Shown here piece after piece: positions 1 to 64,000 of a stretch of 64,000 bases of DNA. The stretch is from the NCBI GenBank assembly GCA_022826665.1, contig JAJDUK010000063.1, forward strand, positions 186,001 through 250,000, written 5' to 3'. This stretch comes from Alphaproteobacteria bacterium. Lineage in GTDB: Bacteria > Pseudomonadota > Alphaproteobacteria > UBA828. Position 1 is the first letter of the stretch; every line of letters begins with the position of its first letter. A program made the translations under genes and the position numbers. The notes below the pieces were generated by a model. The model was not told where the DNA came from. It did no database searches and saw only the letters and a program-made list of their open reading frames with translations.

Positions 1-193
1 TGTGGGCATTCAGGCCGCTGTTCTTCCCACCGCCCGCGAGTGCGGCGAGGGGCAGGGCGGCAAGGCGGAGCGTGAGCGCGCCGGGACCATCGTCCCGTCC
101 GGTGCCGGCGATCTCCTCCTGCCAGAGATCGAGGAAGCGGCGGGCGAGCGTGGCCGGGTCGTCGTCATCGCGGGTGCCTTCAAGCCTGCCCAT
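1..193 (-). CDS. N-terminal part of an unrecognised protein (cut by window edge)
   Basis: An open frame runs leftward from an ATG whose first base is 193 and leaves the window without a stop after 64 codons. The start reads MGRLEGTRDDDDPATLARRF and continues with a helical, acidic stretch and an Ala/Leu-rich stretch. The codon bias resembles that of the neighbouring genes. I do not recognise the family from this fragment. It is divergent from the RidA gene, whose start is 68 bases to the right. The longer minus-strand frame over the same bases is a shadow of the two plus-strand genes. Confidence 0.55.
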   Translation of the reverse strand, partial: MGRLEGTRDDDDPATLARRFLDLWQEEIAGTGRDDGPGALTLRLAALPLAALAGGGKNSGLNAH

Positions 194-261
194 GGCGCGA
201 GTATAGCCCAAGCGCCGGCCCCGTCGTTGACTTGGCCCTCGCCGCGCACCATGCTCGGCCC

Positions 262-786
262 ATGACCATCGAGCAGAAGATCGAGGCCGCGGGCCTGACA
301 CTCCCCCGGCTGGAAGACAGCTACGGCACCAACCCGGCGGCCGCCAAATACGTCTCGCACCATGCCCTCGGGCGCGTGCTCTACCTCTCGGGCTGCACGC
401 CGATGAAGGACGGCAAGCCCTATCTTCCGGGCATCCTCGGCGAGGATCTCACGATCGAGGAGGGCTACGAGGCGGCTCGCCAGTGCATGCTCTGCTATCT
501 CGGCCTGATCAAGTATGCGCTGGGCGATCTCGACCGGATGCACCGGATGCTGCATCTGCACGGCTACGTGAACTCGGGGCCCGATTTCGTCGATCAGCCG
601 CGGGTTATCAACGGCGCCGTCGACCTGCTCGTTGAGCTGTACGGCCGTCGCCTGATGCCGACGCGGGCTGCCATCGGCTGCCGCGGGCTCGCCGTCAACC
701 ACTCGGTCGAGCTGATCGCCACGGTGGAGTTCGACGGCGGCTCCGTGGCACCGCCGCTCGCCCGCGACGGCAAGGTGCTCGACTGA
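262..786 (+). CDS. RidA/YjgF/UK114-family protein
   Basis: The 174-residue product fits the RidA (reactive intermediate deaminase, formerly endoribonuclease L-PSP/YjgF) family. Family members are small homotrimeric cytosolic proteins, many of which hydrolyse enamine/imine intermediates. Visible are the N-terminal strand region leading to RVLYLSGCTP, a central helix (EEGYEAARQCMLCYLGLIK) and the C-terminal pattern PTRAAIGCRGLAVNHSVELI, where the family normally has its Arg/Glu ligand pocket. I start at ATG 262 rather than the in-frame codon at 232 because the domain begins here. Length is somewhat above the classical 125-130 residues and matches the longer YjgF-like subgroup. The next gene, an oxidoreductase, follows after 49 bases on the same strand. 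Confidence 0.8.
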   Translation: MTIEQKIEAAGLTLPRLEDSYGTNPAAAKYVSHHALGRVLYLSGCTPMKDGKPYLPGILGEDLTIEEGYEAARQCMLCYLGLIKYALGDLDRMHRMLHLHGYVNSGPDFVDQPRVINGAVDLLVELYGRRLMPTRAAIGCRGLAVNHSVELIATVEFDGGSVAPPLARDGKVLD

Positions 787-835
787 GAGACCCGCGTACC
801 GCCTGATCGTCCCTCCGTTCAAGAGACCTAATGCC

Positions 836-1825
836 ATGAAAGCAGTTCTCTGCAAGGCCTTCGGCCCGCCCGAGACCCTTGCATTCGAAGACGTGGAGGC
901 GCCGGCGATGGCGCCCGGCAGCGTGCGCATTGCCGTGCACGCGGTGGGCGTAAACTTCCCCGATCTCCTGCTGATCGAAGGCAAGTATCAGGTGAGGCCG
1001 CCCTTCCCTTTCAGCCCCGGCCTCGAATGCGCGGGCACCGTCGCGGAGCTCGGCCCCGGCGTGGAAGGGCCCGCGCCCGGCACGCGGGTGCTCGCCTACA
1101 TGTCCTACGGCTGTATGGCCGAGGAGGTGGTGGCGCCAGCGGAGTGCGTCATCCCCATTCCCGATGTCATGCCGTTCGATGTCGCAGCGGCCTTCCCCGT
1201 GGTCTACGGCACCAGCTACCACGCGCTGGTCGGGCGCGCGGCGCTGGCCGAAGGCGAGACGCTGCTGGTGCAAGGCGCCTCGGGCGGTGTGGGGCTCTCT
1301 GCGGTGGAGATCGGCAGGCGGCTCGGCGCAACGGTGATCGCGGCCGCCAGCAGCGACGAGAAACTGGAACTGGCGCGCGACCACGGCGCCAATCACCTCG
1401 TCAACTACCGAACCGAGGACCTGCGCGAGCGGATCAAGGCCCTGACCGACGGGCGCGGCGCCGACGTGATCTACGACCCGGTGGGCGGCGATATCTTCGA
1501 TACGTCAATGCGTTGCATCGCGTGGAACGGGCGGTTGCTGGTCATCGGCTTCGCCTCCGGCCGCATCGCCGAGGCCAAGACCAACATCATTCTGCTCAAG
1601 GAGATCAGCGTGGTCGGCGTCGCCTGGGGCGCCTTCGCCCAGCGCGACCGCGCCGCGAACCGCGCCTATTTCGACGATCTCTTCCGCTGGTACGAGGAGG
1701 GCGCGCTGAAGCCCCGCATCTCCCGCCGCCTGCCGCTCGCGGAGGCACCTGCGGCGCTGCAGGGGTTCCAGAGCCGCAGCGTGGTCGGCAAGCAGGTACT
1801 GACGGTGGCGCGGCCCGGCGGCTGA
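836..1825 (+). CDS. NADPH:quinone oxidoreductase-like zinc-free MDR protein
   Basis: The 329-residue protein belongs to the medium-chain dehydrogenase/reductase superfamily, quinone oxidoreductase subgroup. The N-terminal GroES-like fold covers roughly residues 1-130 (HAVGVNFPDLLLIEGKYQ is the typical QOR signature). The Rossmann nucleotide-binding fold has the glycine motif ASGGVGLSAVEIGRRLGA around residues 145-165. The Cys ligands of structural zinc seen in alcohol dehydrogenases are not evident. Family members reduce quinones or enoyl substrates with NADPH; the actual substrate cannot be told here. It lies between the RidA gene and the Cys-rich unknown gene, all on the plus strand, with 114 bases to the latter. 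Confidence 0.85.
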   Translation: MKAVLCKAFGPPETLAFEDVEAPAMAPGSVRIAVHAVGVNFPDLLLIEGKYQVRPPFPFSPGLECAGTVAELGPGVEGPAPGTRVLAYMSYGCMAEEVVAPAECVIPIPDVMPFDVAAAFPVVYGTSYHALVGRAALAEGETLLVQGASGGVGLSAVEIGRRLGATVIAAASSDEKLELARDHGANHLVNYRTEDLRERIKALTDGRGADVIYDPVGGDIFDTSMRCIAWNGRLLVIGFASGRIAEAKTNIILLKEISVVGVAWGAFAQRDRAANRAYFDDLFRWYEEGALKPRISRRLPLAEAPAALQGFQSRSVVGKQVLTVARPGG

Positions 1826-1939
1826 GCCAGCCAGGGGGCCGCGGCGGGTGCCTCCTTTACCGATGGCGCATGATTTCCTACCCTGGAGCAACCCCGCGGC
1901 GCCGCGGAGCAGTGGACTGCAGTACGGCTAGGACAAAGC

Positions 1940-3010
1940 GTGGCTGGGGAGGCGATCCGAGGCGCTGCGGGGCCACTCGTGGACGATCCCATCATCGGGC
2001 ACCCGGTACGCGCTGGCGGCTGGGCTGACCACGCTGCCTCGTCCTACACCTTGGCAGCCGCGGCGCTCGACGACGGGCGCCTTGCGGATGCCGCGGCGCT
2101 TGCCCGCCACACGGTCGAGGAAGCGCGCGAGGGCTACGAGCTCTACGCCCTCTGGGCCGATCAGATCAGGGAATACTTGGGCGCCGAAGGCGTGGACGAA
2201 GCCGTGATCGCAGCAGGGGAAGCCCGGCTGCAGGCGCTGCTGGCCGGCGAGGCGGGCGAGCCCTTCGACATTCACGCGGGCTGGGCCGCCTACACTGCCG
2301 CAATCGAGGATGTGGAGGCGGCCTGCACGTCCGGCGACGTGGACTCGGCCAGCGAACACCTGGAGCGCGCCCGCACGCTCTGGCTCGAGACCCACGACCG
2401 GGGCTGCGATCTGGTCTACGGGATGCTCGACCTCGTGGTCCGCCACCTGGGCGAGCACCGCATCGGCCCGCTCTGGGACGATCTCATGGCGCCGATGTAC
2501 GAGACCTACGATGTCTACGACACCGCCACGCACCCCTGGCCGCGCTCGATGCACCGGCTGATCCTGGTCGCGGCACTCTCCCTGCGGGGTCATCTGAGCG
2601 GGCCGGGGCGCATGGGCGCCATCGAGATCACGGAGGAGGCGGACCGCTGGGTGCTGAGCTTCGACCCCTGCGGCTCCGGCGGGCGCACCTACCGGGACGA
2701 TGACCCCGAGGGCCCCCGCATGGAACCCCCGTATGGCTTCGCCGTGACGACGGAGGCCCATGACTGGGCCTGGGGCAAGACCGGCGTCTGCGTCTATTGT
2801 GTCCATTGCTGCCAGTTGAACCAGCGCATGCCGATCCGCCGCTTCGGCTACCCGACGCGGGTGATCGACCCGCCGACCTGGCCCGAGGCGCGGCAGGGCG
2901 GCGTCTGCCGCTGGTCTGTTTACAAGGACCCGTCGCTGGTGCCGGCGGAGGCCTATATCAGCGTGGGCTATGAGAAGCCGGCGGCCGGCGGAACGGGGGC
3001 GGGAGCATGA
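1940..3010 (+). CDS. Unrecognised Cys/His-rich protein coupled to a GS-like ligase
   Basis: I do not recognise this 356-residue protein. It starts at GTG 1940, with AGGAC a few bases upstream. Residues 30-200 are predicted helical and seem to contain a duplicated pattern: residues 68-101 (LYALWADQIREYLG...) and 158-191 (LVYGMLDLVVRHLG...) align loosely. Residues 226-347 form a different, aromatic-rich domain containing FDPCGSGG (C244), then C284-x2-C287-x2-CC (290-291) with H289, and C323. This looks like a possible metal or cluster site (inference). No signal peptide or membrane helix is seen. Its stop overlaps the start of the next gene by four bases (ATGA), so the two are probably co-translated. 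A role next to gamma-glutamyl ligation is a guess from this coupling only. Confidence 0.7.
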   Translation: MAGEAIRGAAGPLVDDPIIGHPVRAGGWADHAASSYTLAAAALDDGRLADAAALARHTVEEAREGYELYALWADQIREYLGAEGVDEAVIAAGEARLQALLAGEAGEPFDIHAGWAAYTAAIEDVEAACTSGDVDSASEHLERARTLWLETHDRGCDLVYGMLDLVVRHLGEHRIGPLWDDLMAPMYETYDVYDTATHPWPRSMHRLILVAALSLRGHLSGPGRMGAIEITEEADRWVLSFDPCGSGGRTYRDDDPEGPRMEPPYGFAVTTEAHDWAWGKTGVCVYCVHCCQLNQRMPIRRFGYPTRVIDPPTWPEARQGGVCRWSVYKDPSLVPAEAYISVGYEKPAAGGTGAGA

Positions 3011-4365
3011 GCGGTACGGCGAATGAGGGATTGGCGGCGGTGCGCGAGCAGATGCGCGCCGAAGGCGTGCGCTTCGTCCAAGTCGAGACGCCGGAGCTGG
3101 ACGGCGGGCTGCGCGGCAAGTTTCTCGCGCTCGACAAGGGGCTGTCGGCCGAGATCGGCTGGTCAAACATCATCTACGGCCTGACCACGGCGGACGATGT
3201 CTATCTCTCACCGTTCTCGTCCTACGAGAACGGCTTTGCCGACGTTTACGGGAAACCGGACCCCGCCACCGTCTGCCGCTTGCCCTGGCGGCCGGACACG
3301 GTGGCGGCCATCCTCGACATCCACGACGCCGACGGCACCCTGACGCCGGAATGCCCGCGCACGATGCTCAGGCGCGCCGCGGACAAGGCCGCCCAGATGG
3401 GTTTCGAGCCGCGCTTCGCGCTCGAGTACGAGGTCTTCATCTACTACGTGGACGAAGACGCCTCGCCGCTCTCGCCGGGGACGCTCACGCCGGTCTCGCG
3501 TGGGCGGAACGCCTACAGCTTGGTGCGCCTGCCGGCGCTCCGCGCCGTGTTCGAGACCTTCATGCAGCGCATGGAGGAGGTGGGGACGCCGGTGGTCTCG
3601 ATGCATACGGAGCTCGGCCACGGCGCCATCGAGTTCGCACTGGCCCATGCCCCTGCGCTCGCAGCCGCCGATGGCGCCATGCGCGCCAAGACATACCTCA
3701 AGGAGCTCTGCGCCGAGCGCGGCATGATCGCGACCTTCATGGCGAAGCTCGATGCCGACCTACCGGGCTGCGGCGGGCACATCCACCAGAGCCTCTGGCG
3801 GGGCGGAGAAAATGCGTTCTGGGACGGCGCCGGCGTGAGCGAGACCGCGAATCAGTACGCGGCTGGCCAGCTGGAGCACCTGCCGGCGCTCGTCGCGCTC
3901 TGTATGCCCAACGTCAACTCGTTCCGGCGCCGGGACTGGCAGCATTGGGTGCCCGAGAACGCATCATGGGGCGACGACAACCGGAGCGCGGCGATGCGGC
4001 TCATCACCCGGCCCACCCCGCACGGTGCGCGTTTCGAGAACCGGCTGCCAGGTGCGGATTCCAACGCCTATCTCGCCATCGGAGGCATGCTGGCCGCAGG
4101 GCTCGACGGCATCGAGCGGGGCCTCGCGCCGCCGCCGATGTGTACCGGCAACGCAGCGCTCGACGAGAGCTATACGAAACTGCCGGCCACGTTGGAGGAC
4201 GCGGTGGAGGTCTTCGAAGGATCGGCCTTCCTGCGCCGCGTCTTCAGCGACCGCTTCGTGGATCATTACACGCTCTCGCGCCGGGCCGAGCTCGATCTCT
4301 GGCGCACATGGCAGAAAAGCCAGGTCAGCGCTTGGGAGTACGAGCGCTACTTCGAGACCATTTGA
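3007..4365 (+). CDS. Glutamine synthetase-family ligase (gamma-glutamyl-amine/acid type)
   Basis: The 452-residue protein has the full glutamine synthetase fold. An N-terminal beta-grasp domain (about 1-110) is followed by the catalytic domain with the metal-binding segments ALEYEVFIY and HTELGHGAIEFAL, the GCGGHIHQSL loop (His in the active site), NRSAAMR, and FENRLPGADSNAYLAIG near residue 340. Enzymes of this group ligate glutamate or a related carboxylate to ammonia or an amine using ATP. Sequence alone cannot separate true GlnA from gamma-glutamylputrescine-like enzymes. No Tyr adenylylation loop like that of GlnA-I is obvious. It overlaps the preceding Cys-rich gene by ATGA. A separate type III glutamine synthetase sits at 44.5 kb, so this copy is probably not the housekeeping nitrogen-assimilation enzyme (inference). 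Confidence 0.85.
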   Translation: MSGTANEGLAAVREQMRAEGVRFVQVETPELDGGLRGKFLALDKGLSAEIGWSNIIYGLTTADDVYLSPFSSYENGFADVYGKPDPATVCRLPWRPDTVAAILDIHDADGTLTPECPRTMLRRAADKAAQMGFEPRFALEYEVFIYYVDEDASPLSPGTLTPVSRGRNAYSLVRLPALRAVFETFMQRMEEVGTPVVSMHTELGHGAIEFALAHAPALAAADGAMRAKTYLKELCAERGMIATFMAKLDADLPGCGGHIHQSLWRGGENAFWDGAGVSETANQYAAGQLEHLPALVALCMPNVNSFRRRDWQHWVPENASWGDDNRSAAMRLITRPTPHGARFENRLPGADSNAYLAIGGMLAAGLDGIERGLAPPPMCTGNAALDESYTKLPATLEDAVEVFEGSAFLRRVFSDRFVDHYTLSRRAELDLWRTWQKSQVSAWEYERYFETI

Positions 4366-4374
4366 GCCGCGCAG

Positions 4375-4397
4375 CGCTGCGACGCCTTTTCGCAGCG
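4375..4397 (+). terminator. Weak stem-loop after the GS-like gene
   Basis: CGCTGCGA (4375-4382) pairs with TCGCAGCG (4390-4397) around a 7-base loop, 9 bases after the GS-like stop codon. No T-run follows, so this is only a possible terminator or mRNA-stabilising hairpin. Confidence 0.3.
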
Positions 4398-4463
4398 GCG
4401 TTCTGCCACTATATCGGTGGAGTCACGGCCGCGCGCCGGATTTGACAGGACGAAGGGGGACGA

Positions 4464-4652
4464 ATGACTGATCAGGACTCGATCGCGCAGCGCCTGGAGG
4501 CGTTGCGCGCCGAACATCAGTCGCTCAACGCGCAAATCGACGCGCTCAAGGGCCGCGGCGACAATCTCGAAATTCAAGGGCTCAAGCGCCAGAAACTCCG
4601 GCTCAAGGACGAAATCGCGCGATTGGAAAGCGAGCACGCACACTCCGGGTAA
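4464..4652 (+). CDS. YdcH/DUF465-family small coiled-coil protein
   Basis: The 62-residue product is rich in charged heptads (QRLEALRAEHQSLNAQIDAL, then LKRQKLRLKDEIARLE). This is the typical pattern of DUF465 (YdcH) proteins: short cytosolic helical hairpins common in Proteobacteria, with no established biochemical function. The start ATG has a purine-rich GAAGGGGGAC just upstream. It stands alone between the GS-like gene and the convergently oriented methyltransferase gene. Confidence 0.8.
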   Translation: MTDQDSIAQRLEALRAEHQSLNAQIDALKGRGDNLEIQGLKRQKLRLKDEIARLESEHAHSG

Positions 4653-4759
4653 GTCTGGAATTCAGAACTTACAAAACGAACCCAATTTCGGGTAACGTAC
4701 TGATTTTGAAGAATTTCTTTGTGAGGCACGCCGAAGCCGGCGCCGGCTGCGGTGCGGGC

Positions 4760-5620
4760 TTAGTCTGTCGGCTTCACGCCTGTGCCGATCCGCACATGAA
4801 CGTCCATCGGGACTTCGTCGCCGTCTCTCAGGCGCTCGAAGCCCGCCGCCACCGCCTCCTTCAGGGCGCTCTGCGTTGCCTCCGAGGTACCGTCCAGGGC
4901 GCGGCCGAAGGTCATGTCGAACTGCGCCTGCCAGAACGGCGCCTGCGCCGGCACACGGGGCGCGAAGCGGACCTCCCGCTCCTCCACTTGGGTCAAACCG
5001 CCGCTTCCAAGCGCTTCGGCGAGCGCGCCGGGCGCGCCGAGCGAGAAGGGCCGGGCGAGGTCGATGTCGTCCACCGTATCGAGAGGGCCCAGTACGGCCT
5101 CGGCGGCAGCGACGAATACGACGAACATAGTCGTCTCCTCGCGCGGTCCCCAGACCAGATAAGCCACCCGCCCTCCCGGCTTGAGCACGCGCATGGCCTC
5201 GGCGGCTGCGCGCGCAGGCGCAGGGCAAAACATCAGGCCGAAACGGCAGATCACCCGGTCAAACACGCCGTCCGTGTCGGGGAGCGCCAGCATGTCGGCG
5301 GTCCTGAAGGTGATGTTGCCGAGGCCCTGGGCGGCAGCCCGCCGCCGCGCGCCCAGCATCATCTCGGGGCAGAGGTCGGTGGCGAAGACGCGGCCTTCCG
5401 CGCCCACCAGGGCTGCGACGCTGAGCGCAGGCTCGCCCGCACCCGTGGCGATGTCGCAGACCTGCTGGCCCGGCGCGATATCGGCCGCTTCGATCAGCGG
5501 CTCGTTCATACGGGCCGCCTGCTCGGCGATCTCGTCGGCCCGCCGGTCCCAATGGCGCCCGCGCCCGGCCCAGTCGGCCCGCACGAGCTCGGTTTCGCGC
5601 TTGATTGCGTCTGCGTCCAT
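4760..5620 (-). CDS. Class I SAM-dependent methyltransferase (UbiE/COQ5-like fold)
   Basis: The protein has 286 residues when started at ATG 5620. Motif I, VCDIATGAGEPALSVAALVG, lies near residues 45-65, followed by the acidic end of strand 2 (VFATDLCPEMM), FDRVICRFGLMF (motif II region) and VLKPGGRVAYLVWGP (motif III). This is the Methyltransf_11/25 pattern for small-molecule methylation; the substrate is unknown. I reject the in-frame extension up to 5797 because it translates the dispersed repeat at 5676-5813. The gene is downstream of ubiB and on the same strand, but the repeat separates them, so a shared operon is uncertain. Confidence 0.8.
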   Translation of the reverse strand: MDADAIKRETELVRADWAGRGRHWDRRADEIAEQAARMNEPLIEAADIAPGQQVCDIATGAGEPALSVAALVGAEGRVFATDLCPEMMLGARRRAAAQGLGNITFRTADMLALPDTDGVFDRVICRFGLMFCPAPARAAAEAMRVLKPGGRVAYLVWGPREETTMFVVFVAAAEAVLGPLDTVDDIDLARPFSLGAPGALAEALGSGGLTQVEEREVRFAPRVPAQAPFWQAQFDMTFGRALDGTSEATQSALKEAVAAGFERLRDGDEVPMDVHVRIGTGVKPTD

Positions 5621-5675
5621 GTCCCGCACTCTCCGCGCGCGGCCGCCCGTGTCAAGGCCGGGGCGCTCCCGCTTT

Positions 5676-5813
5676 CTTCGCTCACGGCAGCCGGCCGTCG
5701 CGCGAGTCCGCGCGCCTATGGGCGCGACGGCCGGCGCCTCCGCGAGGGCGCCGCATAAGCGGCGGGCCGCGGTCGCGGCCTGTCGCGCGTCCGTCAAAGA
5801 CGGACGCGCTCCA
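5676..5813. repeat. Dispersed intergenic repeat, copy 1
   Basis: First of three related copies (others near 19789 and 60655). All begin CGCTCACGGCAGCCGGCC and end with a GC-rich hairpin. In this copy GCGCGTCCGTC (5785-5795) pairs with GACGGACGCGC (5799-5809) around AAA. An upstream 14-base inverted repeat, GCCGGCCGTCGCGC/GCGCGACGGCCGGC, is also perfect. The hairpin sits 6 bases past the ubiB stop codon. It contains no credible gene. Confidence 0.85.
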
Positions 5814-5815
5814 TC

Positions 5816-7354
5816 TTACAAGAGCTGGACGGCCAGCAGACCCGCGAGCAGCGCGGCGATCACGCCGAGCAGGATGGGCAGCGTGCTGCCGCCTCGCTTG
5901 CGCCCGCCCATCGCCTCCAGCGTGTCGGGCGACAGAGAGACCCCCGCCTCCAGCCCGTCCAGCACCCGCTCGGCGCGCGCGGCAAGGCGCGGCAGCCGGC
6001 CCGCCGCTTCCATAAACTCCTCGGCCATATCGCGCACGCGGGCCTGAACGCCCAGGTTCTCCCGCGCCCAGCGCTCGATCAGCGGCCGGGTGAAGACCCA
6101 CATGTTCTGGTCGGGCGTGAGCCGGCGGGTGAGCCCCTCGGCCATGAGCATCGTCTTCTGCAGCAGCAGGAGCTGGGGCTGGGTTTCCATCTCGAAGGCT
6201 TCGGTGATTTGAAAGAGCTGGCCCAGCAGCTTGGCGATGGAAATCTCGTTGAGCGGCCGGCCCAGGATCGGCTCGCCGATGGACCGGAGCGCCTGGACGA
6301 AGGCCGCCTTGGAGGTCCGCCGCGGCACGTAGCCAGCCTCGAAGTGCACCTCGGCAACGCGCTCGTAGTCGCCGATCAGGAAGCCCAGCAGCATCTCGGC
6401 GAGGTAGCGCCGGGTCTGGGTGTCGAGCCGGCCCATGATGCCGAAATCGACGGCGACGATGTTGCCGTCCGCGTTCACCAGCAGGTTGCCAGGATGCAAG
6501 TCGGCGTGGAAGAAGCCGTCCCGAAAGGCCTGGTTGAAGAAGGCCTCGGCCGCCTTGCCCAGAACTTCGTAGGGGTCGTGGCCGGCCGCCATCAGGGCGT
6601 CGCGCTCGTCGATCGGGATGCCCTCGACCCGCTCCAACGTAAGCACGCGGCGGCTGGTGCGCCGCCAGTCGACCGCCGGCACCAGGAAGCTGGGATCCTC
6701 GGCGAAGTTCTGGCGGAGCTCCGAGGCGGCGGCGGCCTCGAAGCGAAGATCCATCTCGATCATCACGCTCTGGGCAAAGGTGCGGATGACCTCGACCGGC
6801 CGCAGCCTGCGCCAGGAGGGCAGCGTCCGCTCGGCGAGCTCGGCCAACCAGTAGAAGAGCTCCAGATCGCGTTCCAAGGCGCGTTCCACGCCGGGCCTGA
6901 GGATCTTGACCGCAACCGGCTCACCGGTCGCGGTGACCGCGAAGTGCACTTGCGCGATGGAGGCCGCCGCCACCGGCTCGTCGGTGAACTCCTTGAACAG
7001 GGTCTCCAGAGATACGCCGAACTCGGATTCGACGATGGCGCGCGCGGCCTTGGCCTCGAAGGGTGGCAATCGGTCCTGCAGGGCGGAGAGCTCGGCGGCG
7101 ATCTCCTCGCCCACCAGGTCGGGCCGGGTGGAAAGGGCCTGGCCGAACTTGATGAAGCTCGGGCCCAGGACCTGTAGCGCGCCAGCCAGCCGCTGCCCCG
7201 GCGTGCCCAACCCACGCTTCTTAGGCGCCATGCCTGTGAGAAAGGTTACCGCCGGCACGAGGCCGAAGTCGCGGAGGAGAAAGAGCGCGTCCCAGCGGCC
7301 CAAGGTCCAGGCGATCCGCAGCAGCCGCCCGATGTTTCTGAGCGCCCGGCGCAT
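5816..7354 (-). CDS. ubiB: UbiB-family atypical kinase, ubiquinone biosynthesis accessory protein
   Basis: The 512-residue protein is of the ABC1/ADCK/UbiB family, which has a protein-kinase-like fold with ATPase activity and supports ubiquinone biosynthesis at the inner membrane. The family-specific KxGQ segment reads FIKFGQALSTRPDLVGEEI (about residue 67). The nucleotide-binding Lys is in AVKILRPG, the catalytic loop is HADLHPGNLLV, and the metal motif is VDFGIMGRLD. The C-terminus ends in a hydrophobic segment (about 490-511), consistent with a membrane anchor. It lies 15 bases downstream of ubiE on the same strand, the usual ubiE-ubiB pairing. Confidence 0.93.
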   Translation of the reverse strand: MRRALRNIGRLLRIAWTLGRWDALFLLRDFGLVPAVTFLTGMAPKKRGLGTPGQRLAGALQVLGPSFIKFGQALSTRPDLVGEEIAAELSALQDRLPPFEAKAARAIVESEFGVSLETLFKEFTDEPVAAASIAQVHFAVTATGEPVAVKILRPGVERALERDLELFYWLAELAERTLPSWRRLRPVEVIRTFAQSVMIEMDLRFEAAAASELRQNFAEDPSFLVPAVDWRRTSRRVLTLERVEGIPIDERDALMAAGHDPYEVLGKAAEAFFNQAFRDGFFHADLHPGNLLVNADGNIVAVDFGIMGRLDTQTRRYLAEMLLGFLIGDYERVAEVHFEAGYVPRRTSKAAFVQALRSIGEPILGRPLNEISIAKLLGQLFQITEAFEMETQPQLLLLQKTMLMAEGLTRRLTPDQNMWVFTRPLIERWARENLGVQARVRDMAEEFMEAAGRLPRLAARAERVLDGLEAGVSLSPDTLEAMGGRKRGGSTLPILLGVIAALLAGLLAVQLL

Positions 7355-7369
7355 GGCGGGAAGGCCAGG

Positions 7370-8152
7370 TTAGACGCGCCAGCCCGAATGGAGCGTGGCG
7401 ATGCCGGCGGAGAGCGAACGGACGCGCACGCCGCCGAAGCCGGCATCGGTCATCATGGCGGCGAGCCGTTCGGGCGGCGGGAAGCGACGGATGCTCTCCA
7501 CGAGGTAGGCGTAGGCGTCGCGCTGGCCCGTTACCGCCGCGCCCAGCGTGGGAATCACGGCGAAGGAATAGGCGTTGTAGAGGCGGTCCACACCGGCCGG
7601 CGGGCGCGAGCTGAACTCCAGGCAAAGGAAGCGCCCGCCCGGGCGGAGCACGCGCGCGGCCTCCTCCAGCGCCCGCTCGATCCGCGTCACGTTGCGGATG
7701 CCGAAGGCGATCGTATAGGCATCCACCGAGCGCGGAGGCAGGGGCAGCGCCTCGGCATCGCCCACCAGCCACTCGATGCCGCCGATGAGGCCGGCGTTCC
7801 AGGTGCGTTCGCGGCCTGCGTCCACCATCTGCTCGCTCGCGTCGCAGACGATGACTCGGCCCTCGCCTTCCATCGCCTCCCACACCCGGCGCGCGATGTC
7901 GCCGGTGCCGCCCGCCACGTCGAGCACGGCCATGCCGGGACGGGGCGCGAGCCAGGCCACCATCTCGCGCTTCCACAGGCGATGGACGCCGCCGCTCATC
8001 AGGTCGTTCATGAGGTCGTAGCGGCCGGCGACCCGGTCGAACAGGTCGCGGACGAGCCCCGGCTTCTCGTCCTCGCCGACGCGGCGGAAGCCGAAATCGG
8101 CGCCACCCGTGGCGTCGTGCTCACCGCGCGCGGAGGCCATGGCGGCGACCAT
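7370..8152 (-). CDS. ubiE: UbiE/MenG C-methyltransferase
   Basis: The 260-residue class I methyltransferase catalyses the C-methylation of the polyprenyl-benzoquinol ring in ubiquinone (or demethylmenaquinone) synthesis. UbiE hallmarks are [22 protein letters not shown] at the N-terminus, motif [13 protein letters not shown], the [13 protein letters not shown] segment, and [12 protein letters not shown]. The C-terminus has the usual [14 protein letters not shown] ending. The start could be ATG 8152 or the nearby ATG 8140; neither has a strong Shine-Dalgarno. It is divergent from mutM, whose start lies 37 bases away, and leads into ubiB. Confidence 0.95.
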
Positions 8153-8189
8153 AGCCCAGCGGCGGAACCCGCGCTACCGTGGCCGCAGG

Positions 8190-9014
8190 ATGCCGGAATT
8201 GCCCGAGGTCGAAACCGTGCGCCGCGGACTCGCCGCGCGCATTACCGGCCGGCGCATTACCCATGTCACGGTGCGCCGCGGCGACCTCCGCCGGCCGCTC
8301 CCGCCGGACATGGGGCAAGTGCTGACGGGCCGGGCGGTGCAGGGCTTCGGGCGGCGCGGCAAGTACCTGCTGGTGCACCTCGACGGCAGCCAGGTGCTGA
8401 TCGTTCACCTCGGCATGTCGGGGCGCCTCTTCGTCGACGCGGCGCCGAGCGGCGCCGCGCACGAGCACGTCGTCCTTCACTTCGATGACGGCGCAGTGCT
8501 GAGCTACGTCGACCACCGACGTTTCGGCCTGATGGAGCTCGCCGAAGACGCGCGGCTCGATGAGCATGAATTGCTTTGCGCCATGGGCCCCGAGCCGCTG
8601 GGCGCGGATTTCGACGGGCCGGCGCTGGCCGCGCGGCTCAAGGGCAAGGACACGCCGATCAAAGCCGCGCTGCTCGACCAGCGCGTGGTCGCGGGCCTCG
8701 GCAACATCTATGTGTGCGAGGCGCTCTACTATGCGGGACTGAGCCCGAGGCGCCGCGCGGGCTCGGTGCAAGGCGGGCGGGCGGGCCGGCTCGCCGCCGC
8801 GATCAAGGACGTGCTGGAGGCAGCCATCGCGGCCGGCGGATCATCGCTGCGGGACTACGTGCAGGCATCGGGCGAGCTCGGCTATTTTCAGCATCGCTTT
8901 GCGGTGTACGACCGGGCGGGTGAGCCCTGCCCCGGCTGCGATTGTGGGGCCGCGGTGCGCCGTATCGTGCAAAGCAACCGCTCGACATTCTATTGCGCAA
9001 AACGCCAACGGTGA
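8190..9014 (+). CDS. mutM: Formamidopyrimidine-DNA glycosylase
   Basis: The 274-residue base-excision repair glycosylase/AP lyase removes 8-oxoguanine and formamidopyrimidines. The N-terminal [14 protein letters not shown] supplies the catalytic Pro2 and Glu3, which fixes the start at 8190. The beta-strand Lys (GKYLLVHL), the helix-two-turn-helix ([17 protein letters not shown]) and the C-terminal zinc-finger region are present. The finger is odd: after CPGC the last pair reads YCAKRQR, where the family has C-x2-C, so the fourth zinc ligand appears to be Arg. A CDC triplet just after the first pair adds one unusual Cys. The enoyl-CoA hydratase gene follows, as is common in alphaproteobacteria. 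Confidence 0.93.
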
Positions 9015-9106
9015 GTAATGAGGCGGCCGGACGCCCCTCGCGGCGCCCGTCCGGCAGCAGCCCGCCCGACAAGAACGCGGGCCCCGGCCCCCTGAGGGAG
9101 AACACG

Positions 9107-9880
9107 ATGGCCTATGAACACATCACCGTCGACCGGCGCGGCCGGGTCGGCCTGATTACGCTGAACCGGCCCAAGGCGCTGAACGCGCTGAACGGCGCGC
9201 TGATCGGCGAGCTCAACGCCGTGCTCGACAGCTTCGAGGCGGAGGAAGAAATCGGCGCCGTCGTCGTCACCGGCAACGAGAAGGCCTTCGCAGCCGGTGC
9301 CGACATCGGCGAGATGCGCAGGCTGAACTTCGTCGATGCCTACGGCAGCGACTTCATCGCCGCCTGGAATCGCATCACCGCCTTCCGCAAGCCGGTGATC
9401 GCGGCGGTCGCGGGCTATGCTTTGGGCGGCGGCTGCGAGCTTGCGATGATGTGCGACATCGTGATCGCCGCGGACAACGCGAGATTCGGCCAGCCGGAGA
9501 TCAAGCTCGGCACCATTCCCGGCGCCGGCGGCACCCAGCGGCTCACGCGCGCGGTCGGCAAGTCGAAGGCGATGGAAATGATCCTGACCGGGCGCATGAT
9601 GAATGCCGAGGAGGCCGAACGCAGCGGGCTCGCGAGCCGGGTCGTTCCGGTCGCCGACGTGGTGGACGAAGCGGTCGCTGTCGCCGAGCAGATCGCGCAC
9701 TTCTCGGCGCCCACTGTCGCGCTCGCCAAGGCAAGCGTGAACCGTGCCTTCGAGACCACGCTCACGGAAGGCGTGCTCTACGAGCGGGCGGTCTTCTACG
9801 CGAGCTTCGCGACCGAGGACCAGAAGGAAGGGATGGACGCCTTCATCGAGAAGCGCGAGCCCGCCTTCAACAACCGCTAG
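9107..9880 (+). CDS. Enoyl-CoA hydratase (crotonase family)
   Basis: The 257-residue crotonase-fold enzyme is predicted to hydrate trans-2-enoyl-CoA in fatty-acid beta-oxidation. It has the oxyanion-hole segments [12 protein letters not shown] and [17 protein letters not shown], and both catalytic glutamates: one in GGGCELAMM and one in [20 protein letters not shown]. The start at 9107 has GAGGGAG eight bases upstream. The conserved order mutM, enoyl-CoA hydratase, rpsT, dnaA is interrupted here by the NYN gene that follows. Confidence 0.93.
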
Positions 9881-9934
9881 GGGTGCCCGCATCATCTGTT
9901 CAGGACGTGGGCCCGCTCAAGTCCGGAGGGCGAC

Positions 9935-10561
9935 ATGGATCGCGTCTTCGTTTACTGGGACAACTCAAATATCTTTCTTGAAGCCCAGCGCTTGGCCGCA
10001 GAGCGCGAATTGGGGCCTGCGGCTCGTTACCGCGTACGAATCCATTTCGAGAATATGCTGCGCTTGGCACATGCCGATCGCCCCATGCAGAGGGCGCTCG
10101 CAGCCGGCTCTGTGCCCCCGGAGATGCGTCAGCTATGGAATCGCATGGAGGCCAGTGGTGTAGAAGTTTTCTTGTTCGACCGCGGCGATCCCGGCCGTGG
10201 GGAACAGGAAATGCCGGACCGCGTGCTACAGTTGCGGATGTTGGAAGACGCTCTGGACTTCAACGGTGACCCGGGAGTTGCTGTGCTGCTCACTGGAGAC
10301 GGCGCTGGTTATCTCGACGGCGCGGGCTTTCATAGTGCGTTGGAACGGATGCACCACCGCGGCTGGCGAGTAGAAATTCTGTCCTGGGCTCACGCCACCA
10401 ATCAACGAATGCGCAGATGGGCGGAGGAGAACGGCGTATTCGTTCCTTTGGACGATTTCTACGAGGCGGTTACGTTTGTGGAACCCTCGCGACCAGGTTT
10501 CGAGTTAGCTCCTCCACGCGATGCGGCTCCGCTCGATCTGTCCGGCCGACCTGTCGCCTGA
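9935..10561 (+). CDS. NYN-domain (PIN-like) putative ribonuclease
   Basis: The 208-residue protein resembles NYN/DUF88 (LabA-like) PIN-fold nucleases. An acidic-Asn start VYWDNSNIFLEAQ (D9, N10, N12) is followed by an acidic helix PDRVLQLRMLEDALD (E104/D105) and the LLTGDGAGYL strand with D122, then WRVEILSWAHATNQRMRRWA and a late hydrophobic strand. These are the expected metal-binding positions of the family, whose members act on RNA; the target is unknown. Base composition is lower in GC than the flanking genes (row 9961-10020 has 34 G+C of 60). It interrupts the otherwise common hydratase-rpsT neighbourhood, which suggests acquisition. Confidence 0.75.
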   Translation: MDRVFVYWDNSNIFLEAQRLAAERELGPAARYRVRIHFENMLRLAHADRPMQRALAAGSVPPEMRQLWNRMEASGVEVFLFDRGDPGRGEQEMPDRVLQLRMLEDALDFNGDPGVAVLLTGDGAGYLDGAGFHSALERMHHRGWRVEILSWAHATNQRMRRWAEENGVFVPLDDFYEAVTFVEPSRPGFELAPPRDAAPLDLSGRPVA

Positions 10562-10667
10562 TACGCCCCTATTGTTACTGGGAACGGCCGGTGCCGGGGC
10601 GATGGTGCCGTTGACCGGGGCGGCCGGCGTGGTATAAGGCCGCGCGACCATAGGAAAGACCTTCGCC

Positions 10668-10937
10668 ATGGCCCATTCGCGCCAGGCCCGCAAGCGGGTT
10701 CGGCAGAACAAGCGTCGCGTCGCGGTCAACCGCGCGCGGATTTCACGCATCCGCACCTTCATCCGCCGGGTGGAGGAAGCCATCGCGAGCGGCGACAAGC
10801 GCCAGGCGGAGGAGGCATTGCGCGCGGCCCAGCCCGAGATCATGCGCGGCGCGCAAAAGGCGGTGCTGCATCGTCGGACCGCGGCCCGCCGGGTCTCGCT
10901 GCTCGCACGCCGCGTGGGCGCGCTCTCCGACAGCTAG
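10668..10937 (+). CDS. rpsT: 30S ribosomal protein S20
   Basis: The 89-residue basic protein has the S20 pattern: N-terminal [16 protein letters not shown], a central [19 protein letters not shown] and a C-terminal [20 protein letters not shown] helix. S20 is a primary 16S rRNA-binding protein of the small subunit. It lies upstream of dnaA on the same strand, separated by 529 bases. A GTATAAG at 10631-10637 could belong to its promoter. Confidence 0.97.
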
Positions 10938-11466
10938 GCCCGATCGCGCCGCAGCAGCGGCGGCTCTCATTTTCGCTCTCGGCGGGACCGCTCGTCCGTC
11001 CATTGGTTCGGCCATGCCGGCGCCGCGAAACATGCCGTCCGAATTCCGGTTATGCCGCCAACCGATTGGCTGCCTGCCTTCACTCACATAGCCAAGATTG
11101 CGACGGAAATGTGACACGCAGATTTTGCGACGGTTCCGCTTTCGGACCCGTTGCAAGCCTCGATTCCGCGCTTTAGCCTAAGCGTCACATGCCGCCCGGA
11201 GGAGGCGCCGGCGGTATGTAAAGCAAGAATCACTGACGTTAACAACGGCGAGGCAGGCATAGCCTGTCCGGGAAGGGAGACCCACCGCCGCACCGAAAGG
11301 CGCGACGCAATGCAAGAACAGACATGGGATCAAACAGGTCTAAAAATAGAACATATCGCTTATGTCATGGCGATAGCCAGGGTTGTGATATCCGCTTCGA
11401 GATTGCCTGCCGCCGCGACGTGTCGTGTTGGCAGGGGTTCCGTCACCTGCTGAGGGAGTGCCGGCC
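10938..11466. other. Long intergenic region between rpsT and dnaA
   Basis: This is 529 bases without a supported gene. It carries two GANTC sites (11162-11166, 11227-11231), the recognition sequence of CcrM-type methylases that influence dnaA promoters in some alphaproteobacteria. An AT-rich patch lies at about 11337-11390. I searched by eye for TTATNCACA-type DnaA boxes on both strands and found none, so this is not a convincing origin. It most likely holds the dnaA promoter and leader. Confidence 0.5.
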
Positions 11467-12879
11467 ATGAACGACTGCTCTCCCTCGCCGGCCCGTGACG
11501 CGCATGACGCCTGGGACCGGATCCGGGCAAGGCTGCGCGCAGAATTGGGCGAGGCCACCTTCGCGAGCTGGCTGGCGCCACTCACCTTGGTCGACGTCGA
11601 CGGCGAGGAGGTCACCCTCGGCGTTGCCACCCGGTTCCTGCGCGACTGGATCGAATCTCACTATGCGGATCGCATCGCGGCGCTTTGGGCCGATCATCGG
11701 CAAGGCATCCAGGACACCCGCATCGTCATTCATGATGGCCTGCCGCCGGCTGCGGACGGCGAACCGCCTGCCGACGGCGAGCGGCTGCAGTTGCGGCGCG
11801 ACGGCGCTCTGGGCCTGCGCGCGCACGACGAACGGCTGGATGGCCTCGGCTCGCCGCTCAACAACCGCCTCACCTTCCGAGAATTCGTGGTCGGCGAAAG
11901 CAACGAGCTCGCCCATGCCGCCGCGCAGCAGGTCGCCGGCGTCGACCATCTTCCGTTCAACCCGCTCTACCTTTATGGCGGTGTCGGGCACGGCAAGACC
12001 CACCTTCTGCACGCCATCGCGTGGTGCATTCGCGGCCGGGAGCCATCCCGGCGCGTCCTCTACCTCTCTGCCGAAAGGTTCATGTATCGGTTCGTCCAGG
12101 CGATCCGGCAGAAGGACACGGTGGCGTTCAAGGAGCGGCTGCGCTCCGCCGACGTGCTGTTGATCGACGACATCCAGTTCATCTGCGACAAGGACAGCAC
12201 GCAGGAGGAATTTCTCCACACACTCAATGCGTTGCTCGACCATCGCTGCCAAGTGGTGGTCTCCGCCGACCGCGCGCCCTCCCGGCTAGACGGGATGGAG
12301 GAGCGGCTCAAGTCCCGTCTGGCAGGCGGCCTTGCGGTCGACATCCTGCCGGCCAATTACGAGCTCCGCCTCGGCATCCTGCGGGAAAAGGCAAGGCCGC
12401 TCGGCATCGCCGACGCGCCGCGCGAGGTGATGGAGTTCCTGGCCCGGAACATCACCTCCAACGTACGCGAGCTGGAGATGGCGCTCCACAGCATTGCCGC
12501 CCATGCCGCGCTGCTCGGCGGCGCGATTACGCTGCCGACGACCCAGTGGGTGCTGCGGGACGTGCTCGTTGCGAAGGAACAGAAGATCACCATCGAGGAT
12601 ATCCAGCAGCGGGTCGCCGCGCACTACAACATCAAGCCGGCGGAGCTCTCCTCCAACCGGCGCTCGCAGGCGGTGGTGAGGCCGCGCCACGTGGCGATGT
12701 ATCTTGCCAAGCAGCTCACGTCCCGCTCGCTACCGGAGATCGGCCGCAAGTTCGGCAAGCGCGACCACACCACGGTTCTCTACGCGATCCGCCGCATCGA
12801 GGACCTGCGGCCCAAGGACCCCGCTCTCGACGAAGACGTGGAGCACCTCCGGCGGAGCCTCGAAGAACCGGACCGCTGA
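11467..12879 (+). CDS. dnaA: Chromosomal replication initiator DnaA
   Basis: The 470-residue initiator is an AAA+ ATPase that binds and unwinds oriC. Domain I (about 10-85) contains [17 protein letters not shown]. The AAA+ core has Walker [14 protein letters not shown] and Walker [12 protein letters not shown]. Domain IV ends with the DnaA signature [26 protein letters not shown] start at ATG 11467 because domain I begins directly after it; an in-frame TTG at 11425 is less likely. The stop is followed by a 142-base gap with a candidate promoter before dnaN. Confidence 0.97.
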
Positions 12880-12952
12880 CAGCGAATACGTGGGAGGGTG
12901 CGCGGCAAGGGCTGGCGCACAACGCCCGCGCCCCAATAATTCGCCGGTAAGG

Positions 12953-12982
12953 CTGCGATTTCCGCCACTTCTCCGCTATAAT
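12953..12982 (+). promoter_or_regulatory. Candidate sigma70-type promoter for dnaN
   Basis: A perfect TATAAT lies at 12977-12982, with CTGCGA at 12953-12958 and an 18-base spacer. The site is 39 bases before the dnaN start. Two GANTC sites (12990-12994 and 13001-13005) lie between it and the start codon. Based on consensus match only. Confidence 0.45.
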
Positions 12983-13021
12983 AGGCCCTGATTCGGCGAC
13001 GATTCAGGGCCTCCCGCGAGC

Positions 13022-14149
13022 ATGAAACTCACGATCGAACGCTCCACGCTTTTGAGCTCTCTGGCGCACGTGCAAAGCGTCGTCGAACGGCGCAACACGA
13101 TCCCGATTCTTGCCAATGTGCGCATCGATGCGCAGGGGGGCGACCGCCTGCGACTCACCGCGACCGACATGGACCTTGCCGTCGTCGACGAGGCCGAGGC
13201 CACCGTCGAGCTGGAAGGCGCCGTGACCACGACCGCGCTCACCCTCTATGACATCGTCCGCAAGCTGCCGGACGGTGCGCAGGTCTCGATGGCTCTCGAC
13301 GGGAGCGATGGTGGGCAACTCGACGTGGTCTCGGGACGCTCGCGCTTCCGTCTCTCGTGCCTGCCCATCGCCGAGTTTCCGGTGATGGCCGACGACGATC
13401 TGCCGTATTCCTTCGAGCTGCCGCGGGATCACTTGCGGCGCCTGATCGACAAGACCCGCTTCGCCATCTCGACCGAGGAAACCCGCTACTATCTCAACGG
13501 CATCCACCTTCATAAGGCCGAGGACCAGGAGGGTATCACGCGGCTGCGCGCCGTTGCCACCGACGGCCACCGGCTCTCCTGCGCCGACGTGGCGCTGCCC
13601 GAGGGGGCGGCGGACCTGCCGGCCGTGATCGTGCCGCGCAAGACCGTGGCCGAAGTGCGCAAGCTGATCGATGATGGCGACGAGCCGGTTTCCGTCGCGC
13701 TGTCCGAGACCAGGATCCGCTTTGAAGCCGGCGATGCCCAGCTTACCTCCAAGCTGATAGACGGCTCGTTCCCGGACGACGAGCGGGTGATTCCGCGCGG
13801 CAACCAGAACGTGATGACTGTGGCCAGCGGCAGCTTCGCCGAGGCCGTGGACCGGGTTTCCTCGATCTCCACGGACCGCTCCCACGCAATCAAGCTCTCC
13901 ATCCGTTCGGGCGCGGTGACGCTCTCGGCCAACAGTCCCGACACGGGGACCGCGACCGAGGAGCTCGACGCCGACTATGGCGCCGAGCCGCTCGATATCG
14001 GCCTCAACGCGCGCTACGTGCTGGACGTCGCCAGTCAGATCGACAGCGATTCGATCCGATTCTTCTTCGGCGATGCCGGCTCACCGTCACTGGTACGGGA
14101 CACCGGCGATTCCGGCTCGCTCCACGTCATCATGCCGCTCCGAGTCTAG
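13022..14149 (+). CDS. dnaN: DNA polymerase III beta sliding clamp
   Basis: The 375-residue protein has the three-repeat clamp architecture. It starts MKLTIERSTLLSSLAHVQSV and continues with RNTIPILANV in domain 1, and ends in the family-typical SLHVIMPLRV. As a ring dimer it tethers polymerase III to DNA and recruits repair and regulatory proteins, including Hda for DnaA inactivation. It is contiguous with recF (no gap) and close to gyrB, the classical dnaN-recF-gyrB order. Confidence 0.97.
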   Translation: MKLTIERSTLLSSLAHVQSVVERRNTIPILANVRIDAQGGDRLRLTATDMDLAVVDEAEATVELEGAVTTTALTLYDIVRKLPDGAQVSMALDGSDGGQLDVVSGRSRFRLSCLPIAEFPVMADDDLPYSFELPRDHLRRLIDKTRFAISTEETRYYLNGIHLHKAEDQEGITRLRAVATDGHRLSCADVALPEGAADLPAVIVPRKTVAEVRKLIDDGDEPVSVALSETRIRFEAGDAQLTSKLIDGSFPDDERVIPRGNQNVMTVASGSFAEAVDRVSSISTDRSHAIKLSIRSGAVTLSANSPDTGTATEELDADYGAEPLDIGLNARYVLDVASQIDSDSIRFFFGDAGSPSLVRDTGDSGSLHVIMPLRV

Positions 14150-17796
<3,647 letters not shown>

Positions 17797-17814
17797 CCCT
17801 CTCCCCGACGGCTG

Positions 17815-19779
17815 ATGGCATCACGCCGCCGCACGCCGCCGCCGAAGCGGCCTCGCAAGCCGGCAAAGAAGCCCGCGCAGGCGCGCGCCAAGCCCAGCGG
17901 CGCCAAGGACAAGGCGGCTCCCAAAAAGCCGAAAGTAGCGCCGAAAACGCCCAGGGCGGCGCCCAAGAAACCGAAATCGGGCGGCACGAAAGCCCGCCGG
18001 CCGGCTAAGCCCCCACGCCGGCGGCTCGGCTGGCGCATCGCCAAGTGGAGCGCCGTCTTCGTCCTCTGGCTGATCGTGCTGGGCGCCGCTTTCGTCGGCT
18101 ACTACGCCCATGACCTGCCCGATACCGAGCACCTCACTGGGCCCGAGACCCCGCTCTCGATCACCGTGCTGGCGGCGGACGGCTCCGAGGTTGCCACGGT
18201 GGGCGAGATGTGGGGCGAGCTGGTGCCGGTCCAGGAGATGGCGCCGGTGCTGCCCCAGGCGGTCCTCGCGATCGAGGACCGCCGCTTCTACACCCACGGC
18301 GGCATCGACGCCTTCGGCGTGATCCGCGCGGCCTGGCAGAACGCGGTAGAGGGGCGCGTGGTGGCCGGCGGCAGCACGATCTCTCAACAGGTGGCGAAAC
18401 TGGTGTTCCTCTCGCCCGAGCGCACCGTCAGGCGCAAGATTCAGGAGGCGATGCTCGCCTTCTGGCTGGAGCGCGAATTCACCAAGGAAGAAATCCTCAC
18501 GATCTACCTCAACCGCGCCTATTTCGGCGCCGGCGCCTACGGCGTGGACGCGGCGGCCAGGCGCTATTTCGGCCGCTCGGCGCGCGATGTCGACCTGGCG
18601 CAGGCCGCCATGATCGCGGGCCTGCTGAAGGCGCCGTCGCGCTACAGCCCTGCCAACGACCTCGCGCTGGCGCGCAGGCGTGCCGGTGTCGTCGTCGATG
18701 CAATGGTGGATGCCGACTTCCTTAGAGAGAACGAAGGGGAAGCGGCCCGCGCACGCGTGAAGGCCCTCGCCGTGACCCCGCGTAGCGGCCCATCCGCCGG
18801 CTACTTCGTCGATTGGGTGCGCGAGCAGGTGCCGGGCTATGTCGGGCGCGACCACGGGGCGCTCCGGGTGTTCACGACCCTCGATCCCGCACGCCAGCGG
18901 ACGGCGCAGGCTGCGCTTGCCGAGACGCTGGCCGCCGCCGGGAAGAGCCGGAAGATCGAGCAAGGCGCCCTGGTCGCGCTGGATGAGAGCGGCGCGGTGC
19001 GCGCCATGGTGGGCGGCCGCGACCACGCCAGGAGCGTGTTCAACCGGGCGACGCAGGCCAGGCGCCAGCCGGGCTCGGCCTTCAAGACCGTGGTCTATCT
19101 CGCCGCTATCGAGGCGGGGCTCGCGCCCGACGACAGGGTCGAGGACGCGCCCATCACCATCGGCGGCTGGTCGCCCCGCAACTACGACGACCAATACCGG
19201 GGCCCGGTGACGGTGCGGGAGGGTTTTGCGCGCTCGATCAACACGGTAGCGGTGAGGGTGGGACTCAAGGCAGGTGTGAAACGCATCCGGGAGACCGCGC
19301 GCAGGCTCGGTATCGAGAGCACGCTCCCCGCCGATGCGAGCATCGCGCTCGGCACCGGCGAGGTGACGCTGCTGGAACTGACCTCGGCCTATGCGGCGCT
19401 CGCCAACGGCGGTGCGCGGGTGCTGCCCCACGGCATCGCGGAGATCCGCAACCGCGCCGGCGACGTGCTCTACAGCCGAGCAGGTTCCGGCGCTGGCCGG
19501 GCGGCGGAGGGTCCGGCCGTGGCCGCGATGCGCGACCTGCTCGGCACCACCGTCGCCGGGGGTACCGGCCGCGCCGCCCGGCTGCCGGAGGGCCTGGGCC
19601 CGGCCTACGGCAAGACCGGCACCAGCCAGAAGTTCCGCGATGCGTGGTTCGTCGGCTGGGCCGGGGGCCTCGTGGCCGGGGTCTGGCTCGGCAACGATGA
19701 CGGCAGCCCGATGGACGAGGTGACCGGCGGCAGCTATCCGGCCGAAACTTGGCGCCGCTTCATGGTGGATGCGCTTTGA
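17815..19779 (+). CDS. Class A penicillin-binding protein (bifunctional transglycosylase/transpeptidase)
   Basis: The 654-residue peptidoglycan synthase has an N-terminal Lys/Pro/Ala-rich cytoplasmic tail (1-70) and one membrane helix (about 74-97). The GT51 glycosyltransferase domain contains EDRRFYTHGGID (catalytic E154) and GGSTISQQVAK. The transpeptidase domain has S421-x2-K424 (RQPGSAFKT), S474-I-N476 and K600-T-G602. All catalytic motifs are intact. The overall layout is like PBP1A/2a-type proteins but shorter, with no obvious C-terminal accessory domain. It follows gyrB by 18 bases, and a dispersed repeat lies just downstream. Confidence 0.93.
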   Translation: MASRRRTPPPKRPRKPAKKPAQARAKPSGAKDKAAPKKPKVAPKTPRAAPKKPKSGGTKARRPAKPPRRRLGWRIAKWSAVFVLWLIVLGAAFVGYYAHDLPDTEHLTGPETPLSITVLAADGSEVATVGEMWGELVPVQEMAPVLPQAVLAIEDRRFYTHGGIDAFGVIRAAWQNAVEGRVVAGGSTISQQVAKLVFLSPERTVRRKIQEAMLAFWLEREFTKEEILTIYLNRAYFGAGAYGVDAAARRYFGRSARDVDLAQAAMIAGLLKAPSRYSPANDLALARRRAGVVVDAMVDADFLRENEGEAARARVKALAVTPRSGPSAGYFVDWVREQVPGYVGRDHGALRVFTTLDPARQRTAQAALAETLAAAGKSRKIEQGALVALDESGAVRAMVGGRDHARSVFNRATQARRQPGSAFKTVVYLAAIEAGLAPDDRVEDAPITIGGWSPRNYDDQYRGPVTVREGFARSINTVAVRVGLKAGVKRIRETARRLGIESTLPADASIALGTGEVTLLELTSAYAALANGGARVLPHGIAEIRNRAGDVLYSRAGSGAGRAAEGPAVAAMRDLLGTTVAGGTGRAARLPEGLGPAYGKTGTSQKFRDAWFVGWAGGLVAGVWLGNDDGSPMDEVTGGSYPAETWRRFMVDAL

Positions 19780-19788
19780 CAGTCTTTT

Positions 19789-19908
19789 TTCGCTCACGGC
19801 AGCCGGCCGTCGCGCGAGTCCGCGCGCCTATGGGCGCGATGGCGCCGCATTCGCGGCGGGCCGCGGTCGCGGCCTGTCGCGAGCCCGTCACGGACGGGCT
19901 CGCTCCAA
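19789..19908. repeat. Dispersed intergenic repeat, copy 2
   Basis: Between the convergent penicillin-binding protein and cobB genes. Starts TTCGCTCACGGCAGCCGGCC and is nearly identical to copy 1 for about 60 bases. The terminal hairpin is GCGAGCCCGTC (19879-19889) with GACGGGCTCGC (19893-19903) around ACG. Relative to copies 1 and 3 the stem changes at two positions, both compensated on the opposite arm. Confidence 0.85.
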
Positions 19909-19912
19909 TCAC

Positions 19913-21214
19913 TCAAGCCCGGTCGATCAGGTGGATGAAGGAGCCCGAGACCGTTCCCACGCTCATGCCGGCGTGGCCGAGCCGCGCGCCGACCGCATCG
20001 CGAGCCTCGAATAGCGGCCGGTCCGCCTCTTGGGAGACCACGCGGCAATAGTGGAACTCGTGGCCGCGAAAGCTTGTCCCAGACGCGCCGAGGGGGCCCG
20101 TAGAGGCCAGGCGCGCGTGGCGATAGCCGAGCGAAAGGCGGCGCTCGCGAAAGCTGGTCTCCAGCGGCAACAGCCCGGCCATGGCGTGGCGCCGGCCGTC
20201 GGCGTCGGTGAGGCCCTGGCCCAGCACCATGTAGCCCCCGCATTCGCCGAACACGACCGCACCGCGCGCTGCCGCAACCCGTATCCCGTCGAGACAGCGC
20301 GCCGCACCGGCGATGCGCCCCGCGTGCAGCTCCGGATAGCCGCCTGGCAGGTAGACCGCGTCGGCGTCTGGATCGGGCGCCTCGTCCGCGAGCGGCGAGA
20401 AGGGCACGACCGCTGCGCCGGCAGCCCGCCAGTCCTCCATCAGCGCGTCGTAGCAGAAGCCGAAGGCCGTATCGCGGGCCACCGCAATCCGTTGGCCCAA
20501 GGGCGGGATCGCCGCACCCGGCGTCGTCTCGGAGTCGATCCCGAGCGGGCGTGCCAAGGCCGCCAGTGCGCCGGTATCCACCGCGCGGGCGACGACCGAC
20601 ACCGCCTCGTCCAGCCAGTGCCGGCCTCCCTCGCAGGCTTGCACCAGGCCGAGGTGGCGCGAGGGCAGGCTCAGTGCCTCGTCTCGCGGCACGGCGCCGA
20701 GAACCGCGATCGAGCGGGCGTCGAGGGCATCCCGCAGCAACCGCTCGTGCGCCGCACTCGCCACCCGGTTGAGGATGACGCCGGAGACCGTCACGTCCGC
20801 GCGGTGACCCGAAAAACCTTCCGCGAGCGCCGCCACCGAGGCGCCCTGCCCGCGGACGTCCACCACCAGCACCACGGGCTGGCCCAGCCGGGCCGCGAGG
20901 TCGGCGGTGGAGCCGGTACCGTCGCGGGCGCCGTCGAAGAGGCCCATCGCGCCCTCGCCGATGACGAGGTCGGCGTCTGCGCAGAGCGTCGCAACCCGGC
21001 GCGCCAGGGTCTCCGGCCGCATCCCCCAGGGGTCGAGATTGACGCAGTCGAGGCCGGTGGCGAGCCGGTGATAGCCGGGGTCGATGTAGTCAGGGCCTGC
21101 CTTGAAGGCGCGGACGGCACGGCCGCTTTCGCGAAAATGCGCCAGGAGGCCCGCGCACAGCACGGTCTTGCCGCTGCCCGACGCCGGCGCGGCGAGGATG
21201 ACGCCCGAGGCCAC
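19913..21214 (-). CDS. cobB: Cobyrinic acid a,c-diamide synthase
   Basis: The 433-residue protein amidates the a and c side chains of (cob)yrinate using glutamine and ATP (CobB/CbiA). The N-terminal dethiobiotin-synthetase-like fold has the P-loop ILAAPASGSGKTVLCAGLL and FKAGPDYIDPGYH. The C-terminal glutaminase-like domain has the nucleophile segment VVFGECGGYMVLGQ and a late His in FRGHEFHY. It is the last of a minus-strand run cobA, SCO, cobB, with only 6 bases between the SCO stop and this start. Confidence 0.95.
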   Translation of the reverse strand: MASGVILAAPASGSGKTVLCAGLLAHFRESGRAVRAFKAGPDYIDPGYHRLATGLDCVNLDPWGMRPETLARRVATLCADADLVIGEGAMGLFDGARDGTGSTADLAARLGQPVVLVVDVRGQGASVAALAEGFSGHRADVTVSGVILNRVASAAHERLLRDALDARSIAVLGAVPRDEALSLPSRHLGLVQACEGGRHWLDEAVSVVARAVDTGALAALARPLGIDSETTPGAAIPPLGQRIAVARDTAFGFCYDALMEDWRAAGAAVVPFSPLADEAPDPDADAVYLPGGYPELHAGRIAGAARCLDGIRVAAARGAVVFGECGGYMVLGQGLTDADGRRHAMAGLLPLETSFRERRLSLGYRHARLASTGPLGASGTSFRGHEFHYCRVVSQEADRPLFEARDAVGARLGHAGMSVGTVSGSFIHLIDRA

Positions 21215-21220
21215 GGACGC

Positions 21221-21937
21221 TCAGCCCGTGAGTTCGCGCTCGATTTCGAGAGCGATCTGCGTGGGCCCCTGGGTCGGCAGGTAGTGCTGGATGAACGTGC
21301 CGTCCGGCCCCATCAGGTAGAACAGCGACGTGTGGTCGACCTGATAGCTGGTATCGTCCGGCCCGTCTGCCTGCGAGCGCCGGGTGATGCCGAAGGACTG
21401 GAGCGCCTGCGCGACCTGCACGTCCGAGCCGGTGAGCCCGATCAGGCCGGGGAGCTGCGCGACATAGGCGGCGAGCTTCTCCACCGTGTCGCGCTGGGGA
21501 TCGACGGTGACGAATATCGGCTGCACCGTCATGTTCTGAGCCGCCAGATCCTCGACCACCTGCGCCATGACCAGCATGGCAGACGGGCAGACATCCGGGC
21601 ACCAGGTGAAGCCGAAATAGTAGAGCGAATACGCGCCGTGAAAGTCTTCGTCGGTGCGCGGCGCGCCGGTGTGGTTGACCAGCGCGAAATCGCCGACGAC
21701 CTGGTCCGGCGAGACCGCCATGCGGGAGACGTGGCTCTGGTCCATGGGGCCGAAAATCGAGCCCGAGCCATCCATCTGCGTGTAGATCAGGATCGCGCCG
21801 ATTATCAGGATCCAGAGCAACGGGTTGCGGCCCAGGGGCGACTGCCTACCGCCGCCCCGGTTCCGCGGATCGCCGCCGCCGGGCTGCTGGCCGCCGGACG
21901 GCGGACCCATGCCGAATTTGCCGAGTTCCTTCCACAT
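21221..21937 (-). CDS. SCO1/SenC-family thioredoxin-fold metallochaperone
   Basis: The 238-residue protein has a Gly/Pro-rich N-terminus, one membrane anchor (about 38-53) and a thioredoxin-like domain facing the periplasm. The SCO copper site is intact: C113-PDV-C117 (FTWCPDVCPSAM) and H202 in YQVDHTSLFYLM. SCO proteins deliver copper to the CuA site of cytochrome c oxidase or act as thiol reductases. No oxidase genes are nearby. It sits between cobA and cobB on the same strand, within a cobalamin locus, so either the placement is accidental or it handles metal or redox there; the latter is speculation. Confidence 0.88.
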   Translation of the reverse strand: MWKELGKFGMGPPSGGQQPGGGDPRNRGGGRQSPLGRNPLLWILIIGAILIYTQMDGSGSIFGPMDQSHVSRMAVSPDQVVGDFALVNHTGAPRTDEDFHGAYSLYYFGFTWCPDVCPSAMLVMAQVVEDLAAQNMTVQPIFVTVDPQRDTVEKLAAYVAQLPGLIGLTGSDVQVAQALQSFGITRRSQADGPDDTSYQVDHTSLFYLMGPDGTFIQHYLPTQGPTQIALEIERELTG

Positions 21938-22030
21938 GAGCTGGTTTACGTGCTCGGGGAGTCTTCAGGGCGCCAGACTAGCCCTGCTGTGGCCCGTGCG
22001 GCAAAAGGAATCGGTCTTGCCTCTTCCTCC

Positions 22031-22885
22031 TCAACCGGCGGCGCGGCGCCAGTGCCGGGCGAGCGCCTCGGCCGCCTCGGCCCGCGCCTCGACCGTCGCC
22101 GCCGGGTCCAGCGCCTGACGGAGCCGCACCACGTCACCCACGACCACCAGGCAAGGCGCTTCGATCCCCGCGCGCTCGGCCGCCACTGCCGCCGCGGCCA
22201 GCGGGGCCTCCACGATGCGCTCCGCCCCGGTGGTGGCGTGGCTGATGAGCGCCACCGGGGTCTCGCCCGAGAGGCCGCTCCGGGTCAGCCGCGCAGCAAT
22301 CGCGTCGAGCTGGCGGAGCGCCATGTAGAAGATCAGCACCGGCGCGCCTTGCGCGATGGCCTGCCAGTCCAGCGCGTCCGGCACGCCGCCGGCCGCATCG
22401 TGGCCGGTGAGCAGCGTCACCGCTGAATTCGTGGTGCGATGGGTCATGGGGATGCCGGCCGCCGCCAGGCCGCCGGCGGCCGCAGTGACGCCCGGCACGA
22501 GCCGAAACGGGATGCGGGCTGCGGCGAGCGCCAGCGCCTCCTCCCCACCCCGACCGAAGACGAAGGGATCGCCGCCCTTGAGGCGCAGCACGCGCTGCCC
22601 CTGCCGGGCGAGCCGTATCAGCCGGCCGCAAATGTCCGGCTGGCTTGCCGACGGCTTGCCGCCCCGCTTGCCGGCGTATTCGAGCGCGGCCCCGGGCCGA
22701 GCCAGCGCCAGAATCTCGGGCGAGACCAGGGCGTCGTAGACCACGCAATCCGCTGCCGCGAGCGCGTGTGCCGCGTGGAGTGTGAGCAGGCCCGGATCGC
22801 CGGGGCCGGCGCCCACGAGCCAGACCGAGCCCGGCTCCATCGTAGGCAGCGCGGGTCTGCGCGGGCGGGGGGAGGAATCGTCCAT
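22031..22885 (-). CDS. cobA: Uroporphyrinogen-III C-methyltransferase (SUMT)
   Basis: The 284-residue SAM enzyme makes precorrin-2 by methylating C2 and C7 of uroporphyrinogen III, the branch point from heme to cobalamin and siroheme. Hallmarks are VWLVGAGPGDPGLLTLHAAHAL, VVYDALVSPEIL, the LKGGDPFVFGRGGEEA loop, VVPGVTAAAGGLAAAGIPMTH and the late GEARIVE-like segment GAERIVEAPLA. There is no fused CysG-type dehydrogenase/ferrochelatase domain. It is divergent from cbiD, with 47 bases between starts. Confidence 0.95.
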   Translation of the reverse strand: MDDSSPRPRRPALPTMEPGSVWLVGAGPGDPGLLTLHAAHALAAADCVVYDALVSPEILALARPGAALEYAGKRGGKPSASQPDICGRLIRLARQGQRVLRLKGGDPFVFGRGGEEALALAAARIPFRLVPGVTAAAGGLAAAGIPMTHRTTNSAVTLLTGHDAAGGVPDALDWQAIAQGAPVLIFYMALRQLDAIAARLTRSGLSGETPVALISHATTGAERIVEAPLAAAAVAAERAGIEAPCLVVVGDVVRLRQALDPAATVEARAEAAEALARHWRRAAG

Positions 22886-22932
22886 TGCCGCACTCTACAC
22901 CGGGCGAGGGCCCACGCGGTATAACCGGCGGC

Positions 22933-24033
22933 ATGACGGAACGATCGGGCAGAGCCGGCGAGCTGAGGTCAGGCTGGACCACCGGCGCCTGCGCCGCGGC
23001 GGCGACCCGCGCGGCCTACACGGCGCTGGTCACCGGGCGCTTCCCTGATCCGGTCTCGGTGACGCTGCCGGGCGGCCAGGAGCCTTCCTTCCCCCTGGTG
23101 GTGGCCGAGCGCCGTCCGGGCTACGGGCGCGCAGGCGTGCTCAAGGATGCGGGCGACGATCCCGACGTGACCCACGGCGCGCTGGTGGAAGCCTGGGTGA
23201 GGCCCGCGTCGGCGGGTGCCGGCATCGTCTTCCGCGCGGGTGAGGGCGTCGGCATCGTGACCAAGCCTGGCCTCAGCCTCGCGGTGGGCGAGCCTGCGAT
23301 CAACCCGGCGCCCCGAAAGATGATCGCGGCGATGCTGGACGATCTCGCGCCTGCGCTGGGCGGGCCGGCGGACGTCTCCGTCGCCATCGCAATCCCGGAC
23401 GGGCGCCGGCTCGCGCGGCAGACGATGAATGGCCGCCTCGGCATCGTCGGCGGCCTCTCGGTGCTGGGCACGTCCGGCATCGTCAAGCCCTATTCCTGCG
23501 CCGCGTGGATCGCCTCGATCAGGCAGGGGATCGACGTGGCCGCCGCCGCCGATGCCCCCCACCTCGCGGCCGCGACGGGCCGGGTCTCGGAGCAGGCGGC
23601 GCAGGCGCTCTACGGCCTCGACGAGGCGGCGCTGATCGACATGGGCGATTTCGCCGGCGCCACGCTGAAGCTGATCCGGCGCAAGCCGGTGCCGCGGCTC
23701 ACCATCGCCGGCGGCTTCGGCAAGATCAGCAAGCTCGCCGACGGCCACATGGACCTGCATTCGCAGCGCAGCAGCGTGGACCGCAAGGGGCTCGTCCGCC
23801 GCCTGGCCGCGCTGGGTGCGTCCGAGGCGACGTTGGCCAAGGCCGGGGCCGCCGGCTCGGCCGGCGCGATCCTGGAGATCGCGAGCGAGGCGGGATTCCC
23901 GCTTGCCGATGCCATCGCCGCCGAGGCGCGCGCGGTGGCCGAGGGCGCGCTTGAGGGCGCCCGGCTCCCGCCCCGCGTGGACGTGCTCATCGTCGACCGC
24001 ACGGGCTGCATCGTTGGCCGCGCCGGCCCCTGA
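22933..24033 (+). CDS. cbiD: Cobalt-precorrin-5B C1-methyltransferase
   Basis: The 366-residue CbiD protein starts at ATG 22933. It methylates C1 in the oxygen-independent cobalamin route. Family hallmarks are RSGWTTGACAAAATRAAY near the start, KDAGDDPDVTHGA, VGIVTKPGLSLAVGEPAINP, GRLGIVGGLSVLGTSGIVKPYS and GGFGKISKLADGHMDLHS. The in-frame codon at 22885 is rejected because it would overlap the divergent cobA start. CbiD normally takes the place of CobF in organisms using CbiG. The downstream cobK overlaps its end. Confidence 0.95.
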   Translation: MTERSGRAGELRSGWTTGACAAAATRAAYTALVTGRFPDPVSVTLPGGQEPSFPLVVAERRPGYGRAGVLKDAGDDPDVTHGALVEAWVRPASAGAGIVFRAGEGVGIVTKPGLSLAVGEPAINPAPRKMIAAMLDDLAPALGGPADVSVAIAIPDGRRLARQTMNGRLGIVGGLSVLGTSGIVKPYSCAAWIASIRQGIDVAAAADAPHLAAATGRVSEQAAQALYGLDEAALIDMGDFAGATLKLIRRKPVPRLTIAGGFGKISKLADGHMDLHSQRSSVDRKGLVRRLAALGASEATLAKAGAAGSAGAILEIASEAGFPLADAIAAEARAVAEGALEGARLPPRVDVLIVDRTGCIVGRAGP

Positions 24034-24784
24034 GCGATTACTCATCCTGGGCGGGACGGCCGAGGGCCGCGCCCTTGCCGCGGCGGCAGACGCGCGCTTC
24101 GGCCCGTCGCTCACGGTGATTTCGGCGTTGGCCGGCCGCACCCGCGCGCCGATCCTGCCGGCAGGAGAGGTTCGCATCGGCGGATTCGGCGGGGCCGACG
24201 GCCTGGCCGCCTATCTGCGCGAACAGCGGATCGGCCTGCTCATTGACGCCACCCATCCCTATGCCACACGCATCTCGGCCCAGGCGCACGAGGCGGCAGC
24301 GCAGGCGGGAACGGCACGCCTCGTGTTGGTGCGGCCGCCCTGGCAGCCGGTGCCGGGCGATCGCTGGATCGACGTCGCCACGGTGGAAGAAGCGGCGGCG
24401 GCGATCCCGGCGGAGGCGGAGCGCATCTTCCTCACCGTGGGCGTGCGCTCGCTCGCGCCCTTCGCCGCCCACCCCGACCTTTGGTTCCTGGTGCGGCTGG
24501 TGGACGAGCCGGCAGAGCCGATCCCGCTGGCTCGTCACCGGCTGATCTGCGCGCGCGGGCCGTTCGCGGTGGCTGACGAGCGCGCGCTGCTGGAGAACTA
24601 CGGCATCGATTGCCTGGTCACCCGCGCGAGCGGGGGCGAGGCGACGGCGGCCAAGCTCACGGCGGCGCGAGCACTTGAGCTGCCGGTGGTGATGGTGCGC
24701 CGCCCGCCGCCGCCGCCCGGCTCCAGTGCGTCGTCAGTCGAGGAGGCGCTGACCTGGATCGAAGAGCGTCTCGGGGAGGCGTAG
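24014..24784 (+). CDS. cobK: Precorrin-6A (cobalt-precorrin-6A) reductase
   Basis: The 256-residue CobK/CbiJ protein reduces the macrocycle with NADPH after ring contraction. The N-terminal dinucleotide fold is ERLLILGGTAEGRALAAAAD, followed by GLAAYLREQRIGLLIDATHPYA, LVLVRPPW, IFLTVGVRSLAPF, and C-terminal LVTRASGGEATAAKLTAARAL. No ATG fits the beginning of the fold. I choose TTG 24014, which overlaps the cbiD stop by 20 bases and gives MAAPAPERLLIL. It meets cobM tail to tail with no intergenic bases. Confidence 0.9.
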   Translation: MAAPAPERLLILGGTAEGRALAAAADARFGPSLTVISALAGRTRAPILPAGEVRIGGFGGADGLAAYLREQRIGLLIDATHPYATRISAQAHEAAAQAGTARLVLVRPPWQPVPGDRWIDVATVEEAAAAIPAEAERIFLTVGVRSLAPFAAHPDLWFLVRLVDEPAEPIPLARHRLICARGPFAVADERALLENYGIDCLVTRASGGEATAAKLTAARALELPVVMVRRPPPPPGSSASSVEEALTWIEERLGEA

Positions 24785-25549
24785 TCAGGCTTTCGAGCGC
24801 GGGCGCAGCACGTGATGGTGGGCGGGGTCGTAGAGCTGACTCTCGTCGAAGTCGGGTGTGTCCAGAGCCCGGCCTACGAGGATCAGCGCCGTCCGCATCA
24901 GGCCCAGCGCCTTCACCTTGTCCCGGATGGTGCCGAGGGTGCCGCGCACGATCCGTTCGTCGGGCCAGCTCACGCGGTAGGCGACGATGGTGGGGCAGTC
25001 CGCCCCGCGATGGGGGATCAGCGCGCGGGTCACGTTGGCGAGGTTGTTGATGGAGAGGTGGATGGCCAGCGTCCCGCCGGCTGCGGCGAGGGTCTCCAGC
25101 TGCTCGTCGTCGGGCATGGAGGACGCGCGCACGGCGGTCCGCGTCAGGATCACGGTCTGGGCGATGCCGGGGAGCGTGAGCTCCTGCTTGAGCGCCGCCG
25201 CCGCCGCCGCATAGGCGGGCACGCCGGGGGTCACGTCGTAGGGAATGCCGAGGCGGTCGAGGCGGCGCATCTGCTCGGCGATGGCGCCGTAGAGCGAGGG
25301 ATCGCCGGAGTGCAGCCGCGCGACCTCGTGGTCGTCTGCCGCCGCTTGCTGCATCTCGGCCACGATCGCGTCGAGGTCGAGGGGCGCGGTATTGACGATG
25401 CGGGCACCCGCCGGGGCTTCGTCGAGGATCATGGGCGGCACCAGCGAGCCCGCGTAGAGCACCACCGGGCAGCGGCGCAGCAGCGTGAGCCCCCGCACCG
25501 TGATCAGATCCGGCGCACCGGGGCCTGCGCCGATGAAGTGGACCGTCAC
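24785..25549 (-). CDS. cobM: Precorrin-4 C11-methyltransferase
   Basis: The 254-residue CobM/CbiF methyltransferase adds the C11 methyl group. It begins VTVHFIGAGPGAPDLITVRG and contains VVLYAGSLVPP, ARLHSGDPSLYGAIAEQ, DVTPGVPAYAAAAAALKQEL and the family ending RTALILVGRALD. Translation starts at GTG 25549, overlapping the stop of the upstream cbiG-cobJ gene as GTGA, which supports translational coupling. Plain ATG alternatives would remove the SAM-binding GAGPG loop. Confidence 0.93.
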   Translation of the reverse strand: MTVHFIGAGPGAPDLITVRGLTLLRRCPVVLYAGSLVPPMILDEAPAGARIVNTAPLDLDAIVAEMQQAAADDHEVARLHSGDPSLYGAIAEQMRRLDRLGIPYDVTPGVPAYAAAAAALKQELTLPGIAQTVILTRTAVRASSMPDDEQLETLAAAGGTLAIHLSINNLANVTRALIPHRGADCPTIVAYRVSWPDERIVRGTLGTIRDKVKALGLMRTALILVGRALDTPDFDESQLYDPAHHHVLRPRSKA

Positions 25550-27402
25550 GCGCGTTTTGCCGCGCGGGGTGCCGCTTCGTCGTCCGCCGCCGCATCGCCC
25601 GCCCCGTAGCCGCGCGGCGTGTAGAGCCATGTCCGGTCGCCACGCTCGACGCGGCGGGTCTGGCTGCTGCCGACGACGACGACGGTGAGCATGTCGACCG
25701 CGTCCGTATCGAGGTCGTCCAGGGTGGTGACGGTGACCCGCTCGCCCTTCCGCCCGAGGTTGCGGGCCACGACCACGGGGCAGTCGAGCGGCCGATTGGC
25801 GGCGAGGATATTCCGGGCCTCCACGAGTCGGCTGCGGCGTTTCTGTGACGCCGGGTTGTAGAGCGCCGTCACGAAGTCGGCCTCGGCGGCGGCCCGGAGC
25901 CTGCCGGCGATCGCGGGCCAGGGCGTCAGCAGGTCGGAGAGCGAGATTGCGCAGAAATCGTGGCCGATGGGTGCGCCGGCGCGCGCCGCGGCGGCCTGGA
26001 GCGCGCTTATGCCGGGCTCCACCGCAAGCTCTATGCCGCGCCATCGGGGTTCGGCGTTCGCTCCGTCCAGCAGCTCGAAGAGCAGCGAGGCCATGCCGTA
26101 GACCCCGGCATCGCCGGAGGAAACCAGGGCGACGCGGCGGCCCTCGGCCGCGAGCGCGAGCGCGGCCCGGCAGCGCTCCTCCTCCGCGCCGATGGAATAG
26201 GCGTGGCGCACGCAACCCGGCGGCAGCGGACCCAGCAGATCGAGATAGCGGCCGTAACCCACGAGATCGGCGGCGTCCGTGATGGCGACGTCGGCTCCCG
26301 GAGTCCGCCACGCCCGCGCGCCGGGGCCGATGCCCACCACAGTGATCCGTCCGCGCCCCCTCCCGCAGCTCTCGGGCTCGATGATCGCGGGCGCCCGGGC
26401 GATGGCGCAGGTACCGCGCGCGCTCTTGGTCTTGGGCATGGCGAGGGTGCCGTCGGCACCGGCGCAGGCCAATGCTGCGGCCTCCGCCACGCCGTGGCAG
26501 CCGACCGCGCGAAACACGACCTCGGATGGCGCGGTGAGCCTGGGGGTCTCGCGCTCCAGGGTCGAGGCATCGAAGAGGCGGAGCGGCACGCCGAGCCAGT
26601 CCGCGACGGCGCTCACCGCCGGCTCGTCCGCCTTCAGGTCGAGCGAGGCGACGCAGGCCACCGCCTCGGTCGCAAGCCCGCCGGCCACGAGAACTCGCTT
26701 GGCCAAATGGATAAGCTCCTCCGGAGAGCAGCCCCGCTCGCAGCCAAGGCCGAGGGCGAGCACGGCGGGATGCAGCGTGACATCGGCCACGTCGTCGCCC
26801 GGAACCACGCTCCGGTGCGTGATGTGGAGGGTGAGGCGGCCCCAATCCCCGAAGGGGGCGCCGCCAGCGGTGAGCCAGTCGGCAGGCGCCGCCTCGTTGA
26901 CGAGGCGCACGGGCTCGCCGGCGAGCAGCGCGGCGGTGACCGCCTTCACCCGCGCACCCTCGCCGAGGCGCCAGCCCGGTGGTGGCGCGTCGAGGGCGAA
27001 GCCCAGGGCCGTGTCGCCCGCCGTGGTGATCGCGGCGTGAGCGCCGAGAGCGTCGGCAATGGTGCGCGCAAGCCGGTTCGCGCCGTGGTGGCCGCCCAGC
27101 AGCGGCACGACGCTCTGCCCGTCGTCCGAGACAGCGAGCACCGGCGGTTCGGCAGCCTTGTCCGCGAGATGGGAGCCGAGCAGGCGGATGAGGATGCCGG
27201 CGGCGCAGATGCCGACAATGGGTGTGCCGGCCCGGAACAGCGCCGCGAGATGGGGTGCGAGGCGCTCGTAGGCGACATCGGCGTCGTCCCGGAGGGACGC
27301 GGGACCATGGACCGCCGCGCCAGGCAGCGTGGCCGCGATGCGGCGCGCGAGCGGAACCTGGCGCGCATCCAGGATCGCCACGACGGGGGCGTTCAGCGCC
27401 AT
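25546..27402 (-). CDS. cobJ: CbiG-CobJ fusion: cobalt-precorrin-5A hydrolase plus C17-methyltransferase
   Basis: The 618-residue protein has two enzymes in one chain. Residues 1-350 match CbiG: PIVGICAAGILIRLLG, AVSDDGQSVVPLLGGHHGANRLA, a linker, and the CbiG C-terminal/CobE-like part ALGLGCERGCSPEELI with FRAVGCHGVAEAAAL. Residues 352-590 are CobJ/CbiH: ITVVGIGPGARAW, DLVGYGRYLDLL, VALVSSGDAGVYGMASL, ALYNPASQKRR. CbiG removes the C20 fragment of cobalt-precorrin-5A; CobJ methylates C17 and contracts the ring. It overlaps cobI by 10 bases and cobM by 4. Confidence 0.93.
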   Translation of the reverse strand: MALNAPVVAILDARQVPLARRIAATLPGAAVHGPASLRDDADVAYERLAPHLAALFRAGTPIVGICAAGILIRLLGSHLADKAAEPPVLAVSDDGQSVVPLLGGHHGANRLARTIADALGAHAAITTAGDTALGFALDAPPPGWRLGEGARVKAVTAALLAGEPVRLVNEAAPADWLTAGGAPFGDWGRLTLHITHRSVVPGDDVADVTLHPAVLALGLGCERGCSPEELIHLAKRVLVAGGLATEAVACVASLDLKADEPAVSAVADWLGVPLRLFDASTLERETPRLTAPSEVVFRAVGCHGVAEAAALACAGADGTLAMPKTKSARGTCAIARAPAIIEPESCGRGRGRITVVGIGPGARAWRTPGADVAITDAADLVGYGRYLDLLGPLPPGCVRHAYSIGAEEERCRAALALAAEGRRVALVSSGDAGVYGMASLLFELLDGANAEPRWRGIELAVEPGISALQAAAARAGAPIGHDFCAISLSDLLTPWPAIAGRLRAAAEADFVTALYNPASQKRRSRLVEARNILAANRPLDCPVVVARNLGRKGERVTVTTLDDLDTDAVDMLTVVVVGSSQTRRVERGDRTWLYTPRGYGAGDAAADDEAAPRAAKRA

Positions 27403-28094
27403 GCTGCGCCCCGCTTGTGGACGATGACCATGGAGAAGTAGGGCGCCGGCGGCTCCGCCTCGGCCAGCGGTAAGACCCGTTCCGCCGTCATGGAGGCGCG
27501 CTCGACGTAGTGCGCGCGCTGCAGCAGGCCGAGGCCATCGAGCACGTGGCGCACCTTCTCCAGGTGGCGGCCGACCTTGACGATGGCCGCCGCATCGCAG
27601 TTGGCGAGCTGGGCGGTGAGGCGCTGATCGTCGAGGGGTGCCGGGATCACCGCGAGCACGTCGTTGCGCGCGGCCAGCGGCAGGCCGAGCGCGGCGGCGC
27701 AGGCCATGGGCGAGGAGACGCCGGGGATCACCTCCACCCGGTGGTGCCGGGCCAGCCGCTCGAAGAGATAGAGGAAGGAGCCGTAGACGAAGGGATCGCC
27801 TTCGCAGAGCACCGCGACGTCGATGCCCGCCTCCAGCCGCGCGCCGAGGGTCGCCGCCGCCTCGTCGTAGACCTCCGCCGCGGGAAAGCGGCTCGGCTCA
27901 AGCGGCATGCGGATGGCGATCTCCTCCTGCCCGCCGGGGAGATGGGGCGCCGCGATGCTGCGGGCGAGGCTCTCGCCCTCCGGCGGCGCGGGGTAGGCCA
28001 CCACGGCGGCCTGCCTGAGCGCCTTGAGCGCCTTGAGCGTGATCAGGTCGGGGTCGCCGGGGCCGACGCCGATGCCGCTGAGCAGGCCGGTCAT
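27393..28094 (-). CDS. cobI: Precorrin-2 C20-methyltransferase
   Basis: The 233-residue CobI/CbiL SAM enzyme converts (cobalt-)precorrin-2 to precorrin-3. It has GIGVGPGDPDLITLKALKAL, VAYPAPPEGESLAR, VAVLCEGDPFVYGSFLYLFERL, EVIPGVSSPMACAAALGLPL and VKVGRHLEKVRHVL. I start at ATG 28094, which overlaps the cobL stop as ATGA. The longer frame upstream is a shadow inside cobL. Part of the tightly overlapping run cbiX-cobH-cobL-cobI-cobJ-cobM. Confidence 0.94.
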   Translation of the reverse strand: MTGLLSGIGVGPGDPDLITLKALKALRQAAVVAYPAPPEGESLARSIAAPHLPGGQEEIAIRMPLEPSRFPAAEVYDEAAATLGARLEAGIDVAVLCEGDPFVYGSFLYLFERLARHHRVEVIPGVSSPMACAAALGLPLAARNDVLAVIPAPLDDQRLTAQLANCDAAAIVKVGRHLEKVRHVLDGLGLLQRAHYVERASMTAERVLPLAEAEPPAPYFSMVIVHKRGAAWR

Positions 28095-29299
28095 CGTGGC
28101 TTGACGAGCGTGAGCTGCGTCACCGGCATCAGCGGGCGCCAGGCGAGGTGGCGGCCCACGGGCCGGGCGCGCGAGATCGCGAGCCGGACCATGATGCCGT
28201 CGTGGCGCGCGCACCAGTCCGCGAGGACCGCCTCGCCGGCCAGGGTGACCGCGTTGGCCACCAGCGTGCCGTCGGGCGCGAGCCGGGCCCAGCAGGTCTC
28301 GATCAGACCGCCGACCGTGAGTCCGCCGCCGATGAAGACCGCATCGGGCACCGGCAAGAGCTCCAGCGCCTCCGGTGCCGCGCCCTGCTGCACCGTGAGC
28401 CGGGGCACGCCTAGGGCTACGGCGTTGCGGGCGATGCGGGCGCAGCGGTCCGTGTCGCGCTCGACGGCGACGGCGCTCGCCGTGCGCTCGCTCAGGAGCC
28501 ACTCGATGGCCACGGAGCCGGAGCCCGCGCCCACGTCCCAGAGCAGGGCGCCGGGCCGCGGGTCGAGCGCGCTCACGGTCTGCACCCGGATCTCGCGCTT
28601 GGTGAGCTGGCCGTCGTTCTCGAACGCGCGGTCGGGCAGGCCCGGCGCGCCGCGAAAGCGCTTCACGCGGCCCTCGGCGCGGCATTCGATGGCGACGGTG
28701 TTGAGGTCGGCCACCTGCGCCTCGCGCCAGCGGTCCGCCCGCGCGCTCATGCTGGTTTCGTCTGGCCCGCCCATGTGAGCGAAGACGGTGAGCGTGCTCG
28801 CGCCGTAGCCGACGCCGGTCAGCTGCGCCGCGACCTGCGCCGGGGTCGTCCCGTCGTGAGAGAGCACCAGCAGGCGCTGCCCCGGCGCGAGGTGGGCGCG
28901 GACGGTCTCCAGCGGGCGGCCGTGCAGGGTCACGCCCACGGTCTCGTCGGCGCTCCAGCCGAGCCGGGCGCGGGCGAGGCTGAAGGCGGATGGCGCCGGG
29001 ATCGTCACGATCTCCTCGTCGGGGAAGGCGCGGCGGAGCGTGGTGCCGATGCCGAAGCAGAAGGGATCGCCGGTGGCCAGCACGACGACGCGCTGGCCCT
29101 GCGCCGCGCGAATGTCGTCCATGGTGTCCGTCAGCGGGCGCCGCCAGGTGAGACGGCGTGCGGTGCCGTCCGGGATCATGGCGAGGTGCCGTTCGCCGCC
29201 CACCAGCACCTCCGCCTGCCCGATCAGCGTGCGGGCTGCGGGCGCGAGCGCGTCCGGCCCGTCCTCGCCGAGGCCGATGACCGTGAGCCAGCCGCTCAT
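28091..29299 (-). CDS. cobL: Precorrin-6Y C5,15-methyltransferase (decarboxylating)
   Basis: The 402-residue CobL is the fusion of CbiE and CbiT. The N-terminal half (about 1-205) has the corrin methyltransferase pattern VIGLGEDGPDALAPAARTLI, VVVLATGDPFCFGIGTTLRR, VTIPAPSAFSLARARLGW. The C-terminal half (about 215-402) is a Rossmann methyltransferase: LTKREIRVQTVSALDPRPGA, LLWDVGAGSGSVAIEWLL, VFIGGGLTVGGLIE. It methylates C5 and C15 and decarboxylates the acetate side chain. ATGA overlaps join it to cobH upstream and cobI downstream. Confidence 0.95.
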   Translation of the reverse strand: MSGWLTVIGLGEDGPDALAPAARTLIGQAEVLVGGERHLAMIPDGTARRLTWRRPLTDTMDDIRAAQGQRVVVLATGDPFCFGIGTTLRRAFPDEEIVTIPAPSAFSLARARLGWSADETVGVTLHGRPLETVRAHLAPGQRLLVLSHDGTTPAQVAAQLTGVGYGASTLTVFAHMGGPDETSMSARADRWREAQVADLNTVAIECRAEGRVKRFRGAPGLPDRAFENDGQLTKREIRVQTVSALDPRPGALLWDVGAGSGSVAIEWLLSERTASAVAVERDTDRCARIARNAVALGVPRLTVQQGAAPEALELLPVPDAVFIGGGLTVGGLIETCWARLAPDGTLVANAVTLAGEAVLADWCARHDGIMVRLAISRARPVGRHLAWRPLMPVTQLTLVKPR

Positions 29300-29952
29300 G
29301 GGGTGCCTTCGCTGCCGGGCGGTGCCGCGAGCGCGTTCACTGCCGCCGCCGCGACCGCGCTGCCGCCACGCCGGCCCAGCAGGGTGAGGAAGGGCACGCC
29401 GTGGTTCCCGTTCGCGAGCGCCGCCTTGGATTCGCTGGCGCCGACAAAGCCGGGGGGCGTCGCGACGATCGCCGCCGGCCGGGGAGCGCCCTCGGCCAGC
29501 AGCTCCAGCAGGCGGAAGAGCGCGGTGGGCGCGTTGCCGATGACGCAGAGCGCGCCGGCCAAGTGCGGCTGCCAGAGCTCTACAGCCGCCGCCGAGCGCG
29601 TGGTCCGGGCCGACGCCGCGCGTTCCGCGAGGCCCGGCGCGGCAAGCGTGCAGACCACGTCGTTGCCGGCCGCGAGCCTGCGGCGGGAGATGCCGGACGC
29701 CACCATCTGGCAGTCCGCGAGGACGGGGGCGCCTGCAGCGAGCGCGCCGCGCGCCGCCTCCGCCACGCCCGCCGAGTAGGCGAGATCCGCTACCAGATCG
29801 GTCATGCCCGAGGCGTGCACCATGCGATAGGCGACATCCACCAGGTCCGCCGGCAGGCCGGCGACGTCGGTCTCCTGCCGGATGATGGCGAAGGATCGCC
29901 GCGTGATCCCGTCCGGGTCGCGCAGATAGTCAGCCGTGGCTGTGGCCGCCAT
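29296..29952 (-). CDS. cobH: Precorrin-8X methylmutase
   Basis: The 218-residue CobH/CbiC moves the methyl group from C11 to C12 to give (cob)yrinate. Recognised by DPDGITRRSFAIIRQETD, YRMVHASGMTDLVADL, PVLADCQMVASGI, SARTTRSAAAVELW, VIGNAPTALFRLLELL and PPGFVGASESKAAL; the catalytic His is in VHASG. I start at ATG 29952 (MAATATADYLRDPDGI); the in-frame extension to 30045 only translates the His-codon tail of cbiX. The gene overlaps the cbiX end by 23 bases. Confidence 0.94.
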   Translation of the reverse strand: MAATATADYLRDPDGITRRSFAIIRQETDVAGLPADLVDVAYRMVHASGMTDLVADLAYSAGVAEAARGALAAGAPVLADCQMVASGISRRRLAAGNDVVCTLAAPGLAERAASARTTRSAAAVELWQPHLAGALCVIGNAPTALFRLLELLAEGAPRPAAIVATPPGFVGASESKAALANGNHGVPFLTLLGRRGGSAVAAAAVNALAAPPGSEGTP

Positions 29953-30892
29953 GTCCGTCGGTTCCGTGATCGTGGTGGTGGCCGTGGTGATGCCCATGCC
30001 CATGGCCGCCGGCGTGGTCCGCATCGGTGCCGATGCCCTCGACATGGTGGTGGTGTCCCACCTGGGGCGCGCCGAGGGCGCCCTCGTGGCCGATGATCTG
30101 CTCGCGGTACTTGCAGAGCTGGCAGTTCATGCGGTTGTCGCCCTCGGGAATCTCGGCGATGCGCGCGAGGAAGGCGTCCACCACCAGCGGGTGGTCGTTG
30201 AGGTAGGCGGCCTTGCGGAAGGCGATGCCGGGATGGGCGCGGGCGGCGGCGTCCGCCGCGTCGTAGATGCGCCGCACCAGCACGCCGGTGAAGAGGAAGT
30301 AGGGGAAGACCACGATGCGGCGGAAGCCGAAGCCCGCAATCCGCTCCAGCGCAGGCCCGACCAGGGGCGTGGTGACGCCGCTATAACAAGTTTCCGCCCA
30401 GCCGAAGCCCAGGCCCTCCCACAGCATGCGAGTGACCTTGGCGATGTTGCTGTTGGCGTCGGGGTCGGAGGTGCCGCGCCCGACCACGACGAGCAGACTG
30501 TCTTCCGGCGGCGCGTCGCCGGGCTGCTGGGCGGCCTCGATGCGCTCGGCCGCGGCCCGCAGCAGCAGCGGGTCGACCGCGAGATCGCGCCCGTAGCGGA
30601 TCGCGAGGCCGGGGTTGGCGGCGGCGAAGTCGTTCAGCACCGAAGGGATGTCGTTCTTGGCGTGGCCGGCGGCGAAAAGCATGCCGGGCACGGCGTCGAT
30701 GGCGCGGGCGCCGGAATCCCGCATCGCCGCCAGCGTGCTGCCGATGGTGGGCCTGGCGAATTCGAGGAAGCCGTGGCTCACCCGGCGATCCGGCAAGCGC
30801 GCGGCAATCACGGCGGCGAGGTGCTCGAACTCGGCGACCGCCGCGTCGTCGCGGCTGCCGTGGCCGCAGAGCAGCACCGCAGGCGCGCTCAT
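29930..30892 (-). CDS. cbiX: Sirohydrochlorin cobaltochelatase CbiX with CxxC and His-rich tail
   Basis: The 320-residue CbiX-type chelatase inserts cobalt into sirohydrochlorin early in cobalamin synthesis. Two chelatase-like halves are seen: VLLCGHGSRDDAAVAEFEHL with VPGMLFAAGHAKNDIPSVL, then VVVGRGTSDPDANSN and IVVFPYFLFTGVLVRRI. Near the C-terminus is MNCQLCKYR (C257, C260), a motif that in long CbiX proteins is linked to an iron-sulfur centre. A tail of about 46 residues follows with roughly 17 histidines, probably a metal store or delivery arm. It is the first gene of a minus-strand run through cobM and is divergent from cobD, with 56 bases between starts. Confidence 0.92.
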   Translation of the reverse strand: MSAPAVLLCGHGSRDDAAVAEFEHLAAVIAARLPDRRVSHGFLEFARPTIGSTLAAMRDSGARAIDAVPGMLFAAGHAKNDIPSVLNDFAAANPGLAIRYGRDLAVDPLLLRAAAERIEAAQQPGDAPPEDSLLVVVGRGTSDPDANSNIAKVTRMLWEGLGFGWAETCYSGVTTPLVGPALERIAGFGFRRIVVFPYFLFTGVLVRRIYDAADAAARAHPGIAFRKAAYLNDHPLVVDAFLARIAEIPEGDNRMNCQLCKYREQIIGHEGALGAPQVGHHHHVEGIGTDADHAGGHGHGHHHGHHHDHGTDGHGGHSHG

Positions 30893-30948
30893 CGCCCCGC
30901 TCCATTCCGTCCATTGACCGGCACGCCAGCCCTTTCCATTGTGGACCG

Positions 30949-31947
30949 ATGCTCCTCTTCGCCGCGCCCGACTGGCCCATCGGCCAGGCGGTGCCGTTCA
31001 TCCTTCTCGCCGCGCTCGCGTTGGATGCGCTGATCGGCGACCCGCGCTGGCTGCCGCACCCGGTGCGCCTGATGGGCTGGCTCACCGGCCTGCTCGACCG
31101 CGCCCTCAACCGGGAGCGCCTGGGCGAAGGCGTCCGCGTGCTCCTGGGCGGGGTCGCGGTGCTGCTGGTGACGGGCGCGAGCGCCGCCGCCGGCTGGGCC
31201 GTCGCCCACAACGCGGCCATGCTCGCCTGGGGCTGGCTCGCCGAGCTTGCCCTGGTCGCGACGCTGCTCGCGCAGCGCACCATGGCCGATCACATGGTGC
31301 GGGTGGCGCGCGCGCTGGATACCGGCGTCGAACCGGCGCGGGTCGAGCTGCGCCACATCGTCGGCCGCGAGGTTCATGCGCTTGATGAGCACGCCATCGC
31401 CCGCGCGGCGATCGAGAGCGGCGCCGAGAACTATTCCGACGGCGTGGTGGCGCCCGCCTTCTGGTACCTGCTGCTCGGCCTGCCGGGGCTGCTCGCCTAC
31501 AAGGCGATCAACACCATGGACAGCATGATCGGCCACCGCTCGCCCCGCCATCACGCCTTCGGCCGCGCGGCGGCGCGTATCGACGATGCGGTGAACTGGC
31601 TGCCGGCGCGGATTGCGGGCGGGCTGGTCGGGTTTGCGGCGCTCGTCGTGCCCGGTGCCGCGCCGGGCAGGGCTATGCGCGCCATGCTGCGCGATGCGCC
31701 CAGGCACAGCTCGCCCAACGCCGGCTGGCCCGAGGCCGCAATGGCGGGTGCGCTCGGCCTCGCCCTGCTGGGGCCGCGTCAGTACGAGGGCGAGGTGGCG
31801 GCGGACGAAGCCTGGCTCGGCGACGGCCGCAAGGAGGCGACGGCGGCCGATCTCAGGCGCACGGTGTGGGTCTTCGCCGTGGCGTGCGCGCTGGTGGCGC
31901 TGCTCACCGCTGCCATCGCCGCCGGCATGGCGCTCGGTGCGGCCTAG
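30949..31947 (+). CDS. cobD: Adenosylcobinamide-phosphate synthase (CobD/CbiB)
   Basis: The 332-residue integral membrane protein attaches the aminopropanol arm to adenosylcobyric acid. CobD/CbiB signatures are ALALDALIGDPRWLPHPVRLMG at the N-terminus, ARAAIESGAENYSDGVVAP, YKAINTMDSMIGH and SPNAGWPEAAMAGALG. Several hydrophobic segments occur (about 15-35, 65-105, 160-175, 205-222, 305-328). It is the only plus-strand gene between cbiX and cobQ and ends 7 bases before the convergent cobQ end. Confidence 0.95.
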   Translation: MLLFAAPDWPIGQAVPFILLAALALDALIGDPRWLPHPVRLMGWLTGLLDRALNRERLGEGVRVLLGGVAVLLVTGASAAAGWAVAHNAAMLAWGWLAELALVATLLAQRTMADHMVRVARALDTGVEPARVELRHIVGREVHALDEHAIARAAIESGAENYSDGVVAPAFWYLLLGLPGLLAYKAINTMDSMIGHRSPRHHAFGRAAARIDDAVNWLPARIAGGLVGFAALVVPGAAPGRAMRAMLRDAPRHSSPNAGWPEAAMAGALGLALLGPRQYEGEVAADEAWLGDGRKEATAADLRRTVWVFAVACALVALLTAAIAAGMALGAA

Positions 31948-31954
31948 CCCAGGG

Positions 31955-33451
31955 TCAGCGGGCACGGGCCACCTCCAGCAGGCGGTCGAGGTCGAGATGG
32001 GCCTCCAGATGGGTGCCGAGGGCGTCCAGGGTCTCCTCCACCAGGGCATCGTAGGCGACGCCGGCGCTCTCCCGCTCCCGCAGCCGGGCGAGGAAAGCAC
32101 GGCGGAATCCGTCGGCGGCAAAGAGGCCGTGCAGATAGCAGCCCATGACCCGGCCGTTCGCCGCCCGCGCGCCGTCGGGGCCGCTTTCGAGGCGGACCAG
32201 CGGGCGCGCGGTGTCGGGCCCCGTGGTCTCCCCCATGTGCATCTCGTAGCCCACGACCGCCTCGCCGCCCTCGCTGGCATGGCCGGAGGCACGGACGAGG
32301 CGCTTGCCCGCACTCATGGTCGTCTCGACATCGAGCAGGCCGAGGCCGGGCGTCTCGCCGGGCGGCCCTTCGATGCCGGCGGGATCGGCAACGCGCTGGC
32401 CCAGCATCTGGTAGCCGCCGCAGAGGCCCACCACCCAGCCTCCGCGCCGCACGTGCGCCTGGATGTCGAGCGCCCAGCCCTCGGCGTGCAGCGCCTCCAG
32501 GTCGCTGCGGGTCGCCTTGCTCCCCGGCAGCAGCACGAGGTCCGCGTCTCCCGGCAGCGCACGGCCCGGCGGCACGATGTCGAGCACGGTATCCGGCTCG
32601 GCGCGAAGGGGGTCGAGGTCGTCGGTGTTCGAGATGCGCGGCAGGCGGGGCACGGCGATCTTGATGGCGCGGTTGGTTGCGCGCGCGGGCAGCGCCGGCG
32701 CGGAATCGAGGCCGACGCTGTCCTCGGCCGGCAGCAGCCGGGCGCCCTCGAACCAGGGCACGAGGCCCAATGCGGCCCAGCCGGTCTCCCGTTCGATGAT
32801 CGCGTTGGCGTCGTCGAAGAGCGTGGCGTCGCCCCGGAACTTGTTGATGACGAAGCCCCTGGTCAGCGCGCGCTCCGCCGCCGGCAGCAACGCCCAGGTG
32901 CCGACCAGACTCGCGATCACGCCGCCGCGGTCCACGTCGCCCACCAGCGCGACCGGCACGCCGGCCGCCAGGGCGAAGCCCATGTTGGCGATGTCGTTCT
33001 CGCGCAGGTTGACCTCGGCCGGGCTGCCCGCGCCTTCCACCAGGATCAGGTCGGTGTCCTGGCCCAAGCGCGCGAAGCTCTCCAGCACGGGCGGCATGAG
33101 CGCGGCCTTGAGCGCGTGATAGCGGCGCGCGTCGGCGGTGCCGATCACGCTGCCCTGCACTACAACCTGAGCGCCGTGCTCGCTCTCGGGCTTGAGCAGC
33201 ACCGGGTTCATGTCGGCGCACGGCGCGATGCCGGCGGCACGCGCCTGCAGCGCCTGGGCGCGGCCGATCTCGCGCCCGTCGCCCGCGACCGCGGCGTTGT
33301 TGGACATGTTCTGCGGCTTGAAGGGGCGCACGCGGAGCCCGCGCGTGGCATAGGCGCGGCAGAGCCCTGCCACCAGCAGGGACTTGCCGACGTTGGAGCC
33401 GGTGCCTTGAAACATCAGGGCCGGCGGCCCTTGTGGAGTGGCGCGTGCCAT
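31955..33451 (-). CDS. cobQ: Cobyric acid synthase
   Basis: The 498-residue glutamine-dependent amidotransferase amidates side chains b, d, e and g of adenosylcobyrinate a,c-diamide. The N-terminal ATPase domain is [20 protein letters not shown] with [14 protein letters not shown] and [17 protein letters not shown]. The C-terminal GATase domain has the nucleophile in [15 protein letters not shown] and a late His in [13 protein letters not shown]. Start ATG 33451 overlaps the cobO stop by one base (TGATG). It is the last gene of the riboswitch-led unit cobU to cobQ. Confidence 0.96.
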
Positions 33452-34074
33452 CAGAACTCGATGCCCACCTGCGCTTTCACGCCGGCGCGGAAGGGATGCT
33501 TGATCTCGGTCATCTCGGTCACGAGATCGGCCATCTCGATCAGCGCGGGCTTGGCGTTGCGGCCGGTGACCACCACGTGCTGGTCGGGATTGCGCGCGGC
33601 GAGGCCTGCGAGCACGTCGTCGAGGTCGAGGTAGTCGTAGCGCAGCACGATGTTGAGCTCATCCAGCACCACGAGGCGGTAGGAGGGGTCGGCGAGGAAC
33701 TCCTTGGCCGCCTCCCACGCGTTGCGCGCGGCAGCGAGGTCGCGTTGGCGGTCCTGCGTGTCCCAGGTGAAGCCCTCGCCCATCACGCGGACGGTGACGA
33801 GGTCGGGGAAGCGCTCCAGCACCGCGCGCTCGCCGGTCGCCCACTTGCCCTTCACGAACTGCACGATGCCAACCTTCATGCCGTTGCCGATGGCGCGGGC
33901 GGCGAGGCCGAAGGCGGCGGTCGACTTGCCCTTGCCCTTGCCGGTGTGGACGATCAGCAGGCCCTTCTCGATGGTCTTGGTGGCCAGCATGCGTTCGCGC
34001 GCGGCCTTGCGCTTGCGCATCTTCTCGGCATGGCGCTGGTCGAGTTCGGCCTCGGTCCGGGTCTCGCGTGCCAT
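33451..34074 (-). CDS. cobO: Cob(I)yrinic acid a,c-diamide adenosyltransferase (CobO/BtuR type)
   Basis: The 207-residue ATP:corrinoid adenosyltransferase forms the Co-C bond of adenosylcobalamin precursors. The P-loop is [22 protein letters not shown]; then come [61 protein letters not shown] and the C-terminal [16 protein letters not shown], all typical of CobO/CobA(BtuR). It is linked by one-base TGATG overlaps to cobN upstream and cobQ downstream. Confidence 0.97.
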
Positions 34075-37000
34075 CAGAGTGCCTCCTGCCGGCCGTCGCG
34101 GAGCGCCGCGAGCAGCGTGTGCGCGTGGTTCGCGCGGGGCCGCCAGAGGCTCCGCTCCTGCGCCTCCAGCAGCCGCTCGGCAAGCTCGCGCAGCGCCGCC
34201 GGGTTGGCGTCGGCCATGAAGTCCCGCACGGCCTCATCGCCAACGTAGGCGTCGAACACCGCGTCGAAGTGGTGGTCCTTGACCGCGCCGGTGGTGGCGG
34301 CGAAGGCGAAGAGGTAGTCCACCGTCGCCGCGATCTCGAAGGCGCCCTTGTAGCCGTGGCGCATGACGCTCTGGATCCACTTGGGATTGGTGACGCGCGC
34401 GCGGACCACGCGGCCGAGCTCGTCGGCGAGGGTGCGGATGCGCGGGGTGTCGGGCACCGAGTGGTCGTTGTGGTAGAGCGCGGGCGCGCGGCCGGCGTGG
34501 ACCGTCACCGCCGCCGCAAGGCCGCCCTCGAACTGGTAGTAGTCGTCGCTGTCCAAGAGGTCGTGCTCGCGGTTGTCCTGGTTCTGCACCACCGCCTCGA
34601 CCGCGCCGAGCCGGCGCTCGAAGAGCTTGTGCTCGGCCGCACCCCCTTCGCCCGCGCCGTAGGCCCAGCCGCCCCAGGCGACGTAGGCGGCGGCGAAATC
34701 GCTCGCGTCGGCCCAGCCGCGCTCGTCGATCAGTGCCTGCAGGCCCGCGCCGTAGGCGCCGGGCTTTGAGCCGAAGACCCGGTAAGAGGCCAAGCGCCGG
34801 GCGCGCTCCTCGGACGTGCCGTTACCGGCCAGCGTCGCGGCGTCGGCGGCGACCTTGGCGGCGAGCGGGTTGTCGTCCGGGTCTTCGTCTAGGGCTGCGA
34901 CCGCGCGGACGGCGGAATCGAAGAGGTCGATCAGGCCGGGGAAGGCATCGCGGAAGAAGCCCGAGACCCGGAGCGTCACGTCCACCCTGGGCCGGTCGAG
35001 CAGGCCGAGCGGCATGATCTCGAAGCCGGTGACGCGGCCGGACGGACCCTCCCAACGCGGCCGCGCGCCGATGAGCGCCAGGGCCTGGGCGATGTCGTCC
35101 CCGCCCGTCCGCATGTTGGATGTGCCCCAGGCGCTGAGCGCCATCGCCCGCGGCCAGTCGCCGTGGGTCTGGGCGTAGTGCTCCACCAGAAGCTGGGCCG
35201 ATTGCCAGCCGAGCTGCCAGGCGGCGGCGGTGGGCACCTGGCGGGTGTCCACCGAGTAGAAGTTGCGGCCGGTGGGCAGCACGTCCGGCCGGCCGCGCGT
35301 GGGCGCGCCGGCTGCGCCCGGTGGGATGAAGCGGCCATCCAGGGCGGTCAGCAGGCCGGCGGTCTCAGCGCCGGCACTGGCGTCGAGCGCAGGGCCGATG
35401 GTCTCGGCGACCTCCCGCAGCACGGCGGCGCTGGCAGCCCATTCTGCAGGCGGGTGGTACGTGCCGGCGATCAGGCTGGCGGCCAGGGTCTCCAGCCGCT
35501 CCACCGTGTCGCCGGTGCTGCGCCAGGCCGCGCCGTTGGCGAGGGCCTCGGGCCGGGGGCCCTGCCAGGGCGCGCCCAGCGGGGCGGAGAGGGGATCGAT
35601 GCCGAGGGCGAGATCGTCGGCGAGCGCGCGCAGCAGGGAGGCCTCGCCGGCGCCGGGGCCGCGCACGCTGCGCGCGATGGCGCGGAGCAGCTCGATGCGG
35701 CGCTCGGGCGCGGGCGCCTCGCCGAAGATATGGAGGCCGTCGCGGATCTGCATCTCCTTGATTTCGCAGAGATAGCCATCGAGCTTGCGGAGCGCATCGT
35801 CGCTGCCGTCGGTGGCCTGGATGCCGCAATCCTGGTCGAGCCCGGCAGACGCGGCAAGCTCCAGGATGCGCGCGCTGAGCGGCGCACAGCGGCGCGGATC
35901 GACCGAGGCGGCATCGAAGAACTCGTCGACCAGGCGTTCCAGCTCCTCCAGCGCGCCGTGGCTGCCGGCGCGGGTGAGCGGTGGGGTCAGATGGTCGACG
36001 ATCACGGCGGCGGCGCGCCGCTTGGCCTGGCTGCCCTCGCCGGGGTCGTTCACGATGAAGGGATAGACGTGGGGAAGCGGCCCGAGCGCGGCCTCCGGGA
36101 AGCACTCGGCGGAGAGCGCGAGCGCCTTGCCCGGCAGCCATTCCACGTTGCCGTGCTTGCCCGCGTGGACCACCGCATGGGCGTCGAGGCCCAGGCGCAG
36201 CCAGGCGTAGAAGGCGAGGTAGCCGTGCGGCGGCGGCAGGTCGGGGTCGTGGTAGCTTTTCTCGGGGTCGATGTTGTAGCCGCGCGCCGGCTGGACCGCG
36301 ACCACGACGTTGCCGAAGCGCAAGGCAGGGAGCGCGAAGCTCGCCTCGGCCGAACGGAAGAAGGGGTCGGCTTGCGGCTCGCCCCAGCGCTCGGTGACGG
36401 TTGCCTGCACCGGCGCCGGCAGGGCGGCGAAGAAGCGCGCGTAGTCGGCGTGGGGCAGCGTGGCCTCGGCCGGCCGTGATGCTGCGTCGGCGGCGTTGGT
36501 GGGGCCCGCCTGGAGCCTCGCGATCAGCGCGGCGCCGTCCTTGGGCGGGTTCTCCACCCGGTAACCGGTATCGGAGAGGGCGGCCATGATACGCACGGTG
36601 CTTGCAGGCGTGTCGAGGCCGACGCCGTTGCCGATGCGCCCGTCGCGGTTGGGGTAGTTGGCGAGCACCAGGGCGATGCGGCGCTCCGCCGGTGCGGCAC
36701 GCGCGAGGCGCACCCAGGCGGCGGCGAGCTGGGCGACGAAGCGGCAGCGCTCCTCGTTGGCTTCCGACACCACGATGGGCGCCTGCGTGGCCTCGTCGAA
36801 GCGCGCCTCGGTCTTGAACGCGACCGCGCGGGTCAAGATGCGCCCGTCCACCTCGGGCAGCGCCACGTTCATGGCGATGTCGCGGGGCGAGAGGCCGCGG
36901 GTGGCGTCGGCCCACTGCCGCTCGGTGGCGCCCGCAAAAATCGCCTGCAGCACCGGCACGCCGGCTTGGGCGAACGGGGTCTCCTGCGGCGCGCCGGGGC

Positions 37001-37814
37001 GGGAGACCGCGAAGCCCGTGGCGTTGAGGACGATTTCGGGTTCCGTCGTGCGCATGAGCGTGCCGATCAGCTCCGCCGCCGGCGCATCGCGCAGGCTGGT
37101 GACGAAAATGGGCAGCGGGTCGAGCCCTTCCTCCCGCAGCGCCGCCAACAGCGCATCGACGGGCGCGAGCGAGCCGGCCTGGAGCAGCGCCCGGTAGAAG
37201 ACCACCACCGCGCGGGGCCTGCCGGCGCGCCAGCGGGACATCACGTCTTCCAGGGCGAGGACGCCTTCGCCCGGCCAGTAGAGGCCCGCGCGGGGCACCG
37301 GCCGGGGTGGGCGCCAGTCCGCGTCGTGCCCGATCAGGGTGGCGGCGTAGCAGAGCGCGTCCTTTGCATTGTCGATGCCGCCCTGGGTGCAGTAGCGCCA
37401 GAGCGTCTCCGCCGCGTCGGGCGCGAGCGTGCTGCGGGTGGCGAGCCCGGCGTCCGGCTTGTCGTCGCCCGGCAGCCAGGCAGTGGGGATGCCACGCTCG
37501 CTACAGACTTCGGTCAGCCGCTCGACGCCGTAGGGCCAGTAGCTCTCGCCGCCGAGCAGACGCACGATCACGAGGCGCGCGCCGGCGACCACGTGCTCAG
37601 CGTAGCGGTCGACCGAGAGGTTGTGGCCGAGCTGCATCAGGTTCGCGAGGCGGAGCGTCGGCGCGCCCGCGCCCAGCCGGGCCTGCGCCTGGGCGAAGCA
37701 GGCGAGCTCGGTATCGGCGGCAGAGAGCAGCACGATGTCCCCCGGCGACTGGCCGAGGTCCACCGCCTCCCCGCCATCCTCAATGGCCCCGGGCTGCGCC
37801 GCGAGCAGGTGCAA
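34074..37814 (-). CDS. cobN: Cobaltochelatase large subunit CobN
   Basis: The 1246-residue protein is the large, substrate-binding subunit of the ATP-dependent aerobic cobaltochelatase CobNST, which inserts cobalt into hydrogenobyrinate a,c-diamide. Segments such as RLLGGESYWPYGVERL, VLANYPNRDGRIGNGVGLDTPAS, ARGYNIDPEKSYHDPDLPPP, HAGKHGNVEWLPGKALALS, PFIVNDPGEGSQAKRR and AWGTSNMRTGGDDIAQAL match CobN, as does the length. CobS and CobT are not in the window; in alphaproteobacteria they are often elsewhere. CbiX is also encoded in the locus, so two cobalt-insertion systems may coexist. Confidence 0.95.
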   Translation of the reverse strand: MHLLAAQPGAIEDGGEAVDLGQSPGDIVLLSAADTELACFAQAQARLGAGAPTLRLANLMQLGHNLSVDRYAEHVVAGARLVIVRLLGGESYWPYGVERLTEVCSERGIPTAWLPGDDKPDAGLATRSTLAPDAAETLWRYCTQGGIDNAKDALCYAATLIGHDADWRPPRPVPRAGLYWPGEGVLALEDVMSRWRAGRPRAVVVFYRALLQAGSLAPVDALLAALREEGLDPLPIFVTSLRDAPAAELIGTLMRTTEPEIVLNATGFAVSRPGAPQETPFAQAGVPVLQAIFAGATERQWADATRGLSPRDIAMNVALPEVDGRILTRAVAFKTEARFDEATQAPIVVSEANEERCRFVAQLAAAWVRLARAAPAERRIALVLANYPNRDGRIGNGVGLDTPASTVRIMAALSDTGYRVENPPKDGAALIARLQAGPTNAADAASRPAEATLPHADYARFFAALPAPVQATVTERWGEPQADPFFRSAEASFALPALRFGNVVVAVQPARGYNIDPEKSYHDPDLPPPHGYLAFYAWLRLGLDAHAVVHAGKHGNVEWLPGKALALSAECFPEAALGPLPHVYPFIVNDPGEGSQAKRRAAAVIVDHLTPPLTRAGSHGALEELERLVDEFFDAASVDPRRCAPLSARILELAASAGLDQDCGIQATDGSDDALRKLDGYLCEIKEMQIRDGLHIFGEAPAPERRIELLRAIARSVRGPGAGEASLLRALADDLALGIDPLSAPLGAPWQGPRPEALANGAAWRSTGDTVERLETLAASLIAGTYHPPAEWAASAAVLREVAETIGPALDASAGAETAGLLTALDGRFIPPGAAGAPTRGRPDVLPTGRNFYSVDTRQVPTAAAWQLGWQSAQLLVEHYAQTHGDWPRAMALSAWGTSNMRTGGDDIAQALALIGARPRWEGPSGRVTGFEIMPLGLLDRPRVDVTLRVSGFFRDAFPGLIDLFDSAVRAVAALDEDPDDNPLAAKVAADAATLAGNGTSEERARRLASYRVFGSKPGAYGAGLQALIDERGWADASDFAAAYVAWGGWAYGAGEGGAAEHKLFERRLGAVEAVVQNQDNREHDLLDSDDYYQFEGGLAAAVTVHAGRAPALYHNDHSVPDTPRIRTLADELGRVVRARVTNPKWIQSVMRHGYKGAFEIAATVDYLFAFAATTGAVKDHHFDAVFDAYVGDEAVRDFMADANPAALRELAERLLEAQERSLWRPRANHAHTLLAALRDGRQEAL

Positions 37815-37828
37815 GGCCGAAGCTCCCC

Positions 37829-38863
37829 TTAGCCGCGGATCGCGGCTTCGACGGCCGCCCGGTCGAGGGGCGCGAGGCCGATCACCACCAGCCGGCTCTC
37901 GCGAATCTCATCAGGGCGCCAGTCGCGGTCGAAATGGCGGTCCACACGGGTGCCGACCGCCTGCACCACCAGCCGCCGCCGCTTGCCCGCAACATCGAGA
38001 AAGCCCTTGGCGCGGAGCAGGCCGTATGCATCCGCGGCGATGCTGAGCCCGGCCGCGAAGGCGGCGGGGTCGTCGATGGTGCCGAGCGCCATCACGAAGC
38101 TCTCGAACTCGTCGTGGTCGTGGGGCTCGTCGAGGCCGTCGTGGTGCGAGCGGCGGCTGGCGAGATCGTCTTCTGCCGCGGCATCGAGGCCCAGCAGCAG
38201 GTCCGGCGGCACGCGGCTGTGCGCCGCCTCGACCACGCGCGCGCCGGGCCGGAGGTGCGGCGCCATGCGCGCCTTGCCTTGCGCGGCACCGTTCGCAGCC
38301 AGCAGGTCGGCCTTGTTGAGGATCACCATGTCGGCGCAGCCGATCTGGTCCTCGAACACCTCGGCCAGCGGCGATTCATGATCGAGGGCGTCGTCCGCCT
38401 CGCGCTGGGCCTGCAGCGCGTCCTCGTCGTCGGCGAAGCGGCCGTCGGCCAGCGCCGGGCCGTCCACCACCGCAACCACGCCGTCCACGGTGAGCCGGGT
38501 GCGGATCTCGGGCCAGTTGAAGGCGGCGACCAGCGGCTTCGGCAGCGCGAGGCCCGAGGTCTCGATCAGGATGTGCTCGGGCGCGGGCTCGCGGGCGAGC
38601 AGCGCCTCGATCGCCGGCGCGAAGTCGTCGGCCACGGTGCAGCAGATGCAGCCGTTGGCGAGCTCGACGATATCGACTTCGTCGCAGGCCTCGTCGCCGC
38701 AGCCCTGCAGCACCTCCTGGTCGATGCCGAGATCGCCGAACTCGTTGATGATGAGCGCGATGCGCCGCCCGTTCGCTTCGCCCAGCGCGTGGCGGATCAG
38801 GCTGGTCTTGCCGGCGCCGAGGAAGCCGGTGATCACGGTCGCGGGTATCTTCTGGTCTTGCAT
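37829..38863 (-). CDS. cobW: CobW-family GTPase / cobalt metallochaperone
   Basis: The 344-residue G3E GTPase has Walker A TVITGFLGAGKTSLIRHAL, the metal-binding ELANGCICCTV motif, and the NKAD specificity motif in VILNKADLLAANG. An acidic/His segment (RRSHHDGLDEPHDHDEF) precedes the C-terminal CobW domain (FLDVAGKRRRLVVQAVG). CobW is associated with cobalt supply for CobNST. It is 14 bases upstream of cobN on the same strand, matching the usual cobW-cobN pair. Confidence 0.95.
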   Translation of the reverse strand: MQDQKIPATVITGFLGAGKTSLIRHALGEANGRRIALIINEFGDLGIDQEVLQGCGDEACDEVDIVELANGCICCTVADDFAPAIEALLAREPAPEHILIETSGLALPKPLVAAFNWPEIRTRLTVDGVVAVVDGPALADGRFADDEDALQAQREADDALDHESPLAEVFEDQIGCADMVILNKADLLAANGAAQGKARMAPHLRPGARVVEAAHSRVPPDLLLGLDAAAEDDLASRRSHHDGLDEPHDHDEFESFVMALGTIDDPAAFAAGLSIAADAYGLLRAKGFLDVAGKRRRLVVQAVGTRVDRHFDRDWRPDEIRESRLVVIGLAPLDRAAVEAAIRG

Positions 38864-38869
38864 TGCTCC

Positions 38870-39787
38870 TCACGCGTTCAGGCGAACCCACCCGGTGCCT
38901 TCGTGGCCGAAGGCGAAGTGCGCCGGGTGGAGGATTTCGGCCAGGATTTCGAGGGATTCGACTAGCCGAGGCCCCGGCCGGTTGAAGAAGGCATTGCCGT
39001 CGGTGGCATAGACCGCGCCGGCCTGTGCCGCGCGCAAGCCGCCCCAAGCCGGGTCGGCGAGCAGCGCGCGGCCGTCGTCAACCGTGCGCGGCAGGTCGTA
39101 GCCGCAGGGCATGAGCACGACCGCGTCGGGGTCGGCCGCGGCCGCCGCCTCGACGGTGATGCGCGGCGAGTGGCTGCCGTCGGCGCCCAGGGTGTCGATG
39201 CCGCCCGCGAGCGCGACCAGCTCCGGCACCCAGTTGCCGGCGGTCATCGGCGGGTCGCTCCACTCGACCGTGAGGATGCGCTTGGGCGCAAGGGTTTTGG
39301 CGCGCTCGGCGATGGCGGCGACGCGCTCGCGCAGGCCCGCGCGGACCGGCTCGGCATCGACGCCGAGGGCATCGCCCACGCGCACGATGTCGTCCCACAC
39401 GTCGCCGAGGCGCATCGGCGCGAGCGAGACGATCTGCACCGGCGCCTCCAGGAACTCGGCGGCCGCCGCCTCGACCTCGGAGAGCCCGACGGCGCAGACG
39501 TCGCACTGGTCTTGGGTCACGATGTGGCTCGGCCGCGCGGTGCGCAGGATCTCGGTATCGAGGTCGTAGAGGCTGAGCGCCGCGGCGAGCAGCTTTCCCA
39601 CCTCCTCGTGGATCGCCCCGCTCGGCTGGCGCGCGTCGATGCGCGCACGGGTGCAGGCCGGCGCCTGCGCGACCTCGGGCGGCCAGTCGCATTCGTGGCT
39701 GCGGGCGACGATATTCTCGGCACAGCCCAAGGCCGCGACGATCTCGGTCGCGCTCGGCACCAGCGAGGCGATGCGGGGCGCGCTCAC
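38870..39787 (-). CDS. BtuF-like cobalamin-binding protein without signal peptide
   Basis: The 305-residue protein has the class III periplasmic-binding fold of BtuF-type proteins: PRIASLVPSATEIVAALG, HIVTQDQCDVCAV, VWDDIVRVGDALG, VVLMPCGYDLPRT, VYATDGNAFFNRPGPRLVESLEIL. No N-terminal signal sequence is present, so it is probably cytoplasmic, as with other cob-cluster members of this group whose role is unknown. No BtuC or BtuD gene is adjacent. It lies 6-7 bases from both cobU and cobW in the riboswitch-led unit. Confidence 0.85.
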   Translation of the reverse strand: MSAPRIASLVPSATEIVAALGCAENIVARSHECDWPPEVAQAPACTRARIDARQPSGAIHEEVGKLLAAALSLYDLDTEILRTARPSHIVTQDQCDVCAVGLSEVEAAAAEFLEAPVQIVSLAPMRLGDVWDDIVRVGDALGVDAEPVRAGLRERVAAIAERAKTLAPKRILTVEWSDPPMTAGNWVPELVALAGGIDTLGADGSHSPRITVEAAAAADPDAVVLMPCGYDLPRTVDDGRALLADPAWGGLRAAQAGAVYATDGNAFFNRPGPRLVESLEILAEILHPAHFAFGHEGTGWVRLNA

Positions 39788-39794
39788 GGCACGC

Positions 39795-40334
39795 TCACGG
39801 CTTCAGCGTCATCGGCAGGCCGGCGGCGACGAAGACTACCCGCCCGGCGGCCTGGGCCACGGCCTGGTTGAGCCGCCCGGCATGGTCGCGGAAGGTCCTG
39901 GCGGCCGCGTTCTCCGGCACGATGCCGAGGCCCACCTCGTTGGAGACCAGCACCGTGCGCCCCTCCAGCCGGCCGAGGCAGGCGACGAGGCGCTGGGTCT
40001 CGGCGGCGATGTCGCGGCCGGCTTCCATGAGGTTGCTGAGCCAGAGGGTGAGGCAGTCCACCAGGAGCGCGGAGCCGGGGCGGCTCTCGGCCTCCAGCGT
40101 CTCGGCAAGCGCGAGCGGCGCCTCGACCGTGCGCCAGCCGGGCCCTCGCCGGGCGCGGTGCGCCGCGATGCGCGCTTCCATCTCGGCATCGCGCGCCTCC
40201 GCGGTGGCGATGTAGAGCCGGGGGCCCGCGCAGTCGTCCAGCAGCGCCTCCGCATGGGCGCTCTTGCCCGAGCGGGCGCCGCCGAGAACGAGGGTGATGC
40301 GCGCCGGGGGTGGCGCCTGATCGAGACCCGCCAT
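39795..40334 (-). CDS. cobU: Adenosylcobinamide kinase / guanylyltransferase
   Basis: The 179-residue CobU/CobP phosphorylates adenosylcobinamide and transfers GMP to it in nucleotide-loop assembly. It has the P-loop LVLGGARSGKSAHAEALL, YIATAEARDAEMEARIAAHRARRG, LLVDCLTLWLSNLM, VLVSNEVGLGIVPENAAARTFRDHAGRLNQ and VVFVAAGLPMTLKP. Start is ATG 40334; the in-frame extension upstream runs into the riboswitch. First gene after the riboswitch. CobS (cobalamin-5-phosphate synthase) and CobT are not in the window. Confidence 0.95.
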   Translation of the reverse strand: MAGLDQAPPPARITLVLGGARSGKSAHAEALLDDCAGPRLYIATAEARDAEMEARIAAHRARRGPGWRTVEAPLALAETLEAESRPGSALLVDCLTLWLSNLMEAGRDIAAETQRLVACLGRLEGRTVLVSNEVGLGIVPENAAARTFRDHAGRLNQAVAQAAGRVVFVAAGLPMTLKP

Positions 40335-40365
40335 GATCCTCCCTCCGAGGACGTTGCAGCCCTGC

Positions 40366-40560
40366 CGCGCAGCCGGTCTCCTGGCTCGGGGTCGTCGACG
40401 GGGCCCCAGCCTTCCCGATCCTTGCGGATCAGTGGCCCGCGCAATGCGCACGGGGTCCGTCTCGCCGCTTACAGTTGCGGGGGCAGCGCCGGACTGGCCC
40501 GTGCCCTTACCGGGGCGGGCGTCACCGGCTTCCCACGCTGCGTGACCGGCCCACGCTAAC
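40366..40560 (-). promoter_or_regulatory. Cobalamin (AdoCbl) riboswitch
   Basis: On the minus strand the canonical cobalamin riboswitch elements appear in order: GCTGCCCCCGCAACTGTAAG (40487 down to 40468), GGCCACTGATCCGCAAGGAT followed by CGGGAAGGC (40436 down to about 40408), and GAGCCAGGAGACCGGCTGCG (about 40388 down to 40369). The element ends roughly 35 bases before the cobU start, so it should repress cobU and the following cob genes when adenosylcobalamin is plentiful. Identified from these conserved boxes; boundaries are approximate. Confidence 0.93.
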
Positions 40561-40702
40561 GCAGGCGGGCGCGAAACGCCACCTCCGTGCGGGCACGTCT
40601 CGGAAGGGTCATCGAACCGTCACACGAATGGGGCAGTCTCGATGCTACGCGGTGCAGGCTGCGTGCGCTCTGCGCGCCCTGCCCACGGCCACGGGGGAAG
40701 AC

Positions 40703-41200
40703 ATGACCGACCGGGTCTACAACGTGCTGTTTCTCTGCACCGGCAACTCCGCCCGCTCGATCCTGGCGGAGGCGATTCTGAACCGGGTGGGCCAGGGGCG
40801 CTTCAAGGCGAACTCCGCCGGCTCCCAGCCTGCGGGGCAGGTGCACCCCCACGCGCTCGACCTGCTCAAGAACCTGAATTATGGGACCGATTGGGCGCGG
40901 TCGAAGAGCTGGGACGAGTTCGCGAGCGCGGACGCGGAGCACCTGGATTTCGTCTTCACAGTCTGCGACAACGCCGCCGCCGAGGTCTGCCCCGCGTGGC
41001 CGGGCCAGCCCATGAGCGCGCACTGGGGCGTGCCCGACCCGGCTGCGGCAAGCGGCACGGACGCGGAGATCCGCTACGCGTTCTCCGAGACCCACCGCAT
41101 GCTCTATGCGCGCATCTCGATCTTCACCAGCCTGCCGCTCACCAGCATCGGCCGGCTCGCGCTACAGGAACGCCTCGACGAGATCGGCAAGACGAGGTAG
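40703..41200 (+). CDS. arsC: ArsC-type arsenate reductase (low-molecular-weight phosphatase fold)
   Basis: The 165-residue thioredoxin-type arsenate reductase converts arsenate to arsenite. The phosphatase P-loop is C12-TGNSA-R18-S. The resolving cysteines are in FTVCDNAAAEVCPAWPG (C88, C96), followed by HWGVPDPAAASG, which holds the acid Asp. All three catalytic cysteines are present. Start ATG 40703 has GGGGGAAG seven bases upstream. It is divergent from the riboswitch-led cob unit, and no arsenite efflux or ArsR gene is adjacent. Confidence 0.9.
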   Translation: MTDRVYNVLFLCTGNSARSILAEAILNRVGQGRFKANSAGSQPAGQVHPHALDLLKNLNYGTDWARSKSWDEFASADAEHLDFVFTVCDNAAAEVCPAWPGQPMSAHWGVPDPAAASGTDAEIRYAFSETHRMLYARISIFTSLPLTSIGRLALQERLDEIGKTR

Positions 41201-41291
41201 TTGGAGCATCCGTCGGCTGTGCTCCGGTCTAATTCAAGATGCTCTCTCGATGACCGTGTGTCTAAACAATCCGATCACACCTCCGCGCACT

Positions 41292-42050
41292 TCACGGGTA
41301 GAATATGTCCCTCATTATGGCCGGTACTCGACCCGCATTTAAACTACTCTTAAGTAAGACTTCTTCCCAAGATTCCAAATAGTCTTCGAAAGTTTCGTCG
41401 TCATGAGAATTCCATAAGTTTAGATGACCAATTTCCCTCCATAATACGGAGTCCTTCAGAAAGCAATCCAATAGAGACAGAGACACAATCGCATTGAGGT
41501 CGCGAATAGTACTGTTTTTCTCCATAGCCGGAATATTTGAGGCCAGCCACTCGTCCAATTCTCCCCGAGGCGGAACATCGTATTTGGCCGCGAAATTATC
41601 TACATAAGTAGCATAACTGGATGCGTATTGCACCGCGCCTATTATTGTTGGCGGTGGATTAACTCTCCAGACAACGGATAATCTTCTCAGTACGTACAGT
41701 GACGCCATCTCGCAAATGCTTTCTTCGAACCACTTATGCTTATGGCCTCTACAACGATCAAAATTAGCTAAGACATGACAAAGCTCATGGGAAAATTGAT
41801 AAACACATTTTGACCATAAAGTGACTTTAGCATTGATTCGAATTTCATAGGGACGATAATCATAGAGAGATCGTGGATGATCAGACCACCAAGAAACACT
41901 AACAGGTGCATCAGGAAGTTTATCGAACGCTCTCGTAAGTACAACAAACGCAGCTTCCAAAATGTCACATACCGCAACATTCAAGTACAATTCTTGGGTT
42001 CCCTGATCGTCATTACAGCTTTCCGTGCGGACGTTTAGTGGCGATGTCAT
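41292..42050 (-). CDS. AT-rich lone gene: putative HExxH zinc metallopeptidase
   Basis: I do not recognise a named family for this 252-residue protein. It contains H88-E-L-C-H92 in a hydrophobic helix context (YQFSHELCHVLANF) followed by WFEESICEMASLY (E109/E110, E114), the spacing expected of gluzincin-type metallopeptidases with a downstream Glu ligand. No signal peptide or membrane segment is seen. Composition is strikingly different from the window: rows 41341-41400 and 41581-41640 have only 22 and 27 G+C of 60. Codon use is correspondingly unlike the neighbours. It lies next to the 3' end of tRNA-Arg, a classic insertion site, so horizontal acquisition is likely. No partner gene is visible. 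Confidence 0.7.
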   Translation of the reverse strand: MTSPLNVRTESCNDDQGTQELYLNVAVCDILEAAFVVLTRAFDKLPDAPVSVSWWSDHPRSLYDYRPYEIRINAKVTLWSKCVYQFSHELCHVLANFDRCRGHKHKWFEESICEMASLYVLRRLSVVWRVNPPPTIIGAVQYASSYATYVDNFAAKYDVPPRGELDEWLASNIPAMEKNSTIRDLNAIVSLSLLDCFLKDSVLWREIGHLNLWNSHDDETFEDYLESWEEVLLKSSLNAGRVPAIMRDIFYP

Positions 42051-42188
42051 TCTTGTTCGTCCAATTCAGGTCAATCGATTGGGGGCTGCCTCGGGACGTT
42101 GATCGAGCACTACGGGGAAATTCGGTCAAGGCAAAGTTCCGACGGTTATCGACTGGCGGCGCAAAAGCGCTCAGCAATCGATTCAGGG

Positions 42189-42265
<77 letters not shown>

Positions 42266-42313
42266 TCTCGGCGAGCCGCAGGCACCATAGGCAAGCCGGG
42301 CGGCGCGCGCTAG

Positions 42314-42560
42314 TTTATTCATTTCCCTCGACGGCGGGCGCTCGCACTTTTTTCGTTTCCCTCAACGGCGGGCGCTCGCACTTTTTCGTTTCCCTCAACG
42401 GCGGGCGCTCACTCCGTTCGCTTGCCTACGCGCCTTCGGCGCGGCGCGCGGTCGCGCGCTCCAGACTGCTCCGCAGCCTGGCTCCACACATGGCAAACAC
42501 TCTGTCTGTTTCCGCGCGGCGCATTCGCGCCGTCCGGGCTGCTTCGCAGCCCGGTCCCAT
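42314..42560. repeat. Tandem-unit and hairpin repeat, copy A
   Basis: Begins TTTATTCATTTCCCTC and contains three tandem units of 34, 33 and 32 bases starting at 42322, 42356 and 42389, each reading TTTCCCTC(G/A)ACGGCGGGCG. These are followed by CGCGCCTTCGGCGCG (self-complementary) and two hairpins of the type CCGGGCTGCTTCGCAGCCCG, the first degenerate. The same modules recur at 43472. This 380-base stretch after tRNA-Arg has no credible gene of its own. Confidence 0.8.
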
Positions 42561-42596
42561 CAGGGCAAACGCCTCGTTGGCTGCCGGGGGGAGAAA

Positions 42597-42617
42597 CCGG
42601 ACCATGGTGCGGTGCAC
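42597..42617. repeat. 21-bp shared motif, copy 1
   Basis: CCGGACCATGGTGCG, then G, then TGCAC. Identical except for one base (G versus C at position 16) to 46223-46243. Both copies lie on the 5' side of a minus-strand tRNA gene. Function unknown. Confidence 0.6.
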
Positions 42618-42647
42618 AGTGTGGGCGGCGCGGGGCAGCATCGCTGG

Positions 42648-43460
42648 ATGAGCCAGAAACCATCCCGCGAGCACAGCGACGCCATGCAGAACGAAACTCC
42701 CCGGAAATCCCCCGAGAGCACCCCCAAGAGCACAACGGCCGGGACGTTCGGCCGCTCCTCCATCGACCGCCTGCCGGCCAAGCTCCGCGAGGCCGTGGAC
42801 GCGGCCATCGCGGACGGCGCCACCATCGACGAGATCACCGCCCGCATCCGGGCCGAGGGCGAGACATGCTCGCGCTCGGCCGTCGGCCGCTACGCCAAGA
42901 ACGAGCGCGACCTGATCCGCCAGCAGCAGGAGACCGACCGCACCATCAAGGCGTGGATGGACGCGCTGGGCGAGCGCCCGGAGGGCCAGGCGGGACTCAT
43001 CCTGATCGAGACCCTGCGGACCATGGCGCTCTCCACCATGGCTCGTCTCAGCGCGCGGGAAGAGCCCGTGTCGACGGAGGAGCTCGCCCGCCTCGCCCTC
43101 ACCCTCAAGCGCATCGAAGGCACCGACAAGCTGCGCCTCGATCGGGAGCAGGCGGCAAAGAAGGCGGCGCAGGGCGCCGGCCAGCCCAAGCGCCAGGGCG
43201 GGCTCTCGCCGGAGGCGGTGGCCATCATCCGTGCGGAGGTGGAGGGCAGGCCCCCGCCACCCCCGCCTGCTCCCCGCACCGTCACGTCGGTGCCAGTGGA
43301 CCCGTGGAACCCTGCCGAAGCCCGCCTATACCCATCAATCCCAGCTGATCCCGGCGAATCCCACTTGAGCCCGGATCATCGCTATGAATCCTGGACGGAA
43401 ATCGCGCCGCGGGTGTTTCGCACCAGCCCCACATCGATCCTGTCCCTCGGGCCGGAGTGA
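42648..43460 (+). CDS. Orphan phage Mu gp27-like protein (DUF3486)
   Basis: The protein has 270 residues from ATG 42648 (ATG 42684 is an alternative; neither has a strong ribosome-binding site). Residues about 35-170 match the DUF3486 / Mu gp27 pattern: GRSSIDRLPAKLREAVDAAI, GATIDEITARIRAEG, CSRSAVGRYAKNERDL, ALGERPEGQAGLILIETLRTMAL. Gp27 lies in the head-gene module of Mu-like phages beside the large terminase. Here no other phage gene is present. The C-terminal 70 residues are Pro-rich and unlike phage homologues. It is bracketed by the repeat copies A and B. Confidence 0.72.
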   Translation: MSQKPSREHSDAMQNETPRKSPESTPKSTTAGTFGRSSIDRLPAKLREAVDAAIADGATIDEITARIRAEGETCSRSAVGRYAKNERDLIRQQQETDRTIKAWMDALGERPEGQAGLILIETLRTMALSTMARLSAREEPVSTEELARLALTLKRIEGTDKLRLDREQAAKKAAQGAGQPKRQGGLSPEAVAIIRAEVEGRPPPPPPAPRTVTSVPVDPWNPAEARLYPSIPADPGESHLSPDHRYESWTEIAPRVFRTSPTSILSLGPE

Positions 43461-43471
43461 GGCGCGGGCGC

Positions 43472-43620
43472 TTTATTCATTTCCCTCAGTCGCCGGGCGC
43501 GAACTCATTCCATTTCCCTCAACGGCGGGCGCTCGTTCCACTCGCTTGGCTACGCGCCTTCGGCGCGGTGCGCAGTCGCGCGCTCCGGGCTGCTTCGCAG
43601 CCCGGTCCCTATCGCGACAA
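43472..43620. repeat. Tandem-unit and hairpin repeat, copy B
   Basis: Starts TTTATTCATTTCCCTC like copy A. Contains two units beginning at 43480 and 43513, then the shared block GCGCCTTCGGCGCGGTGCGC and the hairpin CCGGGCTGCTTCGCAGCCCG. Direct orientation relative to copy A, about 1.16 kb away, and only 11 bases after the gp27-like stop. The rest of the gap up to 43733 shows no gene. Confidence 0.8.
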
Positions 43621-43733
43621 ACTCAGTGGCCGCTGCCGCGCGCGGAGGGGCTTCGCCCGTAAGGCTTCGCTCTTGTCGGCGGGGCGGGGTCCGCTATTCT
43701 GCCGCCGCTTGAAGGCAAGGGAGGGATAGAGCT

Positions 43734-44444
43734 ATGCCGTCGATGCTGGTCACCGGTGCGAACAGAGGGCTCGGCCTCGAAATGGTGCGCCAATTCGTGG
43801 ACGACGGCTGGCGCATCTACGCCTGCTGCCGCGCGCCCGAGACGGCTACCGATCTCGCCGCGCTCGCCGCCGGCTCGGATGGTGCGATCACGCTGCACAC
43901 CCTCGACGTGGGCAAGCCCGCGCAGATCGAGGCGCTGGCGGACGAGCTTCGCGGCACAGCCATCGACATGCTGGTCAACAACGCGGGCCTGCTGGGCTGC
44001 ACGATCGACTCAATGGGGCCGGGCGCCTTCGGCACGGTCGACTACGAAGCCTGGATGCAGCTGCACGAGATCAACACCATGGCGCCGCTCCGCGTTGCCG
44101 AGGCCTTCGTCGATCACGTCGCGGCGAGCGACATGAAGCTGATGTTCTTCATGTCGACGTACATGGGCTGCATCACCGAACTCGCCGACGGCGGCCTCTA
44201 TCCCTACCGCTCCAGCAAGGCGGCGCTGAACCTGGTGGTGAAGGGGCTCTCCATCGATCTCGCACCGCGCGGGGTGCGCACCATCGCGGTCCATCCCGGC
44301 TGGGTGAGCACGGACATGGGCGGGCCCGAGGCCCCGGTCAACAAGGAGCAGAGCATCGCCGGCATCCGCCAGGTGGTGGCGAATTACGGCAGCGGCCAGA
44401 CCGGCTGCTTCTATCAATACGACGGCAGGGAGCTGCCCTGGTAG
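43734..44444 (+). CDS. Short-chain dehydrogenase/reductase (C-factor-like)
   Basis: The 236-residue classical-type SDR has cofactor motif VTGANRGLGLEMV (TGxxxGxG), NNAG at 82-85, and the catalytic set S141, Y158, K162 (FFMSTYMG ... YPYRSSKAALN). PGWVSTDMGG closes the active site. It resembles the CsgA/C-factor subgroup by length and the HPGWVxTDMGG pattern. Substrate unknown; NAD(P)H-dependent carbonyl reduction is likely. It precedes the type III glutamine synthetase by 41 bases on the same strand. Confidence 0.88.
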   Translation: MPSMLVTGANRGLGLEMVRQFVDDGWRIYACCRAPETATDLAALAAGSDGAITLHTLDVGKPAQIEALADELRGTAIDMLVNNAGLLGCTIDSMGPGAFGTVDYEAWMQLHEINTMAPLRVAEAFVDHVAASDMKLMFFMSTYMGCITELADGGLYPYRSSKAALNLVVKGLSIDLAPRGVRTIAVHPGWVSTDMGGPEAPVNKEQSIAGIRQVVANYGSGQTGCFYQYDGRELPW

Positions 44445-44485
44445 CGGCCCGCCCGCGCGAATTCGAGACAAGGGAGTATGGATTG

Positions 44486-45793
44486 ATGGCCGTGGACCTG
44501 GCTCAGGCCGCGAAACAGAAGAAGATTCGCTATTTCCTGATCAGCTTCGTGGACCTGTTCGGCGTGCTGCGGGCCAAGCTCGTGCCGGCCGAGGCGATCG
44601 CAGGCATGCAGGAGGATGGCGCGGGCTTCGCCGCCTTCGCCGCCTGGCTCGATTCGACACCCGCCGAGCCCGACATGCTGGTCAAGCCCGACCCCGCGAG
44701 CCTGATCCAGCTGCCGTGGAAGCCGGAGGTCGGCTGGCTCGCCGGCGATTGCTGGATGAACGACGAGCCCATGCCGGACACGCCCCGGCTCAAGCTCAAG
44801 AGCAAGCTCGCCGAGGCGAAGAAGCAGGGCTACCGGGTCAAGACCGGGGTCGAGGCCGAGTACTTCATCGTGAGCGCGGACGGCACCGCGATCTCCGACC
44901 CGCTCGATACCCAGGCCAAGCCCTGCTACGACCAGGCGGCGCTCATGCGCCGCTACGACGTGGTCTCCGAGATCTGCGACGCCATGCTGAGCCTCGGCTG
45001 GGGGCCCTATCAGAACGATCACGAGGACGCCAACGGCCAGTTCGAGATGAACTGGGACTACGACGACGCGCTGGTCACCGCCGACCGCCACGTCTTCTTC
45101 AAGTACATGGTGAAGTCGCTGGCCGAGAAGCACGGGCTGCGCGCGACCTTCATGCCGAAGCCCTTCTCCAACCTCACGGGCAACGGCTGCCATGCCCATG
45201 TCTCGGTCTGGAACAACTCGGGCAAGAAGAACCTGTTCCACGACGCCAAGGGCGAGCTCGGCATTTCGAAGCTGGGCTACCAGTTCCTGGGCGGCATCCT
45301 GCAGCGCGCGCCCGCGCTCTGCGCGATCTGGAACCCGACCGTGAACAGCTACAAGCGGATCAACGCGCCGGTCACGCTGTCGGGCGCCACGTGGTCGCCC
45401 AACCAGGTGGCCTACGGCGGCAACAACCGTTCGACCATGGTGCGCATCCCGGACGCTGGGCGCTTCGAGCTGCGGCTGATGGACGGCGCGTCCAACCCCT
45501 ACCTGCTGCAGGCGGGCGTGGTCGTCGCCGGGCTCGACGGCATCGAGAACCAGCTCGACCCCGGCCAGCGCACCGATCTCAACCTCTATGCCGAGGGCCA
45601 CAAGCTGCGCGGCGCGCGCAACCTGCCGCTCAACCTGCTGGATGCGCTCCGGCTGTTCGAGAAGGACAAGGTGCTGCGCGCGGGCTTCGGCGAGAGCTTC
45701 GTCAAGAGCTACGTCAAGCTCAAGACGAACGAGTGGAACGAATACGCCGGCACGATCTCCGACTGGGAGCGCAGCAACACCCTGGATTGTTAG
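44486..45793 (+). CDS. glnT: Type III glutamine synthetase-like ligase (GlnT)
   Basis: The 435-residue protein is of the proteobacterial GlnT/GSIII-like group. Metal and substrate motifs are VKTGVEAEYFIVS, NDHEDANGQFEMNWDYDDAL, LTGNGCHAHVSVW, YGGNNRSTMVRI and FELRLMDGASNPYLLQAGVV. Members make glutamine or a gamma-glutamyl amide such as gamma-glutamylmethylamide; sequence alone does not distinguish these. Start is ATG 44486 with AGGGAG nine bases upstream; the in-frame TTG just before it is not needed. A distant paralogue lies at 3007-4365. Confidence 0.9.
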   Translation: MAVDLAQAAKQKKIRYFLISFVDLFGVLRAKLVPAEAIAGMQEDGAGFAAFAAWLDSTPAEPDMLVKPDPASLIQLPWKPEVGWLAGDCWMNDEPMPDTPRLKLKSKLAEAKKQGYRVKTGVEAEYFIVSADGTAISDPLDTQAKPCYDQAALMRRYDVVSEICDAMLSLGWGPYQNDHEDANGQFEMNWDYDDALVTADRHVFFKYMVKSLAEKHGLRATFMPKPFSNLTGNGCHAHVSVWNNSGKKNLFHDAKGELGISKLGYQFLGGILQRAPALCAIWNPTVNSYKRINAPVTLSGATWSPNQVAYGGNNRSTMVRIPDAGRFELRLMDGASNPYLLQAGVVVAGLDGIENQLDPGQRTDLNLYAEGHKLRGARNLPLNLLDALRLFEKDKVLRAGFGESFVKSYVKLKTNEWNEYAGTISDWERSNTLDC

Positions 45794-45895
45794 GCGAATT
45801 CCAACCTTACTGGATCACGATTCGAACGTTCCCACCTCCCCCTGTCCCCCTCCCCCGAAGGCGGAGGGAGAACGCAGGTGGCACCGCCAAATGCT

Positions 45896-45923
45896 CCCTC
45901 TCCGCCCCTGGGGGCGGAGAGGG
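45896..45923. repeat. 13-bp-stem palindromic element
   Basis: CCCTCTCCGCCCC and GGGGCGGAGAGGG form a perfect stem around TG, followed by TCGGGGTGAGG. Palindromes of this kind are common dispersed REP-like elements in GC-rich Proteobacteria. It is about 100 bases after glnT and has no T-run. The 247-base gap between glnT and tRNA-Leu holds nothing else I can name. Confidence 0.65.
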
Positions 45924-46040
45924 TCGGGGTGAGGTGGGGGATTCTCGGGCCGCACCGCGTGCGAATTGAGGGATTGTGCGGCAACCGGGTGCCATCCCGG
46001 CCGTAGGATTGCGGCCTAGCGCCGGCCGCTGTGAGGCGGC

Positions 46041-46125
46041 TGGTGCGGGCGGTGAGACTCGAACTCACACTCCCGAAGGAACGGGTTTTTGAGACCCGCG
46101 CGTCTACCGCTTCCGCCACGCCCGC
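46041..46125 (-). tRNA. tRNA-Leu (anticodon CAA)
   Basis: On the minus strand an acceptor stem GCGGGCG/CGCCCGC, a D arm GTGGCGGAAGCGGTAGACGC, an anticodon loop CTCAAAA on CGGGT/ACCCG (anticodon CAA), a long variable arm GTTCCTTCGGGAGTG and a T arm GAGTTCGAGTCTC are seen. CCA is encoded at 46043 down to 46041. The long variable arm confirms a class II tRNA. Confidence 0.95.
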
Positions 46126-46457
46126 ACATGCGCCAGCCGCAGGACTCCTCATAGCGCGAGAGCGCGCGCAAGGCCACCTCGCCTGAGGGCGCTCGGGACA
46201 GCGACCGGGCACGCCCAACGCTCCGGACCATGGTGCGCTGCACGGCGCGCGGCGGGCGCGCCACAATGGCGCCATGATGAGCGGGCGCAGGCGGGCCGTA
46301 GCGGGTGTGGACAGGACGACAGGACACCTTCTTGGCGAGCGGTTGTCGCCGGGAATCCCGCATGATCCCGGCTCGTCCCGCATGAATTTTATGTTTGCCT
46401 GTCCCACCGGGGAACGGGCGAGGCCGCGCGGGACGCGACGCTGCCGAGAAACGCGGG
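46126..46457. other. Intergenic region between tRNA-Leu and ppx
   Basis: 332 bases with no supported gene. It holds the second copy of the 21-bp motif (46223-46243) and a stretch around 46350-46395 with repeated TCCCGCATGA. No terminator or promoter is convincing by eye. Confidence 0.5.
46223..46243. repeat. 21-bp shared motif, copy 2
   Basis: CCGGACCATGGTGCG, then C, then TGCAC; one base different from 42597-42617. About 100 bases 5' of the minus-strand tRNA-Leu. Confidence 0.6.
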
Positions 46458-48008
46458 TTAGGCGTTGGTTTCGAAGGAGAGCTTGCTGCCGAGCGCCCGT
46501 GCGAGCGCGTCTGCCGCCGTGCGCGCCTTGCCCGACGCGAGCGGCCGGTGCTCAGGCGCGAGCCGGAGCACCAGATGGCCCTCCCCGGCCGCGATCTGGG
46601 AGCCATCGAGCACTGCCGGCTCCCCGATGGAGAGCCGCTCCGCCAGCCTGAGCGCAAGCCCGAGCGCCCGGGCCTCGGCGCGCACCGGCGGCGGCAACAG
46701 CCGGTTCACCGTCCGGCTGGCCGCGACCGGAAGGCGCGACTTGTAGCGGGTGGCCACCGCGAGCGCCAGAAACACGCGGCCCGCATGATCGATACCGACG
46801 AAGGGTGCGCGCGAGATTCGCGTGAATGCATCGGCCGCGCGCAGGTCAGGATGCTGGCGCCAGGCGATCTCGGAGAGAAACGCCGCCGCAGGCAGCATCT
46901 CCCGATGCCGGGCGAGCGCCGGGAGCGTCGAGCGGCCCAGCCAGGAGGCAAGCGCCTCGGCATAGACCAGCGAGCGGCCGTCCCGTCGGGCGATCGAACG
47001 GCAGGCATCGTGGAGCGGATCTTCCACCCGCACCGTTGCGGGCAGCCTGTCGAAGAGCAGGCCCTCGCGAAGACCGAAGGCGGAGAACAGGACCTCGCCC
47101 GGTGCGGCGACCTTCAGCAACGCCTTGAGCGCAGACGCGCCGCTCGGCACGGTCGCGAGCCGCCGGGGCAGCATGCCCTCCGGTCCCGGACGCAGCGTGG
47201 CGGGATCGACGGCAGCGAGCTCCTTGGTGGCCTCGCGCGCCTCGGCCGGTGTCATGCGATAGTGATGCACGACCGGGATGGGGTGCCGCTCGGAAGCCAT
47301 GCGGAGACGGGCCAGCGCCCGCCACGCACCGCCCACGAGATAGACCGGCGCGCCCCGCACCCGATCGAGCCATGGCAGCGCCTTGAGCCGCTCTGCTGCC
47401 AGCGCGGAGCGGCGACTTGGCGGCAGGCTGCCGAGGCGGAGCACGCCCAAAGGCAGCGTCGCGTGCTCGGTGAGCCGCCCGTGTTCCAGGCGAACCAGCT
47501 CAAGGCTGCCGCCGCCCAGGTCCGCCATCAGCCCGTTCGCTGCCGGGAAGGCCGAAACCACGCCGAGAGCGGCGTAGCGGGCCTCCTCCTCGCCCGAGAG
47601 GACGCGGAGCGAGAAGCCGGTCTCGCGGCTCACCGCCTTGCGGAACCGTTCGCCGTCGCTGGCTTCGCGGACCGCCGCCGTGGTCACGGCGTCGAGCGGG
47701 CCGACGCCAAGCGCCTCCACTGCGGCGGCGAAGCGGCGCAACGCATCGAGCGCGGGCTCCACCGCGTCCGGCGCCAGCGTCCCGGTCTCGGCCAGGGTCG
47801 CGCCGAGGCCGCACAGCTCGCGCTCGTTGAAGACCGGCGCCGGCGCGCGCGTGAGCCCCTCGAACACCACGAGGCGGATGGAGTTGGAGCCGACATCGAG
47901 CACGCCGTAGGGCGCATCCGCCTCAGCCGCGACGGGGAAACGCTCGTCTCCGACCGGAAGCATCGCCGCGTCGGCCACGAGGCGGGTCTCCGCCAGCTGC
48001 TCGTTCAC
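46458..48008 (-). CDS. ppx: Exopolyphosphatase / GppA-type phosphatase
   Basis: The 516-residue protein of the sugar-kinase/HSP70/actin superfamily has the Ppx/GppA phosphate loops [18 protein letters not shown] (about residue 34) and [15 protein letters not shown], with [12 protein letters not shown] between them. Ppx releases phosphate from polyphosphate ends; GppA acts on pppGpp. The C-terminal HD-like helical domain (about 330-516) is present. The start overlaps the ppk stop by four bases (ATGA), the normal ppk-ppx pairing, which favours Ppx. Confidence 0.92.
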
Positions 48009-50167
48009 CCGTCGTGCGGTTCGCCGCCGTCGTCGCCTGCGACCGCAAGCCGCGGCTCGCGCCGTGCCGTGCCGCGCCCGGAGAGCGACGGGTTGGTCAT
48101 GAAGAAGCGGTGGGCGTTGAAGGGCTCGCCGTCGGGCGCCAAGCGAGAGAAGGCGCCGTCAGCATCCAGCGTCCAGCTTTGTTCGTTGTCCCTGAAGTTC
48201 GCGGTCATAATCTGATCGAGAATCTGCTCGTGTACCGTCGGGTTCTCGATCGGCACCATCATTTCCACTCGTCGGTCCAGATTGCGCCCCATCCAGTCGG
48301 CGGACGAGATGTACACCTTGGCTTGGGGCGACGGCAGGCCGTGGCCTGCGCCGAAGCACATGATTCGGGAGTGTTCGAGGAAGCGGCCGACGATGCTCTT
48401 CACCCGGATGTTCTCCGAGAGACCCGGCACGCCTGGTCTCAGGCAGCAGATGCCGCGCACCACCATATCGATGGAGACGCCTGCGGCAGCGGCAGCATAG
48501 AGCGCCTCGATCACGTCGGGGTCGACCAGGGAGTTGAGCTTCAACCAGATCGCCGCCGGCCGGCCGGCGAGGGCATGGGCGATCTCCTCTTCGATCAGCT
48601 CATCGATGGCGGGCCGCAAACCGAGCGGCGCGACCGCAATCTTCTCGTAGCGCTCGGGTGCGGCTCCCCCCGTCAGATAATTGAAGAGCAGCGCCGCGTC
48701 GCGGCAGAGCGCCGGATCGCAGGTGAAGAACGAAAGGTCGGTGTAGATCGCGGCGGTGATCGGGTGATAGTTGCCGGTGCCGTAGTGCACGTAGCTGCGC
48801 AGGCCGTCAGCCTCGCGGCGGGCCACCAGCGATGCCTTGGCGTGGGTCTTGAGGTCCATGAAGCCGTAGACCACCTGGGCGCCGGCGCGCTCCAGGTCGC
48901 GCGCCCAACGGATGTTCGCGGCCTCGTCGAACCTGGCCTTGAGCTCGACCAGAGCGGTGACCGACTTGCCCGCCTCCGCCGCTTCGATCAGCGCGTTGAT
49001 AATGGGGGAATCGTTGCTGGTGCGATAGAGGGTCTGCTTGATCGCGATCACGTCCGGGTCCCGCGCCGCCTGGCGCAGGAACTGGACGACGACGTCGAAG
49101 CTCTCGTAGGGGTGGTGGACGACGATATCCTTGGCCTTGATCGCGGCGAAGCAATCGCCGCCAAAGTCCCTGATCCGCTCGGGGAAGCGCGCGCGGTAGG
49201 GCGTGAACTCGAGATCGGCCCGGCCGCACTTGATGAGCATGGCCGTGTCCGCAAGCCCCAGAATCCCTTCGACCTTGACCACGTCGCGCCGGTCGACGTG
49301 AAGCTGGTCGGCGAGGAAGTCCAGCATGCTCAAGGGCATTGTGGAGTCCACCTCGAGCCGGATGACGCTGCCGCGCCGGCGCCGCTTGAGCGCGCTCTCG
49401 AACGAGCGCACCAGATCCTCGGCCTCTTCCTCCAGCTCGATATCGCTGTCCCGGACCACCCGGAAGCGCCCCACCGCGCTCGGGGCGAAGCCAGGGAACA
49501 GCCGGTCGAGGTAGAGCTCCACCACGTCCTCCAGCGCGATGAAGCGGATTTCGCCCCGCTCGCCCTCGGGCAGGCGGATGAAGCGCTCCACCTGGCTCGG
49601 GACGCGCACCAGCGAAGGGACCAGGCGCCGGGTGCCCTTCTCGACCAGCTCCAGCGCCAGGCTGAAGCCCAAATTCGGAATGAACGGGAACGGGTGCGCC
49701 GGATCGATGGCGAGCGGCGTCAACACCGGGAAGAGGCGGTCGATGAAGTAGCCGTCAAGCCAGCGCCGTTCGTCCTCCCTGAGCCGGTCGGCCGAGAGGA
49801 TTGCGATGCCCGCATCGGCCAGCTCCGCCCGGAGTTCGAGCCAGCGCTCCTGCTGCTGCGCCATCAGCGCGTTGGCGCGCTCGTTGACGGCGCGGATTTG
49901 TGCAATGGGGCTCAGACCGTCCTGGGACGATTCGAGGATGCCCGCCTCGACCTGGCCGTGCAGGCCGGCGACGCGGACCATGTAGAACTCATCGAGATTC
50001 GACCCCGAGATCGAGAGGAAACGCAGGCGTTCGAGCACGGGATGGTCGAGGTTCTCGGCCTCCTCCATCACCCGCTCGTTGAAGGCGAGCCAGCTCAGCT
50101 CACGGTTGATGAACTTGTCGGCCGGCGCGAAGCTTTGCGCCTCGGTGGCCCGCTTGGCTCTCGCCAT
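48005..50167 (-). CDS. ppk: Polyphosphate kinase 1
   Basis: The 720-residue PPK1 polymerises the gamma-phosphate of ATP into polyphosphate. The N-terminal domain begins [20 protein letters not shown]. The phospholipase-D-like C-terminal domains carry the phosphorylated-His region [16 protein letters not shown] with [25 protein letters not shown] and [22 protein letters not shown] are also typical. All catalytic segments are intact. A 105-base gap separates it from the upstream hda-like gene and may hold a separate promoter. Confidence 0.96.
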
Positions 50168-50272
50168 TCGGCTGCTCCCGCGTCCCCTCTACTTGGTTTG
50201 ATTCGCAGCTTCTTACAATACGGTCATTGCCGCGGCGTGACAAAAATACGCCGGCTGGGGCGGTGCTGCGCA

Positions 50273-50974
50273 TCAAGCCCGCGGCGACGCCACGTCTTCG
50301 CCTTCGTCCAGCGCAAGCACCGCGCGCACGAGCGGCACGGTGACCGCCCTGCCCTCGGCGAGCGCCGCGCGGTCAAGGCGCTCGACGAGGCGGGCCACAG
50401 CCTCGAATGTGCGCTCGATTCGGGGCACGACATAGGCCGGCACCTCGGGCGCCACGGTGATCTGCCGGTCGCCGAAGAGCTTGAGAATGAGAGCTGCGAG
50501 CAGCGCATCGTCCGGCAGACCGAGCGCCACTGCCGGCGCGAGCCTGAGGCGGGAGGCAAGGTCGGGGAGCGCGAGCGGCCAGCGTGCCGGCGGGGCCGAG
50601 GCGGTGAGCAGCAAATGGCCGCCCCGCTCGGCAACAGCGTTGTAGGTATGCAGGAGAGCGCGCTCATCGATCGGCCCGCCGAGCCTGTCGATGACCAGCG
50701 CCGGCACTTTTCCGGTATCGGGCACGACGTCGGCAAGGCGGGCTGCCGGGACGATCTCTGCGCCGGTCCGCCTGCGCCACACCTCGGCGAGATGGCTCTT
50801 GCCCGAGCCCGGCGGACCGTGGATCACGAGCGCGGGGCCCGGCCAGTCCGGCCAGCGGTCGAGCCAGGCGACCGCCTCCTCGTTGCAAGGCGCGACCATA
50901 AAATCCTCCCGCCGGAGCGCCGGTCGGACGCCCCAGTCGAAGGTGCGCTGCCGCCCGAGGTCCGCCTTGGCCAT
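50273..50974 (-). CDS. Hda-like regulatory inactivator of DnaA
   Basis: The 233-residue AAA+ protein resembles the DnaA ATPase core without the DNA-binding domain. It begins RQRTFDWGVRPALRREDFMVAPCNEEAVAWL, has Walker A VIHGPPGSGKSHLAEVW and sensor-type LLLTASAPPARWPLALPDLASRLRL. The Walker B position reads ALVIDRLG, less acidic than in DnaA. Hda proteins with the sliding clamp stimulate ATP hydrolysis by DnaA after initiation. Placement beside the DUF2066 gene and ppk is typical of alphaproteobacterial HdaA. A long antisense frame here is a shadow. Confidence 0.87.
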   Translation of the reverse strand: MAKADLGRQRTFDWGVRPALRREDFMVAPCNEEAVAWLDRWPDWPGPALVIHGPPGSGKSHLAEVWRRRTGAEIVPAARLADVVPDTGKVPALVIDRLGGPIDERALLHTYNAVAERGGHLLLTASAPPARWPLALPDLASRLRLAPAVALGLPDDALLAALILKLFGDRQITVAPEVPAYVVPRIERTFEAVARLVERLDRAALAEGRAVTVPLVRAVLALDEGEDVASPRA

Positions 50975-50985
50975 GATCCGGTGCC

Positions 50986-52164
50986 TTACTCGCCCTCACC
51001 CGGGACTGGCGTGTCGGGTTCCACCGGCTCCGGGGGTGTTGCGCGACCACGCAGCCACCAGCCATCTTCCTCGGGCGCAAGGTCGAGGTCGTCCTGGCCG
51101 AGGGCAAGGCGGAGCTGGTCCTCCGTACCATGATAGCGGAGGGTTAGCCTGCCTTCGCGCCGCGAGAGCGAGTCGATCTCGACCGATGCGACCATGGCAA
51201 GCGTCGCGAGGCGCCGCTGGATCGACACCCATTCGCCGAGGCTCGCGATCGGCACCCTCGCCCGGAGCACCCGCTGCTCGTCGTAGCGAATCAGGTTGGC
51301 GGCCTTCCAGTCATCCTCCAGCAAGATGATGACTCTGTCGGTGCCGCGCTTGAGCAGCGCCCGTTCGCTCTCCCCCTCGCGGCCGATCAGCGTTTTCTGG
51401 ATGGCCCGGCTCTCTTCGGCCGCGATCCTGAGCAGCGAGAGCGTGAGCGCCCGGCCTGCGGTAGGGGCGTCGTCGTCGCTCTCCGCGGCAGGCGCGGACG
51501 GTTTTGCCACGGCAGCGGAGCCGGAAAGGCCGGCGACGGCGACCGCGACTTCGCTCGTGCCGTAGAGCGCGGCGAGCGCGGTGAGCGCTTCGGCATCCGA
51601 CGCCAACGCCCGCGCGGCGTCCACCGTGCCGAGATCGATGACATCGCCGAGCGGCAGAAGGATCGGCACCAAGCCGCCGTGCGGCGGGCGCTCCTCCCAC
51701 GCTTGGCGCCAGCGATTGCCGTCCTCCCACAGCAGGATACCGCCGGGGTCGCGCTGAACCGCAACTACCAGCACCGGCTTGCTCAGGGTCTCGGCATAGG
51801 GGACGCCGCTCACGCGCAGCAGGCGGCGCACCTCGGTTGGGTCGAAATCCACCGTCAAGGACGCGCGGTAGCGGGTGGTCGAGACCAGCTCGCGGTCGAT
51901 GGCGAAGCCTGCCACCATCGTCGCAATAATGTTGTCGGGCGGTGGGGGCAGGTCCGTTCCCACGACCGTGAGCCGACGCAAGAGAGTGTCCAACGCGGCG
52001 CGCTGGCCGGCGGCGATGGCGAGCTCGCGCGCCTCCGCTGCCGATGCGGCTTCGGCGTCGACGGGAACGTGCGCGACGGTGAACACCGAGTCCGCCCGCG
52101 TGGCGCCGCAAGCGAGGAGCAGCGCCAGCGCGCACATGAGCGCGATGCGAGCCGGTCCACACAT
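50986..52164 (-). CDS. DUF2066-family exported protein
   Basis: The 392-residue protein has a Sec-type signal peptide: basic-poor n-region, LMCALALLLACGATRA core, likely cleavage after TRA. The mature part begins DSVFTVAHVPVDAEAASAAEARELAIAAGQRAALDTLLRRL, the pattern of DUF2066 proteins, whose function is not known. The C-terminus is acidic and Pro-rich. I start at ATG 52164; upstream codons in the same frame lie antisense to purN. It is 11 bases upstream of the hda-like gene and divergent from purN. Confidence 0.82.
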   Translation of the reverse strand: MCGPARIALMCALALLLACGATRADSVFTVAHVPVDAEAASAAEARELAIAAGQRAALDTLLRRLTVVGTDLPPPPDNIIATMVAGFAIDRELVSTTRYRASLTVDFDPTEVRRLLRVSGVPYAETLSKPVLVVAVQRDPGGILLWEDGNRWRQAWEERPPHGGLVPILLPLGDVIDLGTVDAARALASDAEALTALAALYGTSEVAVAVAGLSGSAAVAKPSAPAAESDDDAPTAGRALTLSLLRIAAEESRAIQKTLIGREGESERALLKRGTDRVIILLEDDWKAANLIRYDEQRVLRARVPIASLGEWVSIQRRLATLAMVASVEIDSLSRREGRLTLRYHGTEDQLRLALGQDDLDLAPEEDGWWLRGRATPPEPVEPDTPVPGEGE

Positions 52165-52290
52165 GATCGAGCCCGGAATACTCACTAGTGTCACGTTTCG
52201 GGGCCGGCGGCGACCGAAACCCGAGTGGCAGGGTATCATGGCGCCCGCAGCCAAGCGACCGGCAGCGGCCGGAAGACGGCGGGGGACCAC

Positions 52291-52944
52291 ATGGCGCGGC
52301 TCAAATTGGGCGTCCTGATCTCGGGCAGTGGGACCAATTTGCAGGCCCTGATCGACGATTGTACCCGCGCGGACGCCGAGAGCGAGATCGTGCTGGTTCT
52401 CTCCAACCGGGCCGACGCCTTCGGCCTCACGCGCGCCGAACGCGCAGGCCTGTCCCATCGCGTGATCGACCACCGGGAGTATGAATCCCGTGAGGTCTTC
52501 GAGCAGGCGCTCACCGAGGCGCTCGAGGCGAGCGGGGTCGAGCTGGTCTGTCTCGCCGGATTCATGCGCGTGCTCACGGCGGATTTCGTCGAGCGCTGGC
52601 GCGACCGGCTGATCAACATCCACCCTTCGCTGCTGCCCGCCTTCAAGGGGCTCGATACCCACGCTAGGGCCATCGAGGCTGGGGTTCGATTTGCTGGATG
52701 CACGGTCCACTTCGTCCGACCCGACGTGGACAGCGGGCCGATCATCGTTCAGGCGGCCGTGCCGGTCTTGCCTGAGGACACGGCGGAGAGCCTTGCGGCC
52801 CGGGTGCTGCGCGAGGAGCATCGCTGTCTGCCGCTCGCCGTGCGCCTCATCGCCGAGCGCCGCATATCGGTCCTGGACGAGCGCTGCGTCATCGATGCGG
52901 CGGCACCTGAAGATACCCTCATCAACCCGGCGCCAGCTCCATAG
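52291..52944 (+). CDS. purN: Phosphoribosylglycinamide formyltransferase (GART)
   Basis: The 217-residue protein transfers a formyl group from 10-formyl-tetrahydrofolate to GAR in purine synthesis. It has LGVLISGSGTNLQALIDDC at the N-terminus, the catalytic segment VCLAGFMRVLTADFVERW, and INIHPSLLPAFKGLDTHARA with GCTVHFVRPDVDSGPIIVQA (Asn, His, Asp active site). I start at ATG 52291, after GGGGGAC. purM, often just upstream in related bacteria, is absent here; a divergent DUF2066 gene is found instead. Confidence 0.95.
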   Translation: MARLKLGVLISGSGTNLQALIDDCTRADAESEIVLVLSNRADAFGLTRAERAGLSHRVIDHREYESREVFEQALTEALEASGVELVCLAGFMRVLTADFVERWRDRLINIHPSLLPAFKGLDTHARAIEAGVRFAGCTVHFVRPDVDSGPIIVQAAVPVLPEDTAESLAARVLREEHRCLPLAVRLIAERRISVLDERCVIDAAAPEDTLINPAPAP

Positions 52945-52948
52945 GCGA

Positions 52949-52978
52949 AGGGCCCGGAACCGTCCGGCTCCGGGCCCT
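52949..52978. terminator. Bidirectional hairpin between purN and phasin genes
   Basis: AGGGCCCGGA (52949-52958) pairs perfectly with TCCGGGCCCT (52969-52978) around a 10-base loop, 5 bases after the purN stop and 23 bases before the convergent phasin stop. No long T-run, but position and stem strength fit a shared terminator. Confidence 0.65.
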
Positions 52979-53000
52979 CGATAACGGCTGGTGGGCCCCG

Positions 53001-53414
53001 TTAGGCGGCGGGCTTGCCGTAGCGCTCGACCAGGTCCTCGGCACGCGCACGGATTGGCTCCATCGCGTCGCCGGTGGACTTGACGGTCATGTCGGCGATG
53101 CGGTTGCCCGCAGCCATCGTGCGCTCGAACGCGCCCTTCGCGGCCCCGGTCTGGGCATCGGTAAGTTCGGCCCAGCTACGCGCACCCATCAGCGCCTCGG
53201 CGGCGTCAGTCTGGGCAGCCATCGCCTCCTTGGCGAAGCCGAACCAGGCGCTGCCGATGGCGCCATAGCCCTTGGCCGCGATTGTCGAGGCCTGGACGAA
53301 GCTGTCGAGGCTCGCACGGCCCTCATCGGCCATGGTGTCGAAGGAGAATGCGCCGTTCCAGGCGGTCTTGGAGTTGGCAGTGGCCTTGCTCGCGGCGTCG
53401 GTCTTGGTGGTCAT
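53001..53414 (-). CDS. Phasin-family protein
   Basis: The 137-residue Ala-rich helical protein has the phasin (PhaP-like) pattern: WNGAFSFDTMADEGRASLDSFVQASTIAAKGYGAIGSAWFGFAK, then EAMAAQTDAAEALMGARSWAELTDAQTGAAKGAFER. Phasins coat polyhydroxyalkanoate granules. I prefer ATG 53414 with AGGG eight bases upstream over the GTG at 53423. TGC-rich inverted repeats upstream could be the site of a PhaR-type repressor. No PHA synthase is in the window. Confidence 0.85.
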   Translation of the reverse strand: MTTKTDAASKATANSKTAWNGAFSFDTMADEGRASLDSFVQASTIAAKGYGAIGSAWFGFAKEAMAAQTDAAEALMGARSWAELTDAQTGAAKGAFERTMAAGNRIADMTVKSTGDAMEPIRARAEDLVERYGKPAA

Positions 53415-53480
53415 CGCGTTCACCCTATCGTTTTGCGGTTGTTCCTGACGAGGCGCCCCGCTCTATGACGCTTGGTCATA

Positions 53481-53509
53481 TTGCGATGCAGCATCATGTT
53501 GCAGCGCAA
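53481..53509. promoter_or_regulatory. Candidate PhaR-type operator upstream of phasin
   Basis: TTGC-GAT-GCAG (53481-53491) and TTGC-AGC-GCAA (53499-53509) are two inverted repeats, 18 bases centre to centre, in an AT-rich promoter-like region 67-95 bases upstream of the phasin start. They resemble the CTGC-N3/4-GCAG sites described for PhaR regulators of phasin genes in alphaproteobacteria. No binding data here. Confidence 0.4.
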
Positions 53510-53554
53510 TATAGTCGAGGCGCGCGGCCGGTCAAGACCCCTTGACACTTATAT

Positions 53555-53761
53555 TTTTCTCCCCAGCAGCCGGGCGACGCGGGTGCGCTGGCGGACGCTC
53601 TGCAAGAGGCACTGGGGGCAGGCGCGGCCGAGCGAAAGAGCACGGCCGCGGCGGGCCAAGCCCACGTGCGTCACAATTTCACGCTCGAAGGGATGTGCGG
53701 CGCGACCCTCGACGTTTACCGGGAACTGTTGCCTGCTTCATCGCAATACCGGTCGGCGCCG
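53555..53761 (+). pseudogene. Relic of the C-terminus of a family-4 glycosyltransferase
   Basis: One frame from about 53555 reads FSPQQPGDAGALADALQEAL, followed by an Ala-rich stretch and HVRHNFTLEGMCGATLDVYR and ELLPASS. This is the usual ending of GT4 glycosyltransferases (PGDAxALAxAL ... F(T/S)LExM(C)xxTLxVYREL). The catalytic domain is absent: immediately upstream are TGA 53543 and the phasin promoter. The frame runs on without a stop into the following SDR gene. It is interpreted as a deletion remnant. Confidence 0.65.
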
Positions 53762-53821
53762 GCTGGACAAGCGCGTGCGGGCGTCCGACACTCCAAACCG
53801 GACACACGCAGGGTCGAGGAC

Positions 53822-54583
53822 ATGGATCTCAAGCTCGACGACAAGAAGGCCATCGTAACCGGCGGCACGCGGGGGATCGGCCACGCGATCGCGCGTAGGC
53901 TCGCGCTGGAGGGCTGCGGGGTCGGCATTTGCGCCCGCGGCGGCGCCAAGCTCGAGGCCGTGCTGGCGGCGTTCGCGGGAGAGGGCCTCAATGTCATCGG
54001 AACCACCTGCGACGTCGCGGACGGCGACGCCGTGCGGCAATGGACCGCGGCGATGGCGCAGCAGCTCGGCGGCATCGATATCGTGGTGGCCAACGTGAGC
54101 GCGATCGCTGGAGCGCCGGACGAAGACTCCTGGCGGGCCGCGCTCGAGGTCGACATGCTGGGCACCGTGCGTACGGTCGAGGCGGCCATGCCGCACCTGG
54201 AGACGTCGGAGGCCGCGGCGATCGTCACCGTATCGAGCACGGCGGGCGTTGAGAGCTTCGGCGGGGTCAGACCCTACAACTCGATCAAGGCCGCTCTGAT
54301 CAACTACACCTCCAATCTGGCCACCGTGCTCGCCGAACGCGGCATCCGCGTGAACTGCGTCTCGCCGGGCACGATCTATTTCGAGGACGGCGTTTGGGGC
54401 CAGCGTCAGCGGGAGAATCCGGAGCGCTACAATGCTGCGCTCGCACTCAACCCCACCGGCCGGATGGGCACGCCCGAGGAGGTCGCCGATGCGGTCGCCT
54501 TCCTCGCGAGCCCAGTCTCGAGCTTCACCACGGGCGCCAACCTGATCGTCGACGGCGGGCTCACCAAGCGCGTGCAGTTCTAA
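53822..54583 (+). CDS. Short-chain dehydrogenase/reductase
   Basis: The 253-residue classical SDR has cofactor motif AIVTGGTRGIGHAIARRLA, catalytic S139, Y152 and K156 (VTVSSTAG ... PYNSIKAAL) and the C-terminal signature FLASPVSSFTTGANLIVDGG. The usual NNAG is replaced by ANVSA near residue 90, as in several FabG-like relatives. I start at ATG 53822; the 52 in-frame codons upstream are the glycosyltransferase relic. The luciferase-like monooxygenase gene follows after 47 bases on the same strand, so a joint catabolic role is plausible but unproven. Confidence 0.9.
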   Translation: MDLKLDDKKAIVTGGTRGIGHAIARRLALEGCGVGICARGGAKLEAVLAAFAGEGLNVIGTTCDVADGDAVRQWTAAMAQQLGGIDIVVANVSAIAGAPDEDSWRAALEVDMLGTVRTVEAAMPHLETSEAAAIVTVSSTAGVESFGGVRPYNSIKAALINYTSNLATVLAERGIRVNCVSPGTIYFEDGVWGQRQRENPERYNAALALNPTGRMGTPEEVADAVAFLASPVSSFTTGANLIVDGGLTKRVQF

Positions 54584-54630
54584 CACCGCCGCCGCGCCGG
54601 CCGGCGAGCGCCGACGGATGGAGGAGAGCC

Positions 54631-55737
54631 ATGGATGTTGGCGCGTTCATGATGCCCAACCACCCGCCAGGCCGCGACTTCGGCGAGGGCCACGAGCACG
54701 ATCTCGACACGCTCGCCTTCCTCGACCGCATCGGCTTCGCCGAGGCATGGATCGGCTGCCACTACACGGTGCCGACCGAGCCATGCCCCGCGCCCGACCT
54801 GCTGGTCGCCCAGGCGCTGCTGCGCACCGAACGCATCCGGGTCTCGCCGGGCGGCTACATGCTGCCCTTCCACCACCCGGCCGAACTGGCGCACCGGATC
54901 GCCTGGCTCGACCATATCGGGCGCGGGCGCTGCTACATCGGGGTGGGCTCAAGCGGGATTCCGACCGACTGGCTGATGTTCGACATCGATGGGTTCGCCG
55001 GCCAGAACCGAGAGATGACCGAGGAATCCCTCGACATCATGATGCGCTTCTGGGAGAGCGACGGCCCCTTCGAGTATTGCGGCAAGTACTGGACCGCACG
55101 CCGGCCGGAGGGCGTGCTCGATGGGAACTACGGGTACCACATCGGCACATTCACCAAGCCGCACCCGCAGATCGCGATCGCCGGCTTCAGCCCGGATTCA
55201 CCCACGCTGGTGCTCGCCGGCCGTCGCGGCTTCATTCCGCTCAGCCTGAGCTACAGCGATGTCTACCTCGCCGGACACTGGGCCTCGGTCGAGCGCGGCG
55301 CGGCGGAGGCCGGCCGCACCCCGGACCGCAACGCCTGGCGCATCGGGCGGGACATCTACGTCGCGGAGACTGACGCAGAGGCGTGGGACAAGGTGGTCAA
55401 CGGCGCCATCGGCGCGCACTACCGCAGTTTCTGGCTGCCGGTGCTCAGGCACATCGGCATGCTCTCGGCCTGCAAGCACCACCCCGACGTGGCCGATTCC
55501 GACGTCACGGTCGAGTACATCGCCGAGCACTGCATGGCGGTGGGCAGTCCGCGCACCGTCGAGCGCAAGGTCGCCGCCATGTTGGAGGCCTCGGGCGGGT
55601 TCGGCACCCTGTTGGTGATCTCCTACGACCACCTGGACGACATGGAAGGGTGGCGCGATTCCATGCGCGCGCTTGCCGGGGAGGTCATGCCCGCGTTTGC
55701 CGACGTTGCCGCCGCCGGGGATCGGGTGGCTCGGTAG
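54631..55737 (+). CDS. LLM-class flavin-dependent oxidoreductase (luciferase-like monooxygenase)
   Basis: The 368-residue TIM-barrel protein of the bacterial luciferase-like family starts MDVGAFMMPNHPPGRDFGEG. The family pattern LDRIGFAEAWIGCHYT, LAHRIAWLDHIGRGRCYIGVGSSG, and EESLDIMMRFWESDGPFEYCGKYW is clear. Members oxidise varied substrates with reduced FMN and oxygen. Substrate unknown; the long HYT/HEH-containing N-terminus resembles alkanal-monooxygenase-like members. It lies between an SDR and a branched-chain amino-acid type ABC transporter, suggesting uptake and degradation of one compound (inference). Confidence 0.9.
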   Translation: MDVGAFMMPNHPPGRDFGEGHEHDLDTLAFLDRIGFAEAWIGCHYTVPTEPCPAPDLLVAQALLRTERIRVSPGGYMLPFHHPAELAHRIAWLDHIGRGRCYIGVGSSGIPTDWLMFDIDGFAGQNREMTEESLDIMMRFWESDGPFEYCGKYWTARRPEGVLDGNYGYHIGTFTKPHPQIAIAGFSPDSPTLVLAGRRGFIPLSLSYSDVYLAGHWASVERGAAEAGRTPDRNAWRIGRDIYVAETDAEAWDKVVNGAIGAHYRSFWLPVLRHIGMLSACKHHPDVADSDVTVEYIAEHCMAVGSPRTVERKVAAMLEASGGFGTLLVISYDHLDDMEGWRDSMRALAGEVMPAFADVAAAGDRVAR

Positions 55738-55841
55738 ACTCCCGCCGCACATTCCGCCTAGAGTGCCGGCGGATATCGCAATGCCGTCGGGTGACGGCGC
55801 TGTAGAAGACCAACGTCCGGCCGTACAGGGAGGGAACCACG

Positions 55842-57044
55842 ATGCGGAAAATGACGTTGCTGGCAGGCGCGGCCGCGCTTGCTCTATCACTTGGCGTTGC
55901 CACGCCGAGCCAGGCTGCCGACGACGATATCGTCATCGGCTTCGCCATCGCGCTCAGCGGCTGGATGAACCAGTACGACGGCCCGCCGTCACGGTCGGCG
56001 AAGATGGCGATCAACGACATCAACGAAGCCGGCGGCGTGCTCGGCGGCCGCAATTTCACCTTCACCCAGTCCGACACCAAGTCGGAGGCGGCGGAAGGCG
56101 CGCGAGCCGGGCAGGAGGTGATCGCCGACGGCGCCAACTTCATGATCGTCTCGTGCGACTACGACATGGGCGCCGCCGCCGCGACGGTGGCGAACAGCAA
56201 CGAGATGGTGGTCATCTCGCTCTGTGCCTCCGACGCGAAGATGGGCGTGCAGGGCATCGGCCCCTACGCCTTCACCATGTCCAACTCGTCGCTCACCAGC
56301 GGCGCCGTGATTGCGGAGTGGGCGTGGAACAACAAGGGCTGGAAGACCGCCTACAGCCTGCTCGATACCTCGATCGAGTACGACAAGGCGATCTGCGCCG
56401 GCTTCAAGACACGCTTCGAGAAGCTGGGCGGCGTCATGCTGGGTGAGGACACCTTCAAGCAGGACGATGCGTCCATCGCCTCGCAGATCACACGTTTCAA
56501 GCAGGTGGCGGAGGAGAAGGGCGAGCCTGACCTGCTCCACGTCTGCTCCTACGGAGCCGGCGCGAACGCCGCGATCCGCCAGATCAGAGCGGCCGGCATC
56601 GACACGCCGATCTCGGGCGGCGATTCAATGGACGGCGACTACTGGACCGAGGCCATCGGCAACCTCAATGACCACTACACCGGCACTTACGGCTCGGTGT
56701 TCGGCGACGATCCTCGGCCCCGGGTCAACGAGTTCTTCGACCGCTACGAGGAAGTGCACGGCGAGCGGGTGTGCTGTTCGTTCGCCCTCTCGGGCTACAG
56801 CATCATCCAGGCGCTCGCCATCGCCATCGATCGGGCGGGCACCATCGACAGCGACGCGGTGCTGGCCGAGCTCAACAAGTTCGACAAGGAGCCGCTGCTG
56901 GTGGGTCCCACCACGTTCACCGAGGACCTGCACATCAACCTCGAGCGGCCCCAGGCGATCATCGGGATCAAGGACGGCAAGGGTTACTTCGTCGACCTGA
57001 TCCAGTTGCCGGAGCCGCCGCCGCTTCAGCTCATCTTCAAGTAG
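55842..57044 (+). CDS. Branched-chain amino-acid type ABC transporter substrate-binding protein
   Basis: The 400-residue periplasmic-binding protein has a Sec signal peptide (MRKMTLLAGAAALALSLGVA, cleavage likely after PSQA). The mature N-terminus IVIGFAIALSGWMNQYDGPP, then MAINDINEAGGVLGG and the two-lobe Peripla_BP_6 fold, fits the LivJ/K-AmiC group. The ligand may be an amino acid, amide or urea-like compound; specificity cannot be read from sequence. A hairpin follows its stop, before livH, as expected when the binding protein must be made in excess. Confidence 0.92.
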   Translation: MRKMTLLAGAAALALSLGVATPSQAADDDIVIGFAIALSGWMNQYDGPPSRSAKMAINDINEAGGVLGGRNFTFTQSDTKSEAAEGARAGQEVIADGANFMIVSCDYDMGAAAATVANSNEMVVISLCASDAKMGVQGIGPYAFTMSNSSLTSGAVIAEWAWNNKGWKTAYSLLDTSIEYDKAICAGFKTRFEKLGGVMLGEDTFKQDDASIASQITRFKQVAEEKGEPDLLHVCSYGAGANAAIRQIRAAGIDTPISGGDSMDGDYWTEAIGNLNDHYTGTYGSVFGDDPRPRVNEFFDRYEEVHGERVCCSFALSGYSIIQALAIAIDRAGTIDSDAVLAELNKFDKEPLLVGPTTFTEDLHINLERPQAIIGIKDGKGYFVDLIQLPEPPPLQLIFK

Positions 57045-57057
57045 GCACAGACCCGGT

Positions 57058-57092
57058 GGGCGGTCCGCGAAACCCAGTCTCGCGGGCCGCCC
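57058..57092 (+). terminator. Attenuator-like hairpin between binding-protein gene and livH
   Basis: GGGCGGTCCGCGA (57058-57070) pairs with TCGCGGGCCGCCC (57080-57092), 13 pairs including one G-T, around a 9-base loop; CCGTTTTCCC follows. Position 14 bases after the stop fits partial termination or protection of the upstream mRNA. Confidence 0.5.
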
Positions 57093-57166
57093 CCGTTTTC
57101 CCGGTCGCGGCGCCGCGGCCGACGGCCGCCGCCTGACACCGCCAGTCGTTCGAGGGGCCTTCTTCG

Positions 57167-58081
57167 GTGCAAGCGGTCGTTCAGAACATCATCGACGCTC
57201 TGAGCCTGGGGAGCCTGTTCGCGCTCACCTCCCTCGGCATCGGGCTGATCTTCGGCATCATGCGCCTGATCAACTTCGCCCATGGCGACTTGATCATGAT
57301 CGGTGCCTACGCGCTCATCGTGCCGTCCGCCGCCGTGGCGCCACAGCTCTTCATCGGCGCCTGGCATCCGGCGGCGGTGGTAGCGGCGATCATTCTCATC
57401 GTCATCATCTTCGCCGTCGCCTGCGAGCGGCTGGCCTTCCGCCCGCTCCGCGATGCCGACCCCTCGGTGCTGCTGATCGCCTCCTTCGCGCTCAGCTTCT
57501 TTCTCCAGAACCTGGTGTTGCTCATCTATGAGGGCCGGCCCAAGGGTGTGGATCTCTGGCCGGTGCTGACCGATCCCTTCCTGCTCGGCGACATTCGCCT
57601 GCCGCGCCTGCAGATCGTGATGATCGCTGCGACCGCGGCGCTGCTGCTGTTGCTGGTCGCGTTTCTGAAGCGCACCGCCATCGGGCGCCAGATGCGGGCT
57701 GCGTCCGAGGACTTCATGATGGCGCGCTTCTTGGGTGTGCGCGCTAATCGGGTGATCGCCGCGGCCTTCGCGATCTCGGGTCTTCTCGCGGCCGTGGTCT
57801 CGCTGCTCTTCGTCGTGCAGAACGGCGTGCTGAAGTTCGACATGGGCGTGCCGCTGGTGCTCGCCGCGTTCGTCGGCACGGTCGTCGGCGGCATGGGCAG
57901 CCTGACGGGCGCGGTGGTCGGCGGCTTCGTGGTTGGCGTCGCCAGCGTCTTCTTCCAGATAGTGCTGCCGCTCGAAATGCGGCTCAACCGGGATGCCTGG
58001 GTCTACGGGCTCATCCTGGTCATCCTCCTGCTCAGGCCCGGCGGCATCGTCAAGGTGAAGGCGGTCGAGGAACGGATCTGA
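57167..58081 (+). CDS. LivH-type branched-chain amino-acid ABC permease
   Basis: The 304-residue inner-membrane protein has about eight hydrophobic segments. It starts at GTG 57167 (QAVVQNIIDALSLGSLFALT) and contains the LivH signatures GLIFGIMRLINFAHGDLIMIGAY, KRTAIGRQMRAASED and FVGTVVGGMGSLTGAVVGGFVVG. It forms the channel with the LivM half of the next protein. GTG of the next gene follows its stop by 2 bases. Confidence 0.93.
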   Translation: MQAVVQNIIDALSLGSLFALTSLGIGLIFGIMRLINFAHGDLIMIGAYALIVPSAAVAPQLFIGAWHPAAVVAAIILIVIIFAVACERLAFRPLRDADPSVLLIASFALSFFLQNLVLLIYEGRPKGVDLWPVLTDPFLLGDIRLPRLQIVMIAATAALLLLLVAFLKRTAIGRQMRAASEDFMMARFLGVRANRVIAAAFAISGLLAAVVSLLFVVQNGVLKFDMGVPLVLAAFVGTVVGGMGSLTGAVVGGFVVGVASVFFQIVLPLEMRLNRDAWVYGLILVILLLRPGGIVKVKAVEERI

Positions 58082-58083
58082 CC

Positions 58084-59889
58084 GTGCTACGCGAGATCCG
58101 CCCTGTAACCGTTGGCCGTTACCTGTGGGAGCCCGGGACTCTCGGCTTGGGCCTCCTTGTGCTCTCCCTGATCATTTGGGGGACCGGCGACAAGGTCATC
58201 GAGCGCACGCTCACGGTCGCGCTTATCAACACCGTCATGGTGATCGGCCTCTACATCTTCATCGGCAATTCCGGTGTGCTGGCCTTCGGCCACATGGCTT
58301 TCGCGCTGATCGGCGCCTATGCGGTCGCCTGGTTTACCATGTCGCCGTTCAAGAAGAGCTTTGCGCTCGACCTCCCCACGTTCCTGGCCGAGAACACGCT
58401 GCCGCTGCTGCCGTCGGCGATCATCTCCTCGCTGCTGGCTGCGCTCGTCGCCCTCGTCGTCGGCATCCCATTGATGCGATTAAGCGGCATCGCCGCCAGC
58501 ATCGGCACCTTCGCGGTGCTGATGATCTTCTACACGCTCTACTCCAACTGGGATTCCTGGACCTTTGGCGCGAGCACGCTGGTGGGCATTCCCATCTACG
58601 TCAACTTCTGGGTGGCGCTCGCCTGGGCCGGAGTCGCGCTGCTGGTCGCCACGATCTATCAGAAGTCCCGCTTCGGCCTGGCACTCCGCGCCTCGCGCGA
58701 AAACGAGGCGGCGGCGCGCGCCGTCGGCATCAACGTGCCCACCCAGCGGCTCATCGCCTTCGTGCTGAGCGGGTTCTTCATGGGACTGGGCGGGGTGCTG
58801 CAGGCCCACTACGTGGGCTCCATCGTGGTGCGCGGCTTCTGGCTGGGCCCCACCTTCATCGCGCTGGCCATGCTGATGATCGGCGGCCAGCGGAGCCTGA
58901 CGGGTGCCGTGGTGGGCGTGATCGTGGTCTCGGCCCTGCAGGAGGTGCTGCGCCAGATCGAGGTCGTCATCGAGCAATACGGGCTGAGCCAGCTCGTCAT
59001 CGCGCTCCTGATGCTCACCATCCTCATCCTCCGCCCGCGCGGCATCGCGAAGGGGCGAGAAATCCCCTGGCCCTTTGCCCGCCAGGTTGCGGCGGCACCG
59101 GTGCGAAAGGAAGCGGCAGCGGCGCCCGCGATCGTGGCGGCGGGCGGCGACGCGGAGGAGCGGCTGGAGGCGCACGACATCTCGGTCAACTTCGAGGGCC
59201 TGGCGGCCGTCGACGAGGTCACGGTGTCGATGGGCCGGCACGAGATATTCGGGCTGATCGGGCCCAACGGCGCCGGCAAGACGACGCTGGTGAACGTGCT
59301 GACCGGCTTCCAGAAACCGACGCATGGCAGGGTCGTGCTCGCCGGCGTCGACGTTACCGGCATGCCGCCGCACCGGATCGGCCGCCGCGGGCTCGCACGG
59401 ACCTTCCAGGCGGTACGGCTCTACCCCGACATGCTGGTGATCGAGAACCTGGAGGCCGCCGCGGTCGGCACCGGCCTCAGCCGGCGCGAGGCGTCACGGC
59501 GCGCACGCGCCATTCTGGAGTGGATGAACTTCACGGATAAGGCCTACGATCACGCGGATACCCTGCCCTACGGCGACGAGCGCCGGGTCGGCATCGGCCG
59601 CGCGCTGGCGATGGCGCCCCACTTCGTTCTGCTGGACGAGCCCGCCGCCGGTATGAGTGACGCCGAGTGCGACGACTTGATGGCGCTGATCTCGCGCATT
59701 CCCGGCGATTTCGGCTGCGGCGTATTGTTGATCGAGCACAACATGCGCGTGATCATGGGAGTCTGCGATCGCATCCACGTGATCGACAGCGGGCGGACCA
59801 TCGGCGAAGGGACGCCGCAGGAGATTCAGGCCAATCCTGAAGTGATCCGCGCCTACCTCGGCACGCGGTCGGAGCGGGACGATGCTTGA
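58084..59889 (+). CDS. LivM-LivG fusion: ABC permease plus ATPase in one chain
   Basis: The 601-residue protein joins two normally separate subunits. Residues about 1-325 are a LivM-type permease with multiple membrane spans (GNSGVLAFGHMAFALIGAYA, SRFGLALRASRENEAAARAVG). A linker rich in Ala and charged residues (about 330-360) leads to a LivG-type ATPase. Walker A is GPNGAGKTTL (393-402), the signature region LPYGDERRVGIGRAL, and Walker B LLDEPAAGMS (D518, E519). All ATPase motifs are intact. It starts at GTG 58084 and overlaps livF by 8 bases. A frameshift artefact is unlikely because the frame is continuous through a sensible linker. Confidence 0.92.
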   Translation: MLREIRPVTVGRYLWEPGTLGLGLLVLSLIIWGTGDKVIERTLTVALINTVMVIGLYIFIGNSGVLAFGHMAFALIGAYAVAWFTMSPFKKSFALDLPTFLAENTLPLLPSAIISSLLAALVALVVGIPLMRLSGIAASIGTFAVLMIFYTLYSNWDSWTFGASTLVGIPIYVNFWVALAWAGVALLVATIYQKSRFGLALRASRENEAAARAVGINVPTQRLIAFVLSGFFMGLGGVLQAHYVGSIVVRGFWLGPTFIALAMLMIGGQRSLTGAVVGVIVVSALQEVLRQIEVVIEQYGLSQLVIALLMLTILILRPRGIAKGREIPWPFARQVAAAPVRKEAAAAPAIVAAGGDAEERLEAHDISVNFEGLAAVDEVTVSMGRHEIFGLIGPNGAGKTTLVNVLTGFQKPTHGRVVLAGVDVTGMPPHRIGRRGLARTFQAVRLYPDMLVIENLEAAAVGTGLSRREASRRARAILEWMNFTDKAYDHADTLPYGDERRVGIGRALAMAPHFVLLDEPAAGMSDAECDDLMALISRIPGDFGCGVLLIEHNMRVIMGVCDRIHVIDSGRTIGEGTPQEIQANPEVIRAYLGTRSERDDA

Positions 59890-60616
59890 GGTCGACAACA
59901 TCAGCGTGAGTTACGGCCGAATTCCGGCGGTACGCGGCGTCAGCCTTACCGTGGACGAGGGCGAGATCGTGACCCTGGTCGGGCCGAACGGCGCCGGCAA
60001 GTCGACCACGCTCATGACCATCGCGGGTGCGCTGACCCCTACCGAGGGCACCGTGCGGCTCAATGACGAGGTGATCGTGGGCAAGGGGCCGGAGAACATC
60101 GCGCGCCTCGGGGTCTCCTTCGTGCCCGAGGGCCGCCATGTCTTCACCCGGCTCACGGTGGAGGAGAACATCCGCCTCGGCACCGACATGCGCTCCGACA
60201 AGAAACAGATCGAGGAGGACTTCGAGCGCGTGCTGGACTACTTCCCCTTCATGCGCGATCGCTTGTCGACGCCGGGCGGCAAGCTCTCGGGCGGGGAGCA
60301 GCAGCAGCTCGTGATCGGACGCGCGCTGATGACGGCGCCCAAGATCATCCTGGTGGACGAGCCCTCGCTCGGCCTCGGGCCGCTCATCGTCGACAAGGTC
60401 TACGAGATCCTTCAGTCCTTGCGCGAGGCCGGCAACACGCTGCTGGTGGTGGAGCAGAGCACCCACCGCGCGCTGGAGAATGCCGACCGGGTCTATGTGC
60501 TGCGGAGCGGACAGATCGAGCTCACGGGGCGGAGCGACGCGCTCACGGACGAAGAGCTGGAGCGCGCCTACTTCGGCTTCGAAGAAGCCGCCGAGCGTGA
60601 GGAGGTGCATTTCTAG
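59882..60616 (+). CDS. LivF-type ABC transporter ATP-binding protein
   Basis: The 244-residue ATPase has Walker A LVGPNGAGKSTTLMTIAG, signature LSGGEQQQLVIGRAL, Walker B IILVDEPSLGLGP and the switch His in VVEQSTHRALE (here Thr-His after the usual Gln). It pairs with the LivG half of the preceding protein. Its stop codon lies inside the left arm of a 17-base hairpin that probably ends the operon. Confidence 0.94.
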   Translation: MLEVDNISVSYGRIPAVRGVSLTVDEGEIVTLVGPNGAGKSTTLMTIAGALTPTEGTVRLNDEVIVGKGPENIARLGVSFVPEGRHVFTRLTVEENIRLGTDMRSDKKQIEEDFERVLDYFPFMRDRLSTPGGKLSGGEQQQLVIGRALMTAPKIILVDEPSLGLGPLIVDKVYEILQSLREAGNTLLVVEQSTHRALENADRVYVLRSGQIELTGRSDALTDEELERAYFGFEEAAEREEVHF

Positions 60617-60649
60617 AGCGTTTCCGCGTAAAGCGGAAACGCTCTAGAA
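60611..60649 (+). terminator. Strong 17-bp hairpin at the end of the liv-type operon
   Basis: TTCTAGAGCGTTTCCGC (60611-60627) pairs perfectly with its complement at 60633-60649 around GTAAA. The left arm includes the livF stop codon. Sequence of this type (AGAGCGTTTCCGC...) is a recurrent palindrome in alphaproteobacterial genomes. Confidence 0.7.
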
Positions 60650-60654
60650 ATTTA

Positions 60655-60788
60655 TCGCTCACGGCAGCCGGCCTACGGCCGACGCCTCCGCGTCGCGCGT
60701 CCACGCGCGCGGGCGCGCGATGGCGCCGCAGGAGCGGCGGGCCGCAGTCGCGGCCTGTCGCGCGTCCGTCAAAGACGGACGCGCTCTG
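60655..60788. repeat. Dispersed intergenic repeat, copy 3
   Basis: Between the convergent livF and yggS genes. Begins CGCTCACGGCAGCCGGCC and ends with GCGCGTCCGTC (60760-60770), AAA, GACGGACGCGC (60774-60784), identical to the hairpin of copy 1. The middle part differs from copies 1 and 2 (TACGGCCGACGCCTCCGCG replaces the first inverted repeat). The remaining gap to 60893 shows no gene. Confidence 0.85.
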
Positions 60789-60893
60789 AGAAGGGCGAGG
60801 CCCCTGCCAAGGGCCCCGGCGGTCGCCTTCCGCGCCCCGCACGTGTGCGGACACGCGCACGATTGAGGCTGCCTCCGCGGCGAGAGAGTCAGG

Positions 60894-61607
60894 CTAGGGC
60901 GCGGGCCGGGTGCCGAAGATCGCGGTGCCGATCCTGACATGGGTGGCGCCCAGCCCGATTGCAGTGCGGTAATCGGTGGACATGCCCATGCTGAGCTTGC
61001 GGAGCCCGTGGCGTGCGGCCAGCTCCCGCAGCAGCGTGAAGTGGGGGGCAGGGTCCTCGGCGGCGGGCGGGATGCACATGAGCCCAACCACCGGCAGCAT
61101 CAGCTCGCTTTGGCATTGGGCGAGCAGCGCATCGAGGCCATCCGGCAGCACGCCGGCCTTCTGCGGCTCGGCACCGGTGTTGACCTGAATGAAGCAGTCC
61201 GGGCGCTTCCCCTGGCGGTCCATCTCGCGGGCGAGCGCTGCAGCCAGCTTCGGCCGGTCGATCGCGTGGATGGCATCGGCGACCGCCACGGCCTCCCGCG
61301 CCTTGTTGGTCTGCAGCGCGCCGATGTAATGAAGCACCGCGCCCGGCCATTCGGCGCGAAGCGCCTGCCACTTCCGGCTCGCCTCCTGCACCCTGTTCTC
61401 GCCGAAGGTCGCGTGGCCGGCGGCGAGCGCGGGCAGGATGCGGCTCGGAGGGTGTCCCTTGCAGACCGCGATCAGCGTAATCTCGCCCGCGTCGCGTCCG
61501 GCAGCGCGCGCCGCGTCCTGGACCTCGGCGGTGACGGCGGCCAGATTGGCCGCGACATCGACGGCCGGTGGGCCGTCTTGGGCGGGAGCGGGAGATGCGT
61601 GGGCCAT
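60894..61607 (-). CDS. YggS/PLPBP-family pyridoxal-phosphate homeostasis protein
   Basis: The 237-residue alanine-racemase-like TIM barrel binds PLP. It has ITLIAVCKGHPPSRIL (PLP lysine in the usual VSK position, here VCK), HATFGENRVQEASRKW, LHYIGALQTNKAREAV, and LSMGMSTDYRTAIGLGATHVRIGTAIFG. Family members control PLP levels. Start ATG 61607 leaves only 22 bases to the divergent ThiE-like start at 61630. The in-frame extension upstream is antisense to that gene. Confidence 0.92.
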   Translation of the reverse strand: MAHASPAPAQDGPPAVDVAANLAAVTAEVQDAARAAGRDAGEITLIAVCKGHPPSRILPALAAGHATFGENRVQEASRKWQALRAEWPGAVLHYIGALQTNKAREAVAVADAIHAIDRPKLAAALAREMDRQGKRPDCFIQVNTGAEPQKAGVLPDGLDALLAQCQSELMLPVVGLMCIPPAAEDPAPHFTLLRELAARHGLRKLSMGMSTDYRTAIGLGATHVRIGTAIFGTRPAP

Positions 61608-61629
61608 GGGCGCCTGAGTCGAGCGAGCG

Positions 61630-62241
61630 ATGGGAACGCTAGCAGAGGCCGCGGCCGGTCTCAAACAAGCGGCGGGGAGCCCGTTGCCGGCGCTCATCCT
61701 GATGACCGACGAGGCGCGGCTCGCCGATCCGCTCCCGGCAGCTCGCGCGCTGCCGGCGGGGAGCGCCATCATCCTGCGCCACTACGGCGTGCCGGAGCGC
61801 GCGGCGCTCGCCCGCCGCCTCGCCGCTATCGCGCGCCGGCGCGGGCTGGTCCTGCTGATGGGGGAAGACCCCGTGCTCGCGCGGCGCGTCGGCGCGGCCG
61901 GGGTGCATCTGCCGGAGCGCGCGCTTCGCCGCGCAGGTGCGGTGCGCTGGCAGCGGGAATGGCTGGTCACCGCCGCCGTCCATTCCCCTGCGGCGTTGCG
62001 CACGGCTGCGGCTTGCGGCGCGGACGCGGTGCTGCTTGCCCCGGTCTTCACCACCGCGAGCCACCCGGACGCCCGCGCCCTCGGCCTCCACCGCTTCGCG
62101 GCGCTGGCGCAGGCGAGTCCGCTCCCGGTCTATGCTCTCGGCGGCATCGACGGCGCCCGCGCGCGCCTGTTGCGGGGCAGCGGGGCGGTCGGAATCGCCG
62201 GCATCGGCGGGTTGGTCCCGCAAGCCATGCTCCGCCCGTAA
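61630..62241 (+). CDS. ThiE-like (thiamine phosphate synthase family) protein
   Basis: The 203-residue TIM-barrel protein has ThiE/TenI-like segments: LPALILMTDEARLADPL, AAGVHLPERALR, GADAVLLAPVFTTASHPDARALGL, LPVYALGGIDG and GIAGIGGLV. It is slightly short for ThiE, and the Arg/Lys-rich pyrophosphate loop is modified, so it may be a TenI-like or divergent homologue rather than the main thiamine phosphate synthase. The true start could be further in (for example TTG 61684). No thi genes are adjacent. Confidence 0.78.
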   Translation: MGTLAEAAAGLKQAAGSPLPALILMTDEARLADPLPAARALPAGSAIILRHYGVPERAALARRLAAIARRRGLVLLMGEDPVLARRVGAAGVHLPERALRRAGAVRWQREWLVTAAVHSPAALRTAAACGADAVLLAPVFTTASHPDARALGLHRFAALAQASPLPVYALGGIDGARARLLRGSGAVGIAGIGGLVPQAMLRP

Positions 62242-62265
62242 GCGCCGCTCGGCGGGTGAGGGCGG

Positions 62266-63483
62266 CTAAAGCGCCGGGGCGCCGCCTTCGAGGGGGATGA
62301 TCTCCACCGCGGTGCCGCGCGCGGCCGCAGGCGCGTGGGGCGGGCGGACGACGAGGCATTGCGCCTGCACCAGCAGCGAGAGCATGGAGCTGTCCTGCTT
62401 CGCGAACGGCGTGGCGATGAGCGCGCCGCTCGCATCGCGGCTGAGCGTCGCGCGCAGGTAGTCTTCCCGCTCGTCGTTCTCCCTCACGTTGGCGCCGAGG
62501 TTCGCCTGCTCAACCATGGGGTGGGCGCCCTGGTCGGTGCCGAGCATGCGCGCCATTGCGGGCCGCAGGAAGATCAGCGCGCAGACCAGCGACGAGACCG
62601 GGTTGCCCGGCAGGCCGAGCAGGCGGGTGCCAGCCACGGAGCCGAACATCAGCGGCTTGCCGGGTCGCATGGCGATCTTCCAGAAGTCGAGGGCGAGCCC
62701 TTCGTTCTTGAGCGCGTCGCGGATCAGATCGTGCTCGCCCACCGAGGCGCCCCCGGTGGTCACCAGCAGGTCCGCGCCGCCGGCGCCGGCGGCATGGCGC
62801 ACGAGGGATTCCGGGTCGTCGCGGGCGATGCCGAGGTCGATGGCCTCGCCGCCGCAGCCTTCCACCACCGCCCGGAGCGCGTGGGTGTTGGAGCTCACGA
62901 TCTGGTTGGCGCCCAGCGGCTCGCCAGGCATGACGATCTCGTCGCCGGTGGCCAGCAGCGCGATGCGGGGCTTGCGGCGCACCGTGAGCCACGGCTGGTT
63001 CATGGCGGCGGCGAGGCCGATGGCGCGTGCGTCCAGCCGTCGGCCGGCCGGTACGCCCACCTCGCCCGCACGAAAGTCGAGCCCGGCGGGGCGGATGTAG
63101 CGGCCCGCCGGCGCGCCCGCGCGCACGGCGATGGCATCGCCGTCGGCCTCGGTGTTCTCCTGAATCACGATGGTGTCGGCGCCGTCCGGCACCGGGGCGC
63201 CGGTGAAGATGCGCACCGTCTCGCCGGGGCCGACCGTGCCTTCGTAGCGCGCGCCGGCCGGAACGCTACCGATCTGGCACAGCGTGACGGGCGGGTCTGC
63301 CACGTCGGCGGCGCGAGCCGCGTAACCGTCCATCGCCGAGACGGCGAAGGGGGGCTGCGTGATCCGGGCGACGACATCCGCCGCTAGCACACGGCCGTGG
63401 GCCGAGGCGAGCGGCACGGTCTCGGCCGGCAACGGCGAAAATGCGGCGGTGATACGGGCGACCGCCTCTGCGACCGGAATCAT
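62266..63483 (-). CDS. moeA: Molybdopterin molybdotransferase
   Basis: The 405-residue MoeA inserts molybdenum into adenylylated molybdopterin. It starts MIPVAEAVARITAAFSPLPA and has PPFAVSAMDGYAARAAD, RIFTGAPVPDGADTIVIQEN, RKPRIALLATGDEIV, VTTGGASVGEHDLIRDAL and LFGSVAGTRLLGLPGNPVSS, all typical, with the C-terminal barrel domain IIPLEGG. It is 3 bases downstream of moaC on the same strand. Confidence 0.96.
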   Translation of the reverse strand: MIPVAEAVARITAAFSPLPAETVPLASAHGRVLAADVVARITQPPFAVSAMDGYAARAADVADPPVTLCQIGSVPAGARYEGTVGPGETVRIFTGAPVPDGADTIVIQENTEADGDAIAVRAGAPAGRYIRPAGLDFRAGEVGVPAGRRLDARAIGLAAAMNQPWLTVRRKPRIALLATGDEIVMPGEPLGANQIVSSNTHALRAVVEGCGGEAIDLGIARDDPESLVRHAAGAGGADLLVTTGGASVGEHDLIRDALKNEGLALDFWKIAMRPGKPLMFGSVAGTRLLGLPGNPVSSLVCALIFLRPAMARMLGTDQGAHPMVEQANLGANVRENDEREDYLRATLSRDASGALIATPFAKQDSSMLSLLVQAQCLVVRPPHAPAAARGTAVEIIPLEGGAPAL

Positions 63484-63486
63484 CGG

Positions 63487-63963
63487 TCAGGACGCCCGGA
63501 ATTCGCCGGACCGGCCGCCCGCCTTGTGGGTGAGCCGCACGTCGGTGATGCGCATGCCGCGATCCGCGGCCTTGCACATGTCGTAGACGGTGAGCGCGGC
63601 GACGCTCGCGGCGGTCAGCGCCTCCATCTCGACTCCGGTGCGTGCGGTGATGCGGCAGCTAGCCTCGATATCGACGGCACCTTCCGCCTCGTCGCAGGCA
63701 AGCCTCACGTCCACGGCGCTCAGCGCGAGCGGATGGCAAAGCGGGATCAGGTCGGCGGTGCGCTTGGCGGCCATGATGCCGGCGAGGCGTGCGACACCCA
63801 GCACGTCGCCCTTGGCGACGCCGCCTTCGGCGATCAGGCGCACGGTCTCGGGCTTCATCAGCACCCGCGCCCGCGCCGTCGCCCGGCGCTCGGTGACCTC
63901 CTTCTCGGTCACGTCCACCATGCGCGCCTTGCCCTCTTCGTCGATGTGGGTGAGGCGTGCCAT
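63487..63963 (-). CDS. moaC: Cyclic pyranopterin monophosphate synthase
   Basis: The 158-residue MoaC acts with MoaA to form cyclic pyranopterin monophosphate from GTP. It has [54 protein letters not shown] and [15 protein letters not shown], with the catalytic Lys and Asp in the last block. It is upstream of moeA in the same unit; another gene ends 3 bases before its start. Confidence 0.97.
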
Positions 63964-63966
63964 CGC

Positions 63967-64000
63967 TCAGCCCTCGGCCGCCTGAGCGCCCGGCGCAGCG
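63967..64000 (-). CDS. Last codons of an upstream gene (cut by window edge)
   Basis: A minus-strand frame ending AAPGAQAAEG before TGA at 63969-63967 lies 3 bases upstream of moaC. In many alphaproteobacteria trpC precedes moaC-moeA, so this may be the trpC end, but ten residues cannot show it. Confidence 0.35.
   Translation of the reverse strand, partial: AAPGAQAAEG

Follow-up and report, generated by a model that had tools for sequence, protein, structure and literature searches.

Candidate phage-inducible mobile elements built around a Mu gp27-like small terminase gene in an alphaproteobacterial genus

A gene resembling the small terminase (TerS) gene gp27 of phage Mu was found within a short, sharply bordered element in the 64 000 nt stretch of alphaproteobacterial DNA that was analysed here (the window). 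We see an about even chance that this element belongs to a genus-specific family of short mobile TerS elements that are derived from phages and inducible by phages, and whose terminase subunit would divert the packaging of Mu-like phages. The TerS elements are ~0.8–0.9 kb in size and contain a single ORF. The full-length copy in the window lies on the forward strand at positions 42597–43465, and its sharp borders of homology are common to copies at unrelated sites.

The terminase gene of the window element (42648–43460, forward strand) encodes a protein of 270 amino acids. A preliminary description of this DNA had recognized a DUF3486 (Mu gp27) homologue, and profile searches agreed: the ORF matched PF11985 (Phage_Mu_Gp27) at 6e-24, with 85.7 bits against a cut-off of 28 and coverage of profile positions 1–171 of 173, and it matched phrog_426 (terminase small subunit) at 9e-30. 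The protein is like the gp27 small terminase of Mu-like phages (PF11985, phrog_426) in its core, at approximately residues 36–202. Unlike gp27, the window gene is an orphan, lacking TerL, portal or capsid genes in its vicinity, and its C-terminus runs into a repeat array. The preliminary description had also reported that the gene stands alone, and our search for TerL or portal homologues found none elsewhere in the window and none at 19 other element loci. Among the element and prophage copies, the terS gene was located beside terL in a packaging operon only in the prophage of contig C24, described below. No recombinase domain was visible in the gp27-like gene. The predicted structure of the protein was confident for the helix-turn-helix (HTH) domain only, with AlphaFold pLDDT values of <50 at residues 224–270, and a structure search with the model returned no PDB match, the best viral match being a DUF3486 protein (E 3e-5).

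The 5′ end of the element has the appearance of a phage promoter. It opens with a 16 bp palindrome, CCGGACCATGGTGCGG (42597–42612, forward strand), which is restricted to the genus and is a putative site for a Mor/C-type activator. The palindrome CCGSACCATGGTSCGG, with one mismatch or fewer, occurs 55 times in the genome that carries the window (G000) and 11–48 times in seven congeners, compared with 0–2 times per genome among the searched genomes from elsewhere in the family, order and class. Taken over 39 sites, the module consists of the dyad at positions 1–16, TGCAC at 17–21, CANNAT at 40–45 and ATG at 52–54; the position frequencies over these sites identify the window hexamer CAGCAT (42636–42641, forward strand; module positions 40–45) as −10-like. 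The ATG at module position 52 is kept in 33 of the 39 family members, and for this reason we preferred the start codon at 42648 over a GTG at 42612. A transcription start at approximately position 52 would put the centre of the dyad at −43.5. The Pm promoter of Mu has a 16 bp element centred at −43.5 (PMC4390567). Given this presumed start, the module shows the layout of a Mor/C-dependent promoter, namely a 16 bp dyad near −43.5 and a −10 hexamer, with no −35 box. The middle and late promoters of Mu that depend on Mor and C likewise have a 16 bp dyad in place of the −35 box (PMC4390567); unlike them, the module described here is scattered over the host chromosome in tens of copies, where it leads mobile units. 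We infer from these sequence features that the palindrome is bound by a Mor/C-type late activator of Mu-like phages.

A single palindrome-bearing prophage was seen. It is a partial Mu-like prophage followed by host sequence (L235:836–17680, contig C24 of G000), with genes for a MuA-type transposase, a DnaA-C-like protein, Gam, a late activator, lysis, TerS, TerL, portal and F. The palindrome TCGGACCATGGTCCGA is positioned 13 bp behind the late-activator gene, has CACAAT at positions 40–45, and is followed by the lysis–terS–terL operon. The late activator matched phrog_836 (2e-14), and its Pfam Mor score of 20.6 bits was under the cut-off of 24.9. The layout of the element module is identical to that of this prophage module, which leads us to propose that the elements may be activated by a late activator of the prophage type. 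No comparable 10 bp array was detected in the C24 prophage on its partial contig. A search of the relatives for Mor (PF08765) gave one short broken match, in G004, that was not accompanied by the palindrome, and a search of viral contigs for the element, for relatives of the prophage activator and for the prophage TerS yielded no match.

The 3′ part of the window element carries an array of phased 10 bp repeats of ATCCC type (43292–43382, forward strand), with a lag-10 autocorrelation of 0.57 against a mean of 0.41 and a maximum of 0.53 in shuffled sequences. At roughly half of the 39 sites, the best lag-10 match exceeded every shuffle. The reading frame of window-type elements continues through the array, and this accounts for the Pro-rich C-terminus; what the preliminary description had called a non-phage C-terminus is, thus, the translated repeat array and no new domain. 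The repeat cores, for example ATCCC, GGGCC, GTGCC and GTCTC, are fairly uniform inside one element and different between elements. Residue 80, in the recognition helix of the HTH, is either G or one of A, V and N, and this division agreed with the core class, defined by C or G as the third core base, in 21 of 21 elements. On a tree that excluded the HTH region, the residue and the core class appear to change jointly at three or more points. Residue 80 was picked after looking, and in a control over 165 other alignment columns four separated the core classes equally well, so the co-variation supports, rather than establishes, a model in which the protein recognizes its own array. The recognition of DNA by HTH rings of TerS has been modelled (PMC7672466; PMC4737164), and in light of these models recognition of the element's own array is plausible. 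Two TerS elements of G006 (L097 and L098, on C100 and C52) are identical in their C-terminal part but not in the HTH half, a pattern suggestive of recombination.

The borders of the element were defined by comparison of copies. In blastn alignments of the C74a, C54 and G001 C359 copies, homology starts at 42597 and ends at 43464–43466. The 3′ end of the window-type element, CTCGGGCCGGAGTGAGGCGC (43446–43465, forward strand), recurs with small variations in C74a, C54, G005 C110 and G003 C57. Proof of the borders comes from near-identical pairs that diverge there: the C88 copy and that at the end of C100 part at the palindrome's CCG. For G007 C200 and G007 C24, the left point of divergence is CCGG and the right one lies immediately past GGCCGCAT, so that this pair fixes the 3′ border as well as the 5′ border. 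The near identity of the C88 and C100 copies, combined with their sharp end, implies recent movement. Several copies at contig ends are broken at the same internal base, as recent multicopy repeats would be expected to assemble. Neither terminal inverted repeats nor a target-site duplication was found at the clean borders of G007 C200 and C24 or in the filled and empty pairs, and no transposase or integrase was found for the element, which has no integrase inside it. The elements display the dispersed, sharp-ended copies and empty sites of insertion sequences and MITEs, and not the integrase and att site of phage-inducible chromosomal islands (PICIs). A tyrosine integrase gene directly adjoins a divergent TerS element at L067:9301–10497 (G000 C73), which we took to be incidental.

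Comparison of the window locus among congeners, a check for empty sites that the preliminary description had proposed, revealed a polymorphic site between the tRNA-Arg gene and an SDR gene. The element is present in G003 with the same right junction as in the window and absent from four other genomes: G001 has repeats only, G004 and G006 have spacers of 152–184 nt, and G007 has a different family member without gp27. A prophage remnant at this site was considered and rejected, as all that related species show at this position is a short spacer or other repeats.

Most palindromes head gene-less mini-elements made up of the promoter module and an array, and the many gene-less derivatives keep both ends. 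Nearly all of 20 palindrome loci sampled in G006 had the promoter module and no gp27 match, and most had arrays. One mini-element lies in the window itself (46223–46384, forward strand); its palindrome has one mismatch, and the module and a short ATCCC array were identified by sequence, with a lag-10 value that was not above the shuffles. This mini-element is present in G003, and in G004, G006 and G007 none was seen in the interval with these flanks; conversely, the G000 mini-elements at C14, C39 and C11 are absent from G003. At a locus which we take to be hslU from the C-terminus of its product, a full element in G007 (C200) and a mini-element in G000 (C17) both lie 27–28 nt from the hslU stop codon, suggesting that mini-elements arise by internal deletion. 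A conserved A-rich tail with a G-run (ATAAAAAACGAGGGGGGTGTGCCACTT) recurs after the array of several mini-elements of G006 (L258–L264 and L274).

Seven genes of G000 matched PF11985 over the cut-off, comprising six orphans and the copy in the C24 prophage. The six orphans sit among ordinary host genes, which in the case of C15 are presumably ispH-like and hopanoid-type genes, as judged by reading the sequence. Using tblastn, we detected 11 gp27 matches in G000 and 2–15 in six of the seven congeners, some of them fragments, and none in G004 or in the genomes tested from other genera of the same family. Some of these matches are truncated or carry internal TAA, TAG or TGA stop codons. Intact or partial related gp27 elements are found in seven of the eight genus members, never adjoining other phage structural genes. 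Distant gp27 matches in G056 and G030 adjoin terL and were thus regarded as ordinary phage genes. The named relatives were metagenome bins that carry the labels Rhodospirillales, Alphaproteobacteria or Defluviicoccus; one more match fell in a bin of the same p16x34 series whose label is Vicinamibacteria, probably through an error of binning. We found no description of TerS-only or DUF3486 mobile elements in the literature searched.

The preliminary description had placed the gene between two direct copies of a repeat, beside a tRNA-Arg gene, and this arrangement is correct: TTTATTCATTTCCCTC occurs exactly at 42314 and 43472 (0.02 expected by chance), and tRNA-Arg(ccg) is a neighbour at 42189–42265 on the reverse strand. 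It had further suggested a cassette bounded by the repeats and moved by recombination between them, which we now consider extremely unlikely. The two copies (42314–42586, outside the element, and 43472–43642, both on the forward strand) belong to a repeat dispersed in at least 47 copies. A 287 bp piece of it had 47 matches in its own genome, mostly without gp27, and the occurrence of many copies unrelated to any gene had been named in advance as grounds for refuting the cassette. Most gp27 copies are without the repeat; among those closest to that of the window, it was found only at the window and C74b, being absent from C74a, C54, C88 and the end of C100. In favour of recombination, the repeats do flank the window copy, and they immediately precede several other elements at a fixed spacing of 9 or 12 nt, as read by eye (window, C74b, C75, C106, C87, C73 and G001 C59); some composite units therefore exist. 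The phage origin, mobility and possibly satellite-like nature that had been suggested for the gene all stand, and it is the use of the repeats to define the cassette that falls. Integration targeted to the tRNA gene was also rejected, given that other copies are away from tRNAs and that the element has no integrase. Adjoining the tRNA-Arg gene is a 252-amino-acid gene (41292–42050, reverse strand) with an HELCH motif, whose SprT-like match is weak (E 0.08); its GC content of 0.41–0.47, against about 0.70, gives it the look of a horizontally acquired gene. A very abundant interspersed repeat of the CTCCTCCCC...GGGGAGGAG type, with many matches in all eight genus genomes, is present at 45831–45939, and repeats of this type are also found directly upstream of several TerS elements.

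The same observations could be read in other ways. The host may keep the elements as a phage-triggered decoy or defence, in which a TerS variant poisons the packaging of Mu-like phages and spread is secondary. This account is improbable, yet not negligible: it draws on the phage-type promoter, on the orthologous copies retained across species and on purifying selection on the gene, whereas the sharp-ended multicopy dispersal and the many gene-less mini-elements look selfish, and PADLOC gave no relevant defence family. We give similarly low credence to the elements being decaying debris, a fragment of a Mu-like operon (promoter and terS) that was spread by unrelated transposition and is now functionless. 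The copies with stops or truncations, the many mini-elements without the gene and the failure to find a mobilizing enzyme would all suit such decay. Against it stand the recent movement implied by the C88 and C100 copies, the identity of 0.81–1.0 between orthologous promoter modules, slightly above that of the adjacent segment, and the dN/dS values between gp27 copies, which are mostly 0.26–0.62 (157–165 codons) and fit moderate purifying selection. Two dN/dS values were higher, 0.68 and 0.90, the latter belonging to a probable recombinant pair (G6C52/G6C100b).

A chromosomal regulon, in which the gp27-like HTH protein is itself a regulator that binds the dispersed palindrome, seems very unlikely. 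The HTH domain is modelled with high confidence and the palindrome is upstream of the gp27-like gene and many other loci, as such a regulator would have it; however, gene-less mini-elements rather than diverse target genes lie downstream of the other palindromes, the palindrome is also found behind a phage late-activator gene, and the close matches of the protein are terminase small subunits.

The reading that we favour, a family of phage-inducible mobile TerS elements, can be extended to a mechanism. The source of the family would be a Mu-like phage, and an element would stay silent until such a phage turns lytic and its Mor/C-type late activator acts on the 5′ palindrome. The TerS made at that point could bind the array of phased repeats in the element that encodes it and engage the large terminase of the phage, so that packaging would turn to the element and the host DNA next to it. 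The element would in this way spread as a parasite, and interference with the phage could follow as a by-product. We put forward only tentatively the full form of this idea, a sub-kilobase multicopy parasite, consisting solely of a phage-activated promoter, TerS and a phased packaging or recognition array, that spreads through the genus by redirecting Mu-like packaging and whose mini-elements are mobilized in trans.

PICIs, including the SaPIs, are triggered by phages and carry a TerS of their own that is able to redirect the packaging of the helper; they are single-copy islands of ~10–15 kb with an integrase, regulators and replication genes. The TerS elements share with them the possession of a small terminase and, perhaps, phage-triggered expression, and differ in being <1 kb, multicopy and limited to one gene, with no integrase. 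As short, intergenic, multicopy units with gene-less derivatives that keep both ends, the elements also resemble MITEs and REPIN/RAYT-type repeats, from which they are set apart by the lack of visible terminal inverted repeats or target duplications and by a gene that encodes a terminase subunit instead of a transposase. The Rhodobacter gene transfer agent (GTA), likewise an alphaproteobacterial system, has a small terminase of phage origin that acts in the packaging of host DNA (PMC6854486); unlike the GTA, the TerS elements are dispersed multicopy units without a structural gene cluster.

If our interpretation is correct, the TerS elements would be by far the smallest satellite-like phage elements known to us, a terminase subunit standing in for the customary gene island. 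The code by which TerS finds its DNA would become testable through natural variants, in which the helix-turn-helix and the core of the 10 bp repeat appear to change together. Sites of the phage late-activator type can, moreover, be strewn by the dozen across a host chromosome.
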